Origin: Phyllobacterium bourgognense
GTDB lineage: Bacteria; Pseudomonadota; Alphaproteobacteria; Rhizobiales; Rhizobiaceae
DNA: 64,000 nucleotides
Assembly: GCF_003337575.1 (NCBI RefSeq)
Contig: NZ_QPJM01000002.1
Location: forward strand, 434,001 to 498,000
Direction: 5' to 3'
The notes below the pieces were generated by a model, which searched no databases, was not told where the DNA came from, and was given only the letters and a program-made list of their open reading frames with translations. A program made the translations under genes and the position numbers. Each line of letters begins with the position of its first letter. Within the stretch, counting starts at the first letter, position 1. Shown in pieces: positions 1 to 64,000 of the stretch.

Positions 1-376
1 TGGTTGACACCGTTCCGGCAAAGAACGAACCTATTGCTGCGATGGCAAGTGCAGCTCCTGCGCGACCCTTGCGCGCCATCTGATATCCATCGATAGCAGT
101 GACTGCAGACGAGGATTCTCCGGGCATGTTGATGAGGATAGCGGTGGTTGAGCCGCCATACTGTGCGCCGTAGTAGATGCCCGCCAGCATGATAAGTGAC
201 GACACTGGCTCAAGCTGAAAGGTAATTGGCAGAAGCATGGCGATCGTCGCCGTCGCACCGATACCCGGAAGCACGCCGATAAGCGTGCCGAGGATGACCC
301 CGGTGAAGCAGAACAAAAGGTTGTAGGGCGAAGCTGCAGTTGCAAATCCGAGTTCGAGATTATTGAGAAGATCCAT
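1..376 (-). CDS. tctA: Tripartite tricarboxylate transporter large permease, TctA family (partial, N-terminal 125 residues)
   Basis: Large membrane subunit of a tripartite tricarboxylate transporter (TTT), the ion-driven importer that takes its ligand from a periplasmic binding protein. The translation opens [11 protein letters not shown] and reads on into the family hallmark [17 protein letters not shown] near residues 34-50, then [20 protein letters not shown] near residues 67-86. Both are highly conserved glycine-rich stretches of TctA proteins. The gene runs off the left edge of the window, so about three quarters of the usual roughly 500 residues are missing. It starts 9 bp after the end of the small permease gene and is surely in the same operon. 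The substrate cannot be read from this subunit. Confidence 0.93.
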
Positions 377-385
377 ATCGCGGCC

Positions 386-847
386 TCACTGCCCAAGCCA
401 GGGGCCAAAACGCCGGAAGGGCAGGCCGAGCGCATAACTGAATACGATTACAGAGAATAATGTCAGGCCGCCCACCAACAGGAGCGCGGTTCCGGGGCGC
501 ATCTTCGTACTTGCAAAAGCTGCAACCAGTCCCGTCAGAAACAGTGATGGCACGAAGCCTAGCCCACGGACGGTGAGGCCAAACAAGATCGGCGCCGGCA
601 AAATGAATAGCATACCGCGCCATGCAATTGGGCCCATTGGTTCATGCTGTAGCTGAGTGCCCTGAATGACGACGATAATGCCAAGAAGGATAAGGACGCC
701 AGCCAATACAAACGGGAAATAACCTGGTCCCATGCGGAGCGCAGTGCCAACTTCAAGGCCATATGCCTGTATGGCAAAGAAAAGGCCTATGAATATGAAC
801 AGTACGCCGCAGATCAAATCGCGTAAACTAAAACTAAGATCTTTCAT
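386..847 (-). CDS. tctB: Tripartite tricarboxylate transporter small permease, TctB family
   Basis: Small four-helix membrane subunit of the TTT importer, 153 residues as expected for the family. The sequence shows hydrophobic segments near residues 10-30, 42-60, 75-95 and 105-145, and the TctB-like GPGYFPFVLAGVLILLG stretch after the first helix. The open frame extends 18 codons further upstream, but the ATG at 847 has a GGGGAA ribosome binding site and gives the normal N-terminus MKDLSFSLRD. The gene lies between the binding protein gene (71 bp upstream) and tctA (9 bp downstream). Sequence similarity within this family is weak, so the call rests on operon position as well as on the helix pattern. 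Confidence 0.88.
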   Translation of the reverse strand: MKDLSFSLRDLICGVLFIFIGLFFAIQAYGLEVGTALRMGPGYFPFVLAGVLILLGIIVVIQGTQLQHEPMGPIAWRGMLFILPAPILFGLTVRGLGFVPSLFLTGLVAAFASTKMRPGTALLLVGGLTLFSVIVFSYALGLPFRRFGPWLGQ

Positions 848-918
848 ATGTTCCCCGTCGCCGTTTGACGCTACATAAAAGGGCCAGAAGCGCTCCTCCA
901 CTCCCGGCCCACAATCTA

Positions 919-1896
919 CTAATCAGCGTATTGACCGGCCGCTTCAATGACCGGCTTCCAGCGGGTCACTTCGCTTTCAAGCTTCGTCTTCAGGCCTGCA
1001 GGTGTTGCTTCAGCATCAGTTGACGGCACTGTACCCAGTTCAGCAAAGCGAGCGATGATGTTCGGGTCTTTCAACGCTTTTTGCAGAGATGCCGAAAGCT
1101 TCTGCGTTACCTCTGCAGGGGTTCCCTTTGGTGCGTAAATGCCGTGCCAAATGCCCACCTGCATGCCCGGCAGGCCGGCTTCGGCGACTGTTGGAAGATC
1201 GGGAAGAGCATCGAGTCTCTTGGCCGATGTCACTCCATAGGCTTTGATCGTACCGCCTTTGATCTGTTTGGTTGTATTGGTGGTCTGGTCGCACATCAAA
1301 TCCACCTGACCACCCAGAAGATCTGTCATGGCAGGACCGGTGCCTTTGTAAGGTACAGTTGTCAGCGGCGTCTTGATCTCACTCATGAACAGCATCCCGC
1401 AAAGATGGGAGGCTGCACCAATACCGGCATTCGCAAGGGTGATCTTGTCAGCATTTGCCTTGACGTATTCAACAAGGCCTTTGAGATCAGTCGGCTCGAA
1501 ATCCTTCTTTGCCACAATGGTCATTGGAACATCTGTGACCAGCCCCACATATTCGAAGGCGTTGAGCGTGTCATAGGGCAGCTTGCGATATAGCGTGGCG
1601 CTGGTTGCCATACCAATGTGATGCAGCAACAGCGTATATCCATCCGGGTCTGCCTTCGCTACCTGGGAGGCTCCGAGCGTGCCACCTGCTCCGCCGACAT
1701 TTTCCACGATGATTTGCTGACCGAGATCCTTCGACATGGATTCGGCGACAAGTCTGGTGACGGTATCGGTTGGGCCGCCCGCCGCGAACGGCACGACCAT
1801 GGTGATGCTGCGTTCGGGATAACCCTGCGCAAAGGCGCTACCCGAGATGAGAGCAATGGCGGCTGTGGCGGCCAATGAAGTAAATAGTTTGAACAT
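919..1896 (-). CDS. tctC: TTT transporter periplasmic substrate-binding protein (TctC/Bug family)
   Basis: Periplasmic solute receptor of the TTT importer, 325 residues, usual for Bug proteins. A signal peptide ends at GSAFAQ near residue 22, followed by YPERSITMVVPFAAGGPTD, the family signature with the beta-strand and glycine-rich ligand loop. Later conserved stretches include VAKADPDGYTLL and YKGTGPAMTDLLGGQVD, and the C-terminus has the typical Bug ending. The start at 1896 is chosen because GGGAGG lies just upstream and the longer frame would put 18 residues before the signal peptide. First gene of a minus-strand operon with tctB and tctA, divergent from adenine deaminase. Bug ligands are diverse (di- and tricarboxylates, aromatic acids, nicotinate), so the ligand is unknown. 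Confidence 0.93.
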   Translation of the reverse strand: MFKLFTSLAATAAIALISGSAFAQGYPERSITMVVPFAAGGPTDTVTRLVAESMSKDLGQQIIVENVGGAGGTLGASQVAKADPDGYTLLLHHIGMATSATLYRKLPYDTLNAFEYVGLVTDVPMTIVAKKDFEPTDLKGLVEYVKANADKITLANAGIGAASHLCGMLFMSEIKTPLTTVPYKGTGPAMTDLLGGQVDLMCDQTTNTTKQIKGGTIKAYGVTSAKRLDALPDLPTVAEAGLPGMQVGIWHGIYAPKGTPAEVTQKLSASLQKALKDPNIIARFAELGTVPSTDAEATPAGLKTKLESEVTRWKPVIEAAGQYAD

Positions 1897-2100
1897 TACG
1901 ATTTCCTCCCAGAACAACGCTTGTGAATTGCCGCAGTCAGACCATGCCAACGCTTCCCCCGGTCATTGGCAACTCCGTTTTCGACGCGGCGCATGAGACC
2001 TATCGGACGCAACGATCGCGGTTCTGTCAAGCAATTCATGGATTTCGCCGAATTTTTTGAGAATTCCACTGTGAACAGAGCAGTCACGTTGTTTTTTGGT

Positions 2101-2110
2101 ATATGCATAT
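2101..2110. promoter_or_regulatory. Palindrome in the tctC/ade divergent promoter region (candidate operator)
   Basis: The 245-bp gap between the divergent tctC and ade starts (1897-2141) holds a perfect 10-bp palindrome ATATGCATAT at 2101-2110, about 32 bp before the ade ATG, in an AT-rich stretch. Short AT-rich palindromes of this kind are commonly bound by GntR or LacI type repressors, but no regulator gene is visible beside it here. No convincing -35/-10 pair was identified. This is a candidate site only. Confidence 0.3.
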
Positions 2111-2141
2111 TCGAATAGATCAGGCGATCGGAGTGACGGCG

Positions 2142-3947
2142 ATGAGCAAACAGGCAGCCAAACCAGCAATATGGACGGAATCAGCGCCGCTGCTTGTTGA
2201 CGTTGCGATGGGCCGCAAACATGCCGATCTGGTTGTCCGCAACGGTCGTCTGGTAAGCGTCTATTCCGGAGAAATCATAGCTGGTACCGATCTTGCGATT
2301 GTGGCCGGGCGCTTTGCCTTTGTCGGGCAAGGAGCGGAGCACTGCATCGGGCCGAAAACGAAGGTCGTTGACGCGGGTGGACGCTATCTCGTGCCTGGTC
2401 TGTGCGACGCGCATATGCATGTCGAAAGCGGTATGGTCACGGTGACTGAGTTTACGCGCGCCGTCATTCCTCATGGTACTACGTCGATGTTCATTGATCC
2501 GCACGAGATCGCCAATGTGTTGGGGCTCGATGGCGTCCGCCTGATGCACGACGAAGCGCTTGCCATGCCGATCAATGTGCACGTGCAGATGCCGAGTTGT
2601 GTTCCATCGGCACCGGGATTGGAGAATGCAGGTGCCTCCATAAGCCCGGACGACGTTGCCGAAGCGATGACGTGGCCCAATATCATCGGTCTCGGCGAGG
2701 TGATGAACTTTCCTGGAGTCGCCAACAACGACGCCACCATGCGGGGTGGTATTGACGCCACCGTAAAGGCCGGAAAGACAGTCGGGGGGCATTTTGCATC
2801 GCCCGAGCTTGGACGTGCTTTCCACGGTTACGTGGCAGGGGGGCCCGAAGACGACCATGAAGGTACCCGCATGGAGGATGCTATTGCCCGGGTGCGTCAG
2901 GGCATGCGAGCTATGCTGCGTCTCGGATCCGCTTGGTACGATGTTGCCCGCCAGATCAAAGCGGTTACGGAACAGGGCCTCGATCCGCGCAATTTCATCC
3001 TGTGCACCGATGACAGTCACTCAGGCACGCTTGTGAACGAAGGTCATATGGACCGTGTCGTCCGTCACGCCATAGCCCAGGGGTTAAAACCAGTGACGGC
3101 GATCCAGATGGCGACACTCAATACAGCGCAGCATTTTCGGCTGGAGCGGGAGATCGGCTCAATCACACCGGGACGACTTGCAGATTTCCTTCTTGTATCA
3201 GACTTGCCAAATCTGACGATCGACCGTGTTTACGCGCGGGGCGCGCTTGTTGCGGAGAAAGGTAAGCTCGTCGCTGAGATTCCGGCCTACAACTATCCAG
3301 CATTTGCCAAGAATACGATCAAGCTCGGGAAAAATTTGAAGGCCAGAGATTTTGATATCAAGTCTCCGAGACCCACAAAGCAGATCACCGCGCGTGTGAT
3401 CGGCGTCATCGAAAATCAAGCGCCCACAAAAGCATTGGAGGCGGAGTTGTCAGTCTCGGACGGCATTGTTCAAATGGATCGACGCAACGATGTCTGCCAA
3501 ATCGCTCTCGTCGAGAGGCATCGCGGAACAGGGAAGGTGGTTAACGGCTTTGTCTCCGGCTTTGGCTATACCCTCGATTGCGCTATGGCCTCAACTGTCG
3601 CCCACGATAGTCACCACATGATTGTCGTTGGCACCAACAAAGACGATATGGCCAAGGCTGCCAATCGGCTTGGTGAAGTTGGCGGTGGTGTGGTGCTGTT
3701 TTCCAAGGGCCGGGAACTTGCCATGGTGGAAATGCCTATCGCTGGCCTGATGTCTGATCAGCGCGCTGAAATCGTCGCAGCAAAGGCTGATAAACTCGTC
3801 AACGCCATGCGTGCGATGGGCTGTACTCTCAATAACGCCTATATGCAGCATTCGCTGCTGGCGCTGGTGGTCATTCCGGAATTGCGTATATCTGATGTCG
3901 GGATTATCGATGTCCGGACATTTACGAAGGTTGGCCTGTTCCTATGA
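2142..3947 (+). CDS. ade: Adenine deaminase
   Basis: Metal-dependent amidohydrolase converting adenine to hypoxanthine and ammonia (purine salvage), cytoplasmic. The 601-residue length fits the Ade family. The sequence shows DAHMHVESGMVTVTEF near residue 90 with the metal-binding His pair, HGTTSMFIDPHEIANVLG just after it, the TDDSHSGTL metal site near residue 295, and the C-terminal domain with the GGGVVLFSKG and RTFTKVGLF stretches. The start at 2142 has GGAG eight bases upstream; the in-frame ATG at 2103 has none. It overlaps ilvA by 4 bp (ATGA) and diverges from the tct operon, which suggests that imported substrate and purine or nitrogen use are linked, though this is inference. Confidence 0.93.
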   Translation: MSKQAAKPAIWTESAPLLVDVAMGRKHADLVVRNGRLVSVYSGEIIAGTDLAIVAGRFAFVGQGAEHCIGPKTKVVDAGGRYLVPGLCDAHMHVESGMVTVTEFTRAVIPHGTTSMFIDPHEIANVLGLDGVRLMHDEALAMPINVHVQMPSCVPSAPGLENAGASISPDDVAEAMTWPNIIGLGEVMNFPGVANNDATMRGGIDATVKAGKTVGGHFASPELGRAFHGYVAGGPEDDHEGTRMEDAIARVRQGMRAMLRLGSAWYDVARQIKAVTEQGLDPRNFILCTDDSHSGTLVNEGHMDRVVRHAIAQGLKPVTAIQMATLNTAQHFRLEREIGSITPGRLADFLLVSDLPNLTIDRVYARGALVAEKGKLVAEIPAYNYPAFAKNTIKLGKNLKARDFDIKSPRPTKQITARVIGVIENQAPTKALEAELSVSDGIVQMDRRNDVCQIALVERHRGTGKVVNGFVSGFGYTLDCAMASTVAHDSHHMIVVGTNKDDMAKAANRLGEVGGGVVLFSKGRELAMVEMPIAGLMSDQRAEIVAAKADKLVNAMRAMGCTLNNAYMQHSLLALVVIPELRISDVGIIDVRTFTKVGLFL

Positions 3948-5203
3948 CTGCATTCATCAAGGCCGTGGATCGCGCGACGGAAAAAATGCGCGTGCTGTTT
4001 CCCGAAACACCGCTGCAACTCAACCATTATCTCTCCCAGAAATACGGCGCACAGATCTGGCTCAAGCGCGAAGATCTGTCACCTGTGCGGTCCTACAAGA
4101 TCCGGGGCGCGTTCAATTTCATCTCTCATTATCTGAGCGAGCACAAGTCAGAGGATTCGTCTTTTGTTTGTGCTTCGGCAGGAAACCACGCACAGGGTTT
4201 TGCCTTCATCTGCCGGCATTTTGGCAAAAAGGGTGTCGTTTTCATGCCGGTGACGACACCGCAACAGAAGATCGACAAGACGCGCAGTTTTGGCGGCGAG
4301 TTCATCGAAATCCGCCTGTTCGGAGATATCTTCGATCAATGCTACGCTGCTGCGCAGGACTATGCTGCGACAAGCGGCGCAATCATGGTTCCGCCTTTCG
4401 ACCACATGGATATCATCACTGGGCAAGCGACCGTGGCGCATGAAATCGCCACGCAGCTGCCGGACAAGCGCAAGCCCGACCTGATGATCCTGCCTGTCGG
4501 CGGTGGCGGGCTTTCCGGTGGTGTTACACGCTATCTTGGCGATCTCGGCTGGGAGACCCGCTTCCGCTTCGTTGAGCCAGCCGGTGCGCCAAGCCTGAAA
4601 CGCAGTCTCGAAGCAGGCAAACGTATCAAACTTGACACTGTGGACAATTTCGTCGACGGCGCCGCAGTTGCAGAGATCGGCCGCGAAAACTTCAAATTAC
4701 TCAAAGGCTTCACGGCAGACTCTGTCACTTTGATTCCAGAAAACCGCCTGAGCTCAACCATTCTCGAGATGCTCAACATCGAGGGCATCGTAGTAGAGCC
4801 GGCCGGCGCTCTCGCCATCGATGCACTCAAGGATTTCAAGAAGAGCGATATCAGGAACAAACGGATCGTTCTGGTTATATCAGGCAGCAATTTCGATTTT
4901 GAACGGCTGCCGGAGCTGAAGGAGCGGTCGCTGCGATACGAGGGACTGAAGAAGTATTTTATCTTCCGGTTCCCGCAGCGGCCGGGCGCTTTGCGGTCGT
5001 TTCTTGACCTTTTGGGACCGGACGATGATGTTGCGCGTTTCGAATATCTCAAGAAGTCCGCGCGCAATTTCGGTTCCGTCCTCATCGGTATCGAAACCAA
5101 GAACAAGCTCAATTTCGACATGCTGTTCAAACGTTTCGACGAAGCAGGTTGGGCATATCAGGACATCACCGACAATGAGACCATTGCCGGATTGATTATC
5201 TGA
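3944..5203 (+). CDS. ilvA: Threonine dehydratase (threonine ammonia-lyase)
   Basis: PLP enzyme that turns threonine into 2-oxobutanoate and ammonia, the first step towards isoleucine. The 419 residues contain the catalytic PLP domain with RSYKIRGAFNF (Schiff-base lysine, near residue 50), SAGNHAQGFA (substrate loop, near residue 80) and PVGGGGLSGGV (phosphate loop, near residue 185), followed by one ACT-like regulatory domain from about residue 325 (KKYFIFRFPQRPGALRSF). This is the short IlvA form with a single regulatory domain, longer than catabolic TdcB and shorter than the 514-residue enterobacterial IlvA. Translationally coupled to ade by a 4-bp overlap. A catabolic role is possible given that partner, since both enzymes release ammonia. 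Confidence 0.92.
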   Translation: MTAFIKAVDRATEKMRVLFPETPLQLNHYLSQKYGAQIWLKREDLSPVRSYKIRGAFNFISHYLSEHKSEDSSFVCASAGNHAQGFAFICRHFGKKGVVFMPVTTPQQKIDKTRSFGGEFIEIRLFGDIFDQCYAAAQDYAATSGAIMVPPFDHMDIITGQATVAHEIATQLPDKRKPDLMILPVGGGGLSGGVTRYLGDLGWETRFRFVEPAGAPSLKRSLEAGKRIKLDTVDNFVDGAAVAEIGRENFKLLKGFTADSVTLIPENRLSSTILEMLNIEGIVVEPAGALAIDALKDFKKSDIRNKRIVLVISGSNFDFERLPELKERSLRYEGLKKYFIFRFPQRPGALRSFLDLLGPDDDVARFEYLKKSARNFGSVLIGIETKNKLNFDMLFKRFDEAGWAYQDITDNETIAGLII

Positions 5204-5212
5204 GGAGGCATA

Positions 5213-5758
5213 GTGACCTGCTGGATCATTCTGTTTCGCGGTGTCGGCGGTGATACGTTGCTTCCTGTGCAGCCATTGAAAGCGGCCTTGGTCGAGGAAG
5301 GCTTTAAGTCCGTTGTAACCTATATCAACACCGGCAATGTCGTTCTCACCTCAAATGATGCGCCGAAGCGTATCGTTAAGCGTGTGGCTACGATCGCACT
5401 GGAACATTTTGGCTTCTCCAAGCACATCATGATCGTTAGTAGGGCGGAATGGGCCAGACTCATTACCCAAAATCCATTCCCGCTGGCTGTGAGTGAACCG
5501 GCAAAACTTCATGCCTATGTTCTGGAACGGGCACCTGATCCCGGGGCAGTGAAGGCACTGGAGCAAAAAGCGATAGGGCCGGAGCAGTTCGAGATAAGGG
5601 GCAGGGTGCTGTATTACTACACACCACAAGGCGTTTCGAATGCACGACTGCATCCTAAGATTGAGAAAACATTGAAAGTTGCAGCTACAGCGAGAAACTG
5701 GAATACAGTGCTCAAGCTGGCCCATTTGGCTAAGCAAATGGCGGGGGATGCAAAGTGA
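5213..5758 (+). CDS. DUF1697 protein, first tandem copy
   Basis: A 181-residue cytoplasmic protein of the DUF1697 family, function unknown. The family pattern is visible: WIILFRGVGG at the N-terminus, EEGFKSVVTYINTGNVVLTS near residues 30-50, QNPFP near residue 86, LYYYTPQGV near residue 145 and ATARNWNTVLKL near residue 163. The start is a GTG 9 bp after ilvA with GAGGAGG-like sequence just before it (TGAGGAGGCATAGTG). It overlaps the next gene, a paralogue, by 4 bp (GTGA). The copy deviates at the opening motif, reading RGVGGDTLLP where the second copy has the family-typical RGINVGGNKKV. Confidence 0.88.
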   Translation: MTCWIILFRGVGGDTLLPVQPLKAALVEEGFKSVVTYINTGNVVLTSNDAPKRIVKRVATIALEHFGFSKHIMIVSRAEWARLITQNPFPLAVSEPAKLHAYVLERAPDPGAVKALEQKAIGPEQFEIRGRVLYYYTPQGVSNARLHPKIEKTLKVAATARNWNTVLKLAHLAKQMAGDAK

Positions 5759-6291
5759 CTATCTATATTGTGCTGTTTCGCGGCATCAATGTTGGCGGCA
5801 ACAAAAAAGTTAACATGGAAGCACTGCGGGACATGCTTGTTGGGGCCGGCTTCGAGGGTGTGAAAACCTATGTACAAAGCGGCAACGTCGTTCTCAGGTC
5901 CAACAAGACGGCGCGCCAGATTGCCGAGGCAATTTCGAGCATTTTCGTGAAAACGTTCAGTTTCGAATCGCGTGTCTCCATTCGTAACATTGATGAATGG
6001 AACTGTATGATCGCGAAGAATCCTTATCCCCAAGCCCAAGAAAACCCAAAGTCGCTTCACGCCGTCATTCTTGATGAAGACCCGACTGACACTGCGCTTG
6101 AAAATTTTGCCAGCAAAGCGAGTGAGACCGAAAGTTTTACTGTCAGGAACCGTGTTCTTTACCTCTATACGCCCGACGGTTTTGGCACTTCGAAACTCGC
6201 CCTCGCACTCGACAAGGCGCTGAAAGTGCCGCTCACCGCGCGCAACTGGCGCACCGTCTTGGCCCTTCAAAAACTGGCGGAAGCGGCCTGA
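5755..6291 (+). CDS. DUF1697 protein, second tandem copy
   Basis: A 178-residue paralogue of the preceding gene, in the more canonical form: YIVLFRGINVGGNKKVNME at the N-terminus, GFEGVKTYVQSGNVVL near residues 33-48, KNPYP near residue 86, LYLYTPDGFGTSKL near residue 143 and LTARNWRTVLAL near residue 161. Starts with GTG overlapping the stop of copy one, so the two are translationally coupled and may form a heteromeric pair. The 3' end overlaps the convergent MocR-type gene by 25 bp. Function unknown; the family is found across many bacteria. Confidence 0.9.
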   Translation: MTIYIVLFRGINVGGNKKVNMEALRDMLVGAGFEGVKTYVQSGNVVLRSNKTARQIAEAISSIFVKTFSFESRVSIRNIDEWNCMIAKNPYPQAQENPKSLHAVILDEDPTDTALENFASKASETESFTVRNRVLYLYTPDGFGTSKLALALDKALKVPLTARNWRTVLALQKLAEAA

Positions 6292-7691
6292 TCGGCAATC
6301 AGTCTTTGCAGTACCGTGAAAATAAGCGGGTCGTTGCACTGCGCCACATTGAAACGCATGTAAGAAGATGCGGCCTGCGACTGGCTGAACACATTGCCTG
6401 GCGCAAAAATGACACCTTCTCCCAGACCGCGCTGCGCAATTTTTGCAGCATCCACGCCTTCGGGCAGTTTGCACCACAGAAACATGCCGCCGCGCGATTC
6501 AATCCAGGGAACCAAGCCGAGCGACTTCAGCTTGGCGATTGTGTCGCCCATGCTCTTTGCCAGTTGCGTGCGCAGGCCGTCCATGTGCTTGCGATAGCTT
6601 CCATCCTTCAGCATGAATAGTACGAGTTCTGCACCCAGGCGTCCGCCACCAAAGGATGTAGCGATACGCAAATCCACTAGCCCTTCGATCCAGTCGCGCC
6701 GCGCAGCAATGAAGCCGCAGCGAACAGATGCCGATAGCGATTTGGAAAAGCTGCCGATATGCACGACCCGATCTAGCCCATCGAACGCAGCGAGCCGAGG
6801 TGCCGATTCATGTTCGAAATCGGCAAAGATATCATCTTCGATGATTGTCAGATCGTGCTGTTCTGCAAGCTTGAGCAGCCGGTGGGCGACGACGGGCGAA
6901 AGCACTGCGCCAGTGGGGTTATGCAGGGCGGAATTGGTAATGTAGAGGCGGGGTCGGTGTTCCGAAAGCGCGTCCGCAAAACGGTCGAGGTCGGGACCGT
7001 TCGGCGTATAAGGTACCCCGATCACCTTAGCGCGATGGGCCTTGAGCAAGGCGTGGAAGTTGAAATAACACGGGTCGTCGACAATGACGGCATCCCCAGG
7101 CTCAATCAGGAAACGGCAAAGTAGATCGATTGCCTGCGTGCCCGATTCCGTCAACATGATCTGGTCGGGCACCGCCTCAATGCTATGGCCACCCATGCGG
7201 CGCGCAAGTAATTGGCGCAATGGTTTCAACCCTAGCGGCGATGCATAGTCGGTGAGGGAGGACCCATCCGCCCTTCCCATGGCGCGCAGGGCGCGGCGAA
7301 TTCCTGCTTCAGGCATCCATGGGGATGGTAGCCAACCACAGCCAGGCATCGCCATGCTGTCATTTGCATCGAGTGATGTGCGCGACACCCAAAGCGGATC
7401 AATGGCATGGTCCAGCCGCGGCCCGATTTCAGACAGTGACAAAGGCGGCATATGACCGGCGACATAAAAGCCTGAGCCGCGCCGGGACAAAATAACACCG
7501 TCGGCGGCGAGCCGATCATATGCCTCGACAATTGTCGATTTCGATACTGATAACGTCTCGGCAAAACTGCGTATCGAGGGGAGCTTTGCTCCCGGCGTGA
7601 GTGCCCGCCCAGCAATACGTTGACGGACCTCGCGCATCACGCGATTGACCAACGTACCGCCTTCGAGCTTGAGTTCAACGGTTTTGTCCAT
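6267..7691 (-). CDS. MocR-type (GntR-aminotransferase) transcriptional regulator
   Basis: Regulator fusing an N-terminal GntR winged helix (about residues 12-80, with LPSIRSFAETLSVSKSTIVE and LSRRGSGFYVAG) to a fold-type-I aminotransferase domain that binds PLP as an effector (about residues 110-470). Aminotransferase landmarks: LTESGTQAIDL, NSALHNPTGAVLS, IIEDDIFADF and GSFSKSLSASVRCGF with the PLP lysine. Family members include PdxR, GabR and TauR. The start at 7691 gives MDKTVELKLEGG; an ATG at 7712 is also possible and neither has a strong ribosome binding site. It diverges from an EamA exporter, its probable target, and shares with it an upstream region rich in TGTAC repeats. Its 3' end overlaps the DUF1697 gene tail to tail. 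Confidence 0.92.
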   Translation of the reverse strand: MDKTVELKLEGGTLVNRVMREVRQRIAGRALTPGAKLPSIRSFAETLSVSKSTIVEAYDRLAADGVILSRRGSGFYVAGHMPPLSLSEIGPRLDHAIDPLWVSRTSLDANDSMAMPGCGWLPSPWMPEAGIRRALRAMGRADGSSLTDYASPLGLKPLRQLLARRMGGHSIEAVPDQIMLTESGTQAIDLLCRFLIEPGDAVIVDDPCYFNFHALLKAHRAKVIGVPYTPNGPDLDRFADALSEHRPRLYITNSALHNPTGAVLSPVVAHRLLKLAEQHDLTIIEDDIFADFEHESAPRLAAFDGLDRVVHIGSFSKSLSASVRCGFIAARRDWIEGLVDLRIATSFGGGRLGAELVLFMLKDGSYRKHMDGLRTQLAKSMGDTIAKLKSLGLVPWIESRGGMFLWCKLPEGVDAAKIAQRGLGEGVIFAPGNVFSQSQAASSYMRFNVAQCNDPLIFTVLQRLIADQAASASF

Positions 7692-7738
7692 CTGTACTGC
7701 TTGCCATCCCATGACAGTTTGCGTGTATTGTACTGTAC
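7692..7738. promoter_or_regulatory. TGTAC direct repeats, candidate operator of the MocR-type regulator
   Basis: Three copies of TGTAC in the same orientation: 7693-7697, 7729-7733 and 7734-7738, the last two immediately adjacent (TTGTACTGTAC). Direct repeats rather than palindromes are the usual target of MocR regulators, and these lie between the regulator start and the divergent transporter gene at 7805. The copy at 7693-7697 abuts the chosen start codon, which would allow autorepression. The sites are seen; the binding is inferred. Confidence 0.35.
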
Positions 7739-7804
7739 CGTATCTGGAAAATCTACGGCGCAAGGTGGATACAGCTCACGATGTGATCGCATGGCAGAGA
7801 AAAT

Positions 7805-8668
7805 ATGGACAAGATAACAAGCGGCTGGATTAACGGATTTATCGGCGTACTTATTTTCAGCGGGTCCTTACCTGCCACTCGGGCAGCCGTTGCCGGATTC
7901 GATCCCATCTTCCTGACCGGTGCGCGTGCCACGATTGCGGCTGCGCTGGCACTTGCCCTGCTACTGGCTTTCCGCGAAAAGCGCCCGATGAGGACGGATC
8001 TCGGCCCGTTGTTTGTAACTGCTATGGGCGTCGTCGTTGGCTTTCCACTTCTGACCGCGCTGGCGCTACGCCACATCACGTCGGCTCATTCCATTGTGTT
8101 CATCGGGCTTTTGCCGCTTGCAACTGCCATATTTGGTGTATTGCGCGGCGGCGAGCGCATGCGTCCCATGTTCTGGCTGTTTTCCTGTGCGGGCAGCCTG
8201 CTTGTTGCCGGATTTGCATTGTCGCAGAATTTCGCGGCCTCGCTAACCGGCGATCTTTTGATGTTCGCGGCCATTGTTGTTTGCGGTCTCGGCTACGCGG
8301 AAGGTGCCCAGTTGTCGCGCAAATTGGGGGGCTGGCAGGTGATCTGCTGGGCGCTGGTCCTTTCGTTGCCAGTCACGCTACCCCTGACCCTCTATGTCTT
8401 CCCGTCGGATTTGAGCATCATCAAACAGCCCGCCTGGATTGGCCTCTTCTACGTCTCGCTTTTTTCAATGCTGATAGGTTTCATTTTCTGGTATCGCGGG
8501 TTGGCTCAAGGCGGAATTGCGGCTGTCGGTCAACTGCAGTTGCTACAACCCTTCTTTGGTTTGGTTCTCGCTGCGACACTGCTGCACGAATCCGTCAGCT
8601 GGCCGATGATCGCCGTCACTGTTGCAGTGATACTATGCGTGGCGGGGGCCAAGCGTTTCGCCAAATAG
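7805..8668 (+). CDS. EamA-family (DMT superfamily) transporter
   Basis: A 287-residue inner membrane protein with about ten hydrophobic helices arranged as two EamA repeats, the 10-TMS drug/metabolite exporter architecture. The first repeat covers about residues 8-130 and the second 145-285; RHITSAHSIVFIGLLPLATAIFG at the end of helix 3-4 and GGIAAVGQLQLLQPFFGLVLA in the second repeat match the conserved helix ends of the family. It lies 113 bp from the divergent MocR-type regulator. EamA genes paired with such regulators usually export amino acids, pyridoxine-like compounds or related metabolites, but the substrate cannot be read here. Confidence 0.9.
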   Translation: MDKITSGWINGFIGVLIFSGSLPATRAAVAGFDPIFLTGARATIAAALALALLLAFREKRPMRTDLGPLFVTAMGVVVGFPLLTALALRHITSAHSIVFIGLLPLATAIFGVLRGGERMRPMFWLFSCAGSLLVAGFALSQNFAASLTGDLLMFAAIVVCGLGYAEGAQLSRKLGGWQVICWALVLSLPVTLPLTLYVFPSDLSIIKQPAWIGLFYVSLFSMLIGFIFWYRGLAQGGIAAVGQLQLLQPFFGLVLAATLLHESVSWPMIAVTVAVILCVAGAKRFAK

Positions 8669-8834
8669 CTTGTTCGTTTTTGCGCCGCACAATAAAATCG
8701 TTTGCTTTTTGGCATAAGAAGGCCCATATGCCGGTCAGGCGCTTGGACCGGGCAACCCGGTCTTCCAGTTAAGGACTTCGTGGCGTCTGAGACCCATCCG
8801 CATGATGCGATGGGCACGGCTGCGCAAGTCGCAT

Positions 8835-8861
8835 GAACCCAAAGCCATTGGCACAGGGTTC
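8835..8861 (+). promoter_or_regulatory. Stem-loop in the leader of the DEAD-box helicase gene
   Basis: Between 8669 and 8965 there is no gene. The stretch holds a clear stem-loop: GAACCC (8835-8840) pairs with GGGTTC (8856-8861), with an inner GCC/GGC pair around a three-base loop. A second short stem, CCCATC/GATGGG, lies just upstream near 8793-8814. Neither is followed by a T-run, so they are more likely leader RNA structure than terminators. Leader structures are a known mode of cold-shock control in helicase genes, but that link is inference. Confidence 0.3.
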
Positions 8862-8965
8862 CTCGCGTCTCGTCGTTTATCCCAAAATTATTGCACGCAG
8901 GTTGCGCCCTGTGATGCGTTGTGTGGCCCGCGGTTTTCCGCGCCGGCCAATGAAAGAAGATTGAA

Positions 8966-10330
8966 TTGGAAACTATTGAAACAAACGGCTTTGCCGCCAT
9001 GGGTCTGAATGCCGTCCTGCTCAAAGCAGTCGAGGCAGCCGGAATGGCCACTCCAAAGCCCATCCAGGCACAGGCCATCCCTGCACAGCTCGCTGGTCAG
9101 GACATTCTTGGTATCGCCCAGACGGGGTCCGGCAAGACAGCGGCTTTCGCACTGCCGATCCTGCAGAAAATCATAACCATCGGTGACAAGCGCAAGGGTA
9201 AGACTGCCCGCGCGCTGGTTCTCGCCCCAACCCGCGAACTTGCCGTGCAGATCGAAGAGACGTTCCGTACCCTGGCCAAGGGCGCTCACATCTCCACCGC
9301 TCTCGTTCTTGGCGGTGTCTCGCGCATTGCCCAGATCAACAAGATGCAGGCTGGCGTCGATGTCTTGATTGCAACGCCAGGACGTTTGACCGACCTCGTA
9401 CGTGACAACCGCGTTGATCTCTCGGAGACGCGCTGGCTCGTGCTCGACGAAGCTGACCGCATGCTCGACATGGGCTTCATCAACGATGTGAAGCGCATTG
9501 CCAAGGGCACTCATCGCGACCGCCAGACAGCTTTGTTTTCGGCAACGATGCCACAGGAAGTTGCCACATTGGCTGCAAGCCTGTTGCGCAATCCCGTTCG
9601 TGTGGAAGTTGCGCCGCAGGGCACAACGGCTGCCGAGATCAAGCAGGTCGTTCACATGATACCGACCAAGCAGAAGAAGCAGGTTTTGTCTGCCATGCTC
9701 AAGGATGCGGACTTGTCGTCTGTTATCGTCTTTACCCGGACCAAGCATGGCGCTGACGCGGTCACACGCGTTTTGGAGAAAGACGGCTATAACGTTGCGG
9801 CCATTCACGGCAACAAGTCGCAAAATGCACGCCAGCGCGCGTTGAACGGCTTCAAGGACGGTTCCGTGCGCATTCTGGTCGCAACCGATATCGCCGCGCG
9901 AGGCATCGATGTCGTTGGCATCAGCCACGTAATCAATTTCGATCTGCCGGACGAGCCAGAGAGCTATGTCCACCGGATCGGCCGTACAGGCCGCAACGGC
10001 GCGTCCGGTAAGGCGATCACGCTCTATGATCCGGCGGAAGAGGCTTCCAAGTTCAAGGCTGTCGAGCGCGTTACGCGTATGCGTCTGCCAATGGCGGACT
10101 CGCCGATCGACCTTTCGAGCCTCCCTGCTCGTGCTGCCAATAGCGACCAGCGCCCGCCGCGTCGCGAAGGCGGCAACGGGGCGCCTGGCAAAAAGCCGCA
10201 TCGCGGCCAGTCTGCTGGCAAGCCGCGTGAACCGCGTGGTGAAAAGGTATGGAGCAATGATGCGGGTGCTCCCGCACAGAAGCGTCCATTCCGCCGCAAC
10301 AAAAAAGGCTTCGGCGCAAGGGCTGCTTGA
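8966..10330 (+). CDS. rhlE: DEAD-box ATP-dependent RNA helicase (RhlE-like)
   Basis: RNA helicase acting in ribosome assembly or mRNA turnover. All superfamily 2 motifs are present in the 454 residues: Q motif (FAAMGLNAVLLKAV...PKPIQ), AQTGSGKT (motif I, near residue 50), PTRELAVQ (Ia), TPGRL (Ib), DEAD (II, near residue 158), SAT (III), and HRIGRTGR (VI, near residue 340). A basic tail rich in Arg, Lys, Pro and Gly (from about residue 385) is typical of RhlE proteins and helps bind RNA. The start appears to be TTG at 8966, because the ATG at 8999 would remove the aromatic residue of the Q motif. It is monocistronic with a terminator at 10353-10384. Confidence 0.93.
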   Translation: METIETNGFAAMGLNAVLLKAVEAAGMATPKPIQAQAIPAQLAGQDILGIAQTGSGKTAAFALPILQKIITIGDKRKGKTARALVLAPTRELAVQIEETFRTLAKGAHISTALVLGGVSRIAQINKMQAGVDVLIATPGRLTDLVRDNRVDLSETRWLVLDEADRMLDMGFINDVKRIAKGTHRDRQTALFSATMPQEVATLAASLLRNPVRVEVAPQGTTAAEIKQVVHMIPTKQKKQVLSAMLKDADLSSVIVFTRTKHGADAVTRVLEKDGYNVAAIHGNKSQNARQRALNGFKDGSVRILVATDIAARGIDVVGISHVINFDLPDEPESYVHRIGRTGRNGASGKAITLYDPAEEASKFKAVERVTRMRLPMADSPIDLSSLPARAANSDQRPPRREGGNGAPGKKPHRGQSAGKPREPRGEKVWSNDAGAPAQKRPFRRNKKGFGARAA

Positions 10331-10352
10331 CAGCTTCTGTTGACGTATTATC

Positions 10353-10384
10353 AGGCCGCTGGCACATCGTGTCGGCGGCCTTTT
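10353..10384 (+). terminator. Rho-independent terminator of the helicase gene
   Basis: A stem of about 13 pairs begins AGGCCGC (10353) and closes with GCGGCCT, followed immediately by TTTTC. Position 22 bp after the helicase stop and the U-tract support a terminator. Confidence 0.8.
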
Positions 10385-10498
10385 CATATGTGTCTTTGAA
10401 ATAAATATCCGCATATCGTCTGGTTTGAAAAATTCTATGCTTGAACGGTTTGATCGGGACAAATAGGTTCAAGCCACGCAGAATGAAGGACTTGGCCT

Positions 10499-11533
10499 AT
10501 GTATGATTCAGTGATCGACACCATCGGAAACACGCCGCTCATTCGTCTCAAGAAGGCTTCTGACCTCACTGGCTGCGAGATTTACGGCAAGGCAGAATTC
10601 TTGAATCCGGGCCAGTCCGTCAAGGATCGCGCAGCGCTCTATATAATCCGCGATGCCGAAGAACGCGGGCTTCTGAGGCGAGGTGGTGTGATCGTCGAAG
10701 GGACAGCGGGCAACACGGGTATCGGGCTTACCATGGTGGCCAAGACGCTTGGTTATCGAACCGTCATCGTTATTCCCGAAACGCAGAGCCAGGAAAAGAA
10801 AGATGCCCTCCGCCTTCTCGGTGCCGAGTTGGTAGAAGTGCCGGCTGTCCCCTACAAGAACCCGAATAATTATGTAAAGGTCTCCGGCCGTCTCGCGGAG
10901 CAGATGGCAAAAACCGAGCCGAATGGCGCCGTCTGGGCCAATCAGTTTGATAATGTCGCCAATCGTCAGGCGCATGTGGAAACGACGGCACAGGAAATAT
11001 GGCGTGATACGAATGGCAAGGTGGATGGTTTCATATGCGCGGTGGGCTCGGGCGGTACACTCGCCGGGGTAGCGCAGGGACTGAAAGCACGAGACGCGAA
11101 TATCAAGATCGGACTTGCCGATCCACTTGGCGCTGCATTGTTCTCCTACTACACGACCGGCGAGTTCAAATCGGAAGGGAACTCGATAACCGAAGGCATC
11201 GGACAAGGCCGTGTCACCGCAAATCTTGTCGGATTTACGCCAGATTTTTCCTACCAGATCCCGGATGCTGAAGCGCTCGAGATTGTTTTCGATCTCGTCG
11301 AGGAAGAAGGGCTGTGTTTGGGGGGATCGTCGGGGATCAATATTGCCGGCGCGATCCGCATGGCGCGGGATATGGGGCCGGACAAGATTATCGTGACGGT
11401 GCTGTGCGACTACGGCAATCGCTATCAGTCCAAAATGTTCAATCCGGAGTTCTTGCGCTCCAAGGACTTGCCAGTTCCGGCATGGATGGAAGCAAAGGTC
11501 AATATATCCGTTCCCTTCGAGAATGCATCCTGA
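10499..11533 (+). CDS. cysK: Cysteine synthase A (O-acetylserine sulfhydrylase)
   Basis: PLP enzyme making cysteine from O-acetylserine and sulfide. The 344 residues show IGNTPLIRLKK at the N-terminus, the Schiff-base lysine in QSVKDRAALYI (near residue 42), the substrate loop EGTAGNTGIGLT (near residue 68), VGSGGTLAGVAQGLK (phosphate loop, near residue 181) and GGSSGINIAGAI near residue 277. The substrate loop reads T-A-G-N-T where the commonest CysK form is T-S-G-N-T; longer alphaproteobacterial CysK proteins carry this variant. First gene of a cluster with alaX, sseA and a GNAT gene, the stop overlapping the alaX start by one base (TGATG), which points to coordinated cysteine and sulfur metabolism. 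Confidence 0.92.
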   Translation: MYDSVIDTIGNTPLIRLKKASDLTGCEIYGKAEFLNPGQSVKDRAALYIIRDAEERGLLRRGGVIVEGTAGNTGIGLTMVAKTLGYRTVIVIPETQSQEKKDALRLLGAELVEVPAVPYKNPNNYVKVSGRLAEQMAKTEPNGAVWANQFDNVANRQAHVETTAQEIWRDTNGKVDGFICAVGSGGTLAGVAQGLKARDANIKIGLADPLGAALFSYYTTGEFKSEGNSITEGIGQGRVTANLVGFTPDFSYQIPDAEALEIVFDLVEEEGLCLGGSSGINIAGAIRMARDMGPDKIIVTVLCDYGNRYQSKMFNPEFLRSKDLPVPAWMEAKVNISVPFENAS

Positions 11534-12279
11534 TGGCATACGATACGGCTATTCTTTTTCGCGACGATTCTTATCTTAAAGAGATAGATGCGACAGTATT
11601 GGCAATAAACGAGCGGGGCGGCATCCTGACCGACCAGACCGTATTTTACGCCACTTCGGGCGGCCAACCCGGCGATACCGGTGTTTTTGTTCGTTCTGAT
11701 GGCTCAACCATCGGCATCGCCGCAACGGTTACGGGTGAAAGCAAGGAAGAGATCATCCACGTACCGGCGTCCGACCAGACCCTTCCTGCAATCGGCGAAA
11801 AGCTCACTCTGCGCCTCGATTGGGACCGCCGCTACAAGCTGATGCGGATGCATACGGCCTGCCATCTGCTCAGTGTCGTTTGTCCTTTTCCGATTACAGG
11901 CGCGGCAGTCAGCGAGGATGACAGCCGTGTCGACTTTGATCTGCCGGACGCAGGTGTGACCAAGGAAAGCGTTACCCAGAAGATGATGGAACTGGTGAAC
12001 GCCAATCATCCGATCTTCACCCGGTGGATTACGGACGACGAACTCGCTGCAAATCCCGGCCTGATCAAGTCCAAGAACGTAAGGCCGCCGACAGGGACGG
12101 GGCGTATCAGGCTGGTTTGCATTGGCGAAAACGCTTCGGTCGATTCGCAGCCGTGCGGCGGCACGCATGTCGCGACGACCGGTGAAGTTGGTGCGATCCA
12201 CATTGGAAAAATCGAAAAGAAAGGCAAGGAAAACAGGCGGTTCCGCATCCGCTTCGGTCCATTGCCAGAGGGAGTATGA
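11533..12279 (+). CDS. Alanyl-tRNA editing protein, AlaX type
   Basis: Free-standing trans-editing factor that hydrolyses mischarged tRNA-Ala (Ser or Gly), related to the second editing domain of AlaRS. The 248 residues contain both zinc motifs of that domain: HTACH (HxxxH, near residue 104) and CGGTH (CxxxH, near residue 209). The N-terminal beta-barrel is recognised by TVFYATSGGQPGDTG near residue 37. There is an open frame upstream of 11533 but it is only the shifted reading of cysK; the ATG at 11533 overlaps the cysK stop and starts the real homology. It overlaps sseA by 4 bp. Confidence 0.92.
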   Translation: MAYDTAILFRDDSYLKEIDATVLAINERGGILTDQTVFYATSGGQPGDTGVFVRSDGSTIGIAATVTGESKEEIIHVPASDQTLPAIGEKLTLRLDWDRRYKLMRMHTACHLLSVVCPFPITGAAVSEDDSRVDFDLPDAGVTKESVTQKMMELVNANHPIFTRWITDDELAANPGLIKSKNVRPPTGTGRIRLVCIGENASVDSQPCGGTHVATTGEVGAIHIGKIEKKGKENRRFRIRFGPLPEGV

Positions 12280-13133
12280 ACGTGGCAGACAAAAGCCCTT
12301 TTGTGGTTTCAGCCGATTGGCTGCAGGAAAGACTGGGCCAGCCCGGTCTCAGCGTTCTCGATGCGTCCTGGTATCTTCCAGCTCAAAAGCGGGATGCCAA
12401 AGCTGAATATGATGCAGCCCACATTCCCGGTGCGATTTTCTTCGATCACGAAGAGATTTCGGATCCGGATTCATCGCTGCCGCATACCCTGCTCAATCCG
12501 GAAGCCTTTGCAGCCACAATCAGCAGCATGGGTATCACCAACGACGATACGATCGTGGTTTATGATGGACCTGGAATGACGACCTCGCCGCGCGTCTGGT
12601 GGATGTTGCGCACGTTTGGCGCAGAGAACGTCTCAATCCTGGATGGTGGATTCGACAATTGGAAAAGCGCCGGCAGGCCTGTCACCGACGAGGTGACCAG
12701 GATTGCCCCCTCGGCCTTTGTCCCGAACTTTGAAGCAAGCAAGGTGGCGAGTTTCGACGATATGCGTGAGATCGTCCAACGCCAATCCCGACAGATCGCG
12801 GACGCGCGGTCGGCCGGTCGCTTCAAGGGTGTCGATCCGGAGCCACGTGCTGGACTGCGGTCAGGCCACATGCCCGGCGCGCGGAATGTTCCTTCATCGA
12901 GTCTGGCTGACAATGGTTATCTGAAGGATATCAATAGTTTGCGCAAGGTTTTCGATGATGCCGGCATCGACTTGTCACGTCCCGTCGTGACGAGTTGTGG
13001 GTCCGGGATAACAGCCGCCGTGGTTACGCTTGCACTCGAATCGGTCGGTCATAAAGACAACATTCTCTATGATGGTTCCTGGACCGAGTGGGGCGGAGAC
13101 AAAAACACTCCCGTCGCTACCGGCGAAGCTTAG
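12276..13133 (+). CDS. sseA: 3-mercaptopyruvate sulfurtransferase
   Basis: Two-domain rhodanese that moves sulfur from 3-mercaptopyruvate to thiophilic acceptors. The 285 residues comprise an inactive N-terminal rhodanese domain (about 10-140, with DARYEAAHIPGA-like sequence AEYDAAHIPGAIFFD) and a catalytic C-terminal domain (about 165-280) with the active-site loop SCGSGITA, the catalytic Cys being near residue 239. The CGSGxTA loop is the mercaptopyruvate type rather than the CRKGVT loop of thiosulfate rhodaneses. Coupled to alaX by ATGA and placed after cysK, so it probably takes part in cysteine-derived sulfur handling. Confidence 0.93.
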   Translation: MNVADKSPFVVSADWLQERLGQPGLSVLDASWYLPAQKRDAKAEYDAAHIPGAIFFDHEEISDPDSSLPHTLLNPEAFAATISSMGITNDDTIVVYDGPGMTTSPRVWWMLRTFGAENVSILDGGFDNWKSAGRPVTDEVTRIAPSAFVPNFEASKVASFDDMREIVQRQSRQIADARSAGRFKGVDPEPRAGLRSGHMPGARNVPSSSLADNGYLKDINSLRKVFDDAGIDLSRPVVTSCGSGITAAVVTLALESVGHKDNILYDGSWTEWGGDKNTPVATGEA

Positions 13134-13136
13134 ATC

Positions 13137-13664
13137 ATGACCAGACCACGAATATTGAAGACGCGTGTCACACATCTGGAAATGACGGAGCGGCCGACGC
13201 TATCCGTACCGACACCCGTCAGCTTCAAGCTGGCGCTCATGCGCGCGACGAAGATTTCATTACCCTTCTATCGCTTTCTCTATGAACAGGTTGGCAAGCC
13301 GCATCATTGGTCTGTCCATCGTCGTCTCAATGATGAAGAGCTGGCGGCAATAATCCATCGTAACAATGTCGATATACACGTCCTTTACGCCGATGGTTCA
13401 CCAGCGGGCTTTTTTGAACTCGTCATCGATGAGGAGCAGGCGGTCACCGAAATCCTTTATTTCGGTCTGGTACCGGAGTTCCAGGGCAGGGGGCTCGCCA
13501 GGTTCTTCCTGAACGAAGCCATCCTGACCGCATGGATGAGCAGTCCGCAAAAGGTGATCATCGAAACAAATACGCTCGATAGTCCGCGCGCATTGCAAAT
13601 GTATCAAAGAATGGGTTTTAAACCTGTCAGTTTTGCAGAAGCGGAAATAGAAGCTTGGGATTAG
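13137..13664 (+). CDS. GNAT family N-acetyltransferase
   Basis: A 175-residue acetyltransferase with the acetyl-CoA fold. The pyrophosphate-binding motif A is visible as FGLVPEFQGRGLARFFLNEA (near residues 103-122), followed by the TNTLDSPRALQMYQRMGFKP motif B near residues 140-160. The preceding strand IHVLYADGSPAGFFELVID fits the second part of the fold. It starts 3 bp after sseA and is the last gene of the cysK cluster. The acceptor substrate is unknown. Confidence 0.88.
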   Translation: MTRPRILKTRVTHLEMTERPTLSVPTPVSFKLALMRATKISLPFYRFLYEQVGKPHHWSVHRRLNDEELAAIIHRNNVDIHVLYADGSPAGFFELVIDEEQAVTEILYFGLVPEFQGRGLARFFLNEAILTAWMSSPQKVIIETNTLDSPRALQMYQRMGFKPVSFAEAEIEAWD

Positions 13665-13773
13665 AGCCTCGGGCAATAATATAAACAGTCGTCAAATTTG
13701 TCTTTTGTCTTATAGGCGATTCCAGAATACCCCTCTATAGACGAGCTGTTGAGTGATTCTTTGGGGGTTAAGA

Positions 13774-14211
13774 ATGAATTTGAAGAACATGGTGTGCGGC
13801 CTGTCATTGATAGTGACAGGCTTGTCGACTTCTGCTTGTCAAACAGATGACCTCAAGTTTACGAGGGCGGGATCGGCGATTTATACGATCCCAGCGAAGT
13901 CTGGCCACAAAACTGGTCTTTTAAGCAACTATATGGTCAATCCTGATTGTTCTGGTGGCAGAACTCCGGACTTCAAAGTTGTAACCGCGCCGGCAAATGG
14001 CACGATTGATCTTTGGCGAGGGTCTGTTTCTCCATCTTTCAGACAGGGCCATCCGCAACAGAAGTGTAATACACATAAAGTAGCGGCGGTTGGCGCGTTT
14101 TATACTTCCAGATCTGGTTTTGTCGGCACGGACAAGGTGGTCATTTCGAGCAAGGCTCCTGGCAGTGATGTTTACAGTTACATCACTGTTCACATCGACG
14201 TCACGAAATAG
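13774..14211 (+). CDS. Hypothetical secreted protein, possible lipoprotein
   Basis: A 145-residue protein with an N-terminal signal sequence, MNLKNMVCGLSLIVTGLSTS, and a cysteine at about residue 22 (LSTSAC), an imperfect lipobox. The mature part is rich in Ser, Thr and Gly, with a beta-like pattern and further cysteines (PDCSGG and KCNTH) that could form a disulfide in the periplasm. The ATG at 13774 has GGGGGT upstream. No family was recognised. Spacing of about 110 bp after the GNAT gene and its own leader suggest a separate transcript. Confidence 0.7.
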   Translation: MNLKNMVCGLSLIVTGLSTSACQTDDLKFTRAGSAIYTIPAKSGHKTGLLSNYMVNPDCSGGRTPDFKVVTAPANGTIDLWRGSVSPSFRQGHPQQKCNTHKVAAVGAFYTSRSGFVGTDKVVISSKAPGSDVYSYITVHIDVTK

Positions 14212-14247
14212 CGTTCTGCAAGAATCGGGTGGTTTCGTGCAAAATTT

Positions 14248-14280
14248 GGGTGTCTCCTTGCTTTGACAAAGGAGGCACCC
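14248..14280 (+). promoter_or_regulatory. Hairpin enclosing the ribosome binding site of the DUF1203 gene
   Basis: The arm GGGTGTCTCCTT (14248-14259) pairs over all 12 positions, with a single G-U wobble, with AAGGAGGCACCC (14269-14280), around a 9-base loop. The 3' arm contains the very strong ribosome binding sequence AAAGGAGG, and the ATG follows at 14282. No T-run follows. As written, folding of the mRNA would hide the ribosome binding site, so translation would need melting, a trans-acting factor or coupling. Confidence 0.6.
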
Positions 14281-14281
14281 G

Positions 14282-14755
14282 ATGAAACCGATCCGATTCA
14301 TAGCCATGACGACAACACTTGCCCGCCACTATCAAGCGGGCGGGGCGGATGCGAATGGTCAGGCACCCGAAATCTTTACTTCCGACGGGGATGGCGTTCC
14401 TTGCCGGCATTGTCTGCAGAACGTAAAGGCGGGCGACAAATATCTGGTGCTATCGCACCGGCCGTTCCCGGCACCGCAACCCTATGCTGAAACAGGGCCG
14501 ATCTTCCTGCACGCGGAGGCCTGTGAGCGTCACGAGGAAACGGCAGAACTACCGGAAATGTTTAGCGAGAATAGCGATTATATACTTCGTGGCTATTCCT
14601 GCCAAAACCGTATCGTTTACGGCACGGGCGGTGTGATCAAGACGGATGGCATCGCAAACCGGGCTGAGGAATTGCTTAAACGGGACGATATCGCTTATGT
14701 CCATATGCGGTCGGCAAGGAACAATTGCTTCCAGTGTCGCATTGAGCTTGCATGA
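14282..14755 (+). CDS. DUF1203 domain protein
   Basis: A 157-residue cytoplasmic protein of the DUF1203 family, function unknown. Family landmarks are PCRHCLQNVKAGDKYLVLSH with the CxxC pair near residues 41-44, YAETGPIFLHAEACERH near residues 70-87, and the C-terminal NNCFQCRIEL. The cysteines and histidine could bind a metal. The start has a strong AAAGGAGG ribosome binding site that lies inside a 12-bp hairpin. It is followed by a dispersed hairpin repeat and then by the convergent ald gene. Confidence 0.87.
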   Translation: MKPIRFIAMTTTLARHYQAGGADANGQAPEIFTSDGDGVPCRHCLQNVKAGDKYLVLSHRPFPAPQPYAETGPIFLHAEACERHEETAELPEMFSENSDYILRGYSCQNRIVYGTGGVIKTDGIANRAEELLKRDDIAYVHMRSARNNCFQCRIELA

Positions 14756-14765
14756 AAAGCATTCC

Positions 14766-14890
14766 CGCTCTGACGGCCTGCAAATGGCGTTTTTCTGCAC
14801 TCCGGTGCTCACGTACCTTAAAGTACGCTGCGCTCCGGTGCTCGAAAACCACCATTTTCGTCTCGTCATAGCGCGAATCTCGACGGGCCC
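14766..14890 (+). repeat. Dispersed hairpin repeat, copy 1 of 6
   Basis: Member of a family of about 125 bp found also near 16087, 23971, 24631, 33361 and 46747. Shared blocks are GCAAATGGCGTTTTTCTGC, CCGGTGCTC, GCTCCGGTGCTCGAAAACC and ACCATTTTCG. The lower stem pairs AAATGG (14782-14787) with CCATTT (14852-14857); the upper stem pairs CGTAC (14812-14816) with GTACG (14823-14827). It lies between the convergent DUF1203 and ald genes, and is closest to the copy at 33361. Confidence 0.85.
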
Positions 14891-14937
14891 GGCGCACGTT
14901 CTGCTTGCACCGGGTTTCGTTGATTTATGCAGCAATA

Positions 14938-16053
14938 TCAGGCAGCTATTGCCGATTTTGCCTCGACCATCTCGAGGCCGAGTGCCTCGGCAACAGCCTG
15001 ATTGGTGATGCGTCCCTTGTGGACGTTAAGGCCGTTGCGCAGGTGCGGATTGTCAACGAGTGCCTTTACGCCGCGATCAGCCAACTGCAGACCATACTGC
15101 AAAGTCGCATTGTTCAACGCGTGAGCGGATGTTACCGGCACGGCCCCCGGCATGTTGGCGACGCAGTAGTGGATGATGCCGTCTACTTCATAAGTCGGGT
15201 CGGAATGCGTGGTCGCATGCGATGTCTCGAAGCAGCCACCCTGATCGATCGCAACGTCAACGATAACCGCACCCTTTTTCATGCCTGAAAGCATCTCGCG
15301 CGTCACAAGCTTTGGAGCAGCGGCACCCGGAATCAGCACCGCGCCGACGACGATGTCAGCAGAAAACACTTCATCATCAAGGGCTTCGATGGTCGAGTAG
15401 CGCGTATGAATACGCCCGCGGAAAAGGTCGTCCAGCTGGCGCAGACGCGGAATGGAGCGGTCAAGAATAGTGACGTCGGCGCCAAGGCCGGTCGCCATCA
15501 TCGCAGCATTGATGCCAACGACGCCGCCACCGATAATGGTGACCTTGCCGGGTAGTACGCCGGGGACGCCACCAAGCAGAACACCTCGGCCGCCATTGGC
15601 CTTCTGAAGTGCCGTTGCCCCAGCCTGTATGGCCAGGCGCCCGGCAACTTCGGACATCGGCGCCAGCAACGGCAAGCCGCCGCGGTCATCGGTGACAGTT
15701 TCATAGGCAATAGCAGTGACACCGGACGCCAGCAAACCTTTGGTCTGTTCCGGATCCGGAGCGAGATGGAGATATGTATAAAGTAACTGACCTTCACGAA
15801 GCTGCGCCCATTCGGAAGACTGCGGCTCTTTCACTTTGACGATCATGTCTGCCTGCTGGAAGACTTCTTCGGCGGTCTTGACGACTTTTGCGCCTGCCGC
15901 TTGGTAGGCTCCATCGTCGGCGCCTATCCCCAAACCAGCTCCGGACTGGACGATGACCTCATGGCCGTGGGCAATGTATTCGCGTACGGCGCCCGGAGTG
16001 AGGCCGACGCGATATTCATGGTTTTTGATTTCCTTTGGGCAGCCTATGCGCAT
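14938..16053 (-). CDS. ald: Alanine dehydrogenase
   Basis: NAD-dependent enzyme interconverting alanine with pyruvate and ammonia; lets the cell use alanine as carbon and nitrogen source. The 371 residues open [20 protein letters not shown], the hallmark with substrate-binding Arg and the conserved Lys-Glu pair, and contain KVKEPQ near residue 73, the Rossmann glycine loop [17 protein letters not shown] near residue 170, and [19 protein letters not shown] near residues 270-288. The start at 16053 has GGAGA upstream; the longer open frame is the translation of a repeat. Divergent from an Lrp/AsnC gene that is the likely alanine-responsive activator. Confidence 0.95.
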
Positions 16054-16085
16054 GACGTCTCCTGTTTGGCTTAGGGTGTGTTGAC

Positions 16086-16215
16086 ATTCACGCCATGGCG
16101 GCCTGCAAATGGCGCTTTTCTGCAATCCGGTGCTCATGAACGAGAACGTTCACTGCGCTCGTCGCTGAAGCGACTCCAAAAACCACCATTTTCGGCTCGC
16201 CCTGACCCAGAATCT
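16086..16215 (+). repeat. Dispersed hairpin repeat, copy 2 of 6
   Basis: Same family as at 14766. The left boundary reads ATTCACGCCATGGCGGCCTG, shared with copy 3. The upper stem has a different sequence from the other copies, TGAACG (16137-16142) pairing with CGTTCA (16147-16152), followed by an additional stem GTCGCTGAAGCGAC. It lies in the divergent ald/Lrp intergenic region, so it may separate or overlap the two promoters. Confidence 0.8.
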
Positions 16216-16357
16216 CAGCACACCCGAGATGTTCCCTTTTGAGACAGATATAACAGCACGAATCGCGTGGCATGTCCTTGCCAAGACGGCTCGACGCCAC
16301 GTGATTTTTCGAATATCCTTGCGCAAAAAGTCTGGATATAAGGGGGAAGTTCGAACA

Positions 16358-16843
16358 ATGTCATTGGACAGGATTGATATCGCTATTCTCGACAGCTTGC
16401 AGAAAGATGGCCGCATGTCGAATGCGACGCTTGCCGAAAAGGTCGGGCTATCGCAGTCCGCGTGCTCGCGGCGGCTGGATATACTGGAGAAATCGGGCGT
16501 CATCCGTGGCTATCATGCACGTCTCTCCAACAAGATGCTCGGACACCCGGTTATCGTTATCGTCAACATTTCGCTGTCCGGACAGGCGGACAAACAGCTG
16601 CGTGAATTCGAGACCGCAGTAAAACTCTGCCCCAATGTATTGGTGTGTTATCTGATGTCGGGCGAATATGACTATCTCTTGCGTATTGCTGCAAAAGATC
16701 TTGAGGATTACGAGCGGATACATAAATTCTGGTTGTCGGCCATGCCGCACGTTACCAAGATAAACTCATCCTTTGCTTTGCGCGAAGTGGCGGATCGCAC
16801 CGGTCTGGGCGTTGAAACGGCGCTTATAGAGACCGCCAGCTAG
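16358..16843 (+). CDS. Lrp/AsnC family transcriptional regulator (probable AldR-type)
   Basis: A 161-residue regulator with an N-terminal helix-turn-helix (about residues 5-60, LDRIDIAILDSLQKDGRMSN and LAEKVGLSQSACSRRLDILEKSGVIRGY) and a C-terminal RAM effector domain (about residues 70-150). The start at 16358 has AGGGGGA upstream and begins the homology; the 43 codons above it are not part of the family. It diverges from ald, a common arrangement in which the regulator activates alanine dehydrogenase in response to alanine. The ligand is inferred from the neighbour. Confidence 0.93.
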   Translation: MSLDRIDIAILDSLQKDGRMSNATLAEKVGLSQSACSRRLDILEKSGVIRGYHARLSNKMLGHPVIVIVNISLSGQADKQLREFETAVKLCPNVLVCYLMSGEYDYLLRIAAKDLEDYERIHKFWLSAMPHVTKINSSFALREVADRTGLGVETALIETAS

Positions 16844-16900
16844 CGCAATTTCGCGTCGCTACAACCAAATTTCATCCCAGCGTTGAAAATTCTGCATCAG

Positions 16901-16942
16901 AATCGCAGTTTCTTGCATAGGAATCGCCACTTCTTGCATGAG
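16901..16942. repeat. Short tandem direct repeat
   Basis: Two adjacent 21-bp units at 16901-16921 and 16922-16942 share AATCGC and CTTCTTGCAT-like cores (AATCGCAGTTTCTTGCATAGG is the first unit in two parts, AATCGC and TTCTTGCAT). A weaker third unit, ending CTGCATCAG, precedes them. They lie between the Lrp gene and the YjbR gene tail. No function is evident. Confidence 0.5.
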
Positions 16943-17021
16943 TTCGGGACTTTTCTGCGTAAAAAATGTTTTGGATTGGCTTTGGTCGTTCAAAACCATG
17001 CTCAAACCGGTTTCCCGACCT

Positions 17022-17378
17022 TCACCCCGCTGCGAGCGTTTTTTTCACTTTCGCAGGCGCCTTGGCATGCCAGGCAAGTTTGATGCGGTGGCCAAGTTCC
17101 GCATCGGAAACGGCCTCCAGGTGCATGAGGATATAGGGCCAGCCTTTGTAGTGGTCGGTCTCGAAATAGATATTCGGAACGCTCTCCATCAGCAGCGGTT
17201 TCTCCTCTAGCGGGCAATGGATTGCAAATGTCTCCCAATCTTTCATGCGCCCGATGAACGAGGTCTTCACCTTCAACGAAGGTGTGCCATGAGTTGTGCT
17301 GCGCACGAGCTCGGGCAGGTGCAGCGACTCGGCGATTGTCCAGATCCGCTCAAATGATTCATCGAGCGAGTTGGTCAT
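17022..17378 (-). CDS. MmcQ/YjbR family DNA-binding-like protein
   Basis: A 118-residue protein of the MmcQ/YjbR (CyaY-like fold) family, role unresolved. The pattern LPELVRSTTHGTPSLKVKTSFIGRMKD (about residues 20-46) with the conserved Gly-x-Pro-Ser-x-x-Val/Lys stretch, followed by ESVPNIYFETDHYKGWPYILMHLE (about residues 65-88), is characteristic. The start at 17378 overlaps the stop of the upstream cfa gene by 4 bp (ATGA), so the two are co-translated. A basic C-terminus (KAPAKVKKTLAAG) ends the protein. Confidence 0.88.
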   Translation of the reverse strand: MTNSLDESFERIWTIAESLHLPELVRSTTHGTPSLKVKTSFIGRMKDWETFAIHCPLEEKPLLMESVPNIYFETDHYKGWPYILMHLEAVSDAELGHRIKLAWHAKAPAKVKKTLAAG

Positions 17379-18631
17379 GATTTGTAAAACACCTGCCGCA
17401 CGTCGATATATTCGGAGCGAAACCCCGCCTCGCAATAAAACAGATAGAATTCCCAGAGCTTTTTGAAGCGGCCATCGAAGCCGAGTTTGCGCAGCTGGTC
17501 CCACGAGCCCCAGAAGCGCTCGCGCCATTCGGCCAGCGTGCGGGCATAATCCTGCGGGAAGATGTTTTCGCGGTAGAGGTCGAGGCCGAACTCCTTGCCC
17601 AGGCTTTTCAGCCTCTCCGGTGTTGGCAGCATTCCGCCCGGGAAGACATAGCGCTGGATGAAATCCGGCCGTTTGCGATAGCGATCGAAGCTCTTGTCAT
17701 TGATGGTGATGATCTGCATGCCGGCGCTGCCGCCCGGATTGAGGCAATCCTTGACCTTGCCGAAGAACACCGGCCAATATTTTTCCCCAACCGCTTCGAA
17801 CATCTCGATCGAGGCGACATGGTCATATTTGCCGGTCTCGTCGCGATAATCCTGAAATTTGATCTCGGCCATGCCGGAAAGCCCGGCCTTTTCGATGCGC
17901 TGCGTCGCATAGTCGAATTGCTCGCGACTGATGGTCAGCCCGGTGACATGCGCGCCGATCTCACGCGCCGCATATTCGGCAAAGCCACCCCAGCCGCAAC
18001 CGATCTCCAGTACCCGCGACCCGGCAGTGATGCCGATATTATTGGCGAGCGCCCGGTATTTGGCGGTCTGGGCCGCTTCGAGATCATTGACGCCTTCATC
18101 GAACAGCGCCGAGGAATAGGTCATCGTCGGGTCGAGCCATTCTCTATAGAAGGCATTGCCGAGATCGTAGTGTGCCGAGATGTTCTTGCGCGACCTGCCT
18201 CGTGTATTGTCGTTCAGCCAATGACGCAGCCGCTGTACAGCGTTGATAAACCAGTTGGAGCCGCCGGCTAGGTCCTCACCCACCTCTTCATTGACGACGA
18301 AGAGCTCGAGAAAAGTCGTCACATCGGGGCTATCCCAATCGCCGTCCATATAGGATTCGGCAACGCCGATGGTGCCGCCGGCGAAGGCTCTGCGCGGCAA
18401 ATTCCAGTTGTGCAGCACAACCGAGGCATCGGGGCCTCGCTGGCGTCCACCCACCTTGAAGACGTCCCGGTCGGGCGTGGTGATGGTCAAGGTGCCGCGT
18501 GGCAGGTGCGCCGCAGCGCGCAACGCCGCCTGTGCCTTGAGCGGCAAGCCTTTCAGCACCGCACTGACATTGTCCGGTGTCAGAAATCTCGTCTGGGTCA
18601 CCGCATCCCCGGGTATCGACTCATTCAGCAT
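17375..18631 (-). CDS. cfa: Cyclopropane-fatty-acyl-phospholipid synthase
   Basis: SAM-dependent enzyme that adds a methylene bridge to unsaturated acyl chains of membrane phospholipids, usually in stationary phase or under acid stress. The 418 residues contain an N-terminal lipid-binding part (about 1-130) and the methyltransferase core with LEIGCGWGGFAEYAAREIGA (SAM loop, near residue 190), VASIEMFEAVGEKYWPVFF (catalytic region, near 265) and FIQRYVFPGGMLPTPERL (near 325). The ending FYCEAGFRSEYIDVRQVFY is typical of the family. It is the first gene of an operon with the YjbR gene. Minus strand, transcribed away from the pilus locus. Confidence 0.94.
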   Translation of the reverse strand: MLNESIPGDAVTQTRFLTPDNVSAVLKGLPLKAQAALRAAAHLPRGTLTITTPDRDVFKVGGRQRGPDASVVLHNWNLPRRAFAGGTIGVAESYMDGDWDSPDVTTFLELFVVNEEVGEDLAGGSNWFINAVQRLRHWLNDNTRGRSRKNISAHYDLGNAFYREWLDPTMTYSSALFDEGVNDLEAAQTAKYRALANNIGITAGSRVLEIGCGWGGFAEYAAREIGAHVTGLTISREQFDYATQRIEKAGLSGMAEIKFQDYRDETGKYDHVASIEMFEAVGEKYWPVFFGKVKDCLNPGGSAGMQIITINDKSFDRYRKRPDFIQRYVFPGGMLPTPERLKSLGKEFGLDLYRENIFPQDYARTLAEWRERFWGSWDQLRKLGFDGRFKKLWEFYLFYCEAGFRSEYIDVRQVFYKS

Positions 18632-19086
18632 CTGTTTAATTGTCCCGCACCCCTTGAGCCATTATTCACGGGAATGTCACAAATGTTCAAGTTGATTTTT
18701 ATTGGACAGCGTTTTCGAAGAACTGGAATGAAGCACCTTGCGTTTGCAATTGGTGATTGAGCATGAGGCCACGCGATCTGGTGAAACTGCACCCGATTTT
18801 TGATCTCCGTCATGCGTCGATCCGGCACCGGCCATGAGCGTGGTACTGGAGACTTACATGAAAGGTTTGGACAATAGACTAAAGTATAATATCCAGAGAC
18901 ACGTAGAAGTTGTTATGTGTTTATTTGGTAACACGCTCCAGATGATTTTCATAGAAATAGGATTTACTTCGTATTCTGACCGGAATGCTGCTTGACCTGA
19001 AACATGCCTCAACTCATGTTAACCAAACGCCCCTCCCAATTAATAGGGGTCATTTTCATGTGATCAATTAATCAAGGAATTTTTTA
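18632..19086. other. AT-rich intergenic region upstream of the pilus operon
   Basis: No gene is visible in these 455 bp. The segment from about 18860 to 19086 is clearly more AT-rich than the surroundings. It ends with a small stem CCCCT (19030-19034) / AGGGG (19045-19049), an inverted TGAT/ATCA pair near 19061-19074, and the AAGGAA ribosome binding site of the first pilus gene. It probably carries the pilus promoter, but no clear -35/-10 pair could be assigned. Confidence 0.4.
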
Positions 19087-19635
19087 ATGACACCTCGTTT
19101 CCCCATACGCATCGCATGCGCCGCTGTCCTTGCGGCCTCGTTCGGTCTCACCGGTTCTGCATTTGCTGCATCCAGAACCGGAACTCTCAACGTGAAGCTT
19201 ACGATTGAAAGTGGTTGCAGTGTTTACACTACTAATAGTGCCAATAGCACTATGGACTTCGGTACCTGGGCCACTTTGAGTGAAAACCTTGACCAGTCGA
19301 CGACTTTTAATGTGTCGTGCACTGATGTTAGCACGGCAACCGCCAAAAAATCCGTTGAGGTCAGCCTTGATGGAGGCAAAAATGGAACAGTTGCCCAGCG
19401 CAAACTGGTCAAGACTGGCGACGCTACAAAGACGATCAACTATAACCTCTATACGGACAATACTTACGCCACTCCGTGGGGGGCTACTTCCGGGACCGAT
19501 ACCGTAACAAAGGAATTGCCGGCAACCACCAGTACCAATTTGGCCTTCACGGTTTATGGCCGTGTACCCGTGCAAGCCACACCCCCTGTGGGTGCCTACA
19601 CGGATACTGTTGTTGTAACCCTGACGGCAAAATAA
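19087..19635 (+). CDS. Spore coat protein U domain pilin-like subunit (archaic chaperone-usher)
   Basis: Secreted 182-residue protein of the spore coat U (SCPU) family, the pilus rod subunit type of archaic (Csu-like) chaperone-usher systems. A signal peptide ends at SAFAA near residue 27. The mature domain has GTLNVKLTIESGCSV with the conserved cysteine, the MDFGTW stretch near residue 57, a second cysteine in FNVSCTD near residue 76 and the ending VYGRVPVQATPPVGAYTDTVVVTL, the last strand that would be given to the neighbouring subunit. It is the first gene of the operon with chaperone, usher and tip subunit, with AAGGAA at a proper distance. Confidence 0.92.
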   Translation: MTPRFPIRIACAAVLAASFGLTGSAFAASRTGTLNVKLTIESGCSVYTTNSANSTMDFGTWATLSENLDQSTTFNVSCTDVSTATAKKSVEVSLDGGKNGTVAQRKLVKTGDATKTINYNLYTDNTYATPWGATSGTDTVTKELPATTSTNLAFTVYGRVPVQATPPVGAYTDTVVVTLTAK

Positions 19636-19662
19636 CCAACCCGCACATCACAGGAGGACGCC

Positions 19663-20379
19663 ATGCGATCCTTGTTATACGGCATGGGCCTTCTTGGCTT
19701 GTGCGCGTTGCAAACCAGTATTGCCGGGGCGTCCTCCCTGCAGGTTTCACCCACCCGTCTGGAAAAGGTGCTGCCGGAGTCGGCCGGCGTCATCACGCTC
19801 AGGAATGGCGACAACAAGCCTGTGAAGGTTCAGGTGCGGGTGTTCCGCTGGAGCCAGGTCATGGGCATCGAAAGGCTCGATCCGACAACCGACGTGGTCG
19901 CAAGCCCGCCGGTGGCGCAGGTTGGGGCAAACAATCAATACACCTTACGCGTCGTTCGCGTGAGCAAGAAGCCGGTCGCCATCGAGGAAAGCTACCGCGT
20001 TCTGGTCGACGAATTGCCGGACCCCTCGCAGATGAAGAATGGCAACGTCAATTTCACGGTGCGGTTCTCGCTACCCGTGTTCTTCAGAGCTGCCGAGACG
20101 CCGGCGGGGCAGGTGACCTGGAATATCCGGCGCGGCAATGGCGGCTATCTCTTGTCGGGAACCAACACCGGCGCGACGAAGCTGCGCGTGAAAGATGTTC
20201 AGCTCCTGCAGAACAGCAGGATCATTGCCATCAAGAAAGACGTTGCGGGGTATGTAACTGCCGGCGGCTCGGCACAGTTCGAGCTCGGCAATGCCAAAGG
20301 CCTGACCCCCGGTCCCGCCATCCTGAAACTTGAGACTGACAAAGGGCCGGTAGAAGCCAATGTCGATGTCAGCAATTAG
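19663..20379 (+). CDS. Fimbrial periplasmic chaperone, PapD-like
   Basis: Periplasmic chaperone of 238 residues that folds pilus subunits by donor-strand complementation. A signal peptide ends near residue 24 (IAGASS). Then follow LQVSPTRLEKVLPESAGVITLRN (first strand of the N-terminal Ig domain), QVRVFRWSQ near residue 59, and YTLRVVRVSKKPVAIEESYRVLVDELPD near residues 88-115, with the conserved Arg/Lys pair of the subunit anchor. FTVRFSLPVFF (near residue 131) is the F1-G1 strand. Preceded by AGGAGG. It overlaps the usher gene by 20 bp. Confidence 0.93.
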   Translation: MRSLLYGMGLLGLCALQTSIAGASSLQVSPTRLEKVLPESAGVITLRNGDNKPVKVQVRVFRWSQVMGIERLDPTTDVVASPPVAQVGANNQYTLRVVRVSKKPVAIEESYRVLVDELPDPSQMKNGNVNFTVRFSLPVFFRAAETPAGQVTWNIRRGNGGYLLSGTNTGATKLRVKDVQLLQNSRIIAIKKDVAGYVTAGGSAQFELGNAKGLTPGPAILKLETDKGPVEANVDVSN

Positions 20380-22792
20380 CCGCGGCTCGTTAGCCCTGTG
20401 CCTTTCTGTCAGTCTCGTCGGGGCAGGGCAGGCGCAAGAGGTGCCCACCGATCCACTTGTCACCGCAGCTACCGAAGCCCGCGGCGCACAAGGGCTGCAG
20501 CTCGCCGTTTTTATCAATGAAGTGAACACGGATTTTGTCGGCACCTTCGAACAATTGCCGGATGGCAGTCTGACGGCGAAGCCCTCTGAGCTGGAAGAGG
20601 TCGGCATCAAACCGCTCAAGGCAGCGATCAGACGGGACGGGTCAATCCACCTCAACGATCTGCCCGGCATCGAATATCATGTCGTGCCGGAAACCCAGAG
20701 CATCTACGTTGTCGCCACAGATGCGGCGCGCGTGCCACGCAAGATCGATCTCGATGCCGAGCGCAGCGATCGCGAGCGCCCTAAGCCCACATCGAGTACG
20801 GGCGCGGTGCTGAATTATACGCTCTATTCGAGCTCGAACGACCTGACCGATGCGGATATCAAGCCGTTTCAGGGCATTTCCGGCGGCTTCGACGCCCGGT
20901 TTTTCAGCCCGCTAGGCACGGTCAATCAATCGTTTACGGCCAGTCTTTCCGACGGCGAACTGCACGGCTTCAAGCGCCTCAACACGACGTGGAATTATTC
21001 CGACCCGGAACGAATGATCACCTACAACGCCGGCGATTTCGTTACCCGCAGCCTGCCATGGACGCGCTCGGTCTATCTCGGCGGCATGCAGGTGGAACGT
21101 AACTTTGCCTTGCGCTCCGATCTGGTGACGTTGCCCATGCCGGTCGTCTCGGGCTCGGCCGCCGTGCCTTCGACCCTTGAGGTCTACTCGCAAAATGTAA
21201 AGACCTATACGTCCGACATTCCGGCGGGCCCGTTCGAACTCGCCAACCTCCCGGTCATCTCTGGTTCCGGCGAGGCTCAGGTCGTCATCCGCGATACGCT
21301 CGGCCGCGAGACGCGGACCACCTTGCCCTTCTACACAGCGAGCGAACAGCTGGCCAAGGGATTGATCGATTTCTCGGCGGAAGTCGGTTTTCCGCGCCGT
21401 AACTACGGCAGCGAATCCAATGACTATGCCAGCGATGTCTTCGGCACCGCGACCATGCGCTATGGCCTGACCAACTGGCTGACGCTGGAGGGACACGCGG
21501 AAGGCGGCGCCGATCTCCTCAATGGCGGCATAGGCGCCACTTTTCCCCTCGGGCGCTGGGGCGCGACATCGCTTGCCGCCGCCGGCAGCCAGCACGACGG
21601 GCAAACCGGCACGCTGCTCAATGGCTCGCTCGAACTTCGCTATGATGATTTTTCGCTCTATGGCCGCATGCAGCGCAGCTATGGCAATTATGACGACATC
21701 GCTTCGGTGAGTGCCGATAACGAACGCATTCGCGAACAATATAATTACTACTATCCAGGTTCGCGTACTTTCTCGGCTCGTATGCCGCGCGCGGTGGATC
21801 AGGTGAGCCTGAGCCTGCCGACGCTATTCAGCCGCTCCAATATCAATTTGTCGTTCACGCAGATTGAAACGGAGGGCGGCGACAAAATCCGTACCGCCAG
21901 CACCTCCTATAGCACTTCGCTGTGGAAGAACGCGTCGTTCTACGCCTCGGCCTTCAAGGATCTCGACGATAGCGACAGTTTCGGCGTCTATGCCGGTCTC
22001 TCCGTGTCCTTCGACAATGATATTTATGGTTCGACCGGTGTCGATCAGAACGGCAAAGACATTGCCGGTTTCGCCGAAGTTTCAAAGTCGGCAACCCGCG
22101 AGGAAGGAAGCTACGGCTGGAATGTGCGAACCAGCGAAGGCAAGACAGCCAATCGATCGGTTGGCGGCAACTATCGCAGCAAATATGCGCGTGTCGATGG
22201 TTGGGTCCAGCAATATGGCGATGCCGTTCGGGCCAGTGGCTCGCTGGACGGTGCCATTGCCGTTGCCGGCGGAGGTGTCTTCGCCACAAACCGCATTGAT
22301 GATGCTTTTGCCGTGGTGGATGTCGGTGCGGCCAATGTCGAGGTGAGATCGCGCAACAATGTGGTTGGATACACCAATAGCAGCGGGCGGCTGATCGTGC
22401 CGGATCTCAATTCCTGGGACCCGAACCAGATCGATATCGACCCGCAAAACCTGCCCGTCGATGCCGTGGTGCGCGATACGCGCACAGTGGTGGTGCCAGC
22501 CAATAGTGGCGGTGTCGTCGTCGACTTCCACGTCAAGGAGGCCGCGGCCGCGGCGCTGGTCGGGCTGACCGATGCGGGCGGCAAGCCGCTTGACGCCGGG
22601 CTCCTCGGCCGGATCGATGGGTCGGATGCGACATTCGTCGTTGGTTATGATGGCGAGGCCTTTATCGAGGGGCTGTCGCGCAACAACAATGTCACCGTGG
22701 AATTCGTCAATGGTCAGACCTGCCATGCGGCCTTCGCCTATAGCCCGCAGCCCGGAACCCAGGTCGCAATCAAAAATGTGGTGTGCCAATGA
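20360..22792 (+). CDS. Outer membrane usher protein of a chaperone-usher pilus
   Basis: Outer membrane pore and assembly platform for pilus secretion, 810 residues, usual size. The signal peptide ends at GAGQAQ near residue 25. An N-terminal chaperone-binding domain (about 45-170) leads into the beta-barrel (about 190-640) with LPWTRSVYLGGMQVERNFALRSDLVTLP and the plug-associated stretch LPMPVVSGSAAVPSTLEVY near residue 260. C-terminal domains (about 650-810) include NVVGYTNSSGRLIVPDLNSWDPNQIDIDPQ in pieces typical of archaic ushers. An alternative ATG lies 6 bp further in. It overlaps the next gene by 4 bp. Confidence 0.93.
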   Translation: MSMSAISRGSLALCLSVSLVGAGQAQEVPTDPLVTAATEARGAQGLQLAVFINEVNTDFVGTFEQLPDGSLTAKPSELEEVGIKPLKAAIRRDGSIHLNDLPGIEYHVVPETQSIYVVATDAARVPRKIDLDAERSDRERPKPTSSTGAVLNYTLYSSSNDLTDADIKPFQGISGGFDARFFSPLGTVNQSFTASLSDGELHGFKRLNTTWNYSDPERMITYNAGDFVTRSLPWTRSVYLGGMQVERNFALRSDLVTLPMPVVSGSAAVPSTLEVYSQNVKTYTSDIPAGPFELANLPVISGSGEAQVVIRDTLGRETRTTLPFYTASEQLAKGLIDFSAEVGFPRRNYGSESNDYASDVFGTATMRYGLTNWLTLEGHAEGGADLLNGGIGATFPLGRWGATSLAAAGSQHDGQTGTLLNGSLELRYDDFSLYGRMQRSYGNYDDIASVSADNERIREQYNYYYPGSRTFSARMPRAVDQVSLSLPTLFSRSNINLSFTQIETEGGDKIRTASTSYSTSLWKNASFYASAFKDLDDSDSFGVYAGLSVSFDNDIYGSTGVDQNGKDIAGFAEVSKSATREEGSYGWNVRTSEGKTANRSVGGNYRSKYARVDGWVQQYGDAVRASGSLDGAIAVAGGGVFATNRIDDAFAVVDVGAANVEVRSRNNVVGYTNSSGRLIVPDLNSWDPNQIDIDPQNLPVDAVVRDTRTVVVPANSGGVVVDFHVKEAAAAALVGLTDAGGKPLDAGLLGRIDGSDATFVVGYDGEAFIEGLSRNNNVTVEFVNGQTCHAAFAYSPQPGTQVAIKNVVCQ

Positions 22793-23781
22793 AACGTTTT
22801 CTGCTGCCGTTGATGTGTTTGTTCGTGCTGTTTCTGGCATCGGGAAGCGCGTCAGCAGATACGAATTGTGCTTTCAACAGGTCGGGTGGGCTTGATTTTG
22901 GTAATTTGGATCCAGGATTGGGCGGCAGTTTTAACGAAACCATGCAGATAGATGCCAACTGCCAAAGCTACGTGGTGATCGACTTTGTGGGTATTTTCTC
23001 ACAGCCCATTCGCGCGTGCATGTCACTTGACGCCGGTAGTGGCGGAGGGGACACAAATTGGCGCTATATGGTGGACCGCAACAATAAAAAGATCAAATAT
23101 CAACTATATGGAGCTGCCAACCATGTGAACCCTTATAGGGCCGGCACTGCTGTTGCCAATGACATGAGGCTGGAATTCAGGTTCATCAGTCTTTTCACAT
23201 GGGTGCCCAGCACCTCAAATTTCAAAATATACGGTTGGATTCCCGAAACAACGGGCCTTGAGGAAGGGGTCTATACGGATACTGTTCAGGCCACGTTCCG
23301 TTATGATGAATCCGGAGGATGGTTCTTTCCTTCAGGTTGCAGCTTCTCAGGCGGCAAGACAGCAACGACAACGTTGCAGGTCCGCGTTCACGTCAAGTCA
23401 TTTTGTACATTGGATGTCAGTCAGCATATCGATTTCGGAAATTGGCAAGAACTGGACCAGCCTCGCGATCAGCAGGGTGCCGTGACGGTGCATTGCGACG
23501 CAAGCACGAAATATGCTGTCAAACTCGGATGGGGTGGTCAGGGCGACGTTAACAAGACCCGCAACATGGCGAATGGCAATGAGAAGATCAGCTATAATCT
23601 TTACAGGGACGACAAGCGAAGCCAGCCTTGGGGCGACAACGCAACGACAGGTTTTTTGAAAGACCAGCAAGGCGAGGGCAAAAAAAAGGTAATTCCGATC
23701 TATGCGCGCGTCCCGAAACAGGCGACTCCTTCGCCGGGAACCTACGCGGATAATGTAGTCGTTACGCTCGAATACAATTGA
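22789..23781 (+). CDS. Two-domain spore coat U protein, probable pilus tip subunit
   Basis: Secreted protein of 330 residues with a signal peptide ending at SASAD (near residue 22) and two SCPU domains. The first (about 25-175) has CAFNRSGGLDFGNLDPG and ends GVYTDTVQATFRY; the second (about 195-330) has KSFCTLDVSQHIDFGNW and ends YARVPKQATPSPGTYADNVVVTLEY. A double-domain subunit encoded last in the operon is the arrangement of the CsuE-type tip adhesin of archaic pili. The ATG at 22789 overlaps the usher stop. The first domain carries the insertion-like segments RYMVDRNNKKIKYQLYG that may shape a binding tip; that point is inference. Confidence 0.88.
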   Translation: MKRFLLPLMCLFVLFLASGSASADTNCAFNRSGGLDFGNLDPGLGGSFNETMQIDANCQSYVVIDFVGIFSQPIRACMSLDAGSGGGDTNWRYMVDRNNKKIKYQLYGAANHVNPYRAGTAVANDMRLEFRFISLFTWVPSTSNFKIYGWIPETTGLEEGVYTDTVQATFRYDESGGWFFPSGCSFSGGKTATTTLQVRVHVKSFCTLDVSQHIDFGNWQELDQPRDQQGAVTVHCDASTKYAVKLGWGGQGDVNKTRNMANGNEKISYNLYRDDKRSQPWGDNATTGFLKDQQGEGKKKVIPIYARVPKQATPSPGTYADNVVVTLEYN

Positions 23782-23840
23782 CGGAAAGACGATGCGCAGG
23801 CGAGTCGGGCGTCATCGAACTGTGGCGATTGAAAAAGCAA

Positions 23841-23863
23841 AAGGCCGGGAGCTACCCGACCTT
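23841..23863 (+). terminator. Weak stem-loop after the pilus operon
   Basis: AAGGCCGGG pairs with CCCGACCTT with one mismatch around a 5-base loop, 60 bp after the stop of the tip gene. It is followed by CCTAAGC, not by a T-run, so this is at best a weak terminator. The rest of 23782-24195 holds hairpin repeat copy 3 and no gene. Confidence 0.4.
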
Positions 23864-23970
23864 CCTAAGCTTACCTCGACACCAGTGCCAGTACATCCGT
23901 GGTCAAAAATGGAAATAAGCTATTCGCTATGTGTAATCATTAGCCTGCCATTGCGACGAATTGATGACGA

Positions 23971-24095
23971 GATTCACGCCATGGCGGCCTGCAAACGGCG
24001 CTTTTCTGTGTTCCGGTGCTCACGTACCAAAATGTACGCCGCTCCGCGCTCGAAAACCACCGTTTTCGCCTCGCCCTGACATGAATCTCGACACA
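23971..24095 (+). repeat. Dispersed hairpin repeat, copy 3 of 6
   Basis: Same family as at 14766. In this copy the lower left arm is AAACGG (23993-23998) instead of AAATGG, and the right arm is CCGTTT (24060-24065) instead of CCATTT, a paired change that keeps the stem. The upper stem is CGTAC (24023-24027) with GTACG (24034-24038) around CAAAAT. It lies between the convergent pilus operon and lipoprotein gene. Confidence 0.85.
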
Positions 24096-24195
24096 ACTTT
24101 GGAAATTGGAAGCGCGTACGCCGTACAAATCGCGCTTGAGAACAAGGTGAATGATCAAGGTAAAGACAGGGTTAATGGATCAATACAAATCCAAA

Positions 24196-24603
24196 CTATC
24201 CGGGCCGGGCAGGGCCGAGCAATACATCGGCAGGTCCGCGCGTGCGGTCACAACGATAGCGCACCTCGTAGCGTGGGTCGAGGATAAGGGTGACATCCTG
24301 CGCGGTGCAGTTGCGCTCGGTAGACCGCAAATACTGTTCGGCAGCATCGCGGTAGACGACAGGAGGTGTGGAACCGAGACCAAGACCTTTGACGAACCCT
24401 TCAGTTGCAGAAGCGCTGCCTGCCGGCCCGATCATCAATCGGCTTTGCGCGATATTGTCATAGATGGTGTATCTGTCGCCATTGGCTGCTTTGTACTGCT
24501 GGGGTGAAATCCCCGCATAATTATCCTTGGCATATGAAATTGCGGCGCATCCTGCCAATGCAGCCATTAACATCGGGGCAATCGTTCGAAACAATATTCT
24601 CAT
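24196..24603 (-). CDS. Hypothetical lipoprotein
   Basis: A 135-residue protein with a lipoprotein signal peptide: MRILFRTIAPMLMAALAGC, lipobox LAGC with Cys at residue 19. The mature part contains YKAANGDRYTIYDNIAQSRLMIGP and AAEQYLRSTERNCTAQDV with two further cysteines (RNC and YRC), probably a disulfide. The start at 24603 has GAGGAGAT upstream; the longer frame reads into hairpin repeat copy 4. No named family recognised. Similar small lipoproteins with an ANGDRYTIYD-like pattern are common in Rhizobiales, from memory. Confidence 0.8.
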   Translation of the reverse strand: MRILFRTIAPMLMAALAGCAAISYAKDNYAGISPQQYKAANGDRYTIYDNIAQSRLMIGPAGSASATEGFVKGLGLGSTPPVVYRDAAEQYLRSTERNCTAQDVTLILDPRYEVRYRCDRTRGPADVLLGPARPG

Positions 24604-24630
24604 AGTCAATCTCCTCAATCCCAAGGTTCG

Positions 24631-24715
24631 CGCTCTGGCGAATTGCAAATGGCGTTTTTCTGCGCGTCGGTGCTCGAATACCACCATTTTCGCCACTTCA
24701 GAGCGCCAATCTCAA
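24631..24715 (+). repeat. Dispersed hairpin repeat, copy 4 of 6 (internally deleted)
   Basis: A short member of the 14766 family, about 85 bp. It keeps GCAAATGGCGTTTTTCTGC and ACCACCATTTTCGCC but lacks the upper stem and one of the two CCGGTGCTC blocks. The outer ends CGCTCTGGCG (24631) and CAGAGCG are complementary, giving a closed stem at the base. It lies between the lipoprotein gene and nnr. Confidence 0.75.
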
Positions 24716-24741
24716 CAGTCCTGGTTGCGTTGCTGGAACCA

Positions 24742-26247
24742 TCACTCCTGAACCAAACTCCCCAACAAATCTGAAAGAACAAACGCTGCTGCTGCAGGAA
24801 GATCCTCGGCAATCATGCCAAAACGCAGGCGGCGTGCCGCAGCGCCGTGAATGAAGACCGCCGCACAGGCGGCCTCGAATGCGGGCATACCCTGCGCCAT
24901 CAGACCTGCGGCAAGTCCCGCGAGAACATCGCCCGACCCGGCCGTCGCCAAAAGCGGAGTTCCATTGGTATTGATTGCGGCGCGTCCATCAGGCGATGCG
25001 ATAACAGTGTCGGCGCCCTTGTAAATGATGATCGCATGGGCACGGGCAGCGGCGGCGCGGGCCCGTTCGACCTTTGAAGGCACGTCTTTCTCGTCAATAT
25101 CGGGAAAGAGACGCTTGAACTCGCCGTCGTGCGGCGTCAGCACCAGACGGATTTCCGGTGCGTTGCATGAGGCGTTGAAAAGGATGTCCGGATGATCCCG
25201 AAACGATGTGATCGCGTCGGCATCGAAGACCAGTTTCGCATCCTGGTTCCGCAGCAGGGCAAGGGCAAAGTCGCGGGCTTTTTCACCAATACCGAAACCA
25301 GGTCCGAGGACGAAACTTGAGGCCCTCCGTGTTTCGATAAAAGATCGCAAATCTTCCGGGTGGTCGCAGCGGCTGAGCATGATCGAGGTGAGATGGGCGG
25401 CATTGACGCCTAGCGCTTCCGCCGGCGACAGAAGTGTCACAGCGCCCGCACCACTTCTTGCTGCCGCCAACGCCGATAGCCGCGCGGCGCCTGTTGCGGT
25501 TGCACCGCCGGAAAATACCGCAACGTGACCACGCTTGTACTTGTGGGTATTGGCTTCCGGCGCAGGCATCTGGCCTCGCCAAAGGTCGGGCGTGTTTTCA
25601 AAACAGCGTGGCTGGATATCGTGCAGGACGTCGTTGCTTATGCCGATATCTGCGACGGTCAACTCGCCGCACAGATGCCGCCCCGGATACAGCAGGTGGC
25701 CGGGTTTCTTGCGAAAAAACGTTATTGTGCTTGTCGCCCTGAAGACCGGACCGAGCGGCTGGCCCGTCAAGCCATCGAGCCCCGAAGGCACATCGACAGC
25801 AACGCGCCTTACCGAAGCTTCGTTGGCACGCCCGATTGCGGCGGCCGCTTCGCCTGTTACCTCTTTGTTCAATCCTGCGCCGAACAGCGCATCGACAACG
25901 AGACTGCCGGAGTTTGGCCGGAACTCCCCGATGGGACGCGGCTGGAGCGGACACTCCTGGAGCACTCGTGCGGCGTCGGTCTGCGGCTTCGGTGTGCCGG
26001 ATGACCAGACATCTACCGTCGCACCGCTCTCGGCGAGCAGCCTTGCAACGACATAGCCATCACCGCCATTGTTTCCGGGTCCGCACAGGACATGAAACCC
26101 GGAGGTGCCGCCATGTTTGGCGAGAAGGTGGCGGGCAATAGCCGCCCCGGCATTCAGCATCAGCCCGTATCCATCGCAAGGGCCGGCCGCGATCGACCGC
26201 CTGTCCGCTTCACCCATCTCTCCGGGCGTCAAAATTTCGTGGGTCAT
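24742..26247 (-). CDS. nnr: Bifunctional NAD(P)H-hydrate epimerase / ADP-dependent NAD(P)H-hydrate dehydratase
   Basis: Metabolite-repair enzyme that restores NADH and NADPH damaged by hydration. The 501 residues contain an N-terminal YjeF_N epimerase domain (about 1-210, with HVLCGPGNNGGDGYVVARLLAESG and the VDALFGAGLN stretch) and a C-terminal ribokinase-like dehydratase domain (about 225-495, with KRGHVAVFSGGATATGAARL, VLGPGFGIGE and TAGSGDVLAGLAAGL carrying the catalytic Asp). Minus strand; 138 bp upstream of the lipoprotein gene, so probably a separate transcript. Confidence 0.95.
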   Translation of the reverse strand: MTHEILTPGEMGEADRRSIAAGPCDGYGLMLNAGAAIARHLLAKHGGTSGFHVLCGPGNNGGDGYVVARLLAESGATVDVWSSGTPKPQTDAARVLQECPLQPRPIGEFRPNSGSLVVDALFGAGLNKEVTGEAAAAIGRANEASVRRVAVDVPSGLDGLTGQPLGPVFRATSTITFFRKKPGHLLYPGRHLCGELTVADIGISNDVLHDIQPRCFENTPDLWRGQMPAPEANTHKYKRGHVAVFSGGATATGAARLSALAAARSGAGAVTLLSPAEALGVNAAHLTSIMLSRCDHPEDLRSFIETRRASSFVLGPGFGIGEKARDFALALLRNQDAKLVFDADAITSFRDHPDILFNASCNAPEIRLVLTPHDGEFKRLFPDIDEKDVPSKVERARAAAARAHAIIIYKGADTVIASPDGRAAINTNGTPLLATAGSGDVLAGLAAGLMAQGMPAFEAACAAVFIHGAAARRLRFGMIAEDLPAAAAFVLSDLLGSLVQE

Positions 26248-26393
26248 TTAGGGTCAGGACCTATCGGTATGATCGAAATGGAATTTCTGCGAACAAAGTA
26301 GAGGTTTCGCAACTGCCGCGTAACCCTTCAACGCAGCAATGCATCCAAAGTTCATTTCGAGCGTTCCTGTCGTGCAACTTCTGGAGGTAAGTC

Positions 26394-26642
26394 ATGGCTG
26401 TAACAGGCATCAAAGAAAATATGGAAGTCATCGGAGCGGATGGTGTCCATGTAGGTACAGTGGATCACGTCGATGGGGCCCGCATCAAACTGACGAAAAA
26501 GGATAGCGGGGAGGGCTCGCACAGGGGCCATCATCATTATATTTCAACGTCGCTGGTGGCGGAAGTGGAAGGCAACAAGGTTCGGCTGTCGGCCAATTCG
26601 GATGTGGCGGTGATGTTTGAAGAAGAGAAATCCGAAAAGTAA
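26394..26642 (+). CDS. DUF2171 domain protein
   Basis: A small 82-residue protein of the DUF2171 family (PRC-barrel-like), function unknown. The pattern IKENMEVIGADGVHVGTVDHVDGARIKLTKKDSG (about residues 5-38) is the family signature, and the C-terminal SLVAEVEGNKVRLS gives the last strands. AGGAGG-like sequence (CTGGAGGTAAGTC) precedes the ATG. It is monocistronic and diverges from nnr. Homologues often lie near stress or surface genes, but no role is assigned. Confidence 0.88.
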   Translation: MAVTGIKENMEVIGADGVHVGTVDHVDGARIKLTKKDSGEGSHRGHHHYISTSLVAEVEGNKVRLSANSDVAVMFEEEKSEK

Positions 26643-26673
26643 TCTTTATCGCCTGAAGAGCTCTTCAGGCCTG

Positions 26674-26982
26674 TCAGGCAGCACCGAGCCGCGCCAGCAC
26701 CGCACGTGGAATGCCGTAGTGGCGGATTGCGTCGTCGTGATTGCGCAAGCCGCATAGTTCACGCTGGATGAAATATGCGTGGACTGCTCGCGCCGCGGCT
26801 TTAAGCTCGGGCAGTCGCTCCGGTTCCGGTGCGGCGTGAAGCTTTTCCAACGTCTGTTCGACCTTTTCTCCAGCACGGCCAAGCGCGGCGGCCATTTCCG
26901 CCATGATTTCCATATCAAGCGCGTTTGGCGGGCTGCCCCGGTCGAACCTGGCGGCTATGCTTTGCGGTGGTCTGAATGACAT
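26674..26982 (-). CDS. Small conserved protein, probably DUF6665
   Basis: A 102-residue soluble, helix-rich protein. The pattern ALDMEIMAEMAAALGRAGEKVEQTLEKL (about residues 21-50) and AVHAYFIQRELCGLRNHDDAIRHYGIPRAVLARLG at the C-terminus (about 66-101) recall the DUF6665 family of alphaproteobacteria; this is from memory and not checked. Function unknown. It is convergent with the DUF2171 gene. Confidence 0.75.
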   Translation of the reverse strand: MSFRPPQSIAARFDRGSPPNALDMEIMAEMAAALGRAGEKVEQTLEKLHAAPEPERLPELKAAARAVHAYFIQRELCGLRNHDDAIRHYGIPRAVLARLGAA

Positions 26983-27106
26983 GGCGGTCTATCAATTTTT
27001 GGCTACGGGATGACGGCGATTCGAGCATAAAGCTCATGCGCGCGCAAGAAGCGGCGGAACATTAGCGGACGCGTTGGATTACCTTTGAAAGGAAGGAGGT
27101 TACAAT

Positions 27107-27316
27107 ATGGGCGATCCAGCACCAATTCCGAAGCCAGGACCAGACACGAACCGGCCGGTTGATCCGGGCCCCGTGCCGCGGCCCGAAGAACTGCCCCCCG
27201 AACCCAATCCGCTGCCAGGCGAGATTCCGGTGGAAGAACCGCCTCCCGACCGCTTGCCCGACGAAATGCCGGTGCCTAACCCCGACGAGGTGCAGGAACC
27301 GCCAAAGCACGTGTGA
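27107..27316 (+). CDS. Small proline-rich acidic protein
   Basis: A 69-residue protein of which 25 residues are proline, with many Glu and Asp and no Cys. Motifs repeat loosely as PxP, LPPEPNPLPGE and EEPPPDRLPDE. The ATG is preceded by AAGGAAGGAGG, a very strong ribosome binding site, which argues that the frame is real. There is no signal peptide or membrane segment, so it should be an extended, disordered cytoplasmic peptide. The PPP run would normally need elongation factor P. No family recognised. Confidence 0.65.
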   Translation: MGDPAPIPKPGPDTNRPVDPGPVPRPEELPPEPNPLPGEIPVEEPPPDRLPDEMPVPNPDEVQEPPKHV

Positions 27317-27362
27317 CGGTTCGGGCGCCGTGGATTTTCGCGACGCCCAGCTATCATCTCAA

Positions 27363-27779
27363 CTAGCGTTGCTCATTGCCGAAATATCCGCCTGGCCTGC
27401 TGACTGGAGGAATGTAGATATCGGGCTGGCTTGGTGGTCGACTGTCATTTCGCGATGGCCTTGCAGGACGCGGCGTATCGGGACGGTCTGCACGAGCTTG
27501 TTGCCTGCGGCGCCAGTCATCACGGCTACCTGAATTGTCGCGCCAGTCATTGCGACGGCGGTAGTCATACCGGTTTCCATCATAACGGCGGTAATTGTAG
27601 CGGGGCCTGTTATAATAACGAGGGCCGTTATAGAAACCGTCATCATAAATCGTTGTACCGTAATAAGCGCCATATCCGCTGTACCCGCCATAGTAGGGAC
27701 CGGTCGTTTCGACGCAACCTGAGGCGGACAAGCCCGACAGGCCGACTACGGCGGCGATCATAAGTGATTTTATTGACAT
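27363..27779 (-). CDS. Hypothetical lipoprotein rich in Tyr and Arg
   Basis: A 138-residue protein with a lipoprotein signal peptide, lipobox SASGC with Cys near residue 22. Behind it comes a low-complexity region of Tyr-Gly (GPYYGGYSGYGAYYG, about residues 27-42) and then Tyr/Arg/Asn/Asp (about 43-105) and a Pro/Arg tail. The second of two adjacent ATGs (27779) gives the better distance to GGGAGGA. It is probably an envelope protein; similar YG-rich lipoproteins are common in rhizobia, but no family name can be given. Confidence 0.72.
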   Translation of the reverse strand: MSIKSLMIAAVVGLSGLSASGCVETTGPYYGGYSGYGAYYGTTIYDDGFYNGPRYYNRPRYNYRRYDGNRYDYRRRNDWRDNSGSRDDWRRRQQARADRPDTPRPARPSRNDSRPPSQPDIYIPPVSRPGGYFGNEQR

Positions 27780-27893
27780 CATGAGTCCTCCCGACTGGTG
27801 CTCAGTCGCTGTGATTTGTTCAACAAATGCACGACAAAAAGGTTCCAGCGTGTTCATTGGTGAAAATGCGGTCGGTTTCGAGCGGGCGAGGTT

Positions 27894-29057
27894 CTATCCT
27901 GTGGCGTTTACCCGCAAATCTATGGCTTTGCCAAGCTGCACGCCGGGCCGTTCGATAAAGATATGCACTGCGAGTGCGCTAACGACCAATAGTGCCAAAG
28001 TCCCGAACACAACAACCCAGTGTCCCGCGTCGGATATCTGGGTGAACCGTCGCACCGGAGCGATGGCAAAAACAAGGTAGAGAGCGGGTCCCTGCAGGAG
28101 GTAGATACCGTAACTGATATCGCCCAGCCGGACTGACGGTTTTGCAGTCAGCAAACCGAAGAGGGTAGCACCGCTTACAAGCAAATAGAACACGACACCT
28201 GCGAGCACGGCGACCCCTGGCTGATAGGCGGTGGAACAGGTCCAGAATATCGTTACGAGAATGGCGATGCCTATGGAGGAAAGGGCGGCCGGAGGAAGTT
28301 TCAACAGGACGTCTTCAAATTCAAGAGATGCACAGACCATGCCCAGTCCGAACAAGGTAAACAAGGTCCAATCCGGAGCCGCGCCCATCAATGCGAAAAC
28401 AGTACAGAAAACAGCGAGGAAGATCGCAAAGGGCAGATGTGTGCCGTTGCTCCTGGCAAAGAGCGCGAGGACGGGCAGGGCGAAGTAAAAGTACCATTCG
28501 TACCGGAGCGTCCAGGTTACACCCGCAACGATTGTGTAGGAGCCGGTGTCACCATTCATGTCGACGAGTGGAAAAAAACCAAGTGCCAGATTATTTGCCA
28601 CCTGAAGAAAGTATGCTTCGGGCGCAATGTTCAGCTGACCGCCTGCGCGGTAAAACGCAATGCAGACAGCAAACCCGATCGCGAAAAAATATACGGGCCC
28701 AAGTCTGAAAAAACGCCCCATCATCAGTTTGGGAAAGTCAAGCAACCCCTTGGCCCGGATGATTTTTCTCCAGAAAAGATAGCCGGTGATGATGAAGAAG
28801 AAAGATACGCAGACCTGCCCGACAAGGGTGTAAAACTGCGAAGGCGGCGCAGCCCAAAGGCCGGTCCGGAGAAACTGGTAATAGATAGCCGAATGATGAA
28901 GCGCCACGCCAAGGGCCAAAAATCCGCGAACTCCATCGATTGAATTGACCCTGAAGCCAGTCGACGCAAAACCAGCCCTGCCAAAGACAGGAAGACGGGC
29001 CAAAAGCAAAAGGAGCACCGTACATGCAAACGCCGGCCAGATGTCATAAACGCTCAT
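27894..29057 (-). CDS. Acyltransferase family 3 (OatA/NodX-like) membrane protein
   Basis: Inner membrane acyltransferase of 387 residues with about ten helices, the family that O-acylates peptidoglycan, lipopolysaccharide or exopolysaccharide sugars. GVRGFLALGVALHHSAIYYQF (about residues 30-50) carries the conserved catalytic His, and KLMMGRFFRLGPVYFFAIGF (near residue 110) the conserved Arg region. SYGIYLLQGPALYLVF (near 330) is the C-terminal signature. The start at 29057 fits the first membrane helix; the ribosome binding site is GGGGGC-like. The acceptor sugar is unknown, as no glycan cluster lies nearby. Confidence 0.9.
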   Translation of the reverse strand: MSVYDIWPAFACTVLLLLLARLPVFGRAGFASTGFRVNSIDGVRGFLALGVALHHSAIYYQFLRTGLWAAPPSQFYTLVGQVCVSFFFIITGYLFWRKIIRAKGLLDFPKLMMGRFFRLGPVYFFAIGFAVCIAFYRAGGQLNIAPEAYFLQVANNLALGFFPLVDMNGDTGSYTIVAGVTWTLRYEWYFYFALPVLALFARSNGTHLPFAIFLAVFCTVFALMGAAPDWTLFTLFGLGMVCASLEFEDVLLKLPPAALSSIGIAILVTIFWTCSTAYQPGVAVLAGVVFYLLVSGATLFGLLTAKPSVRLGDISYGIYLLQGPALYLVFAIAPVRRFTQISDAGHWVVVFGTLALLVVSALAVHIFIERPGVQLGKAIDLRVNATG

Positions 29058-29210
29058 TGTGCCCCCGCGTTTGAATTGCAAGGGCTCTAGCTGAATGATT
29101 GCCGGTGTCAAGATCGGGAAGCGCGATAGATCCTGACTACTCCGGACTTGACAGGCTTTGCGTTTTCAGAAGTGATTCGCTACCATGCTTTTTTCGTAGG
29201 AGTGAGTGCC

Positions 29211-29432
29211 ATGCGTATTGCATCCCCGCGATCTGCCGAAGACGATGAACAGCGCGAAGCAGAATGGCGCGAGGCACTGCGCGACCAGTTCCTCGACAAG
29301 GTTTCATCGAAAGAGATGTACGCCATCGCACAAGACGCGCTGGCTGCCGGATGGGGATTGCAGGAGGTTCAGCGCGCGATCGATGCTTTGGTCGAGGACA
29401 AGGCTCGCGAGGCAGGCGCGGGCTCCTGTTGA
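29211..29432 (+). CDS. Small hypothetical protein
   Basis: A 73-residue acidic helical protein, MRIASPRSAEDDEQREAEWR at the start and AIAQDALAAGWGLQEVQRAI in the middle. AGGAG lies 8 bp before the ATG at 29211, supporting translation from there and not from the upstream in-frame starts. No signal peptide or membrane helix. No family recognised. Confidence 0.65.
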   Translation: MRIASPRSAEDDEQREAEWREALRDQFLDKVSSKEMYAIAQDALAAGWGLQEVQRAIDALVEDKAREAGAGSC

Positions 29433-29453
29433 GGAGCTCGCCTGTTCACCCCG

Positions 29454-29690
29454 TCATCGGCCCTGAGACGTGTCCTTTCGATCGGGGTACAACTCCGGAA
29501 TTTTTACGACCTTTACCTTGCGGAAGGCGGTGTGCTTCTTGATGGAGTAAGCGCCCTTCGAGCGTTTCAGAACGTCGGATAACCTCTCCGGTTCATGTCT
29601 GGTCTTGGGCATGTGCTGCTTGCTCGCATCCATAAGATGCCCGGGTGCAGTCGGCATTCTCCGGACAAAATGTTGTGATGATCCTCCCAT
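29454..29690 (-). CDS. Small basic hypothetical protein
   Basis: A 78-residue basic protein starting MGGSSQHFVRRMPTAPGHL. It is rich in Lys, Arg and His, which would suit nucleic acid binding, though no motif is recognised. The start at 29690 has GAAGGAG at a good distance; the longer frame to 29726 has none. Convergent with the 29211 gene. Confidence 0.55.
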   Translation of the reverse strand: MGGSSQHFVRRMPTAPGHLMDASKQHMPKTRHEPERLSDVLKRSKGAYSIKKHTAFRKVKVVKIPELYPDRKDTSQGR

Positions 29691-29758
29691 GGCAGTCACT
29701 CCTTCCCAAATTGCAATATTATACAACGCCGGTGGCCGGTGAAAGTTGCCCGTTTTCT

Positions 29759-30067
29759 TTATGAAAGCCGCCGCCGTGCCCTGTGGGACTTCTTCGCTTT
29801 GCCTGCTGGTGGCAACCGCTGCGGTTCATCGACGTAGTTGCCAGCTTCTTTTGCGGCTTCGATGAAGGCGACGCGTGCGGCTCCGGGGGAGAGCTTACGT
29901 TCAAGACAGGACAGGAGGGCCTCCCTCGCGACGGAAAGTTTCTTTCCCTGCTCGATCGGCCAGTCGTTCAAAAGACACTCGGCAGCGCGCAATGCGGAGG
30001 TGACCACGCGCATCCTGCCGGGCTGGCTTGTCATGATCCTCACGGCGTTGAACGGTCGATCATCCAT
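29759..30067 (-). CDS. DUF982 domain protein
   Basis: A 102-residue protein of the DUF982 family, found almost only in Rhizobiales, function unknown. The typical pattern is present: a first strand RPFNAVRIMTSQPGRMRVVTSALRAAECLLNDWP (about residues 4-37, conserved AAxxLxxxWP) followed by AREALLSCLERKLSPGAARVAFIEAAKEAG (about 47-76). A basic tail ends the protein. The start at 30067 is chosen as the first Met before the family domain; the ribosome binding site is weak. Such genes often occur in many copies per genome. Confidence 0.8.
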   Translation of the reverse strand: MDDRPFNAVRIMTSQPGRMRVVTSALRAAECLLNDWPIEQGKKLSVAREALLSCLERKLSPGAARVAFIEAAKEAGNYVDEPQRLPPAGKAKKSHRARRRLS

Positions 30068-30128
30068 CGACCCGAACGGAAAACCAACGGACCGAGTTCC
30101 GCACGTCCCGGTAGTCAATTGGTACTAA

Positions 30129-30287
30129 TCAGGACGATTCCGCCCCCGCTTGGGCAACATTTTTTTCATCGCCCGACTGATCCGCCTCAGGGAATTTCGC
30201 AAGCGCCTTCGATGTTTCATCCTCAAATAACTCTGAAGGTTTTTGCCGTTGTCCGCCATATCTCGCCCTCGTGTCAGCCATCAGCAT
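30129..30287 (-). CDS. Possible small protein (uncertain)
   Basis: A frame of 52 residues from MLMADTRARYGGQRQKPSE, acidic and hydrophilic, with a weak AGGGCGG ribosome binding site. It lies just upstream of the DUF982 gene on the same strand. The protein-like composition is the only support, and it could be chance. The rest of 30119-30441 holds nothing but the tRNA-Asn terminator. Confidence 0.3.
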   Translation of the reverse strand: MLMADTRARYGGQRQKPSELFEDETSKALAKFPEADQSGDEKNVAQAGAESS

Positions 30288-30401
30288 TGCCGCCCTGTGC
30301 CCTGAGCAATGGGGAGCAGGGTACCAGCCAAACAATGCCCAACGCAAATCCACAAGCAGAGGCGCATTGGGGAAAACATTGGGATAGCAGGCCCGGAATG
30401 T

Positions 30402-30436
30402 AAAAAAACCTAGCGCTTTTCAAGGCACTAGGTTTT
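30402..30436 (-). terminator. Rho-independent terminator of tRNA-Asn
   Basis: Read on the minus strand, AAAACCTAGTGC pairs with GCGCTAGGTTTT (12 pairs with one wobble) around an 8-base loop and runs into seven Ts. It lies 5 bp after the tRNA 3' end. Confidence 0.85.
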
Positions 30437-30441
30437 GAAAC

Positions 30442-30516
30442 TGGCTCCCCGGGCCGGATTCGAACCAGCGACCGATCGGTTAACAGCCGATTGCTCTACC
30501 ACTGAGCTACCGGGGA
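30442..30516 (-). tRNA. tRNA-Asn (anticodon GTT)
   Basis: Full cloverleaf of 75 nt with encoded CCA. The acceptor stem pairs TCCCCGG with CCGGGGA, the D-arm reads GCTCAGTGGTAGAGC, the anticodon loop is CTGTTAA with GTT, and the T-arm has GGTTCGAATCC. A perfect terminator follows. Confidence 0.97.
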
Positions 30517-30753
30517 ATAGCTGCTTATTTCATCAGCGAAGTGGCCTATAGCAAAAGGGTTTCGCTTTTGCAAAGGACCATTTCGCTTTTTTTCGACTTA
30601 TGTGCATAACAGAATGATGACATGGGGCGAAAGCGTTCCTACATCAGCCTTTTGGTGCGATTTAATCGAAAGAGAAGTTTTTTGTCGGAAGACCGGAAAG
30701 ATAACGAAAACCAGGCGAATTCCGCGCATCACGGCCACCGGAGGCGCCGGCAC

Positions 30754-31002
30754 ATGCGCCTTTTTGGCCGCCATATACCCGTTCCACAATCGGTGGCGAT
30801 GCGTCGCACGCTTGGCGGCGCTCTGGTTGCGGGAGGTGCGCTCGGGTTCCTGCCTGTTCTCGGTTTCTGGATGGTCCCGCTCGGTCTGGTCGTCCTTTCA
30901 CAGGATTCGGCGCTGGTACGACGTAAACGCCGTCAGATCGAAGTGAAACTCGGCCGTCGCTGGAAAAGCGGCTGGTTTGCATCGGACAAGGACAAAGGCT
31001 GA
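30754..31002 (+). CDS. Small membrane protein (PGPGW-like)
   Basis: An 82-residue protein beginning MRLFGRHIPVPQSVAMRRTL, with one or two membrane segments at about residues 20-50 (GGALVAGGALGFLPVLGFWM and PLGLVVLS) and a basic C-terminal tail rich in Arg and Lys. The alternation of Gly, Pro and Trp near the hydrophobic part resembles the PGPGW transmembrane family, an uncertain assignment. GGAGG lies before the ATG at 30754; the longer frame from 30622 is rejected because it lacks this. Confidence 0.75.
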   Translation: MRLFGRHIPVPQSVAMRRTLGGALVAGGALGFLPVLGFWMVPLGLVVLSQDSALVRRKRRQIEVKLGRRWKSGWFASDKDKG

Positions 31003-31020
31003 ACGCTTCTGTGGCAAGCA

Positions 31021-31058
31021 ACGCCGAGACAGCTACGATTGTTTCGCGGCGTCTCATT
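31021..31058 (+). terminator. Stem-loop after the small membrane protein gene
   Basis: ACGCCG (31021-31026) pairs with CGGCGT (31047-31052), followed by CTCATTTT. Large loop and short stem make this a moderate terminator candidate. Confidence 0.45.
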
Positions 31059-31175
31059 TTACGTATTGCGGCACAAAACAAAAACGGCTATTCGGAATGC
31101 CGCAAGTGACGCTGTTCGGAAATGAATTTTGTCACTTCCACAAGTAGTTAATTTCATTAGCTATTTTGACTTTGA

Positions 31176-31249
31176 GGCCTCGTGGCGGAGTGGTTACGCA
31201 GAGGACTGCAAATCCTTGCACCCCGGTTCGATTCCGGGCGAGGCCTCCA
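31176..31249 (+). tRNA. tRNA-Cys (anticodon GCA)
   Basis: Cloverleaf of 74 nt with encoded CCA. Acceptor GGCCTCG pairs with CGAGGCC, discriminator T; the anticodon loop CTGCAAA contains GCA; the T-arm has GGTTCGATTCC. The U discriminator (U73) is the CysRS identity element. No terminator is obvious in the 240 bp that follow, which otherwise hold nothing recognised. Confidence 0.97.
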
Positions 31250-31491
31250 TTCACCAAAACCTTTCCCATAAGTAATTGATTTTCTCAGGTGTGGCGGGAT
31301 CAACCCACTCAACTGGACGTGACAGCACCCCTATTGAAGCGTGCGGTCAACGCAACCGTCCCGTCGTCGAGCCGGTTTAACGGATAGAACAAAAGAGTTC
31401 GCCGCCGTTCTGCGGAGTTTCCAAGAGAGTCGACCAATCGAACCAAAATGCCTCCCAAACGTTGGCTTGATGTTTGAAGGGAGGCGCAAAA

Positions 31492-32376
31492 ATGTTCATT
31501 GTTCTAGGTGCGACCGGTCACGTTGGATCCGAGGTTGCAAATGCACTTCTCGCCGACGGCGAAAGCGTCACGGTGGTTACGCGCAGCGAAAAAAAAGCCA
31601 GGGATTGGCAAGGAAAGGGCGCAAACGCGGCGATAGTCGACGCGCTCGATAGAGAAAGACTCGCTGCTGTTTTCCGGCGTGGAAAGCGGGCATTTCTGCT
31701 CAATCCCCCTGCGGCCGTCTCGACAGATACGGACGTGGAAGAGCACGAGACCGTCCAAGCTATCGTAGCTGCACTTGACGGCTCGGGACTGGAAAAGATT
31801 GTCGTCGAATCCACCTACGGCGCGCAGCCCGGCGAACGGTGCGGCGATCTCAATGTTCTTTACGATTTCGAACAGGCGCTGACGAAGCTGCCGATCCCGG
31901 TGACGGTTCAGCGCGCCGCCTACTACATGAGCAACTGGGATGCGATGTTGAAGCCCGCCAGCGGCGGTACGCTTCCTTCGATGTTTCAGGAAGAATTTGT
32001 GCTGCCGATGGTCGCGCCTGCGGACCTTGGCAAGGCGGCCGCCCGCTTCCTGAGGGAGCCGCCGGAAAAGACAGGCATTCACTATGTCGAAGGCCCCCAA
32101 CGCTATTCGATTGGCGATGTGGCCCGTGCCTTCTCAAACGTCCTTGGAAAACCGGTGAAGGTTGTGGTGACGCCCCGCGAGGGATGGGTGGGTGCTTATC
32201 GAAAGCTTGGTTTTTCCGAGGCCGCAGCCAGGTCCTACGCCCGAATGACAGGCGCCACGCTCGATGGAGCTGCGATGCCGGATCATCCGGTGCGAGGCAC
32301 GACTTCCCTTCAAGCTTACATAGCTGGCCTTGTTCACGGGTCGCATCATCTGGAGAAGGCGTACCAAACCCAATGA
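31492..32376 (+). CDS. NmrA-like NAD(P)-binding oxidoreductase / quinone oxidoreductase-type sensor
   Basis: A 294-residue Rossmann protein of the atypical short-chain dehydrogenase NmrA group. The nucleotide loop is MFIVLGATGHVGSEVANALL at the N-terminus, followed by VVTRSEKKARDW near residue 34. STYGAQPG near residue 107 and the YYMSNWDAML region near 144 fit NmrA/QOR2-like proteins; a canonical SDR Tyr-x-x-x-Lys is not seen. The start at 31492 has GGGAGG upstream and gives the glycine loop directly; earlier frame positions add nothing. Alone in its transcript. Substrate unknown. Confidence 0.87.
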   Translation: MFIVLGATGHVGSEVANALLADGESVTVVTRSEKKARDWQGKGANAAIVDALDRERLAAVFRRGKRAFLLNPPAAVSTDTDVEEHETVQAIVAALDGSGLEKIVVESTYGAQPGERCGDLNVLYDFEQALTKLPIPVTVQRAAYYMSNWDAMLKPASGGTLPSMFQEEFVLPMVAPADLGKAAARFLREPPEKTGIHYVEGPQRYSIGDVARAFSNVLGKPVKVVVTPREGWVGAYRKLGFSEAAARSYARMTGATLDGAAMPDHPVRGTTSLQAYIAGLVHGSHHLEKAYQTQ

Positions 32377-32717
32377 ATCGCCTCGAGCGCGTATCGCGCT
32401 CTGGAGCTTTCTTGACGTGAGTTCAGAAGGTGTCATACTTTCGTCTATAGGCATCTTTCCTGGGGGTAGTGCCATGCAACACGTAGGGGACAAGCTTACG
32501 AGCGCCGTTACGCAGATTACACAGCGTGAGAGGGGGCCTTCCTCATATCTCGCTTGCCGGTGGTCTGCGTTCAAGACTGCTTCTGTATCTATCTATTGCC
32601 GGCTGGTTGACGCTTTATACTGATATTTATATTCAGTCTGAAAGAGTAGGCCTTCCTGGCAGACGACTGCACCTGTATTGCACCTCGGCTGGACGGCGAT
32701 CCTTGAGAAGGTGGTGA
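32377..32717. other. Intergenic stretch without a confirmed gene
   Basis: A 49-codon frame starting at 32474 (MQHVGDKLTSAVTQITQRER) has GGGGGT upstream, but nothing in it resembles a known protein. A TATTTATATT-like AT-rich stretch near 32626-32640 may belong to the promoter of the sulfotransferase gene. No stem-loop or repeat of note was seen. Confidence 0.3.
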
Positions 32718-33350
32718 ATGTTCGTTTCTGTCGAGAAGAATTTTATATTCGTCCATGTTGCAAAGACCGGTGGTCAAGCGTTGAAGCGGGCGCTGCGTCC
32801 CTATGCGGTGAAGAAAGCCTCCGGCCAATGGCGACGACTTCTGTCGCACCTGCCTGTCGCGGAAGATGTCGACATCCAGTTCGGCCCGCATGCGTCTGTG
32901 CGCTGGGCAAAGCTGAAGCTGCCACGCGCTTTCTTCGAAGGGGCCTTCAAATTCGGGCTCGTGCGTAACCCTTACGACCTTGCTGTCTCGCGCTACGCTT
33001 TCGTTCGCAGCCAGGGCAACCATCATCGCCACAAAGACGCCCAGAAGCAGAGTTTTGCGGATTTCCTGCGCCAGGAGCGCCGCCGCGCGTTGTGGCGCCC
33101 CCGCGATCAAAGCTCGATGCTGTGCGATTTCGACGGCAAGCTGCTGGTGGACAAGGTTTATCGCTTCGAACGAATGGAAGAGGCGTTCGCCGATATCGTG
33201 ACCCGGCTGGACCTGGACGAGCCGCCGGAACTGACGCGCAAGAATGCCAGCAAGCGCGGTGCCTATCAGGACTATTATACGCCCGTCGAACGCAAGCTCG
33301 TCGAGCAGATATGGAAGAGAGACCTCGAAAAATTCGAATACGAATTTTAG
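32718..33350 (+). CDS. Sulfotransferase family 2 protein
   Basis: PAPS-dependent sulfotransferase-like protein of 210 residues. The 5'-phosphosulfate loop is FIFVHVAKTGGQALKRAL (about residues 9-26) and the 3'-phosphate loop is GLVRNPYDLAVSRYAF (about residues 79-94), both in canonical order. A C-terminal EQIWKRDLEKFEYEF is typical of carbohydrate sulfotransferases. Size is that of the small bacterial sulfotransferase family 2. There is no glycan or PAPS-synthesis neighbour, so the acceptor (Nod factor, polysaccharide or lipid) cannot be inferred. The ATG at 32718 fits but has no strong ribosome binding site. Confidence 0.85.
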   Translation: MFVSVEKNFIFVHVAKTGGQALKRALRPYAVKKASGQWRRLLSHLPVAEDVDIQFGPHASVRWAKLKLPRAFFEGAFKFGLVRNPYDLAVSRYAFVRSQGNHHRHKDAQKQSFADFLRQERRRALWRPRDQSSMLCDFDGKLLVDKVYRFERMEEAFADIVTRLDLDEPPELTRKNASKRGAYQDYYTPVERKLVEQIWKRDLEKFEYEF

Positions 33351-33360
33351 GGCCTGTTCT

Positions 33361-33485
33361 ATTCACGCTCTGACGGCCTGCAAATGGCGTTTTTCTCCAC
33401 TCCGGTGCTCACATACCTTAAAGTACGCTGCGCTCCGGTGCTCGAAAACCACCATTTTGGTCGCGTCATAGCACGAATTTCAACG
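33361..33485 (+). repeat. Dispersed hairpin repeat, copy 5 of 6
   Basis: Very close to copy 1 at 14766: the two share most of their length, including CTCTGACGGCCTGCAAATGG and CTGCGCTCCGGTGCTC. The upper stem here is CATAC against GTACG, one mismatch compared with copy 1. It lies between the convergent sulfotransferase and GGDEF genes. Confidence 0.85.
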
Positions 33486-33545
33486 CCCCTTGAGCGGAGA
33501 ACCTACAAAGGGAAATCGTTCTGCCAGAGGGAATCTGGTTCAAGA

Positions 33546-34097
33546 CTAGCTGGAACGCCGCTCCGAATATCGGCGATAGACGCCTTTGCCGGCTTTCTTG
33601 GCAATATAGAGCGCAGCATCACCGCACCAGAGCAGGCTTTCCGGCGTATCGCCGTCACGCGGTGCGAGGGCTGCTCCAATCGTGACACTGATGGCCACAG
33701 GCTCGGGACCGCCGAGATCATAGGGTTGCGACACCGATCCGATAATACGGTCGGCAACGCTGGCGACCTCATTGGATGTCGCCTGCAACAGCACAATGGC
33801 AAATTCATCGCCGCCCATGCGATAGACAACATCATTCTTGCGCAGGCATGATTGCAGACGATCTGCCACAAGTTTTAAAAGACTATCGCCTTCGGCGCGT
33901 CCGTATTGATCGTTGAATTTCTTGAAGCCGTCGAGATCAATACAAAGAATAGCAAATTGCAAACGGTCATCGAAGTCACTCTGGGCATAGGAACCACAAA
34001 GACTGTCGAGATGGTCTTCCAGTGCAGCTCTGTCCGCCAGCCCGGTCAGCTCATCCTGGCTTATAGGGAAGTCATTGAATCCCTTGATCTCAATCAT
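33546..34097 (-). CDS. GGDEF domain protein, stand-alone diguanylate cyclase
   Basis: Cytoplasmic cyclase of 183 residues that would make cyclic di-GMP from two GTP. The domain starts with DELTGLADRAALEDHL (about residues 15-30), has the metal-binding LDGFKKFNDQYG near residue 56 and the active-site loop MGGDEF near residue 94. The I-site RKND lies exactly five residues before it, so product inhibition is expected. No sensor or membrane domain precedes the catalytic part, leaving only about 14 residues. This makes it a bare GGDEF domain, unusual among cyclases. The start at 34097 lacks a strong ribosome binding site. Confidence 0.9.
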   Translation of the reverse strand: MIEIKGFNDFPISQDELTGLADRAALEDHLDSLCGSYAQSDFDDRLQFAILCIDLDGFKKFNDQYGRAEGDSLLKLVADRLQSCLRKNDVVYRMGGDEFAIVLLQATSNEVASVADRIIGSVSQPYDLGGPEPVAISVTIGAALAPRDGDTPESLLWCGDAALYIAKKAGKGVYRRYSERRSS

Positions 34098-34388
34098 CTG
34101 CTTTGCATTCCTACCGTTCGCAGAACGACTCCCATCTGCAAGTATAGAATGACAGGTGCGGCCGATCTATTCAATCCCGGAATAATCCTACGGTTAAAGC
34201 AACTATCACAGGGTGGTGCGCGGATGCCTCATCAGGAAATTATCGCAAGCCGGATCAGCGTGCGGCGTTAGTCATTCATTGACGCTGATGGAAATTTTTG
34301 CCACATCCTCTGATAATTATCGCTTCTGGTCACGGATGGGTAACCATAAAGGCCGTAAGGTCTGTACCTATCGTCAGGAGCATGTCAC

Positions 34389-34402
34389 GCGCTTGCAAGC
34401 GC
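34389..34402. promoter_or_regulatory. Perfect 14-bp palindrome upstream of the pcm-like/tolC pair
   Basis: GCGCTTGCAAGCGC reads the same on both strands. It lies 38 bp before the ATG at 34440, in the 342-bp gap (34098-34439) between the divergent GGDEF and pcm-like genes, which otherwise holds no gene. It is a candidate operator, regulator unknown. Confidence 0.35.
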
Positions 34403-34439
34403 TTTGCGTTGCGAGTGCCTTGAAGAGAGCTTGTAGACC

Positions 34440-35096
34440 ATGACGCTGAATTTTGAAGACCTGCGGATCAAGATGGTCGACAATCAGTTGCGCACGACTG
34501 ATGTTACCGACAAACCCTTGCTCCAGGCCTTTCTTGACGTGCCGCGCGAGAAGTTCGTGCCGAGTTTCCGCATGCCTCTCGCTTATATCGACGATGACGT
34601 CCTGGTTTCGGCTGGCCGTTATCTGATGCAGCCTTCGCCTTTCGCCAAGATGGCACAGCTTGCCAATATTCAGCCGGAAGATGCCGTGCTCGATATCGGA
34701 TGCGCTACCGGCTACTCCTCGGCAGTGCTGTCGCGGGTCGCGCGTTCGGTCGTAGCGGTCGAATGCGACGCCGAACTTGCGGGGCAGGCGGTCTCGAATC
34801 TGGCGAGCCTCGGGTTCGATAACGTCGTCGTGGTGAATGCGCCGCTCGAAGGCGGCTGCGCGTCCGAGGCGCCCTATGATGTAGTGCTAATTGAGGGTAG
34901 CGTTGATCACGTTCCTGCGTCATTATTTGATCAGTTGAAGAACGGGGGACGACTCGTGGTTGTTGAGGGGGCGGGAAACTCTGGAAAATCAATGATTTAC
35001 GTGAAAAATGACGGAATCGTTTCGGGGCGCCGTGCATTCAATTCTGCGGTCAAGGCGCTTCCCGGCTTCGAAAAAATAGCTGAGTTCGAGTTCTGA
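34440..35096 (+). CDS. Protein-L-isoaspartate O-methyltransferase family protein
   Basis: SAM-dependent methyltransferase of 218 residues of the Pcm family. The core is seen as MVDNQLRTTDVTDKPLLQAF (start, about residues 12-31), the LMQPSPFAKMAQL substrate region near 63, and the SAM loop VLDIGCATGYSSAVLSRVA near residues 83-101. The C-terminal half (GGRLVVVEG) completes the fold. Canonical Pcm has the Ser/Thr-Gln-Pro motif near the acceptor site; here it reads LMQPSPFA. A second paralogue is at 58979. It lies directly upstream of tolC with a hairpin between them; this pair is conserved in Rhizobiales. Confidence 0.88.
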   Translation: MTLNFEDLRIKMVDNQLRTTDVTDKPLLQAFLDVPREKFVPSFRMPLAYIDDDVLVSAGRYLMQPSPFAKMAQLANIQPEDAVLDIGCATGYSSAVLSRVARSVVAVECDAELAGQAVSNLASLGFDNVVVVNAPLEGGCASEAPYDVVLIEGSVDHVPASLFDQLKNGGRLVVVEGAGNSGKSMIYVKNDGIVSGRRAFNSAVKALPGFEKIAEFEF

Positions 35097-35099
35097 AAC

Positions 35100-35128
35100 C
35101 CGTTGCATATGAGACAAAAGTGCAACGG
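35100..35128 (+). terminator. Stem-loop between the pcm-like gene and tolC
   Basis: CCGTTGCA (35100-35107) pairs perfectly with TGCAACGG (35121-35128) around a 13-base loop. There is no immediate T-run, only TTTG further on, so this may be a weak terminator or an RNA-stability stem. A second small hairpin, ACCGAA/TTCGGT at 35207-35221, precedes the tolC start. Confidence 0.45.
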
Positions 35129-35236
35129 TCGGCCACTTTGTTTGCATTTTAGGAATGCCGCTGTGGCCAACCCGGAAATTGACAGCTATCTAAGGCGCAC
35201 TGTCGAACCGAATGGTTCGGTCGGAATATTGAGAGA

Positions 35237-36649
35237 ATGAAGGGGTTTATAGTGTTCATAGCGGGCAAGCGATTTTTAACCGCAGCGCTGTTGTCAGCCA
35301 CGGTACTAACCTCTACGCCTTCGATGGCTGAGACAATATTCGGGGCAATGGCCAAGGCCTACGAGAGAAACTCCACCGTCAACGCGGACAGGGCCGGCGT
35401 ACGCGTCACCGACGAAGGTGTTGCGGTTGCAAAATCGGCATATCGTCCGACCATATCGGGAAACGCCTCCCTGCAGTCGACCTGGACCAAGCTGGATGAG
35501 GCCACCGGGCTGAGCGGACGGCGTTCAGGGCGCAGCGACACCGGGACGTTCGGCATCAGCGTCAACCAGCTGTTGTTTGACGGGTTCACCACAAAGAACA
35601 ACGTTGCTTCGGCGAAAACACAGGTGCTGGCAGCGCGCGAAAACCTGCGCAACAGTGAACAGAACACTCTGTTTCAGGCCGCACAAGCCTTCATGGACGT
35701 CTACCTCACCCGACAGATTGTCATCTTGCGGCAGAAAAACCTCGAGTTCCTCGACGAACAGTTGCGCGCAGCGCGCGCACGTTTCGACGTGGGCGAGGGA
35801 ACGCGCACGGACGTTGCACAAGCCGAAGCTTCCAAGGCCTCTGCCATCGCCACGCTAGCTGCGGCGAAATCCGACGAAAAGAACGCCGAAGCCGTGTATA
35901 TCCAGATTGTCGGAGCGGAGCCTGGCCGTCTTACGGCCGCGTCTATGGCATCGAAATCGCTGCCGAGATCAATGGATCAGGCATTCAGCATCGCCGCCAA
36001 TAATCATCCGGCGATCCTGGCTACGCAATATGCGGTCGATGCAGCCGGATACAATGTGAAGGCGCAGGAAGGTCAGCTCCTGCCGCAGATCGGTCTTGTA
36101 GGATCGGTTACACGCGACGAGATTTTCTCGCCTGGCCTGAGCACCACCACCACGGATTCGACACAGGCCTCTGCCGGCATCCAGATGACGATCCCGATCT
36201 ATAGCGGCGGCAGGACATCGGCGCTGGTTCGCCAGTCCAAGGAAACGTTGGGACAGCGGCGTATCGAAGTCGATGTACAGCGCGACGCAGTCCGTCAGGC
36301 GATCGCCAACGGCTATTCGACCATGGAATCGGCGAAAGCGCAGATCGTTGCACAAAGGTCGGTGGTTGCGGCGGCGGAGCTCGCCTTGAACGGCGTCATC
36401 GAAGAACGCAAGGTGGGGCAACGCACGACACTCGACGTGTTGAATGCCCAAGCTGATGTGTTGACCGGACAGGTCAGCCTCGCGCAGGCCGAACGTGACA
36501 GTGTCGTGGCGAGCTACGCTGTCCTCCTCGCCGTAGGTCGCCTAAACCCGGGCCAAATCGGCTTGCAGGTCGCGGAATACCGTCCTGAAGAGCATTACGA
36601 CGCTGTGAAGGACAAATGGATCGGCCTGCGTACGCCCGACGGCCGCTGA
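35237..36649 (+). CDS. tolC: TolC family outer membrane efflux protein
   Basis: Trimeric outer membrane channel for type I secretion and efflux, 470 residues. A signal peptide ends at SMA-ETI near residue 34. Two outer membrane factor repeats follow (about residues 40-240 and 255-445), recognised by LNQLLFDG-like FGISVNQLLFDGFTTKN, the YLTRQIVILRQKNLEFLDEQL helix, the RFDVGEGTRTDVAQAEAS stretch and MTIPIYSGGRTSALVRQSK in the second repeat. EERKVGQRTTLDVLNAQADVL near residues 400-420 is the repeat of the same motif. Preceded by AAGGGG. It ends before a strong terminator. Confidence 0.93.
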   Translation: MKGFIVFIAGKRFLTAALLSATVLTSTPSMAETIFGAMAKAYERNSTVNADRAGVRVTDEGVAVAKSAYRPTISGNASLQSTWTKLDEATGLSGRRSGRSDTGTFGISVNQLLFDGFTTKNNVASAKTQVLAARENLRNSEQNTLFQAAQAFMDVYLTRQIVILRQKNLEFLDEQLRAARARFDVGEGTRTDVAQAEASKASAIATLAAAKSDEKNAEAVYIQIVGAEPGRLTAASMASKSLPRSMDQAFSIAANNHPAILATQYAVDAAGYNVKAQEGQLLPQIGLVGSVTRDEIFSPGLSTTTTDSTQASAGIQMTIPIYSGGRTSALVRQSKETLGQRRIEVDVQRDAVRQAIANGYSTMESAKAQIVAQRSVVAAAELALNGVIEERKVGQRTTLDVLNAQADVLTGQVSLAQAERDSVVASYAVLLAVGRLNPGQIGLQVAEYRPEEHYDAVKDKWIGLRTPDGR

Positions 36650-36677
36650 TCATCACGTCATTCGACCAGGAATAATC

Positions 36678-36715
36678 TTTGCCGTCAGGTCAGACCTGGC
36701 GGCAAATTTGCTTTT
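36678..36715 (+). terminator. Rho-independent terminator of tolC
   Basis: TTTGCCGTCAGGT (36678-36690) pairs over 13 positions, with one wobble, with ACCTGGCGGCAAA (36694-36706) around the loop CAG, followed by TTTGCTTTT. Confidence 0.85.
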
Positions 36716-36852
36716 CGGGGCCTGTTTTCAGAAAAGTCTGTGGGTTAGCCCCAAACAATCCTCGCGGGGATTCTCAAACACAATGCAAGCCTCTACACTG
36801 GATACAGATTCGTTGCAGCGCAATGAAACAAGATGTAGTGGGCAAAAGTATC

Positions 36853-37656
36853 ATGGCACAATCATCCAGCGTCGCCCGGGAACCCTCCATGGAGGAGATT
36901 CTCGCATCGATCCGCCGTATCATCGAGGAGAGCGATACGGGCCGGCCGGACGAAGGCGCGCCTCAGCCGGTCAACTCCGATGAGCCGCCACGTGCTACCG
37001 TTCCAGAGCCTCAGCCTACGGCGCAGTTGAGCGAAGAAGCCGAGCTTTCGCCGCGCGAAGGTATCGCCGTCACGCCACCCGCAGCCCGGTCCTATGAGAC
37101 CGCATTGGGACGCCCAACGTCGCCGCCGCAATCGAAGATTGCCGAGCAGGAATCTGCGCGGTCAGCACCTGCGGCTGAGAGTCGGAAATTGCCAACAACT
37201 CCCGCTGGACCGCAGACAAATCCAGTCGAAGATACCGTCACGCCAGCCGCAGATATTCCGGAGGGTTTTCTGGCGCCAGAAGCAACCCCGGAACCGGCGC
37301 CAGAACAGGAGTTCATTGCTGAACCTGTCGAGGTTGCGAGCGAAATCGATTTCGCGGAACCGGACGAGCCCAAGGCGACCGAACCGTCAGTCGAGAGCGC
37401 AGATGACGGAGTGTCGCTCGATCTGCAGCGCGCTCTTGAGCCGATCCTGTCCGAGACCGCCGAACGTCAGGTCAGCGCCGCGTTTGACGATCTCTCATTC
37501 GCGGTCAGGAGCGAACAGCGGCGCTCATTCGACGAGATCGCGCAGGAAATCATGCGGCCTCTGCTGCAGGACTGGCTCGACAACAATTTGCCGACACTGG
37601 TTGAACGCCTCGTGCGCGAAGAGATCGAACGCGTGGCGCGCGGCGGCAGGCGGTAA
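36853..37656 (+). CDS. popZ: PopZ-like polar organising protein (DUF2497)
   Basis: Disordered scaffold of 267 residues that forms a matrix at the cell pole and anchors chromosome origins. The N-terminal helix REPSMEEILASIRRIIEES (about residues 8-26) binds client proteins, then comes a long acidic, proline-rich linker (about residues 27-190), and finally the conserved self-assembly region with IMRPLLQDWLDNNLPTLVERL followed by VREEIERVARGG at the C-terminus. The start at 36853 is chosen because homology begins there; the open frame of 58 more codons upstream has no family resemblance. It lies upstream of valS, as in other Rhizobiales. Confidence 0.92.
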   Translation: MAQSSSVAREPSMEEILASIRRIIEESDTGRPDEGAPQPVNSDEPPRATVPEPQPTAQLSEEAELSPREGIAVTPPAARSYETALGRPTSPPQSKIAEQESARSAPAAESRKLPTTPAGPQTNPVEDTVTPAADIPEGFLAPEATPEPAPEQEFIAEPVEVASEIDFAEPDEPKATEPSVESADDGVSLDLQRALEPILSETAERQVSAAFDDLSFAVRSEQRRSFDEIAQEIMRPLLQDWLDNNLPTLVERLVREEIERVARGGRR

Positions 37657-37690
37657 GCCAACCCGCGCGCATTCGCCTGGCTAGTTGCGC

Positions 37691-38032
37691 TCAGCGGCCC
37701 TGGATTACTTTGAGCATATTGGGAGTGAGATTCCCCTTGTAGACAGAATTGATGTCTTCGCGGGTCATTTTCCCGCTCGCCACTCCCTGTGCAAGCCGTC
37801 TGCAAAAGGTTTTGGGCATGTTTGCAACCGACGTGCCCGCCAGTGTAGCGAAGGTCTGACGGCGCTCCGGTGACATGTCACCCATCGTTGTCGAGCAGCT
37901 TGCAATTTCGGCCCTCTGCTGGACAGGGTTTTTCATGGTCGTCTGTAGCTGAGCATAGCGGTTTTCGGACATGGTACATCCCGCAAGCACGAGCGATACG
38001 AGACATGATACAACCAGATTGAATGTTTTCAC
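37691..38032 (-). CDS. Hypothetical lipoprotein between popZ and valS
   Basis: A 113-residue protein with a lipoprotein signal peptide, MKTFNLVVSCLVSLVLAGC (lipobox LAGC, Cys at residue 19). The mature part is alpha-helical, with RAEIASCSTTMGDMSPERRQTFATLAG and the conserved-looking NMPKTFCRRLAQGVASGKMTREDINSVYKG in pieces, giving two further cysteines. This gene lies between popZ and valS in several rhizobia, from memory. Function unknown. Confidence 0.78.
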   Translation of the reverse strand: MKTFNLVVSCLVSLVLAGCTMSENRYAQLQTTMKNPVQQRAEIASCSTTMGDMSPERRQTFATLAGTSVANMPKTFCRRLAQGVASGKMTREDINSVYKGNLTPNMLKVIQGR

Positions 38033-38199
38033 TTAGATCCCCCAAAGATGCGCCACTGTTGCGCGGCTCATTGGTCGAGCGTCCATCGTGATTCGTCAAG
38101 CCGTTGCGGTCGCATTCAGCACGTCAGCATTGACTTATCTCCGGCCATTGGGTTTACACCGTAACCAATCCCCTTTCCGCAAATGACGGACACTTTCGC

Positions 38200-40986
38200 A
38201 TGCTTGAGAAGACGTATGATGCCGCGGCCGTAGAGCCTGAAATCGCAAAACGCTGGGACGAGGCCGGCGCCTTCAAGGCCGGGGCCGGTTCCAAGCCGGG
38301 CGCCGAGGCATTTTCCATCGTCATACCGCCGCCAAATGTGACTGGTTCACTGCATATGGGCCATGCGCTCAACAACACGGTCCAGGATATAATGGTGCGT
38401 TTCGAACGCATGCGCGGCAAGAACGTGCTTTGGCAGCCGGGCATGGACCATGCCGGCATTGCCACACAGATGGTTGTCGAGCGGCAGTTGATGGAGCGGC
38501 AACAGCCGGGCCGCCGGGAAATGGGCCGGGAAAAATTTGTCGAACGGGTGTGGGAATGGAAGTCGGAATCCGGCGGCATCATTGCCGGCCAGCTCAGGCG
38601 CCTTGGCGCATCGTGCGATTGGTCGCGTGAACGCTTCACCATGGATGAAGGCTTGTCGAAAGCCGTGCTTGAGGTTTTCGTCACACTCTACAAGCAGGGC
38701 CTGATCTATAAAGACAAGCGGCTGGTCAATTGGGATCCGAAGCTTCTGACTGCGATTTCCGACATAGAAGTCGAGTCGCGCGAAATCAAAGGCCATCTAT
38801 GGCATTTCCGTTATCCGCTCGAGAACGTCGCGTTCGACCCGGAAAACCCGCATACCTTTATCGTAGTCGCAACGACGCGTCCCGAAACCATGCTAGGCGA
38901 TACAGGTGTTGCGGTTAATCCCGATGACGCGCGCTATCATGCGTTGGTCGGTAACAATGTGGTCCTGCCGCTGGTCGGGCGTCATATTCCGATCGTTGCC
39001 GACGATTATGCCGATCCGGAAGCGGGTTCCGGTGCGGTCAAGATAACGCCGGCGCATGATTTCAACGACTTCGAAGTCGGCAAACGCAACGATTTGCGCC
39101 AGATCAATATCCTGCACACGGATGCCTCAATTTTCCTCAAGGAAAACAATGAGTTTTTCGAAGACCTTGAGAAATCGAGTCTTCTCGACCAGCTGGTTCA
39201 TGCCCTTGATGGCAAGGATCGGTTTGTGGCGCGCAAGCTGATCGTCAGCATGATGGACGAGCGCGGCTACCTCGAAAAAGTCGAGGATCATACGCATTCG
39301 GTTCCGCACGGCGATCGCGGCGATGTGCCTATCGAGCCCTATCTTACCGATCAGTGGTATGTGAATGCGGGCGAACTTGCCAAGCCGGCGATTGCCAGCG
39401 TGCGCGAGGGCCGCACCAACTTCGTGCCCAAAAACTGGGAAAAAACCTATTTCGAATGGATGGAAAACATCCAGCCCTGGGCTATTTCGCGGCAGCTCTG
39501 GTGGGGTCATCAAATCCCGGCCTGGTATGGACCCGATGGACAGGTGTTCGTGGAACGCACGGAAGCAGAAGCACTCGACGCTGCCGTCCAGCATTATCTG
39601 GCGCATGAAGGGCCGATGAAGGCTCACGTTCAGAACCTTCTGGAAAACCTCAGGCCAGGTGAAATCCTGACCCGTGACGAGGATGTGCTCGACACCTGGT
39701 TTTCTTCGGCGCTCTGGCCTTTCTCGACACTTGGCTGGCCGGACAAAACTCCCGAACTTGCGACCTATTATCCGACAAGCGTTCTCGTCAGCGGCTTTGA
39801 CATCATCTTCTTCTGGGTCGCCCGGATGATGATGATGGGCCTGCATTTCATGGGCGAGGAGCCGTTCCACACGGTCTATATGCATGCTCTGGTTCGCGAC
39901 AAGAACGGCGCGAAGATGTCGAAGTCGAAAGGCAACGTCATCGACCCGCTGGAACTGATCGACGAATATGGCGCGGATGCGCTGCGTTTCACACTTGCCA
40001 TCATGGCGGCGCAGGGGCGCGATGTTAAGCTCGATCCGAGCCGCATTGCCGGTTACCGCAACTTCGGCACCAAGCTGTGGAATTCGACACGTTTTGCCGA
40101 AATGAACGGTGTTGCCCGCGATCCCTCGTTCCGTCCGGAAAATGCCAAGCTCAACGTCAATCGGTGGATCCTGACCGAACTCACCAATGCCGTACGCGAT
40201 GTCACGGATGGTATTGCCAGCTACCGCTTCAACGAGGCGGCAAGTGCGGCGTATCGCTTCGTCTGGAACCAGTTCTGCGACTGGTACATCGAGCTGTTGA
40301 AGCCGGTGTTCAACGGCGAGGATGCGGAAGCCAAGGCAGAGGCGCAGGCCTGCGCGGCCCATGTGCTCGACGAGATTTACAAGCTGCTGCATCCGTTCAT
40401 GCCGTTCATGACGGAAGAGCTTTGGGCGCTTACAGCGGGCGAGGGCAAAAGCCGTGAGACGTTGCTGTGCCATGCAGGCTGGCCGGATCCGGATTTCGTC
40501 GACGCCGAGGCGGCGGCTGACATCAACTGGCTGATCGACCTGGTTACCGGTATTCGCTCGGTCCGTGCCGAGATGAATGTCCCGGCATCGGCGGTTGCGC
40601 CGCTCGTCATCATCGGCGCCAATGGAGTGACGAAGGAACGCTTGCAGCGCCACGATGCTTCGATCAAATGGCGCGCACGCGTCGAGACGATTACCCTTGC
40701 AGACGACGCGCCAAAGGGCTCGGCGCAATTCGTTATCGGCGAGGCGACGGCTTCACTGCCGCTCGGCAGCCTGATCGACGTCAATGCGGAAATCGCGCGT
40801 CTGACCAAGGAATCCGGCAAGATTTCCGATGAGAGCGACAAGATCAGCAAAAAGCTCGGCAACGAGAAATTCGTCGCCAATGCCAAACCGGAAATCGTGG
40901 AAGCGGAACGCGAACGCTTGGCTGAACTACGGGCAGCTGCAGAGAAAATCGAAATTGCGATCCGCAGGGTTCGCGAAGCGGGCTAG
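38200..40986 (+). CDS. valS: Valyl-tRNA synthetase
   Basis: Class I synthetase charging tRNA-Val, 928 residues. The HIGH-type motif is PPNVTGSLHMGHALNNT near residue 45, the editing domain (about 190-340) has TRPETMLGDTGVAVNPDD, and the KMSKS motif is GAKMSKSKGNVIDP near residue 570. WYIELLKPVF marks the anticodon-binding helices and a C-terminal coiled coil (about 865-925, NAEIARLTKESGKISDESDKISKKL in pieces) completes the protein. All conserved residues appear intact. It is probably transcribed alone, ending at the terminator at 40994. Confidence 0.97.
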   Translation: MLEKTYDAAAVEPEIAKRWDEAGAFKAGAGSKPGAEAFSIVIPPPNVTGSLHMGHALNNTVQDIMVRFERMRGKNVLWQPGMDHAGIATQMVVERQLMERQQPGRREMGREKFVERVWEWKSESGGIIAGQLRRLGASCDWSRERFTMDEGLSKAVLEVFVTLYKQGLIYKDKRLVNWDPKLLTAISDIEVESREIKGHLWHFRYPLENVAFDPENPHTFIVVATTRPETMLGDTGVAVNPDDARYHALVGNNVVLPLVGRHIPIVADDYADPEAGSGAVKITPAHDFNDFEVGKRNDLRQINILHTDASIFLKENNEFFEDLEKSSLLDQLVHALDGKDRFVARKLIVSMMDERGYLEKVEDHTHSVPHGDRGDVPIEPYLTDQWYVNAGELAKPAIASVREGRTNFVPKNWEKTYFEWMENIQPWAISRQLWWGHQIPAWYGPDGQVFVERTEAEALDAAVQHYLAHEGPMKAHVQNLLENLRPGEILTRDEDVLDTWFSSALWPFSTLGWPDKTPELATYYPTSVLVSGFDIIFFWVARMMMMGLHFMGEEPFHTVYMHALVRDKNGAKMSKSKGNVIDPLELIDEYGADALRFTLAIMAAQGRDVKLDPSRIAGYRNFGTKLWNSTRFAEMNGVARDPSFRPENAKLNVNRWILTELTNAVRDVTDGIASYRFNEAASAAYRFVWNQFCDWYIELLKPVFNGEDAEAKAEAQACAAHVLDEIYKLLHPFMPFMTEELWALTAGEGKSRETLLCHAGWPDPDFVDAEAAADINWLIDLVTGIRSVRAEMNVPASAVAPLVIIGANGVTKERLQRHDASIKWRARVETITLADDAPKGSAQFVIGEATASLPLGSLIDVNAEIARLTKESGKISDESDKISKKLGNEKFVANAKPEIVEAERERLAELRAAAEKIEIAIRRVREAG

Positions 40987-40993
40987 GTGCCTG

Positions 40994-41018
40994 GCGCGCC
41001 GGAGCGAATCCGGCGCGC
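40994..41018 (+). terminator. Stem-loop terminator of valS
   Basis: GCGCGCCGG (40994-41002) pairs perfectly with CCGGCGCGC (41010-41018) around a 7-base loop, 8 bp after the stop. It has no pure T-run; a second small stem CGGG-TTTT-CCCG follows at 41025-41036. Confidence 0.65.
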
Positions 41019-41154
41019 GTCCAACGGGTTTTCCCGCCTCTGAAAGACCGTAACTTCCCCAATTCAGCCCGGCAAAAGCCCCAATTCCGTCATTTTTGGC
41101 CGCCGTTGCATTTGAGCAACAAGAGGGTTTTTCGGTCGAAAATCCATCGATTTG

Positions 41155-41317
41155 GTCGCTAATCATTTCGGATTAGCGGCAAATACGCAAAATTTTGGCC
41201 GCGTGCTTGCGATTTTGCGGCTTTTTCCGGTGTTGGAGTGTTCAATACACAAAACCAGTGATTTTCTGGTGATTGCGTGCACGCCGCGATTTGTTAGGTA
41301 TTACGTATTGGTAACAA
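41155..41317 (+). promoter_or_regulatory. Structured AT-rich leader/promoter region of the FadL-type porin gene
   Basis: The 385-bp gap between valS and the porin gene holds no gene but several symmetric signals. A stem of 10 pairs with one wobble, GGTCGCTAATC-type, spans 41155-41164 and 41171-41180 around a 6-base loop. GCGTGCACGC at 41275-41284 is a perfect palindrome. TTGTTA (41291-41296) and TAACAA (41312-41317) form an inverted repeat with a 15-base spacer, about 55 bp before the start, the usual place for an operator. The regulator is unknown. Confidence 0.4.
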
Positions 41318-41371
41318 TTTTCCTGAACTGTGTGGGGATCAGGAAGTTTTTAAGGCTTCGGGAGGGACTTA

Positions 41372-42661
41372 ATGTCTAAGGCTATTTCAACGATTTTGGG
41401 TGGGGCGTTGCTTTTGACAAGCGTGGCTTCTGCTGCACAGGCCGGGGGGCTGGAGCGCAACGGCTACAATTGGGACCTGCTTTTCGATCAGGACCGTTTT
41501 GCTTCGGAAGCCGGTGTGATCTATGTCATGCCGGATCGCAAGATCAAGAATGCCGTTGATACAGACCCGAGGGACGGTCTGGGGGCAAACGGTATCGGTG
41601 GCGGCTCCACATCGACACACGAGACCCCGAACTATACGGTTCCGCGCTTCGGCGCAAAGGTTGGCCTCACACCCGACGCCGATTGCCTGGCCTCCTACAG
41701 CCAGCCATGGGGCGTCCATACCAATCCCGGTGCGGATTGGGTCGGCGCAAACCAGAACATCGAGACCGACATCAGGAGCAATGATTACGGACTGACGTGT
41801 TCGTACAAGTTTGATGTTGGCAAGGGTCAGCTCCGTGCAATTGGTGGTGTTTCCTACCAGGCAATTTCAGGCTACAAAAACCGTCTGGTCGTGGGGCCGG
41901 CAGCCTTCGGGCCGGCAGCTGCATTGTTCGATGGTCAAGGCAAGCTTGACCTCGAGGCGGACGGCGTCGGCTGGCGCATTGGTGCTGCTTACGAAATTCC
42001 GGAAATCGCGTTTCGTGCCAGCTTGATCTACAACGCCGAGATCGACCTTGGCCAGATCAATGGTACTGTCGACCTGACCGGGCTGCCGCCAATGTCTACG
42101 GGGCGCCTGGCACCCTTTGCGAACCGTATCACGGACGTTTACGGCACTGCTACCATGCCGCAGTCGCTCGAATTCAAGCTGCAGACCGGCATCGCACCTG
42201 ACTGGCTGGCATTCGGTTCGGTCAAATGGGTAGACTGGAGCGTTCTCAACGTCGTCTCGTTCTGCCCGACGTCGACCAAGGGCATTGTCAGTTGCGGCCC
42301 GACATCGCCAGTTCTGCTGACAACACTCGATCTCATGTTCCAGGATGGCTGGACGGTCGCTGCCGGTATCGGCCACAAATTCAATGAGCAATGGAGTGGA
42401 TCGGCGCAGCTTAGCTGGGACCGCGGCACTTCGACGGGTTTGACCACACAGACGGATACCTACCTGCTTTCCGGCGGTGTCTCTTACGCTCCCAGCAAGA
42501 ATGTCGAACTGCGTTTGGGTGGAGCTGTTGGCATGCTGACAGCTGGTTCCTATGGCCCGACGTCTTGCCCCAAGACCGGCGGCTGCGGCAACGACGTGAC
42601 CTATGATTTCGGCGACGATTTCGTTGGCGCGTTATCGCTTTCAGGTAAAGTCAAGTTCTAA
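41372..42661 (+). CDS. FadL/OmpP1/TodX family outer membrane transport protein
   Basis: Outer membrane beta-barrel of 429 residues for uptake of hydrophobic compounds such as long-chain fatty acids or aromatics. A signal peptide ends at AAQAGG near residue 26, then comes the FadL-type N-terminal region LERNGYNWDLLFDQDRFASEAGVIYVMPDR (plug hatch). Many amphipathic strands follow, with LPQSLEFKLQTGIAPDWLAFGSVKWVDWSVL in pieces near residues 265-295, a family-conserved stretch with the Trp of the barrel, and the ending ALSGKVKF has the C-terminal Phe of outer membrane proteins. The start has GGGAGG upstream. Likely monocistronic with a terminator after it. Confidence 0.92.
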   Translation: MSKAISTILGGALLLTSVASAAQAGGLERNGYNWDLLFDQDRFASEAGVIYVMPDRKIKNAVDTDPRDGLGANGIGGGSTSTHETPNYTVPRFGAKVGLTPDADCLASYSQPWGVHTNPGADWVGANQNIETDIRSNDYGLTCSYKFDVGKGQLRAIGGVSYQAISGYKNRLVVGPAAFGPAAALFDGQGKLDLEADGVGWRIGAAYEIPEIAFRASLIYNAEIDLGQINGTVDLTGLPPMSTGRLAPFANRITDVYGTATMPQSLEFKLQTGIAPDWLAFGSVKWVDWSVLNVVSFCPTSTKGIVSCGPTSPVLLTTLDLMFQDGWTVAAGIGHKFNEQWSGSAQLSWDRGTSTGLTTQTDTYLLSGGVSYAPSKNVELRLGGAVGMLTAGSYGPTSCPKTGGCGNDVTYDFGDDFVGALSLSGKVKF

Positions 42662-42682
42662 ACCAAATGGTGAAAATTGAAG

Positions 42683-42707
42683 AAGCCCGGCCAAGCGCCG
42701 GGCTTTT
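42683..42707 (+). terminator. Rho-independent terminator of the porin gene
   Basis: AAGCCCGGC (42683-42691) pairs perfectly with GCCGGGCTT (42697-42705), loop of 5, followed by TT. Clear terminator 22 bp after the stop. Confidence 0.88.
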
Positions 42708-43198
42708 CCATGTGCGGCCCCTTCGGAGCGATCAAATTTTGTGACGATTCAGCAACACTGTGGCGCGATGATCGTCCAGGCTCTGATGGAGACAGAATTT
42801 GCCCATTTTGCGCCACAAACCCGGAGCAACTCGAAAGGGCGGCAACCTTGGGTGGTTGGTACCATCGAGTAACGGTACAGATGTTCCGCTTGGGGAAGTG
42901 ATGGACACGATACTTGTTTCACAGGCAAAAACTTCAAGCCGTAAGTTGATACACGGCCCTTCCACGTTTGTTGCGTCATCACGCCGTTCATATGCTTTCG
43001 ACACAAGTGTTTTCTCTTGTTCTAGCCGTACTATCGCCGGAAAGCGGTCAAATGTTCGCTGGAATGGCATGCAAGATTTGGATTTCCCTTTGCTGGCTGG
43101 CGCAATGACGCGCTCTGGCGGGATTTGGGCCCGAGCCGTTCGTATGGCGCGCGGTAACGCTGCGACACCTACGGTGAGGGTAAAGGAAGACTATAGTC
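42708..43198. other. Intergenic stretch upstream of exoR
   Basis: Open frames exist on both strands here (about 110-137 codons) but their composition is not protein-like and none has a supporting ribosome binding site. A short inverted repeat GTACC/GGTAC lies near 42861-42880. The stretch probably contains the exoR promoter; no -35/-10 pair was assigned. Confidence 0.35.
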
Positions 43199-43993
43199 AT
43201 GCTCATCGCTGATCGTTTTTTTGGTCCAATTGTCGGGTTTGGTCTTTTGATGAGCGCCATGACCATGCCTTGTTTTGCGTTCGATACGCAAAATGAGGTG
43301 AAGGAAGACTCCAGCCCGTTCGCACTCTTCAAGTTTGGTTTCTCTGCATATAAAAACGGCCATAAGGACGAAGCGGTCAAGGCACTGCGGTTTGCCGCTG
43401 AAAAGGGACATCAGGGCGCCAACTGGAAGCTTGCGCGCATGTATGCTGAAGGCGACGGCGTCAAGGAAGACGATTACCAAGCCTACAAGATGTTCGAGCA
43501 GGTCGTCCATGAAGGCGCCGATCAGGGCACGGAGAACGAAAGCTACGTGGCCGATGCGCTGGTCGCGCTGGCCGGTTATGTCAAACGCGGCATCCCGAAT
43601 TCGCCCATCAACTCCAACCCAAGTGCGGCGCGTGATCTTTACCTGCAGGCAGCATCGAATTTCGGCGATTCCGACGCGCAATTCGAGCTCGGCAAGATGC
43701 TGATGAAAGGCGAGGGCGGACAACCCAGCCCCAACCAGGCTGCACGCTGGTTCCGTCTTTCGGCGCAAAAGGGCCATGCGGGTGCACAGGCCATGCTCGG
43801 CAATCTGCTGTTCCAGGCCGGCAAGACCGTGCGTGGGCTTGCCATGATGACCGCCGCTCTCGAGCATGCCAACAAGCAGGATCGCGCCTGGATCCGTGAT
43901 GTGCAGGAACAGGCGTTTTCCATATCCGACGAGGCCGACCGTCGCACCGCGATGGTGCTGGCCGAGGACATCATCAAGACCGGCGATTTCTGA
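43199..43993 (+). CDS. exoR: ExoR-like periplasmic Sel1-repeat regulator
   Basis: Secreted 264-residue protein of Sel1-type repeats matching ExoR of rhizobia, the periplasmic inhibitor of the ExoS-ChvI two-component system that controls succinoglycan, motility and biofilm. A signal peptide ends at PCFA-FDT near residue 28. The diagnostic SPFALFKFGFSAYKNGHKDEAV (about residues 39-60) is followed by repeats AAEKGHQGANWKLARMYAEGDGV, AASNFGDSDAQFELGKMLMKGEGG and SAQKGHAGAQAMLGNLLFQAG, then RGLAMMTAALEHANKQDRAWI. The order of these blocks agrees with ExoR of Sinorhizobium. AGGGTAAAGGAAG precedes the start. The partner genes exoS and chvI are not in the window. Confidence 0.9.
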   Translation: MLIADRFFGPIVGFGLLMSAMTMPCFAFDTQNEVKEDSSPFALFKFGFSAYKNGHKDEAVKALRFAAEKGHQGANWKLARMYAEGDGVKEDDYQAYKMFEQVVHEGADQGTENESYVADALVALAGYVKRGIPNSPINSNPSAARDLYLQAASNFGDSDAQFELGKMLMKGEGGQPSPNQAARWFRLSAQKGHAGAQAMLGNLLFQAGKTVRGLAMMTAALEHANKQDRAWIRDVQEQAFSISDEADRRTAMVLAEDIIKTGDF

Positions 43994-44070
43994 ACCGGAA
44001 TAGATGCTTGCCGGCAAGACCTGTCAATTCACCGAAGGTCTAAGCCAAATCGCCATAAATTTGTTGCAGA

Positions 44071-44850
44071 TCAGGCGATTGAAATCGCGACCGGCACGTG
44101 GTCCGATGGCTTTTCCCAAGCGCGGACATGCTTTTCGATACTGGCGGATTCGAGCATGTTCGCCGCTTCCGGCGATAGCATCAGGTGATCTATGCGAATG
44201 CCGTTGTTCTTCTGCCAGGCACCCGCCTGATAATCCCAGAATGTATAGACGTCGCCTTTGTCGGTAACGCTGCGAACCGCATCGGTGAAGCCGAGATTTT
44301 CGAGCCGTCTGAATGATTGGCGGGTCGCCGGCTGGAATAGGGCATCATTGACCCAGGCTTCCGGCACCTTCGCATCTATAGGCTCGGGGATGACATTGTA
44401 GTCGCCAGCCAGGATAAGCGGCTCTTCAAGCGCCAAGCGCTCTTCGGCCCAACGCTCCAGCCGCGCCATCCAGCCTATCTTGTATGGAAATTTCTCGGTA
44501 TTGATGGGGTTGCCGTTGGGCAAATAGAGCGAAACAACGCGCAGCGGGCCCTTTTCGGTGGAAAATACGGCTTCTATGAAGCGCGCATGATCGTCGGCAT
44601 CGTCGCCGGGGAGGCCGCGATTGACCTCGTCGGGGGATTGCTTCGACAAAATGGCAACGCCGTTGAAGCCTTTCTGTCCGTTCGTCTCGACATGATAGCC
44701 CAGCGCTTCCAGTTCGAAGCGCGGAAAACCTTCATCGACGGATTTGATTTCCTGCAGGCAGACAATGTCCGGATTGGACTCCTGCAGCCATGTCGTCAGC
44801 ACCTCGATGCGGGCTTTGACGCCGTTTATATTCCAGGTAACGATTTTCAT
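44071..44850 (-). CDS. xth: Exodeoxyribonuclease III (AP endonuclease)
   Basis: DNA repair enzyme of 259 residues with 3'-exonuclease and AP-endonuclease activity. The family fold is clear: MKIVTWNINGVKARIEVLTTWL at the start, DIVCLQEIKSVDEGFP with the metal-binding Glu (near residue 34), YLPNGNPI near 112, LAGDYNVIPEPIDAKVP (catalytic Asp/Asn, near 152), and the ending KPSDHVPVAI with the catalytic His and Asp. The start at 44850 gives the canonical N-terminus; the longer frame adds 24 residues with no homology. Its gene end faces exoR, tail to tail. Confidence 0.95.
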   Translation of the reverse strand: MKIVTWNINGVKARIEVLTTWLQESNPDIVCLQEIKSVDEGFPRFELEALGYHVETNGQKGFNGVAILSKQSPDEVNRGLPGDDADDHARFIEAVFSTEKGPLRVVSLYLPNGNPINTEKFPYKIGWMARLERWAEERLALEEPLILAGDYNVIPEPIDAKVPEAWVNDALFQPATRQSFRRLENLGFTDAVRSVTDKGDVYTFWDYQAGAWQKNNGIRIDHLMLSPEAANMLESASIEKHVRAWEKPSDHVPVAISIA

Positions 44851-44893
44851 GGATTTGCGCTCTGGTTGCAACGGCGATAAATTCAAGAAGAGG

Positions 44894-45229
44894 TCAGACG
44901 GAGAAGCTTGTCCCGCAACCACAGGAAGAGGTCGCGTTTGGATTGCGGATCTGGAATGACTGGCCCATCAGATCGTCGACGAAATCAATCTCCGAACCGC
45001 CGATATAGGGCAGGGAAATCTGATCGATCAATACCTTGGCGCCGAGTTTTTCGATGACGATGTCATCGGCATCCTGCGCGTCAACCAGATCGTATTTGTA
45101 GGAAAAGCCCGAGCAGCCGCCGCCCTCGACGGAAATGCGCAAGGCGGTCTTTTCCGGATCTGACTGCAGAATCGCCGAGATGCGCTTGGCAGCGGCATCG
45201 GAGACGGAAACACTTAGCACTTCGGTCAT
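44894..45229 (-). CDS. erpA: Iron-sulfur cluster insertion protein, A-type carrier
   Basis: A 111-residue A-type carrier that delivers Fe-S clusters to apoproteins. The three ligand cysteines are present: GGGCSGF near residue 39 and CGCGTSF at the C-terminus (SSCGCG near residues 104-107). The typical YKYDLV near 45 and IDQISLPYIGGSEIDFVDDLMG near 68-90 agree with ErpA/IscA. It diverges from dgt. The xth ATG is 43 bp downstream on the same strand, so the two may share a transcript. In Rhizobiales this erpA-dgt-argS order is common. Confidence 0.94.
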   Translation of the reverse strand: MTEVLSVSVSDAAAKRISAILQSDPEKTALRISVEGGGCSGFSYKYDLVDAQDADDIVIEKLGAKVLIDQISLPYIGGSEIDFVDDLMGQSFQIRNPNATSSCGCGTSFSV

Positions 45230-45369
45230 TCTTTATGGTTCCTTCGCGGATTGCTCCGCCACGCTCGACAAAGCATTGACATTGTAATGTCACGCCTTGC
45301 CGTTCATCATACACCATAGCTAAGAATTGGCGACTGTGAAGTCAACGTCGTGAGTGGATGGCAGATAAG

Positions 45370-45493
45370 ATGTGCGTGGTTCGACAAGCTCACCATGAGG
45401 GATGTGGTTCACTGCAATGACAATCGCCAACATTGCAGATACTGGCACTCTGCACCTACTTCCCTCATGGTGAGCTTGTCGAACCACGCACAT
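45370..45493. repeat. REP-like inverted repeat pair, copy 1
   Basis: Arms of 33 bp at 45370-45402 and 45461-45493 are perfectly complementary (starting ATGTGCGTGGTTCGACAAGC). The 58-bp spacer holds its own 8-bp stem, CTGCAATG (45412-45419) with CATTGCAG (45431-45438). The element fills the erpA/dgt divergent gap. A second copy with the same arms is at 56737-56860. The core TTCGACAAGCTCACCATGAG occurs in many alphaproteobacteria, from memory. Confidence 0.85.
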
Positions 45494-45537
45494 AGTCATG
45501 CAACCCGGGCTAAGCGCGAACGAAAGAATAGTCGAGT

Positions 45538-46746
45538 ATGTCCATGCAGGGTATCGGTTTCGGTTACAGGGAGAGGGCGCCATACGCCTGTGATCCCGAG
45601 AAAAGCCGCGGACGGCTGGTGCCCGAAAGCGAAAGCCCGACGCGCACGGTGTTCCAACGTGATCGCGACCGCATCATCCACTCAACGGCGTTCCGGCGGC
45701 TGAAGCACAAGACGCAGGTTTTCATCGCGCATGAGGGCGATCATTACCGCACGCGGCTGACACATACGATCGAAGTGGCGCAGATCGCCCGGGCGCTTGC
45801 ACGGTCCATGCGGCTCGACGAAGATTTGGCCGAAGCAATCGCCCTGGTGCACGATTTCGGCCACACACCGTTCGGTCATACGGGTGAGGATGCGCTCAAC
45901 GAAAAAATGCATGATTTCGGCGGTTTCGATCACAACGCGCAATCCCTGCGCATCGTGACAAATCTCGAACGGCGCTATGCCGAATTCGATGGGCTGAACC
46001 TGACTTGGGAAACACTGGAGGGTTTGGTCAAGCACAATGGTCCGCTGACCGGCAGCAAGGGCAAGGGTCTGGAGCGCCCGGTGCCTGCTGCAATCCTCGA
46101 ATATAACGCGCAGCATGATCTCGAACTTGCACGCTTTGCCTCGCTGGAAGCGCAATGTGCGGCCATTGCCGATGATATCGCCTATAACGCCCATGACATC
46201 GATGATGGGTTGCGTTCAGGTCTGCTCACACTCGACGCGCTTGAATCCGTGCCGATAATCGGGGATATCCTGCGCGCCGTCCGGCAGAAGTATCCAAGTC
46301 TCGATGATGTGCGCACGTCGCACGAGATCGTCCGGAGGCAAATTACTCTTATGGTCGAGGACGTTATTCGCAGTGCGCAGGCCGATCTGAACACATTGAA
46401 GCCTCAGACGCTCAGCGATATTCATGATGCAGGACGAACGCTAATAGGATTTTCCGTACCTCTGCGTGATCAGGAGAAGATGCTCAAGGCGTTTCTCTAC
46501 GAGAACCTTTATTTCCACGAGAGCGTTGTGCGGGTGCGCAAATCCGCCGACCGAATTGTGAGAGAGCTGTTCGACGCCTATCTTGCTGATGAGCAATGCA
46601 TGCCCGAAGGATGGCGCGATGGCCGGACAAAGGGCGATTTGACCTCACGCGCTAGGCTGGTAGCGGATTTTCTGGCGGGCATGACCGACACCTATGCTGT
46701 GCGCGAACACCGACGGTTGTTTGACGACACGCCCGATTTGGCCTAG
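45538..46746 (+). CDS. dgt: Deoxyguanosinetriphosphate triphosphohydrolase-like protein
   Basis: HD-domain dNTP triphosphohydrolase of 402 residues that releases triphosphate from dGTP or other dNTPs. Landmarks are [24 protein letters not shown] near residue 40, [19 protein letters not shown] near residues 70-88 with the first metal His, and [20 protein letters not shown] near 100-120 with the HD pair. [15 protein letters not shown] near 212 is the second metal Asp. The ATG at 45538 is used; a CCATGCAGGG start 6 bp later is possible. First gene of the run to argS. No ribosome binding site stands out. Confidence 0.93.
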
Positions 46747-46876
46747 AGACCTCTGCAAATCCACCCCGATGGCCATCTGATGCGATTTTCTACGCTTCCG
46801 GTGCTCACGGACCAACAAGTCCGCTGCGCTCCGGTTCTCGAAAATCACACCACCTGCCTCACCGGGCTGAATTTTC
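46747..46876 (+). repeat. Dispersed hairpin repeat, copy 6 of 6 (divergent)
   Basis: More diverged copy of the 14766 family. CTTCCGGTGCTCACGG and CTGCGCTCCGGTTCTCGAAAA are clear matches. The upper stem is CGGAC (46808-46812) with GTCCG (46819-46823) around CAACAA, a paired change from CGTAC/GTACG. It starts right after the dgt stop and lies between dgt and argS. Confidence 0.75.
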
Positions 46877-46952
46877 AAATGGTCTCTGAAGGCGATCGCA
46901 ACGTCGGCAAATAGCCGGTAATTTTATACAAACCCCGAATGAGTATGACGTC

Positions 46953-48710
46953 ATGAACATCTTCGCCGATTTCGACGCGCGGATTAAGAACGCCCTGCAA
47001 GCACTTGATTTGAAAACCACAAATGGCGCTGCAGTGGATCTGTCTCGCGTCGGCGTTGAGCCGCCGCGCGATCCCAGCCATGGTGATATCGCGACGAATG
47101 CTGCAATGGTGCTCTCCAAGGCAGTTGGCCAAAACCCGCGCGAACTTGCTGTCAGAATCGCAGATGCACTGAAGAATGATCCCGACGTCGGCTCCGTCGA
47201 TGTTGCGGGCCCCGGTTTCATCAATCTGCGGCTAAAGGATGTGTATTGGCACCGGCAACTTGCCGTAATGCTGGGTGCCGGGCTTGATTATGGCCGGTCA
47301 AAGCTCGGCTACGGCCACCGGGTCAATGTCGAATATGTATCGGCCAATCCGACCGGCCCCATGCATGTCGGTCATTGCCGGGGGGCGGTAGTTGGCGATG
47401 CGCTGGCCAACCTGCTCAAATTTGCAGGTTATGACGTTGCCAAGGAATATTACATCAATGATGCCGGCGCGCAGATCGATGTGCTGGCAAGCTCTGTGAT
47501 GCTGCGGTATCGCGAGGCGCTCGGAGAGCAGATCGGCGATATTCCTGCAGGGCTCTATCCTGGCGACTATCTCGTGCCGGTCGGGCAGGCGCTCGCCGCC
47601 GATCATGGGACGAAACTACTCGAAATGCCGGAGGACGAAGCTCTTGCCATCGTCAAGGACCGGACGATCGACGCGATGATGGCCATGATCCGGGATGATC
47701 TCGCCTCGCTCAACGTTCATCATGACGTGTTCTTTTCCGAGCGGACGCTGCATGCCAGCAATGCCAAGCTGATCCGGTCTGCTATTAACGACCTGACGCT
47801 GAAAGGGCATGTATACAAGGGCAAGCTGCCGCCGCCCAAGGGCCAATTGCCGGAAGACTGGGAAGATCGGGAGCAGACGCTGTTCCGCTCGACTGACGTT
47901 GGCGATGATATCGACCGGCCGCTGGTGAAATCGGACGGCCAGTTCACCTATTTCGCAGCCGACGTTGCTTATTTCAAGGACAAGTACGACCGGCACTTCG
48001 ACGAAATGATCTATGTGCTCGGCGCAGACCATGGCGGTTACGTCAAGCGGCTCGAGTCCCTGGCGCGTGCCGTATCGGGCGGAACGGCGAAGCTGACGGT
48101 TCTGATCTGCCAGCTCGTCAAGCTCTACCGGAACGGCGAACCCGTGCGGATGTCAAAACGGTCGGGCGAGTTCGTCACCTTGCGCGACGTTGTGGAAGAA
48201 GTTGGCCGGGATCCGGTGCGGTTCATGATGCTGTACCGGAAGAACGACGCCCCACTCGATTTCGACTTCGCAAAAGTCACCGAACATTCCAAGGACAATC
48301 CTGTTTTTTATGTTCAGTATGCTTCGGCCAGATGCCATTCGGTTTTCCGCCAGGCAATGGAACAATTGGGGATTGGCGAAATCCAGTTGGCGGCGAGTTC
48401 ACAGCACTTCGATTTGCTGACGGATGAAAGCGAAATCGCGCTTATTCGCAAGCTTGCCGAATACCCGCGATTGATCGAAACAGCGGCTTTGCATCAGGAG
48501 CCGCACAGGCTTGCTTTCTACCTTTACGATCTCGCGAGTTCGCTGCATACGCAGTGGAATAAGGGAACCGAAAACCCGGACTTACGTTTTATTAAGGTTA
48601 ACGATCCAAACTTGTCCCAAGCCAGGCTAGGGCTGGTGCAGGTTGTTTCGAAGGTCTTGACGTCCGGATTGTCCATAATAGGTGCGGACGCCCCGACCGA
48701 AATGCGTTAG
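46953..48710 (+). CDS. argS: Arginyl-tRNA synthetase
   Basis: Class I synthetase for tRNA-Arg, 585 residues. The HIGH-type motif is [20 protein letters not shown] near residue 131, the ATP-site stretch [18 protein letters not shown] lies near 356, and the KMSKS-like loop is RMSKRSGEF near 398. The N-terminal additional domain (about 1-110) begins [18 protein letters not shown], the C-terminal anticodon helices (about 460-585) end [19 protein letters not shown]. It is followed by the SPOR gene in conserved order. Confidence 0.97.
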
Positions 48711-48821
48711 TAAACGCTGAAAAGCGTAGCAATCCTGTCAACTTTTGCCCACATTGCGCTGGTAGGGCCAATGCGGTGGCGATTTCGGTCGTCCCACAGT
48801 TGAGAGTACAGGATTAACGCT

Positions 48822-51398
48822 ATGGCGGACAACTATCTTCAGCGTTCTCACCGGCAGGATGATTCGCGATCAGGTAATAACGACCCTCTGATGGAGCTTT
48901 CCCGTATCATGGGAACGGTCGAAGCAGAAGGGCCGGCTACCGAATCCAACGATGATTTTGCTATGGATCTCGAACGCGAGCTGATGGGGGGCTTCGATGA
49001 ACAAGCCGCGCCTCAGTCCGCTGCCAATGATGCCGACGATCAGCTTGCCGCTCAGGATTTTCAGGAATCCATCGAGCGCGAGTTGGCCGCGGAACCGTCA
49101 TACGAATTTCACGAAGCCCCTGTCGAATCCGTGGCCGCCTACGAAGAGCCGGATTACGCCGATTACGAGCCGGACCCGGTTTACGTGGACAGCGAAGCGG
49201 GCGAGGGTGCTGGTGCTCCGATAGAGCAGGCCGTCCCCCACTACGAGGAGCGTCCGGCTGTCGCAGCGCCATCACTCAGTCTCGAGGATGAGCTCGAAAC
49301 CTTGCTTGCCGGATCGGCGCAGCCGGTCGTGCAACGTTCGGCAAATGCTTCCTGGGGTTATGGATCGCAGACGCAGGTCCCCGGACGAACAGAAATTGCC
49401 CCGTCGATCAGCCGGTCGACGTCATACCAGCAACCATCCCATGCGCCGGAATCGGTTACCCAGGTCCCCGAGCCGGAGCCTGTAGCTTACGCAGCTGCCG
49501 AAGAAGAGCAGGTTCAGGATGCGGCGATCGAGGATTTCGACACCGACGAACTGATGGCAGCGTTTGATGATTTCGACGTAACGTCTGATCAGGACGAGGA
49601 TAGTGAGCCGGTTGCAGAAGCAGCCCCGGTTTTCCCGCTCTATCAGAGCGTGGAGCAGTCCCCGGCGCCGGTTCATGAACCAATCGAAGTGCCTGTTGCC
49701 ACCCCTGTTGCCAGCGCACCACGATTGCCCGAGGTCCACGAGCTCAGCGACTATGCCGACGAGCTCGATCGCGCCGCGTCGGCGATCACCGCCGCCCCCG
49801 ATGTGGATACGGTAGCGGTTACAGAAAACCGGGTTGATTATACCGAGTCGCTCGATCTTCCGGCCGTGAACTATGAGGACGATGTTCCCCAGCACAATGG
49901 ACTGAACGAGCTGGATAATGAATTTGCCGAGGTGTTCGGCTCGATCGAAGCGGACGATTCGCGCGGCGCCTATGTCGCCGCGGAAGATCCTGGACCGCAA
50001 GAGCCCGAGAAGGACCAATACGCGGAAATTTTCGCCGATGTCTTCGGCAACGAAGCAGATCAGAACAAATACAACCCGGCAGGCTATGCGACAGCGGCAG
50101 CCGGCGCTGCGGCCATGGCCGCTGCCAGCTCCAAACAAAGCCGGGCCACTCCGGCCTATGGTCCGGAAGAGGATCTGGATTTTGGCTATGATCCTCGCCA
50201 GGACAATGTCGATATAGCCGCAACGCCCTATGGGCAAAAGGAAACACCTGCGCGTCGTCGCAGTAACCTGTTTGTTCCCGGCGTGGCAGCGGCTGTTGTT
50301 TTGCTCGCGGTCGCCGGTGCCGTCGCCTATAAATGGACAGGCGGTTCGAACGGCGAACCTGTGGTCATCATGGCAGACAAGACGCCGATCAAAGTTCAGC
50401 CGGAAACCGCCAGCACGGCCGTTGTGCCAAATCAGGACAAAGCGGTTTACGACAAGAGTGCGACGGCTGCTCCGGAAGCACCGAAGCAGGATCAGCTCGT
50501 AACAACGCGGGAGGATCCTATCGATCTTCCAGCCGATGAGGATGGAGGCGCGTCTGTTGCGGATATGCTCGCCGCCGATGCGCCCCCCACCGATGCGCCT
50601 GGCGCGGGCGACAAGGTGGAGGCGCGTGTTGATCCTGCCACCGCAGACGATACGGCCGACGCCGCACCAGCGGAACGCAACAGTGCGATTGCACCGCGCA
50701 AGGTGCAGACCATGGTCGTCAAACCGGATGGCACGATGGTCGCCTCCATTCCAGAACCGGCTGATCCGGTGAGTGCCGGCCCTGCCGCTGCCCCGGCTGA
50801 TCGCCCCGCTGCTCCGCTCGACACAAATGCAACCGCGGCGCCGGCAACAACTGGCGACGACGAAATTGGCGCATTGATGCAGGACGCCCCGGCAGCTGCG
50901 CCTGTGCAGACTGTACCGCCGGCACCCGAAGCACCTGCTGCAACTGCAGCGGCGAAACCGGCGCCGGCTGCTGGCAAGTTGCCTCCGAAGCCCGTTGCGA
51001 CCAAAAAGATCACTCCCGAAACGGTTGCTTCCGTTACGCCGAAGAATATTCCGGTGGTTGAATCGCGTCCGGCAGATCAACCGATCGATATTGTCGATCG
51101 CGTTCCGCCAAAGAATGCAGCGGGCCAGCAGGTCGCCTCCGCCGCTCCGGCAGCGGGTAGCTATCTGATCCAGATTGCCTCGCAACCGAATGTCGAGGGC
51201 GCGCAGAAGACATACGCTTCGCTCTCCCAGAAATATGCGGGTGTGATCGGTGGCCGCGGTGTCGATATCAAGCAGGCCGAGATTGCCGGCAAGGGCACAT
51301 TCTTCCGTGTTCGTATTCCGGCTGGCTCCAAGAGCGATGCGAACGCTCTGTGCGCCAAATACAAGACTGCAGGCGGCAGCTGTTTCGTTACGCAGTAA
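48822..51398 (+). CDS. SPOR domain-containing cell division protein
   Basis: Inner membrane protein of 858 residues that binds denuded septal peptidoglycan through its SPOR domain. The N-terminal 485 residues are a long acidic, Glu/Asp/Pro/Ala-rich cytoplasmic region without fold, starting MADNYLQRSHRQDDSRSG. A single membrane helix lies at about residues 490-508 (LFVPGVAAAVVLLAVAGAVA). A Pro/Ala-rich periplasmic linker follows, then the SPOR domain (about residues 780-858) with GSYLIQIASQPNVEGAQKTYASL and FFRVRIPAGSKSDANALCAKY. The order argS-SPOR-nagZ is typical. It is followed by a terminator, which isolates it from the toxin-antitoxin pair. Confidence 0.93.
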   Translation: MADNYLQRSHRQDDSRSGNNDPLMELSRIMGTVEAEGPATESNDDFAMDLERELMGGFDEQAAPQSAANDADDQLAAQDFQESIERELAAEPSYEFHEAPVESVAAYEEPDYADYEPDPVYVDSEAGEGAGAPIEQAVPHYEERPAVAAPSLSLEDELETLLAGSAQPVVQRSANASWGYGSQTQVPGRTEIAPSISRSTSYQQPSHAPESVTQVPEPEPVAYAAAEEEQVQDAAIEDFDTDELMAAFDDFDVTSDQDEDSEPVAEAAPVFPLYQSVEQSPAPVHEPIEVPVATPVASAPRLPEVHELSDYADELDRAASAITAAPDVDTVAVTENRVDYTESLDLPAVNYEDDVPQHNGLNELDNEFAEVFGSIEADDSRGAYVAAEDPGPQEPEKDQYAEIFADVFGNEADQNKYNPAGYATAAAGAAAMAAASSKQSRATPAYGPEEDLDFGYDPRQDNVDIAATPYGQKETPARRRSNLFVPGVAAAVVLLAVAGAVAYKWTGGSNGEPVVIMADKTPIKVQPETASTAVVPNQDKAVYDKSATAAPEAPKQDQLVTTREDPIDLPADEDGGASVADMLAADAPPTDAPGAGDKVEARVDPATADDTADAAPAERNSAIAPRKVQTMVVKPDGTMVASIPEPADPVSAGPAAAPADRPAAPLDTNATAAPATTGDDEIGALMQDAPAAAPVQTVPPAPEAPAATAAAKPAPAAGKLPPKPVATKKITPETVASVTPKNIPVVESRPADQPIDIVDRVPPKNAAGQQVASAAPAAGSYLIQIASQPNVEGAQKTYASLSQKYAGVIGGRGVDIKQAEIAGKGTFFRVRIPAGSKSDANALCAKYKTAGGSCFVTQ

Positions 51399-51418
51399 AA
51401 ACCTCGCGCATCTCATTG

Positions 51419-51448
51419 AAAGGGCTCCGCCATTGGCGGAGCCTTTTC
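51419..51448 (+). terminator. Rho-independent terminator after the SPOR gene
   Basis: GGCTCCGCC (51423-51431) pairs perfectly with GGCGGAGCC (51435-51443) around ATT, followed by TTTTC. Confidence 0.88.
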
Positions 51449-51539
51449 TGTTTGCGCAAACCGAAGTTAACGCTATTCTTCCCGAATATTTCGGCGGTTT
51501 AAGCCGCCCATTGATATTTCGTATCTATTCGGATACACA

Positions 51540-51845
51540 ATGTATACTGTACGAAGAACAGATGAATTCGACGGTTGGCTTCATGCTCTTCGTGACAGAG
51601 AAGCCGCATTTCGTATTCTTAACCGTTTGAGAAATATGGAGCGTGGCAATTTTGGTATGGTTGCGCCAATTGGCGAGGGCATATCAGAAATGAAAATCGA
51701 TTACGGTCCTGGGTATCGCGTGTACTACACACGCATTGGAGAAGTAGTTTTTCTCCTGTTGGCAGGCGGAGATAAATCCTCTCAACGACGCGATATCGTC
51801 AAAGCCAAGCGGATGGCAAAAACAATACGGAGTGCCACCAAATGA
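51540..51845 (+). CDS. RelE/HigB-type toxin of a type II toxin-antitoxin system
   Basis: A 101-residue RelE-fold mRNA interferase-like protein of the addiction-module killer group. The family pattern is DEFDGWLHALRDREAAFRILNRLRNMERGNFG (about residues 8-39), IGEGISEMKIDYGPGYRVYYTR (about 44-65) and FLLLAGGDKSSQRRDI (about 70-85), with the catalytic basic residues. It overlaps the antitoxin gene by 4 bp (ATGA). The toxin-first order is that of HigBA-like modules. Base composition is clearly more AT-rich than the flanking SPOR and nagZ genes, suggesting acquisition. No ribosome binding site stands out. Confidence 0.9.
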   Translation: MYTVRRTDEFDGWLHALRDREAAFRILNRLRNMERGNFGMVAPIGEGISEMKIDYGPGYRVYYTRIGEVVFLLLAGGDKSSQRRDIVKAKRMAKTIRSATK

Positions 51846-52132
51846 AAACAACCATCAAAACAGCACCTTTCGACGTCTCGGAATACTTGGTCGATGAGGA
51901 AATGATTGCGGGATATCTTGCAGTTTCGGCTGAAGATCCTGATCCTGAGATATTTATTATGGCGCTTGCCGATGTGGCCAAGGCACGAGGCATGACGCAA
52001 ATTGCGAAGGATAGCGGATTGGGTCGCGAGAGCCTCTATAAGGCTCTTGCCCCCGGTTCGAAAATTCGTTTTGAGACTGTCCGCAAGATTATGAATGGGC
52101 TTGGGGTTAAATTCACCGTTTCACCGTTGTAA
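51842..52132 (+). CDS. Putative addiction module antidote protein (HigA-like antitoxin)
   Basis: A 96-residue DNA-binding antitoxin of the addiction-module antidote family. The N-terminal part (MKTTIKTAPFDVSEYLVDEE, about residues 1-25) contacts the toxin; the helix-turn-helix (about residues 45-90) reads LADVAKARGMTQIAKDSGLGRESLYKAL and FETVRKIMNGLGVKF in pieces. It is coupled to the toxin by a 4-bp overlap and should autorepress the pair. The module separates the SPOR gene from nagZ, which are adjacent in most relatives. Confidence 0.9.
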   Translation: MKTTIKTAPFDVSEYLVDEEMIAGYLAVSAEDPDPEIFIMALADVAKARGMTQIAKDSGLGRESLYKALAPGSKIRFETVRKIMNGLGVKFTVSPL

Positions 52133-52181
52133 AAATGCCAGACAGCTTCCTCATTGGCGGTTGACACACTAGACTTGTCCC

Positions 52182-53201
52182 ATGAGCGAATCAAAAGCAT
52201 GGATTGCCGGGACGACCGGTTTGAAACTGACCCCAGACGAAATCGCGTTCTTTCGAGACGAGAGGCCGTGGGGTTTTATTCTTTTTGCCCGCAATATCAG
52301 CGAGCCAGCACAGATCGAAGACCTGTGTGCGCATTTGCGTGATCTGGTGGACCGCGATGACGCACTGGTGCTGATTGACCAGGAGGGCGGGCGCGTCCAA
52401 CGACTACGGCCGCCGCTCGTGCCGGATTACCCTTCAGGATCGCAGCTCGGCGCGCTTTTCCGGGAAAATGAGGAACTCGGATTGCGTTCCGCATGGCTCC
52501 TGTCGCGCCTGCATGCATTTGATCTCCTCAAGCTCGGCATCAATGTCGATTGCCTGCCGGTGCTCGACGTTCCCGTCGAGGGCGCCAATGACGTTATCGG
52601 CACGCGCGCCTATGGCAAGCATCCGGAGATCGTAACGGCCATGGGCCGAGCCGCTGCGGACGGCCTGCTTGCAGGCGGCATGCTGCCAGTGATCAAGCAC
52701 ATACCGGGGCACGGCCGCGCCTTCGCCGACACACATCACGAATTGCCGACGGTTGCGACGCCGCTCGAAGAACTCGCCGAACATGATTTCGCGCCGTTCC
52801 GGGCTTTGGCTGACCTGCCGATGGCGATGAGCGCGCATGTGATCTTTTCGGCCGTCGACCCGAAGAACCCGGCGACGACCTCCGGTAAGGTGGTCGAGGA
52901 GATCATTCGGGACTATATAGGCTTTGACGGGCTGCTGATGAGCGACGATGTCTCCATGAATGCACTTTCTGGGGATTATTTCGACCGGACCAAAGCAATC
53001 TTTGCGGCGGGGCTTGATATAGTGCTTCATTGCCACGGCATCATGGATCAAATGAAAGCCGTTGCGGCTTGCACGCCGGAGCTCGAGGGCAAGGCGTTCG
53101 AGCGGGCGCAGCGCGCAATCGAATATCGAAAAGAACCGGATACGTCCAACGAGGAAGAACTCCGGGAAGAGTTCCAGCGCACTTTCGAGGCGGTGGCATA
53201 G
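52182..53201 (+). CDS. nagZ: Beta-N-acetylhexosaminidase
   Basis: Glycoside hydrolase family 3 enzyme of 339 residues that removes N-acetylglucosamine from recycled muropeptides in the cytoplasm. The signature KHIPGHGRAFADTHHELP near residue 168 contains the catalytic His loop of NagZ; LVLIDQEGGRVQRL near residue 62 and GLLMSDDVSMNALSG near residue 248 with the nucleophile Asp complete it. There is no signal peptide, as usual for NagZ. A TTGACA sequence lies just before the start, too close to be its own -35. Followed by scpA. Confidence 0.95.
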   Translation: MSESKAWIAGTTGLKLTPDEIAFFRDERPWGFILFARNISEPAQIEDLCAHLRDLVDRDDALVLIDQEGGRVQRLRPPLVPDYPSGSQLGALFRENEELGLRSAWLLSRLHAFDLLKLGINVDCLPVLDVPVEGANDVIGTRAYGKHPEIVTAMGRAAADGLLAGGMLPVIKHIPGHGRAFADTHHELPTVATPLEELAEHDFAPFRALADLPMAMSAHVIFSAVDPKNPATTSGKVVEEIIRDYIGFDGLLMSDDVSMNALSGDYFDRTKAIFAAGLDIVLHCHGIMDQMKAVAACTPELEGKAFERAQRAIEYRKEPDTSNEEELREEFQRTFEAVA

Positions 53202-53256
53202 AAGCGAGAGAAATTTGGCGAACGAGCAAAAGATAAATGGCAACGACACGGCACCC

Positions 53257-54063
53257 ATGGAGGCGCTGTGGGAAAGTCAGGTCGATCGCGCTGCCAGCGA
53301 ACCATCGCTTGTTATTGATATCAAGGGGTTCGAAGGTCCACTTGATCTCTTGCTGCATCTCGCGCGTAACCAGCGGGTCGATCTTGCCCGCATTTCCGTG
53401 CTTGCGCTGGTCGAGCAGTATTTGATCTTCATCCGGCAGGCGCAGGCATTAAGGCTTGAGCTTGCCGCCGACTATCTGGTCATGGCGGCGTGGCTTACCT
53501 ATCTTAAATCCAAGCTTCTCATCCCCAAGGCGCCCGGCGACGAAGGGGAAAGCGGCGAGGAATTGGCGGCAACGCTGCAGTTCCGGCTGAAGCGGCTGGA
53601 AGCGATGCGCGACGCGGCAACGAAGCTCATCAACCGCAACCGGCTCGGCCGCGATGTCTTTGCCCGCGGCATGCCCGAGGCTGTGATTGTCGATCGGACC
53701 AACGCCTATGCGGCGACGCTCTACGAGCTTTTGACCGCCTACGCTTCACAGCGGCAAAAGCGGGCCACTTCGCATGTACAGATCGCGCGGCGTACGGTCT
53801 GGTCGCTGAAGGACGCGCGCACGATCCTGATGCGGCTCGTAGGTGAGATGAAGGACTGGACGGCGCTCGATCATTACCTGCTGGAATTTATCTTTTCGCC
53901 GGCGGAGCGGGCGACCGCCATGGCCAGCTCTTTTGCCGCCAGCCTGGAAATGGTCAGGGAAGGGCATCTGGAAATCCGCCAGACCGGCGCGTTCAACCCG
54001 ATCTATCTGCGCAACAGGCTTGATAAGCAGACCGAGCCGCTGAAGGATGTGGCAAATGGCTGA
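53257..54063 (+). CDS. scpA: Segregation and condensation protein A
   Basis: Kleisin subunit of the SMC-ScpAB condensin that compacts and segregates the chromosome; 268 residues from the ATG at 53257. The N-terminal SMC-binding helix region is VIDIKGFEGPLDLLLHLARNQRVDLARISVLALVEQY in pieces (about residues 17-55), the middle part LAADYLVMAAWLTYLKSKLLIP near 68-90, and the C-terminal winged helix ends LLEFIFSPAERATAMASSFAASLEMVREG. A TTG at 53215 in the same frame would add 14 residues and has a weak GAGAG before it, so the start is not certain. It overlaps scpB by 8 bp. Confidence 0.92.
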   Translation: MEALWESQVDRAASEPSLVIDIKGFEGPLDLLLHLARNQRVDLARISVLALVEQYLIFIRQAQALRLELAADYLVMAAWLTYLKSKLLIPKAPGDEGESGEELAATLQFRLKRLEAMRDAATKLINRNRLGRDVFARGMPEAVIVDRTNAYAATLYELLTAYASQRQKRATSHVQIARRTVWSLKDARTILMRLVGEMKDWTALDHYLLEFIFSPAERATAMASSFAASLEMVREGHLEIRQTGAFNPIYLRNRLDKQTEPLKDVANG

Positions 54064-54778
54064 CAGCATTCATAACATCGACGATGACGAGGTCGACTTG
54101 CCGGCTGGCAACTGGAACTCTGCGGTTTCGCTTTCCGATGCGCTGCGTATGGCCGAGGCCATATTGTTTGCATCGGCGGAGCCGGTAACGGAAAAGGCCC
54201 TGCGTGAGCGCCTGCCGTCCGGTGTCGACGTGGCTGCGCTGCTTGGCGAACTGCAGGAGATCTATTCAAAGCGCGGTATCAATCTGCGGCAGACCGGCGG
54301 CGCATGGGCGTTCCGCACGGCTCCCGATCTCGCTTTCCTGATGAACCGTGAGGCCGTGCAGCAAAAGAAGCTGTCGCGTGCAGCACTCGAGGTCCTTGCG
54401 ATCATCGCCTATCATCAACCAGTGACACGCGCCGAGCTTGAAGATATTCGTGGTGTCGAGACTTCGAAGGGCACACTCGATGTGCTGATGGAAACCGGCT
54501 GGATCAAGTTCCGTGGGCGCCGGCGCACCCCGGGCCGCCCCATCACCTATGGCACCACGGCCTCTTTCCTCGACCATTTCGGCCTGCAGGAAGTACGCGA
54601 CCTGCCGGGGATTGACGAATTGCGCGGTGCAGGTCTGCTTTCGACGCGCATGCCGACGAATTTTGCCATCCCGATCCCGGTCAATGATCCGGATGAACTG
54701 ACCGAAGATGAAGATCCTCTGACGGATATCGACCTCGAGGAACTCGGTCTTTTGACACCCCGCGTCGAACATGATTGA
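54056..54778 (+). CDS. scpB: Segregation and condensation protein B
   Basis: Winged-helix partner of ScpA in the SMC condensin, 240 residues. The family pattern is AEAILFASAEPVTEKALRERLP near residue 24, QTGGAWAFRTAPDLAFL near 76, and the highly conserved LSRAALEVLAIIAYHQPVTRAELEDIRGV (about residues 106-134) followed by VLMETGWIKFRGRRRTPGRPITYGTT. Translation probably begins at 54056 with AAGGA upstream; an ATG at 54047 is also in frame. The acidic C-terminal tail (DELTEDEDPLTDIDLEEL) is unstructured. Confidence 0.94.
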   Translation: MADSIHNIDDDEVDLPAGNWNSAVSLSDALRMAEAILFASAEPVTEKALRERLPSGVDVAALLGELQEIYSKRGINLRQTGGAWAFRTAPDLAFLMNREAVQQKKLSRAALEVLAIIAYHQPVTRAELEDIRGVETSKGTLDVLMETGWIKFRGRRRTPGRPITYGTTASFLDHFGLQEVRDLPGIDELRGAGLLSTRMPTNFAIPIPVNDPDELTEDEDPLTDIDLEELGLLTPRVEHD

Positions 54779-54792
54779 GACAAGCTTTCTGT

Positions 54793-54798
54793 TATAAT
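54793..54798 (+). promoter_or_regulatory. TATAAT, candidate -10 of the tatABC operon
   Basis: A consensus -10 hexamer in the 171-bp gap between scpB and tatA. No good -35 is seen at 16-18 bp upstream, so the assignment is weak. Confidence 0.3.
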
Positions 54799-54949
54799 CG
54801 CTTGCGAACATCAAAATTCGTGGCGCAGAGTTCACTTCGGACTTGCGCTGCGTTTACATGAATGTGAAAGAGCAGAAGAGACTTGTGTTTGAAAAGCACG
54901 GGGAAAAGACATAGATCAGCCCAAACTGTTGGGTGAATGTGAGGATCAA

Positions 54950-55177
54950 ATGGGTAGTTTTTCAATCTGGCACTGGCTTATCGTGCTTGCGGTCGTGCTT
55001 CTTCTTTTCGGTCGTGGCAAGATCCCGGAACTCATGGGTGACGTTGCCAAGGGTATCAAGAATTTCAAGAGCGGCATGAGCGATGACGATGCTGACACTG
55101 CCGACAAATCGAAAACAATTGATAATCAGACAAGCCAGCCGGTGAATTCGGTCAAGGAAAAGACCACAAAGTCTTGA
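54950..55177 (+). CDS. tatA: Sec-independent protein translocase subunit TatA
   Basis: Pore-forming subunit of the twin-arginine translocase, which exports folded proteins. The 75 residues have an N-terminal membrane helix (about 3-20, [17 protein letters not shown]), the hinge [21 protein letters not shown] with the Phe-Gly (about 20-40) and an acidic tail. GAGGA lies before the ATG at 54950; the frame from 54929 begins earlier but lacks support. First gene of tatABC. Confidence 0.95.
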
Positions 55178-55239
55178 GACCAAGGATAATCTTGTCCTGC
55201 GCGCGGCTACATTGCCGCGTTGTGGCTGGAGCATGATGA

Positions 55240-55881
55240 ATGTTTGAAGTTGGTTGGTCGGAAATCCTGGTGATCGTGATCGTCATGATCGTGGTGGTCG
55301 GACCCAAGGATTTACCGAAGATGCTGCGTGCCTTCGGCAAGGCGACCGCAAAGTTTCGGGCAACTGCCGGCGAATTCCGCAAACAGTTTGACGAGGCCTT
55401 GAAAGAGGCCGAGCTCGATGATGTGCGCGATATCGTCAATGAGGCCAAGAGCCTCGATCCGCGCAGTGATATCCGCAAGGTCTTCGATCCTGTCCGGACT
55501 ATCGGTGAGGAAATTCGCTCCAGCTTGAAAGATGCCGCGGTAACAGCGAAGGACAATGTCGCTATACCAGATCCCGCCGCGCCGGGGGCAACACAGTTGC
55601 AACCGCAGGTGATGGAACCTTTGGCCGCTCCGGCGACGCCTGCCGCTGAAACAGTGATAAAGAAGCCCGCAAGGTCGAGACAGAAGCCGGTTGCGGCTGC
55701 CGCTGAAACCAAAGCCAAGCCGACAGCGCCAGCCAAGAAAGTCGCAGACGCTTCGAAGACTGTGTCCAAGAAGAGCGTAGCGCCGGCCGTAGAAGTCGCA
55801 ACGGCTGCACCGATCAAAACACCAACAAAAAGAACAGCGAAGCCGAAGGCCAAGGCTGTCGACACGGGGAAAAAGAGTTGA
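55240..55881 (+). CDS. tatB: Sec-independent protein translocase subunit TatB
   Basis: Receptor subunit of the twin-arginine translocase, 213 residues. The membrane helix (MFEVGWSEILVIVIVMIVVV, about residues 2-20) has the conserved Glu8, followed by GPKDLPKMLRAFGKATAKFRATAGEFRKQFDEAL as an amphipathic helix. The C-terminal half (about residues 100-213) is Ala/Pro/Lys/Thr-rich and unstructured. The stop overlaps the TTG start of tatC. Confidence 0.95.
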   Translation: MFEVGWSEILVIVIVMIVVVGPKDLPKMLRAFGKATAKFRATAGEFRKQFDEALKEAELDDVRDIVNEAKSLDPRSDIRKVFDPVRTIGEEIRSSLKDAAVTAKDNVAIPDPAAPGATQLQPQVMEPLAAPATPAAETVIKKPARSRQKPVAAAAETKAKPTAPAKKVADASKTVSKKSVAPAVEVATAAPIKTPTKRTAKPKAKAVDTGKKS

Positions 55882-56702
55882 GCAGCGCTGACGACGAAAT
55901 CGATAAAAGCTCGGCTCCTTTGATGGAGCACTTGATCGAGCTACGCCGGCGCCTGATCTGGGCACTTCTGGCGTTCTTCATCGCGTTTCTCGTATGCTTC
56001 CATTTCGGCAAGCAGTTGTTCAACCTTTTGGTCATCCCGTATCAGTGGGCTACCTTGTGGGCGGGACTCGATCCTGCCAAGGCGCAACTCATCTATACGG
56101 CCCCGCAGGAGTTCTTTTTCACCCAGGTCAAGGTCGCCATGTTCGGCGGTATCGTCATCGCATTCCCGGTCATCGCATCGCAAATCTACAAGTTCGTAGC
56201 GCCCGGCCTTTATCGCAACGAGAGAATGGCGTTCTTGCCATTCCTGATTGCATCGCCGATCCTTTTTCTCATGGGCGGCGCGCTGGTTTATTTCTTCTTC
56301 ACGCCAATGGTCATGTGGTTCTTCCTGGCCATGCAGCAGACTGGCGGAGCGGGTGAAGTCCAAATCTCGCTTTTGCCGAAGGTTTCCGAATATCTCAGCC
56401 TCATCATGACCCTGATTTTCGCATTCGGGCTGGTGTTCCAGCTTCCGGTCGTGACGACCCTTTTGGCACGGGTCGGCCTCGTTGGCTCCGAGGGACTGAG
56501 GTCGAAGCGCAAATACGCCATCATCATTGCGTTTATCGTGGCCGCCGTTATCACGCCGCCCGATCCGATCAGCCAGATCGGTCTTGCACTCCCGACGATC
56601 CTTCTCTACGAGGTTTCGATCTGGATGGCGCGTCTGGTCGAGAAGAAGCGTGCGGCAGATGAGGCTGAAGCAAATTCAGAGTCCAGCGAAGCCTCGTCCT
56701 GA
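55878..56702 (+). CDS. tatC: Sec-independent protein translocase subunit TatC
   Basis: Core receptor of the twin-arginine translocase, 274 residues with six membrane helices. The first cytoplasmic part APLMEHLIELRRRLIW (about residues 12-28) carries the conserved Glu-Leu-Arg pattern. FVAPGLYRNERMAFLPF near residue 110 and FGLVFQLPVVTTLLARVGLV near 182-200 are typical. The start is TTG at 55878 (TTGA overlapping the tatB stop) with GGGGAAAAAG upstream; the first ATG at 55922 would shorten the N-terminus. Confidence 0.95.
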   Translation: MSSADDEIDKSSAPLMEHLIELRRRLIWALLAFFIAFLVCFHFGKQLFNLLVIPYQWATLWAGLDPAKAQLIYTAPQEFFFTQVKVAMFGGIVIAFPVIASQIYKFVAPGLYRNERMAFLPFLIASPILFLMGGALVYFFFTPMVMWFFLAMQQTGGAGEVQISLLPKVSEYLSLIMTLIFAFGLVFQLPVVTTLLARVGLVGSEGLRSKRKYAIIIAFIVAAVITPPDPISQIGLALPTILLYEVSIWMARLVEKKRAADEAEANSESSEASS

Positions 56703-56736
56703 CGGTGTCCAGTGAAAAAGAGCTTGCGTAGCCATT

Positions 56737-56860
56737 GTGCGTGGTTCGACAAGCTCACCATGAGGCATGTGGTTGATGGCAGGGAGACAAGAGCTGCAAC
56801 GTTAGCGATTAGCCTTGCAATCATCTCTCTCCCTCATGGTGAACTTGTCGAACCACGCAC
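56737..56860. repeat. REP-like inverted repeat pair, copy 2
   Basis: Arms at 56737-56765 (GTGCGTGGTTCGACAAGCTC...) and 56832-56860 pair at 28 of 29 positions; the mismatch is C against A in the middle. They share their sequence with the pair at 45370-45493 and flank a 66-bp spacer with no similarity to that of copy 1. The element lies between tatC and serS. Confidence 0.85.
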
Positions 56861-56924
56861 CATAGAAATGCAAATTCATTATTCAACAGAACCCGGCACA
56901 TAACTCCAACACGGCTTTATTCCC

Positions 56925-58208
56925 ATGCTCGATATCAAATGGATCCGAGAGAATCCGCAAGCGCTTGACGCAGCTCTGGCCAAACGGGGCAACGAGCCGG
57001 CATCGTCCCGTTTGATCGAGCTCGACGAAAAGCGCCGTCATCACATAGCTAAATTGCAGGAAGCGCAGGAACGCCGCAACGCCGCCTCGAAAGAGATCGG
57101 CAAGGCGATGGGTGCCAAGGATCAGGCAACCGCCGACCGTCTGAAGGCCGAAGTTGCGGAGATCAAGCTGTTCCTGACGTCAGCGGAAGAAGAAGAGCGC
57201 CAGCTCGATCGAGCGCTGAACGATGCATTGTCGGTGCTTCCGAACATACCGCTTGCTGACGTGCCGGTCGGCAAGGACGAAGCCAGCAATGTTGAAACGC
57301 GCCGCGTCGGACACCTCAAGAATTTTTCGTTCGAGCCGAAAGAGCATTTCGAGATCGGCGAAAAGCTCGGCTACATGGACTTTGAACGTGCAGCCAAGCT
57401 TTCGGGCAGCCGCTTCACGGTCCTGAAAAGTCAGCTGGCGCGGCTGGAGCGTGCGCTTGGCCAGTTCATGCTCGATCTGCACACGACCGAACATGGCTAT
57501 ACCGAAGTCAGTCCGCCTCTGCTGGTCAATGACGAAGTGCTCTACGGCACGGGTCAGCTGCCGAAGTTCGCAGAAGATCTGTTCCGGACCACGGACGGCC
57601 GCTATCTGATCCCGACCGCCGAGGTGCCGCTTACCAATCTTGTGCGCGAAGAGATCCTCGATATTCGCGATCTGCCGATCCGCATGACGGCGCTTACGGC
57701 GTGCTTCCGTTCGGAAGCCGGTTCTGCGGGGCGGGACACGCGCGGTATGCTGCGCCAGCACCAATTCATGAAGGTGGAACTGGTATCGATCACCGATGCC
57801 GAACATTCCATCGAGGAACATGAGCGGATGACGTCGTGTGCCGAGGAAGTTTTGAAGCGGCTCGACCTGTCGTTCCGCACCATGACGCTGTGTACCGGCG
57901 ATATGGGCTTTGGCGCGCAGAAAACATATGACCTCGAAGTCTGGTTGCCGGGGCAGAAGGAGTATCGCGAGATCTCCAGCTGCTCGGTATGCGGTGATTT
58001 CCAGGCACGCCGCATGAATGCCCGCTACCGGCCGGAAGGCGAGAAGTCGACGCGTTTCGTTCATACGCTGAATGGTTCGGGTACTGCCGTGGGGCGCGCG
58101 CTGATTGCCGTTGTCGAAAATTATCAGAATGAGGACGGCAGCGTAACAATTCCTGAAGCCCTTGTGCCCTATATGGGTGGACTGAAACGGATCGAAAAAG
58201 CAGCATAA
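56925..58208 (+). CDS. serS: Seryl-tRNA synthetase
   Basis: Class II synthetase charging tRNA-Ser and tRNA-Sec, 427 residues. An N-terminal coiled-coil arm (about residues 30-100) binds the long variable arm of the tRNA. Class II motif 2 is [24 protein letters not shown] in pieces near residue 255, and motif 3 is [19 protein letters not shown] near 387. [18 protein letters not shown] starts the protein. It is encoded 222 bp after tatC, with a REP-like element between. Confidence 0.97.
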
Positions 58209-58223
58209 GAGGGACCGGGGCAA

Positions 58224-58982
58224 ATGCGCATTCTTCTGACCAACGATGATGGTATTCATGCGGAAGGTCTGAGCGTGCTTGAACGCATTGCCCGCCAGCT
58301 TTCGGACGATATCTGGGTGGTCGCGCCGGAAACGGACCAGAGCGGCCTTGCGCATTCGCTGACGCTTTCCAACCCGTTGCGCCTGCGCAAGATCGATGAG
58401 CGGCATTTTGCCGTGCGCGGCACGCCGACCGATTGCGTTATCATGGGCGTCAAGCATCTGATGCCGGACGCACCTGATCTGATCCTTTCCGGTGTCAATT
58501 CCGGCTCGAACATGGCGGATGACGTCACCTATTCAGGGACTGTTGCCGGCGCCATCGAGGGCACATTGCTCGGCATCAAGTCCATTTCCTTGTCGCAGGA
58601 ATACAATCTGGATGGCGGGGCGCGTGTGCTGCCATGGGAGGTCGTGGAGGAGAGGGCGCCCGCGATCCTGAAAAAGGTACTTGGTGTCGAACTGCCAAAG
58701 ACCGTTCTCATCAATATCAACTTCCCGAGCTGCAGCGCTGCGGAGATCGCCGGAACGCGGGTTACGGCGCAAGGCAAGCTTTCGCATGGCCTCACCATAG
58801 AAGAGCGCCATGACGGACGCGGCTTGCCCTATTACTGGCTGCGCTATGGCCGCGGCAAGGATGTGCCGGCTGAAAACAGCGATGTGGCCGCACTCGCCAA
58901 GAACTTCATTTCAGTCACGCCGCTGCAACTCGACCTGACAGCGCATGACACGCTCGCAACCCTTGCGAGTGCCATTGCATGA
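58224..58982 (+). CDS. surE: 5'/3'-nucleotidase SurE
   Basis: Metal-dependent phosphatase of 252 residues acting on nucleoside monophosphates in stationary-phase survival. The N-terminus [16 protein letters not shown] carries the catalytic Asp pair, and [23 protein letters not shown]-like [18 protein letters not shown] (near residue 93) the metal-binding Asn loop. [16 protein letters not shown] near 73 is also conserved. It is translationally coupled to pcm by a 4-bp ATGA overlap; the surE-pcm pair is highly conserved. Confidence 0.96.
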
Positions 58983-59632
58983 AGGTTGCGATGTCTGAAC
59001 GCGAAGGATTGGCGGCTTTCGTACTGCGTATGCGCGCCTTGGGCCTGTCGGATCAACGTCTGATCAGCGCCTTTGAGGCGACGCCGCGTACGGCCTTTGT
59101 CAACGGCAATCTTGGTAACCTTGCCTACGGTGCGGGAACGCTGCCGATCGAATGCGGTGAGTTCATCGAAGCGCTCGATCTGCAGGCGCAGTTGATCAAT
59201 TCCCTCGATCTTGAGCCGACGCACCGTGTGCTGGAAATCGGCACCGGTTCTGGCTTTACGGCGGCCGTTATGGCGCGGCTCGCCGGCCGTGTTTTATCGC
59301 TGGAGCGCTATCGCACGCTGGTTGAACTGGCGCATCAGCGGCTCCAGGCTCTGAAAATCGAGAATACCTTCGTCAAGCATGCGGATGGCAGGCATGGCCT
59401 CGTACATGATGGTCCGTTCGACCGCATCATCGTCTGGGGGGCTTTCGAAAGCATGCCGCGCCAGTTCGTAGATCTCCTGTCGTCAAACGGCGTCATGATC
59501 GCACCGATCGGCCCGCTCGATGGCAGACAAGTGATGGCGCGTCTGTCGAAAATCGGCAGCCGTTTTGAGCGCCATGATTTGATGTCGGTGCGCCTTTTGC
59601 CCCTGATGGAAGGTGTCGCCTCGGCGCTCTGA
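58979..59632 (+). CDS. pcm: Protein-L-isoaspartate O-methyltransferase
   Basis: SAM-dependent repair methyltransferase for isoaspartyl residues in aged proteins, 217 residues. The SAM loop [20 protein letters not shown] (near residue 83), the [14 protein letters not shown] helix (about 108) and [30 protein letters not shown] (about 145-172) are characteristic. The usual substrate motif near the N-terminus reads [11 protein letters not shown], with C-G where canonical Pcm has Ser/Thr-Gln-Pro; this fits the alphaproteobacterial group. It overlaps surE by 4 bp; the start could also be the ATG at 58991. Confidence 0.92.
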
Positions 59633-59760
59633 CCCAGTTCCTGACCCTTTACGAGTTTGGTGAATTTTTTACAAATTTTATTCGCTCTTTAACGGTCGAG
59701 TAACATTAACGCGATCTAATGAGTCCAATATTCTTGTATTGAGTACGGGCGGGATATGCG

Positions 59761-61347
59761 ATGCGTTTGAGTACACTGGAGCAAATTTTGTCTAAATGGA
59801 GCCAATTCTGTTTCTCGGATGGCAAGACGATCCACGCGGATGGTGGCGAGGCCGATGTGTTTCCATCGGACGACGCCGCCAGACAAAGTGGGTGGCTGTC
59901 AGCCGGAAACCCGAAGGGCCGGGTGAATTTGGACCAAATCCATCGAGCTTTGGCGTCGTCCGATGGAAAGACATCGGCCTCGCCAAACCTCTTGACCTTG
60001 TCCACAAATTCTCTCCGGCAGAATGTCTCCATTTGGACAAAACTTGCTCCTGACAAAGCGTCACGGCGGCTGGCTCTGAATGCCGCCATTCTCTCGATAG
60101 CCGGTATCGCGGCTGGCTGCAGCTCGGGCGTGCAGCGTTTCACCAGTGCCGATTTCAGTTCCGGCTATAGCGACAATCAACGATCAGTCATGCAAGCGTC
60201 CAAAAACACGCCACAACCTTATACACCTCCCGTCGATTCAACGCAGACAGCTTCTGTAAGCAGCGGCGGAGGTGTCCAGCGCAGCAGCCTGCCGCCCGTC
60301 GGCGCTGCAACCACTTCGGCGCTGCCGCCAGTCTCGTCGCAGCCGACGCGCCCGGCTCTCGCACCCGTTGCCAGCGCGGCGCCACCGCGTCAGCAGCAGG
60401 TCGCTTCAGCGCAGCCAATGCAGGCCGCACCGTTGGGATCGACTTCGGGTACGTTGAAAACTCCGGATGGCCGTGAAGCAAAGATGCCTGTAAAGGCGGC
60501 TCCGGTGCATTCGAACAACGTCGCCGTCATACAGACGCCACCGGTGAACAAGCAGGTAGCTGCCGCGACCACAGTTGCAAAGCCAACCGGCCAGGGCTCA
60601 TACACAGTCCAGAGCGGTGACACGCTGCATGCGATTTCGCGCAAGACCGGCAGCAATGTCGAGGCGATCAAGCAGGCGAACAACATGAAGGATGGCACCG
60701 TCCGTGTTGGTCAGGCGCTCATCATTCCGCCGTCCAATTCGGCGCTTGCGCAGAATGTCGCCAACACCATGAAGCCGAAGGGTGGAACGGTCGATCAGGT
60801 CAAGACAGCTTCGACGCCGCCTGCAGAACAGCCGAAGGCGGTCGCAAGTGCCGCGACGCAGGCCGCTGCGGCTCCGCAGGCCGACACTTCGGCAAAGCCT
60901 TACACGCCGCCACAGGCCAGCGAGAAGGTGATCGAGAACGCGGATAAGGACAAGGATGTTGCCGCAGCACCGTCGGCTACCGGCGTCTCGGGTATGCGCT
61001 GGCCGGTTCGCGGCCGGGTCGTCGCCAACTACGGCAAGGGCAGCGACGGGATCAACATCTCCGTGCCTGAGGGTACCCCGATCAAGGCTGCTGAAAACGG
61101 CGTGGTCATCTACTCTGGCGATGGCCTCAAGGAATTCGGCAATACCGTCCTGGTGCGCCATGACAATGGCCTTGTGACCGTATATGGCAATGCCAGCAAG
61201 CTCGATGTCCAGCGCGGCCAGAAGGTCAAGCGCGGCGACCAGCTTGGAGTGTCTGGCATGACCGGCAACGCAACGACGCCGATGCTTCATTTCGAGGTTC
61301 GCAAGAACTCGACGCCGGTTGACCCTACGAAATATCTCGAATCCTGA
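59761..61347 (+). CDS. LysM and M23 peptidase domain lipoprotein (NlpD-like) carrying an in-frame 91-codon insertion
   Basis: Envelope lipoprotein that binds peptidoglycan and regulates or performs its cleavage at division. Of 528 residues, 7-97 come from a palindromic insertion (59778-60050). After it, LALNAAILSIAGIAAGC is the hydrophobic core and lipobox (IAAGC, Cys near 120). A Pro/Ala/Ser linker follows, then LysM (about 281-325, SYTVQSGDTLHAISRKTGSN) and the M23 domain (about 415-526). The M23 domain lacks a full HxxxD and shows VRHDNGLVTVYGNAS and MLHFEVRK, so it may be a degenerate, activating type as in NlpD/EnvC. Deleting the insertion gives MRLSTLDKASRRLALNAAI, a normal signal peptide. 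Confidence 0.9.
   Translation: MRLSTLEQILSKWSQFCFSDGKTIHADGGEADVFPSDDAARQSGWLSAGNPKGRVNLDQIHRALASSDGKTSASPNLLTLSTNSLRQNVSIWTKLAPDKASRRLALNAAILSIAGIAAGCSSGVQRFTSADFSSGYSDNQRSVMQASKNTPQPYTPPVDSTQTASVSSGGGVQRSSLPPVGAATTSALPPVSSQPTRPALAPVASAAPPRQQQVASAQPMQAAPLGSTSGTLKTPDGREAKMPVKAAPVHSNNVAVIQTPPVNKQVAAATTVAKPTGQGSYTVQSGDTLHAISRKTGSNVEAIKQANNMKDGTVRVGQALIIPPSNSALAQNVANTMKPKGGTVDQVKTASTPPAEQPKAVASAATQAAAAPQADTSAKPYTPPQASEKVIENADKDKDVAAAPSATGVSGMRWPVRGRVVANYGKGSDGINISVPEGTPIKAAENGVVIYSGDGLKEFGNTVLVRHDNGLVTVYGNASKLDVQRGQKVKRGDQLGVSGMTGNATTPMLHFEVRKNSTPVDPTKYLES
59778..60050. mobile_element. In-frame palindromic insertion element of 273 bp
   Basis: Outer arms of 24 bp, 59778-59801 (GGAGCAAATTTTGTCTAAAT...) and 60027-60050, match at 22 of 24 positions as an inverted repeat. 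Inner arms of 33 bp, 59845-59877 (GGCGAGGCCGATGTGTTTCC...) and 59952-59984, match at 32 of 33. The length is 91 codons exactly, with no stop in the host frame. No transposase is encoded, and no target duplication is evident. It behaves like the palindromic elements that insert into Rickettsia genes (RPE), though sequence identity to those is not claimed. Confidence 0.85.
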
Positions 61348-61365
61348 TCGATCAGCAGATTGATT

Positions 61366-61395
61366 GGAGCCCGCGCCGAAAGGTGCGGGCTTTCC
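61366..61395 (+). terminator. Rho-independent terminator after the M23 lipoprotein gene
   Basis: AGCCCGCGCC (61368-61377) pairs with GGTGCGGGCT (61382-61391), one wobble, around the tetraloop GAAA, followed by TTCCATTTTT. Clear terminator 20 bp after the stop. Confidence 0.85.
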
Positions 61396-61462
61396 ATTTT
61401 TAACTGACAGTTATGCTAGCATTCTTTGCTTGCAAATATTATATTTTGAAAAGGCCAATTCC

Positions 61463-61701
61463 ATGAATAGCAAGCATCGGCGAACCCTGATCCGGTTTCG
61501 GGTTTCATTGCATGGTCAGACATTGAAAATTTACTGCTTGGCGTTGGCGCGCGGACGATCGAGGGCAATGGCTCGCGTGTGAAGTTTGAAATAGACGGAG
61601 AGGTGGAAAGCTTTCATGGGTCTCATCCCTCCAAGGAAGCAAAGCGCTACCAGGTGCGTGCGGCTCGAGCCTTTCTGGAGAGAATTGGAATAAAACCATG
61701 A
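61463..61701 (+). pseudogene. hicA: hicA, mRNA interferase toxin gene with a frameshift
   Basis: The frame from ATG 61463 reads MNSKHRRTLIRF, the HicA N-terminus, then continues in a wrong frame. From 61501 the frame two bases on reads GFIAWSDIENLLLGVGARTI, EGNGSRVKFEIDGE, ESFHGSHPSKEAKRYQVR and FLERIGIKP, the rest of a HicA, ending at 61701. Between RTL and the Trp there are 23 bases where HicA normally has about 39, so roughly 16 bases seem to be lost. The catalytic His (SFHGSHPSK region, usually GSHHHF or similar) is on the shifted part. It overlaps the hicB start by ATGA. Confidence 0.85.
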
Positions 61702-62026
61702 ATGTCATGCACTACAAAGATTATACCGCGCGCATCGAATACGATGATGAGGATGAAATTTTCTTCGGGAAGATTGCCGATATCAGCGACGGTGTCGGTT
61801 TTCACGCCGATACGGTAGTGGACTTGAAAGTGGCATTTCACGAAGCTGTCGATGACTATATCGAGACATGCACTAAAATCGGCAAGCAGCCGCAAAGCCA
61901 TACTCGGGAAAAATGATGTTTCGAGTAAAGCCTGAAATTCATCGCCGGGCAGCGCTCGCTGCAGAACGTGCCGGCAAGAGCCTCAACCAATGGGCTGAAG
62001 AAGCCTTGGATGAGGCGGCGGGCTGA
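61698..62026 (+). pseudogene. hicB: hicB, antitoxin gene with a single-base frameshift
   Basis: The first frame gives MHYKDYTARIEYDDEDEIFFG and DYIETCTKIGKQPQ, the HicB N-terminal domain (72 codons, stop at 61916). The continuation, MMFRVKPEIHRRAALAAERA and GKSLNQWAEEALDEAAG, the ribbon-helix-helix DNA-binding part, is in another frame to 62026. Adding one A to the run of three at 61894-61896 would restore QKPYSGKMMFRVKPE and a protein of about 110 residues, the usual HicB length. A sequencing error or slippage is possible, but hicA is also disrupted. Confidence 0.85.
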
Positions 62027-62042
62027 ATACCTGGCGGGCGCC

Positions 62043-62912
62043 TTACAGTTTCTTGCCGAGACGTCCGGCAAGATCCTGGATGAATTGCCAGGCGACACGA
62101 CCGGACCGTGCCCCGCGTGTCGTGGACCACTCAAGCGCCTGCGCATGCAATTCCGGCTGCTTTATCGGCAGGTGGAAATGCGCCGCATAGCCATCGATCA
62201 TCGACAGATAGTCGTCCTGGCTGCATTTGTGGAACCCAAGCCAAAGTCCGAAGCGGTCCGAAAGCGAGACTTTTTCTTCAACCGCTTCGGAGGGGTTGAT
62301 AGCCGTGGAACGTTCGTTCTCGATCATATCGCGCGGCAGAAGATGACGCCGGTTCGATGTGGCGTAGAAGATGACATTGTCCGGCCGGCCTTCGACACCG
62401 CCTTCCAGTGCTGCCTTCAATGATTTGTACGATGTGTCGTCGTGATCGAAGGACAGGTCGTCGCAAAACAGGATGAACCGGTAATCCGTGTCCTTGATGG
62501 CCGCCATCAGCGCAGGGAGGCTGTCGATATCTTCGCGGTGGATTTCCACAAGTTTGAGCGGGTGGCCGCCGGTCGGTGCAGCAGCGTTGACAGAGGCATG
62601 CACCGCCTTGACCAGCGATGACTTGCCCATGCCGCGCGCGCCCCACAGCAGCACATTGTTCGCCTGCAAACCATCGGCAAAGCGTTTCGTATTGTCGAAT
62701 AGGATATCGCGGACATTGTCGACGCCGCGGATCAAGGAAATGTCCACCCGGTTGACCTTGCTGACCGGGTCAAAGGTGAGCTTGTCCGGATTCCAAACGA
62801 AGCAATCCGCCACATCGAGGTCGACCGGTCGAGCTTTTGGCGGTGCCATGCGCTCCAGCACCGCAATCAGTCTGTCAAGTTTATCTGTCAACAATTCATC
62901 GGACATACTCAT
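62043..62912 (-). CDS. DUF815 AAA-type ATPase
   Basis: P-loop ATPase of 289 residues of the DUF815 family, role unknown; the family is widespread in Proteobacteria. Walker A is NNVLLWGARGMGKSSLVKA near residue 86, Walker B RFILFCDDLSF near 145 and the sensor-1-like YATSNRRHLLPRDM near 180. NRVDISLIRGVDNVRDILFDNTKRF near 55-78 is conserved. No signal peptide. In many relatives it lies between the LysM lipoprotein gene and yajC, as here, on the opposite strand to both. The start may be the Met two codons later. Confidence 0.93.
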   Translation of the reverse strand: MSMSDELLTDKLDRLIAVLERMAPPKARPVDLDVADCFVWNPDKLTFDPVSKVNRVDISLIRGVDNVRDILFDNTKRFADGLQANNVLLWGARGMGKSSLVKAVHASVNAAAPTGGHPLKLVEIHREDIDSLPALMAAIKDTDYRFILFCDDLSFDHDDTSYKSLKAALEGGVEGRPDNVIFYATSNRRHLLPRDMIENERSTAINPSEAVEEKVSLSDRFGLWLGFHKCSQDDYLSMIDGYAAHFHLPIKQPELHAQALEWSTTRGARSGRVAWQFIQDLAGRLGKKL

Positions 62913-63067
62913 CCAGCCTTCGTTTTTCCCGCGTATATGCGACTATCATGTTGAAGATAATTCGAAAAGCAGGACACACAGTTTTGTACGGTTGCTTTTG
63001 ACGCCCCAAACATTGTATTGCGCTGGCTCAAGTTCTTTCAAATCTGGTTTCTCTGGAGGTTGTCTCA

Positions 63068-63409
63068 ATGTTCGTAACTCCCGCATATGCACAGGCAACG
63101 GGTGTCGGCGGCGCACCGGAAATGCTGATGAGCATCCTGCCGTTCATTCTGATCTTCGTGATCATGTACTTTTTGATCATTCGCCCACAGCGTACTGCTG
63201 CCAAAAAGCGCGAGGAGCAGCTGAAGAATATCCGACGCGGTGACACGATCATTACCGGTGGCGGTTTCATCGCCAAGGTAACCAAGGTCTATGAAGATAC
63301 CGGCGAGCTGGATGTCGAAATCGGCGAAGGCGTCAAGGCTCGTGTCCTGCGGGGCATGGTGGCGGACGTCCGGGTCAAGGGCGAGCCGGTTGCCGACAAC
63401 AAGAAATAA
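63068..63409 (+). CDS. yajC: Preprotein translocase subunit YajC
   Basis: Accessory membrane subunit of the Sec translocase, associated with SecDF; 113 residues. One membrane helix at about residues 20-42 (SILPFILIFVIMYFLIIRPQ) ends at the conserved RPQRTAAKKREEQLKNI; the small cytoplasmic domain RRGDTIITGGGFIAKVTKVYEDTGELDVEIGEGV in pieces follows. GGAGG precedes the ATG. Followed by secD. Confidence 0.96.
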   Translation: MFVTPAYAQATGVGGAPEMLMSILPFILIFVIMYFLIIRPQRTAAKKREEQLKNIRRGDTIITGGGFIAKVTKVYEDTGELDVEIGEGVKARVLRGMVADVRVKGEPVADNKK

Positions 63410-63420
63410 GGCATAGTGAC

Positions 63421-63442
63421 GGGGCGGCGATCGAGCCGCCCC
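63421..63442 (+). terminator. GC-rich stem-loop between yajC and secD
   Basis: GGGGCGGC (63421-63428) pairs perfectly with GCCGCCCC (63435-63442), loop of six. Only TCTGATTCT follows, no clean T-run. It may act as a partial terminator or as an RNA-processing stem that sets the ratio of yajC to secD. Confidence 0.45.
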
Positions 63443-63471
63443 TCTGATTCTAGTTCCAAGGTTGCGACTGC

Positions 63472-64000
63472 ATGCTCTATTTTAGCCGCTGGAAGACTGT
63501 ACTCATCTGGGCTGTTGTTCTAGCAGGCGTTATTCTGGCGCTGCCAAATCTCTTCACACAGGATCAATTGGTGACCTTGCCGGACTGGCTGCCGAAGAAG
63601 CAGCTGGCGCTGGGTCTCGACCTCGAAGGTGGTTCGCGACTGCGCTTGCAGGTCGACCGGGAACATCTGCCGGACACCGACGCAACGATTGCAATCCTGA
63701 ACCGCCGTCTCAGCGAGCTCGGCTACACCAATCCCAATGTCGAAGGCCAGCGGAATGGCCGTGTGCTCGTCGAAGTCCCCGGACTTTACGATTCGCAACT
63801 GCTCAAGGACATCCTGAGCCTCACCGGCGAACTGCATTTCCAGATGGTCGACGATTCCGTACCGGTTCAGCAGGCGATCGACGGCACGCCGCCGGAAGGC
63901 GATGAGGTGGTGTATTCGTTCGACGATCCGCCCGTTGCCTATCTGGTCAAGAAAGAGCCGCTCGTCTCGAACAAGAACTTCGTCGATGCGCAAGCCGGGA
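63472..64000 (+). CDS. secD: Protein translocase subunit SecD (or the start of a SecDF fusion), partial
   Basis: Membrane subunit using the proton gradient to pull proteins across the Sec channel. The 176 visible residues begin MLYFSRWKTVLIWAVVLAGV with the first helix (about 8-26), followed by ALPNLF, the diagnostic LGLDLEGGSRLRLQVD (about 48-62) and the periplasmic part with ILNRRLSELGYTNPNVEGQ. It is cut at the window end. In many Rhizobiales secD and secF are fused; this cannot be told here. Usually co-transcribed with yajC. Confidence 0.95.
   Translation, partial: MLYFSRWKTVLIWAVVLAGVILALPNLFTQDQLVTLPDWLPKKQLALGLDLEGGSRLRLQVDREHLPDTDATIAILNRRLSELGYTNPNVEGQRNGRVLVEVPGLYDSQLLKDILSLTGELHFQMVDDSVPVQQAIDGTPPEGDEVVYSFDDPPVAYLVKKEPLVSNKNFVDAQAG

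Follow-up and report, generated by a model that had tools for sequence, protein, structure and literature searches.

A ribosome-binding-site hairpin before a DUF1203 gene of Phyllobacterium bourgognense shares an arm with a putative methylation-damage promoter and probably blocks stray transcripts

What is the role of a hairpin that buries the ribosome binding site (RBS) of a gene for a protein family of unknown function? The question is raised by a 64-kb stretch of the Phyllobacterium bourgognense genome (64,000 nucleotides, hereafter the window), in which a DUF1203 gene is preceded by such a structure. A preliminary description of this DNA proposed a possible two-state switch, controlled by temperature, an ion or a protein. 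Our analysis points elsewhere: half of the hairpin lies within a putative promoter of the methylation-damage response, so that it probably blocks stray transcripts rather than serving as a temperature or ion switch. The features that bear on this reading are as follows.

13774-14211, + strand: upstream co-directional open reading frame (ORF), a possible source of read-through, with a lipoprotein-like N-terminus by eye
14218-14232, + strand: Cada2-type adaptive-response box GCAAGAATCGGGTGG, from the conserved motif and the published GCAA/CGG motif
14218-14221 and 14226-14228, + strand: B-box GCAA and X-box CGG, parts of GCAAGAATCGGGTGG
14248-14259 (14246-14259 as a 14-bp stem), + strand: left arm of the RBS hairpin, from sequence, fold and stem scan
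14253-14258, + strand: -10 position, TCTCCT here; other genera most often have T, A and T at the first, second and sixth place
14265-14266, + strand: predicted transcription start, 7-8 nt past the -10 position, at an A preference in alignment columns idx 40-41
14269-14280, + strand: right arm of the RBS hairpin, from sequence, fold and stem scan
14271-14275, + strand: Shine-Dalgarno (SD) sequence GGAGG, from sequence
14282-14755, + strand: DUF1203 gene, 157 aa (PF06718, E = 1.5e-37)

The hairpin is real and conserved across many soil bacteria. Its arms, GGGTGTCTCCTT (14248-14259) and AAGGAGGCACCC (14269-14280), pair over 12 bp with a single G-T wobble, just as first described, and the stem can be extended to 14 bp (14246-14259 with 14269-14282), up to the A of the start codon. 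The placement of the SD in the right arm is likewise borne out, with GGAGG at 14271-14275 ahead of the ATG at 14282. Folding of 14240-14290 yields -23.8 kcal/mol, whereas shuffles average -9.6 kcal/mol (z = -5.3) and none of 200 is as stable. A scan for stems of at least 12 bp (loops of 3-12 nt, at most two G-T pairs) found six on the + strand of the window, where 12 shuffles average 1.0, and the RBS hairpin, at 14 bp, ties for the longest stem on that strand. The 33-nt hairpin sequence occurs once in the genome, even when up to three mismatches are allowed. No Rfam family reached its gathering score on the hairpin site; within 14150-14400 the search returned three chance-level matches (E = 0.13-4.3), none of them on the hairpin. 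Elsewhere, the window carries the alphaproteobacterial sRNA ar35 (RF02346, 54.5 bits) on the minus strand at 23834-23962, and on the + strand four other stems, each 13-14 bp without interruption and closed by a loop of 3-5 nt, at 51418-51448, 10353-10381, 36678-36706 and 43268-43298, which may be terminators if judged by stem alone, tails aside.

The two-state proposal drew on a second small stem, CTTTG-A-CAAAG, thought to compete with the hairpin. This stem is impossible as written, because its loop would be 1 nt; the stretch alone is worth -0.8 kcal/mol, a value equalled by 67 of 200 shuffles, and a switch built on so weak a rival was discarded. A longer stem, 14222-14299, takes in the ATG and the first codons (-44.2 kcal/mol for 14212-14300). 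We dropped its outer part as a feature, since synonymous recodings match it (equal stability in 107 of 1000) and pairing between box and coding sequence shows no covariation across the 72 leader clusters (z = +1.6); within the 20 Phyllobacterium leaders alone, the same pairing gives a weak z of -2.5.

Conservation of the pairing in relatives, the check that the preliminary description had called for, was assessed by covariation across DUF1203 leaders. The set comprised 172 leaders (132 of 132 plus 40 of 40), of which 145 were distinct; 138 of these carry the box described below at 50-75 nt and form 72 clusters at 66% identity, and the seven without a box at that distance were excluded from clusters and tests. 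The 40 genomes, hand-picked for spread over genera, contribute to the 145, and 36 of them have CGGGT within 150 nt. Columns are numbered on the 72 cluster representatives from the base ahead of CGGG (idx 0, 14225 here). In a swap test, the left part of each leader was paired either with its own RBS part or with that of another cluster. Matched arms averaged -13.5 kcal/mol versus -9.6 kcal/mol for permuted arms, a difference reached by none of 20000 permutations (z about -12, 72 clusters).

The position of this signal is informative. It climbs from idx 22 and peaks at idx 31-42, while 14 windows upstream of idx 22 show no covariation (z = -1.7 to +1.8). A left part limited to idx 22-39 (14247-14264) still gives z = -10.1 (71 clusters), and a left part taken from idx 40 onward, where the pieces are short, gives no signal (z = +0.2, 51 clusters). 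Reversing the left part, as a control for composition, leaves z = -2.5, and complementing it leaves z = -0.7. Pairing is stronger in the sense RNA (z = -12.5) than in the antisense strand (z = -10.1), as expected if G-U pairs count. In minimum-free-energy folds, at least three of the six SD bases are paired upstream in 57 of 72 real leaders compared with 50.1 (sd 2.6) in chimeras, indicating that selection acts mainly on the strength and register of pairing. Inner stem bases that belong to neither the SD nor the -10 consensus also pair (e.g., in leaders L073 and L237). These data indicate that the hairpin is under selection.

Covariation extends to the leaders of cada2, the gene for a regulator introduced below (15 clusters, z = -4.5, 0 of 5000 permutations), in a partial set in which 70 loci gave 33 leaders, 8 loci without a box and 29 that could not be parsed; seven of the 33, with a start more than 85 nt away, were left out. 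Leaders of AlkB-like genes gave z = -1.9 with 8 clusters, and z = -1.4 with 10 clusters once O6-methylguanine methyltransferase (MGMT) matches were added, too few for the swap test; most MGMT matches in this combined set seem non-orthologous (long open frames).

The box upstream of the hairpin connects the locus to a described regulon. In Caulobacter, the regulator Cada2, which has an MGMT domain and RLHD, is activated by methylation, and the promoters it targets contain GCAA, an AT-rich spacer and CGG, according to the text of Kamat et al. 2024 (PMC10957082). At 14218-14228, GCAA GAAT CGG shows the same B-box, AT-rich spacer and X-box; read literally, the spacer is 4 bp here versus 3 bp in the text of that paper. 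A Cada2 ortholog is encoded in this genome (G000:C4:274082-274978), with HTH_18, PF01035 (MGMT), RLHD and PCHR all present, so that the regulator with HTH_18, MGMT and RLHD, like the two promoter boxes, is common to this genome and the Caulobacter system as presented there (PMC10957082). The same box stands before the ortholog and before an O6-methylguanine methyltransferase gene and, with one mismatch, before a PF09859 gene, whose product is an AlkB-like oxygenase of damaged DNA; Caulobacter likewise has the box ahead of its own cada2 gene, of an AlkB-like oxygenase gene and of an MGMT gene, as reported in the same text. The main text of PMC10957082 contains neither "DUF" nor "ribosome"; its list of six genes sits in a figure and could include DUF1203.

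Genome-wide, a one-mismatch search for GAATCGGGTGG returned 72 sites, and the reversed pattern returned 26. Exact GAATCGGGTGG sites number six, and three of these are away from known repair genes: one near a transporter ORF, one within a long ORF and one (G000:C6:273367-273377, locus L116) 79 nt upstream of an ORF of 87 aa. The product of this last ORF presumably resembles a ParD-type antitoxin.

The box recurs across relatives. DUF1203 leaders have GCARGAAWCGGGTGG in common: a CGGGT box lies 50-75 nt upstream of the start codon in 138 of the 145 distinct leaders, which come mostly from one family, and GCARGAAW is conserved ahead of it. Among the other seven, two have the box at 83 and 91 nt, four have GCAN5CGG and one (L029) has neither. 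DUF1203 is present in 46 of 119 related genomes and, in a draw of 394 from the bacterial family, in 207, the present genome included; 80 named loci were retrieved. Class-wide, 30 of 289 genomes carry it, and all 14 control genomes lack it. The class-wide leader set began with 29 loci, two of which were dropped for an unresolvable start. In the 27 readable leaders, GCAN5CGG occurs within 140 nt upstream in 17, versus 116 of 1272 control windows, with one more leader added by a looser pattern and one by eye.

Searches outward from the pattern lead in part to the same genes. Ten other genomes gave 39 matches, against five for a control pattern, and the 30 matches viewed by eye fell before DUF1203 (six), cada2 (seven), AlkB-like oxygenase (three), MGMT (one) and a glutathione S-transferase-like ORF (one), with 12 elsewhere. 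The pattern lies upstream of 24 of 30 cada2 loci (inside coding sequence for L227), the other six having no box, and in 8 of 15 AlkB-like leaders. A Cada2 match at 1e-40 is present in every one of the 46 DUF1203-bearing genomes versus 57 of the 73 without DUF1203; one of the 46 matches (G038) is distant, at 35% identity. Two individual loci were also observed: in Mesorhizobium sp. AR07 (L197), the box stands 67 nt ahead of a 209-aa ORF that by eye resembles the glutathione S-transferase family, and in some long cada2 leaders of Phyllobacterium (L219, L221) the box is directly followed by a distant inverted repeat, CAGATCAGGC / GCCTGATCTG.

DUF1203 is thus a likely adaptive-response gene, and its regulator would be Cada2. 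One published observation counts against a simple picture: methyl methanesulfonate (MMS) does not induce ada genes in Brucella abortus, according to the excerpted text of PMC6813329. We had also considered the conserved box as an RNA element, an idea abandoned given its fixed spacing to a -10-like element and its place in a repair regulon.

That -10-like element emerges from the leader alignment. Past the box, column information stays at or below 0.24 bits until idx 28-33, where T28 (38/72 clusters), A29 (55/72) and T33 (42/72) appear at fixed spacing; a full TANNNT at idx 26-31 occurs in 13 of 72 clusters, compared with a mean of 4.0 and a maximum of 11 in shuffles. Further downstream, A is mildly favored at idx 40 and at idx 41 (27/72 each), and we accordingly predict a start site at about 14265, which falls inside the hairpin loop; the apical loop spans idx 40-41 in 30 of 57 DUF1203 clusters. 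Since the left arm occupies the -10/discriminator position, the gene's own mRNA is predicted to begin near 14265 and to lack that arm. The covarying left arm indeed lies mostly upstream of the predicted start: 192 of 269 strong SD partners are at idx 38 or below, with the other 77 beyond. The main weakness of this promoter placement is the absence of A29 (-11A) from all 20 Phyllobacterium leaders, in which TG is kept at idx 26-27.

We consider it more likely than not that DUF1203 is a member of the Cada2-type response and that its hairpin is a lock on transcript origin, which keeps the gene silent when there is no damage, and not an environmental sensor. Methylated Cada2 would bind 14218-14232 and direct transcription from about 14265, and the resulting mRNA would carry a leader of roughly 17 nt with its RBS open. 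Just upstream of this predicted start, the -10/discriminator is complementary to the RBS, and RNA entering from the upstream gene would hold both arms, form the hairpin and remain untranslated. The promoter DNA may in this way double as an anti-RBS arm, from which promoter-made mRNA would be freer.

In silico folding is consistent with such a lock. For RNAs containing both arms (five starts, 14150 to 14250), the unpaired probability of the SD is 0.00, which upholds the burial of the RBS originally described, versus 0.57 in RNA from 14265; in this window, therefore, the RBS is predicted to be hidden only in the longer RNA. The ATG remains mostly paired even in RNA from 14265 (0.18 unpaired). 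Averaged over the 72 clusters, the gain is modest, with the SD unpaired at 0.30 in longer RNA versus 0.43-0.47 for starts at idx 37-41.

A possible source of read-through is at hand in the upstream ORF, for which Pfam gave no match (13777-14208); a terminator scan of the + strand found no terminator-like site between it and the DUF1203 gene. Across 45 clusters, the upstream neighbor, guessed from ORFs, runs in the same direction as DUF1203 in 36. The lock idea predicts stronger hairpins beside co-directional neighbors, yet hairpin energy did not differ with the orientation of the upstream gene (36 versus 9 clusters by the same ORF-based guess, p = 0.49). Our literature search returned no match joining the alkylation adaptive response with an RBS hairpin and read-through.

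A comparable arrangement is familiar from mobile elements. In IS10 and IS50, transcripts from outside fold back so that an extra arm hides the RBS, whereas transcription from the promoter of the element itself begins within the repeat. Here too, the extra arm of an outside transcript would mask the RBS, but what it would silence is a chromosomal stress gene, and the arm itself is the -10/discriminator of a putative activator-dependent promoter. The gene encodes DUF1203 and not a transposase at the end of an element, and the locus would thus work like insertion-sequence fold-back without being a member of that class.

Several other explanations would also account for a conserved RBS hairpin. 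The native mRNA might hold the whole structure, with translation under the control of temperature, an ion, a protein or another RNA. Covariation in an RBS hairpin is a typical mark of a regulated leader, and the -11A is missing from its expected place in every Phyllobacterium leader, but we consider this reading unlikely: the left arm sits at the -10/discriminator of a fixed-spacing Cada2-type promoter with the predicted start beyond it, covariation is absent downstream of that start, the loop differs between relatives, the rival stem is negligible and no Rfam family reaches gathering score there. The same observations speak against the two states first proposed, whether driven by temperature, ion or protein. 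RNA thermometers such as ROSE and fourU do pair the RBS in a leader hairpin, as here. Their stems are of marginal stability close to the growth temperature, whereas 12-14 uninterrupted base pairs at -23.8 kcal/mol are too stable for a thermometer, the loop is unconserved and one arm is predicted to lie outside the native mRNA.

It is quite unlikely, in our estimation, that the pairing is a by-product, with a T/C-rich -10/discriminator happening to complement a purine-rich RBS. In favor of this idea, the SD is still paired in an average of 50.1 of the 72 swapped chimeras and the reversed left part retains some signal, but matched arms beat all 20000 permutations, bases outside both consensus elements take part in the stem, and other windows upstream of idx 22 behave as chance would have it. 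The inverted repeat might instead act as DNA, either as an operator or as a structure tuning open-complex formation. Its frequent position across the predicted start (30 of 57 clusters) would fit; the arm sequences vary between genera, unlike those of an operator, and the better pairing of sense over antisense RNA also weighs against this idea, which we regard as very unlikely. An intrinsic terminator of the upstream gene, suggested by a G+C-rich stem that begins 36 nt past the upstream stop codon, is scarcely credible and was rejected, since a T-run is absent, as the preliminary description had itself remarked, and the terminator scan made no call. The lock on transcript origin remains the reading that we carry forward.

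What the gene might do can be approached through its product. The AlphaFold2 model of the DUF1203 protein is confident (pLDDT 91), and its fold had no match among PDB structures at E = 0.001 (best VIA-align Z 3.8); its sequence had no PDB match up to E = 10. In a 42-row alignment, the invariant residues include C41, C44, C81 and C149, and together with H77 these might, as a guess, form a metal site. Residues 25-83 (window positions 14354-14530) show a C-x2-C ... H-x3-C spacing and are weakly similar to PARP zinc fingers (Z 2.1; Foldseek E no better than 1.3), a lead only. Among the literature records returned for DUF1203, the sole match concerns dermatophytes.

This reading would assign DUF1203, a family without a known function, to a defined stress regulon, where its role can be tested directly. 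It also suggests a compact way of silencing transcriptional noise, in which the same DNA would be the core promoter of a gene and, when copied into RNA from outside, a lock on translation. A broader proposal is possible, although we hold it to be somewhat less likely than not: Cada2-type genes may share this check on transcript origin, with the DNA from -10 to +1 selected as an anti-Shine-Dalgarno arm, and DUF1203 may be a recurrent target in Alphaproteobacteria whose invariant cysteines bind metal or accept methyl groups. If that check holds, only RNA made from the damage-activated promoter would be translated. If the arrangement is general, RBS hairpins that are read as switches from genome sequence alone may often be locks, and start sites would be needed before a leader is named a riboswitch or a thermometer.
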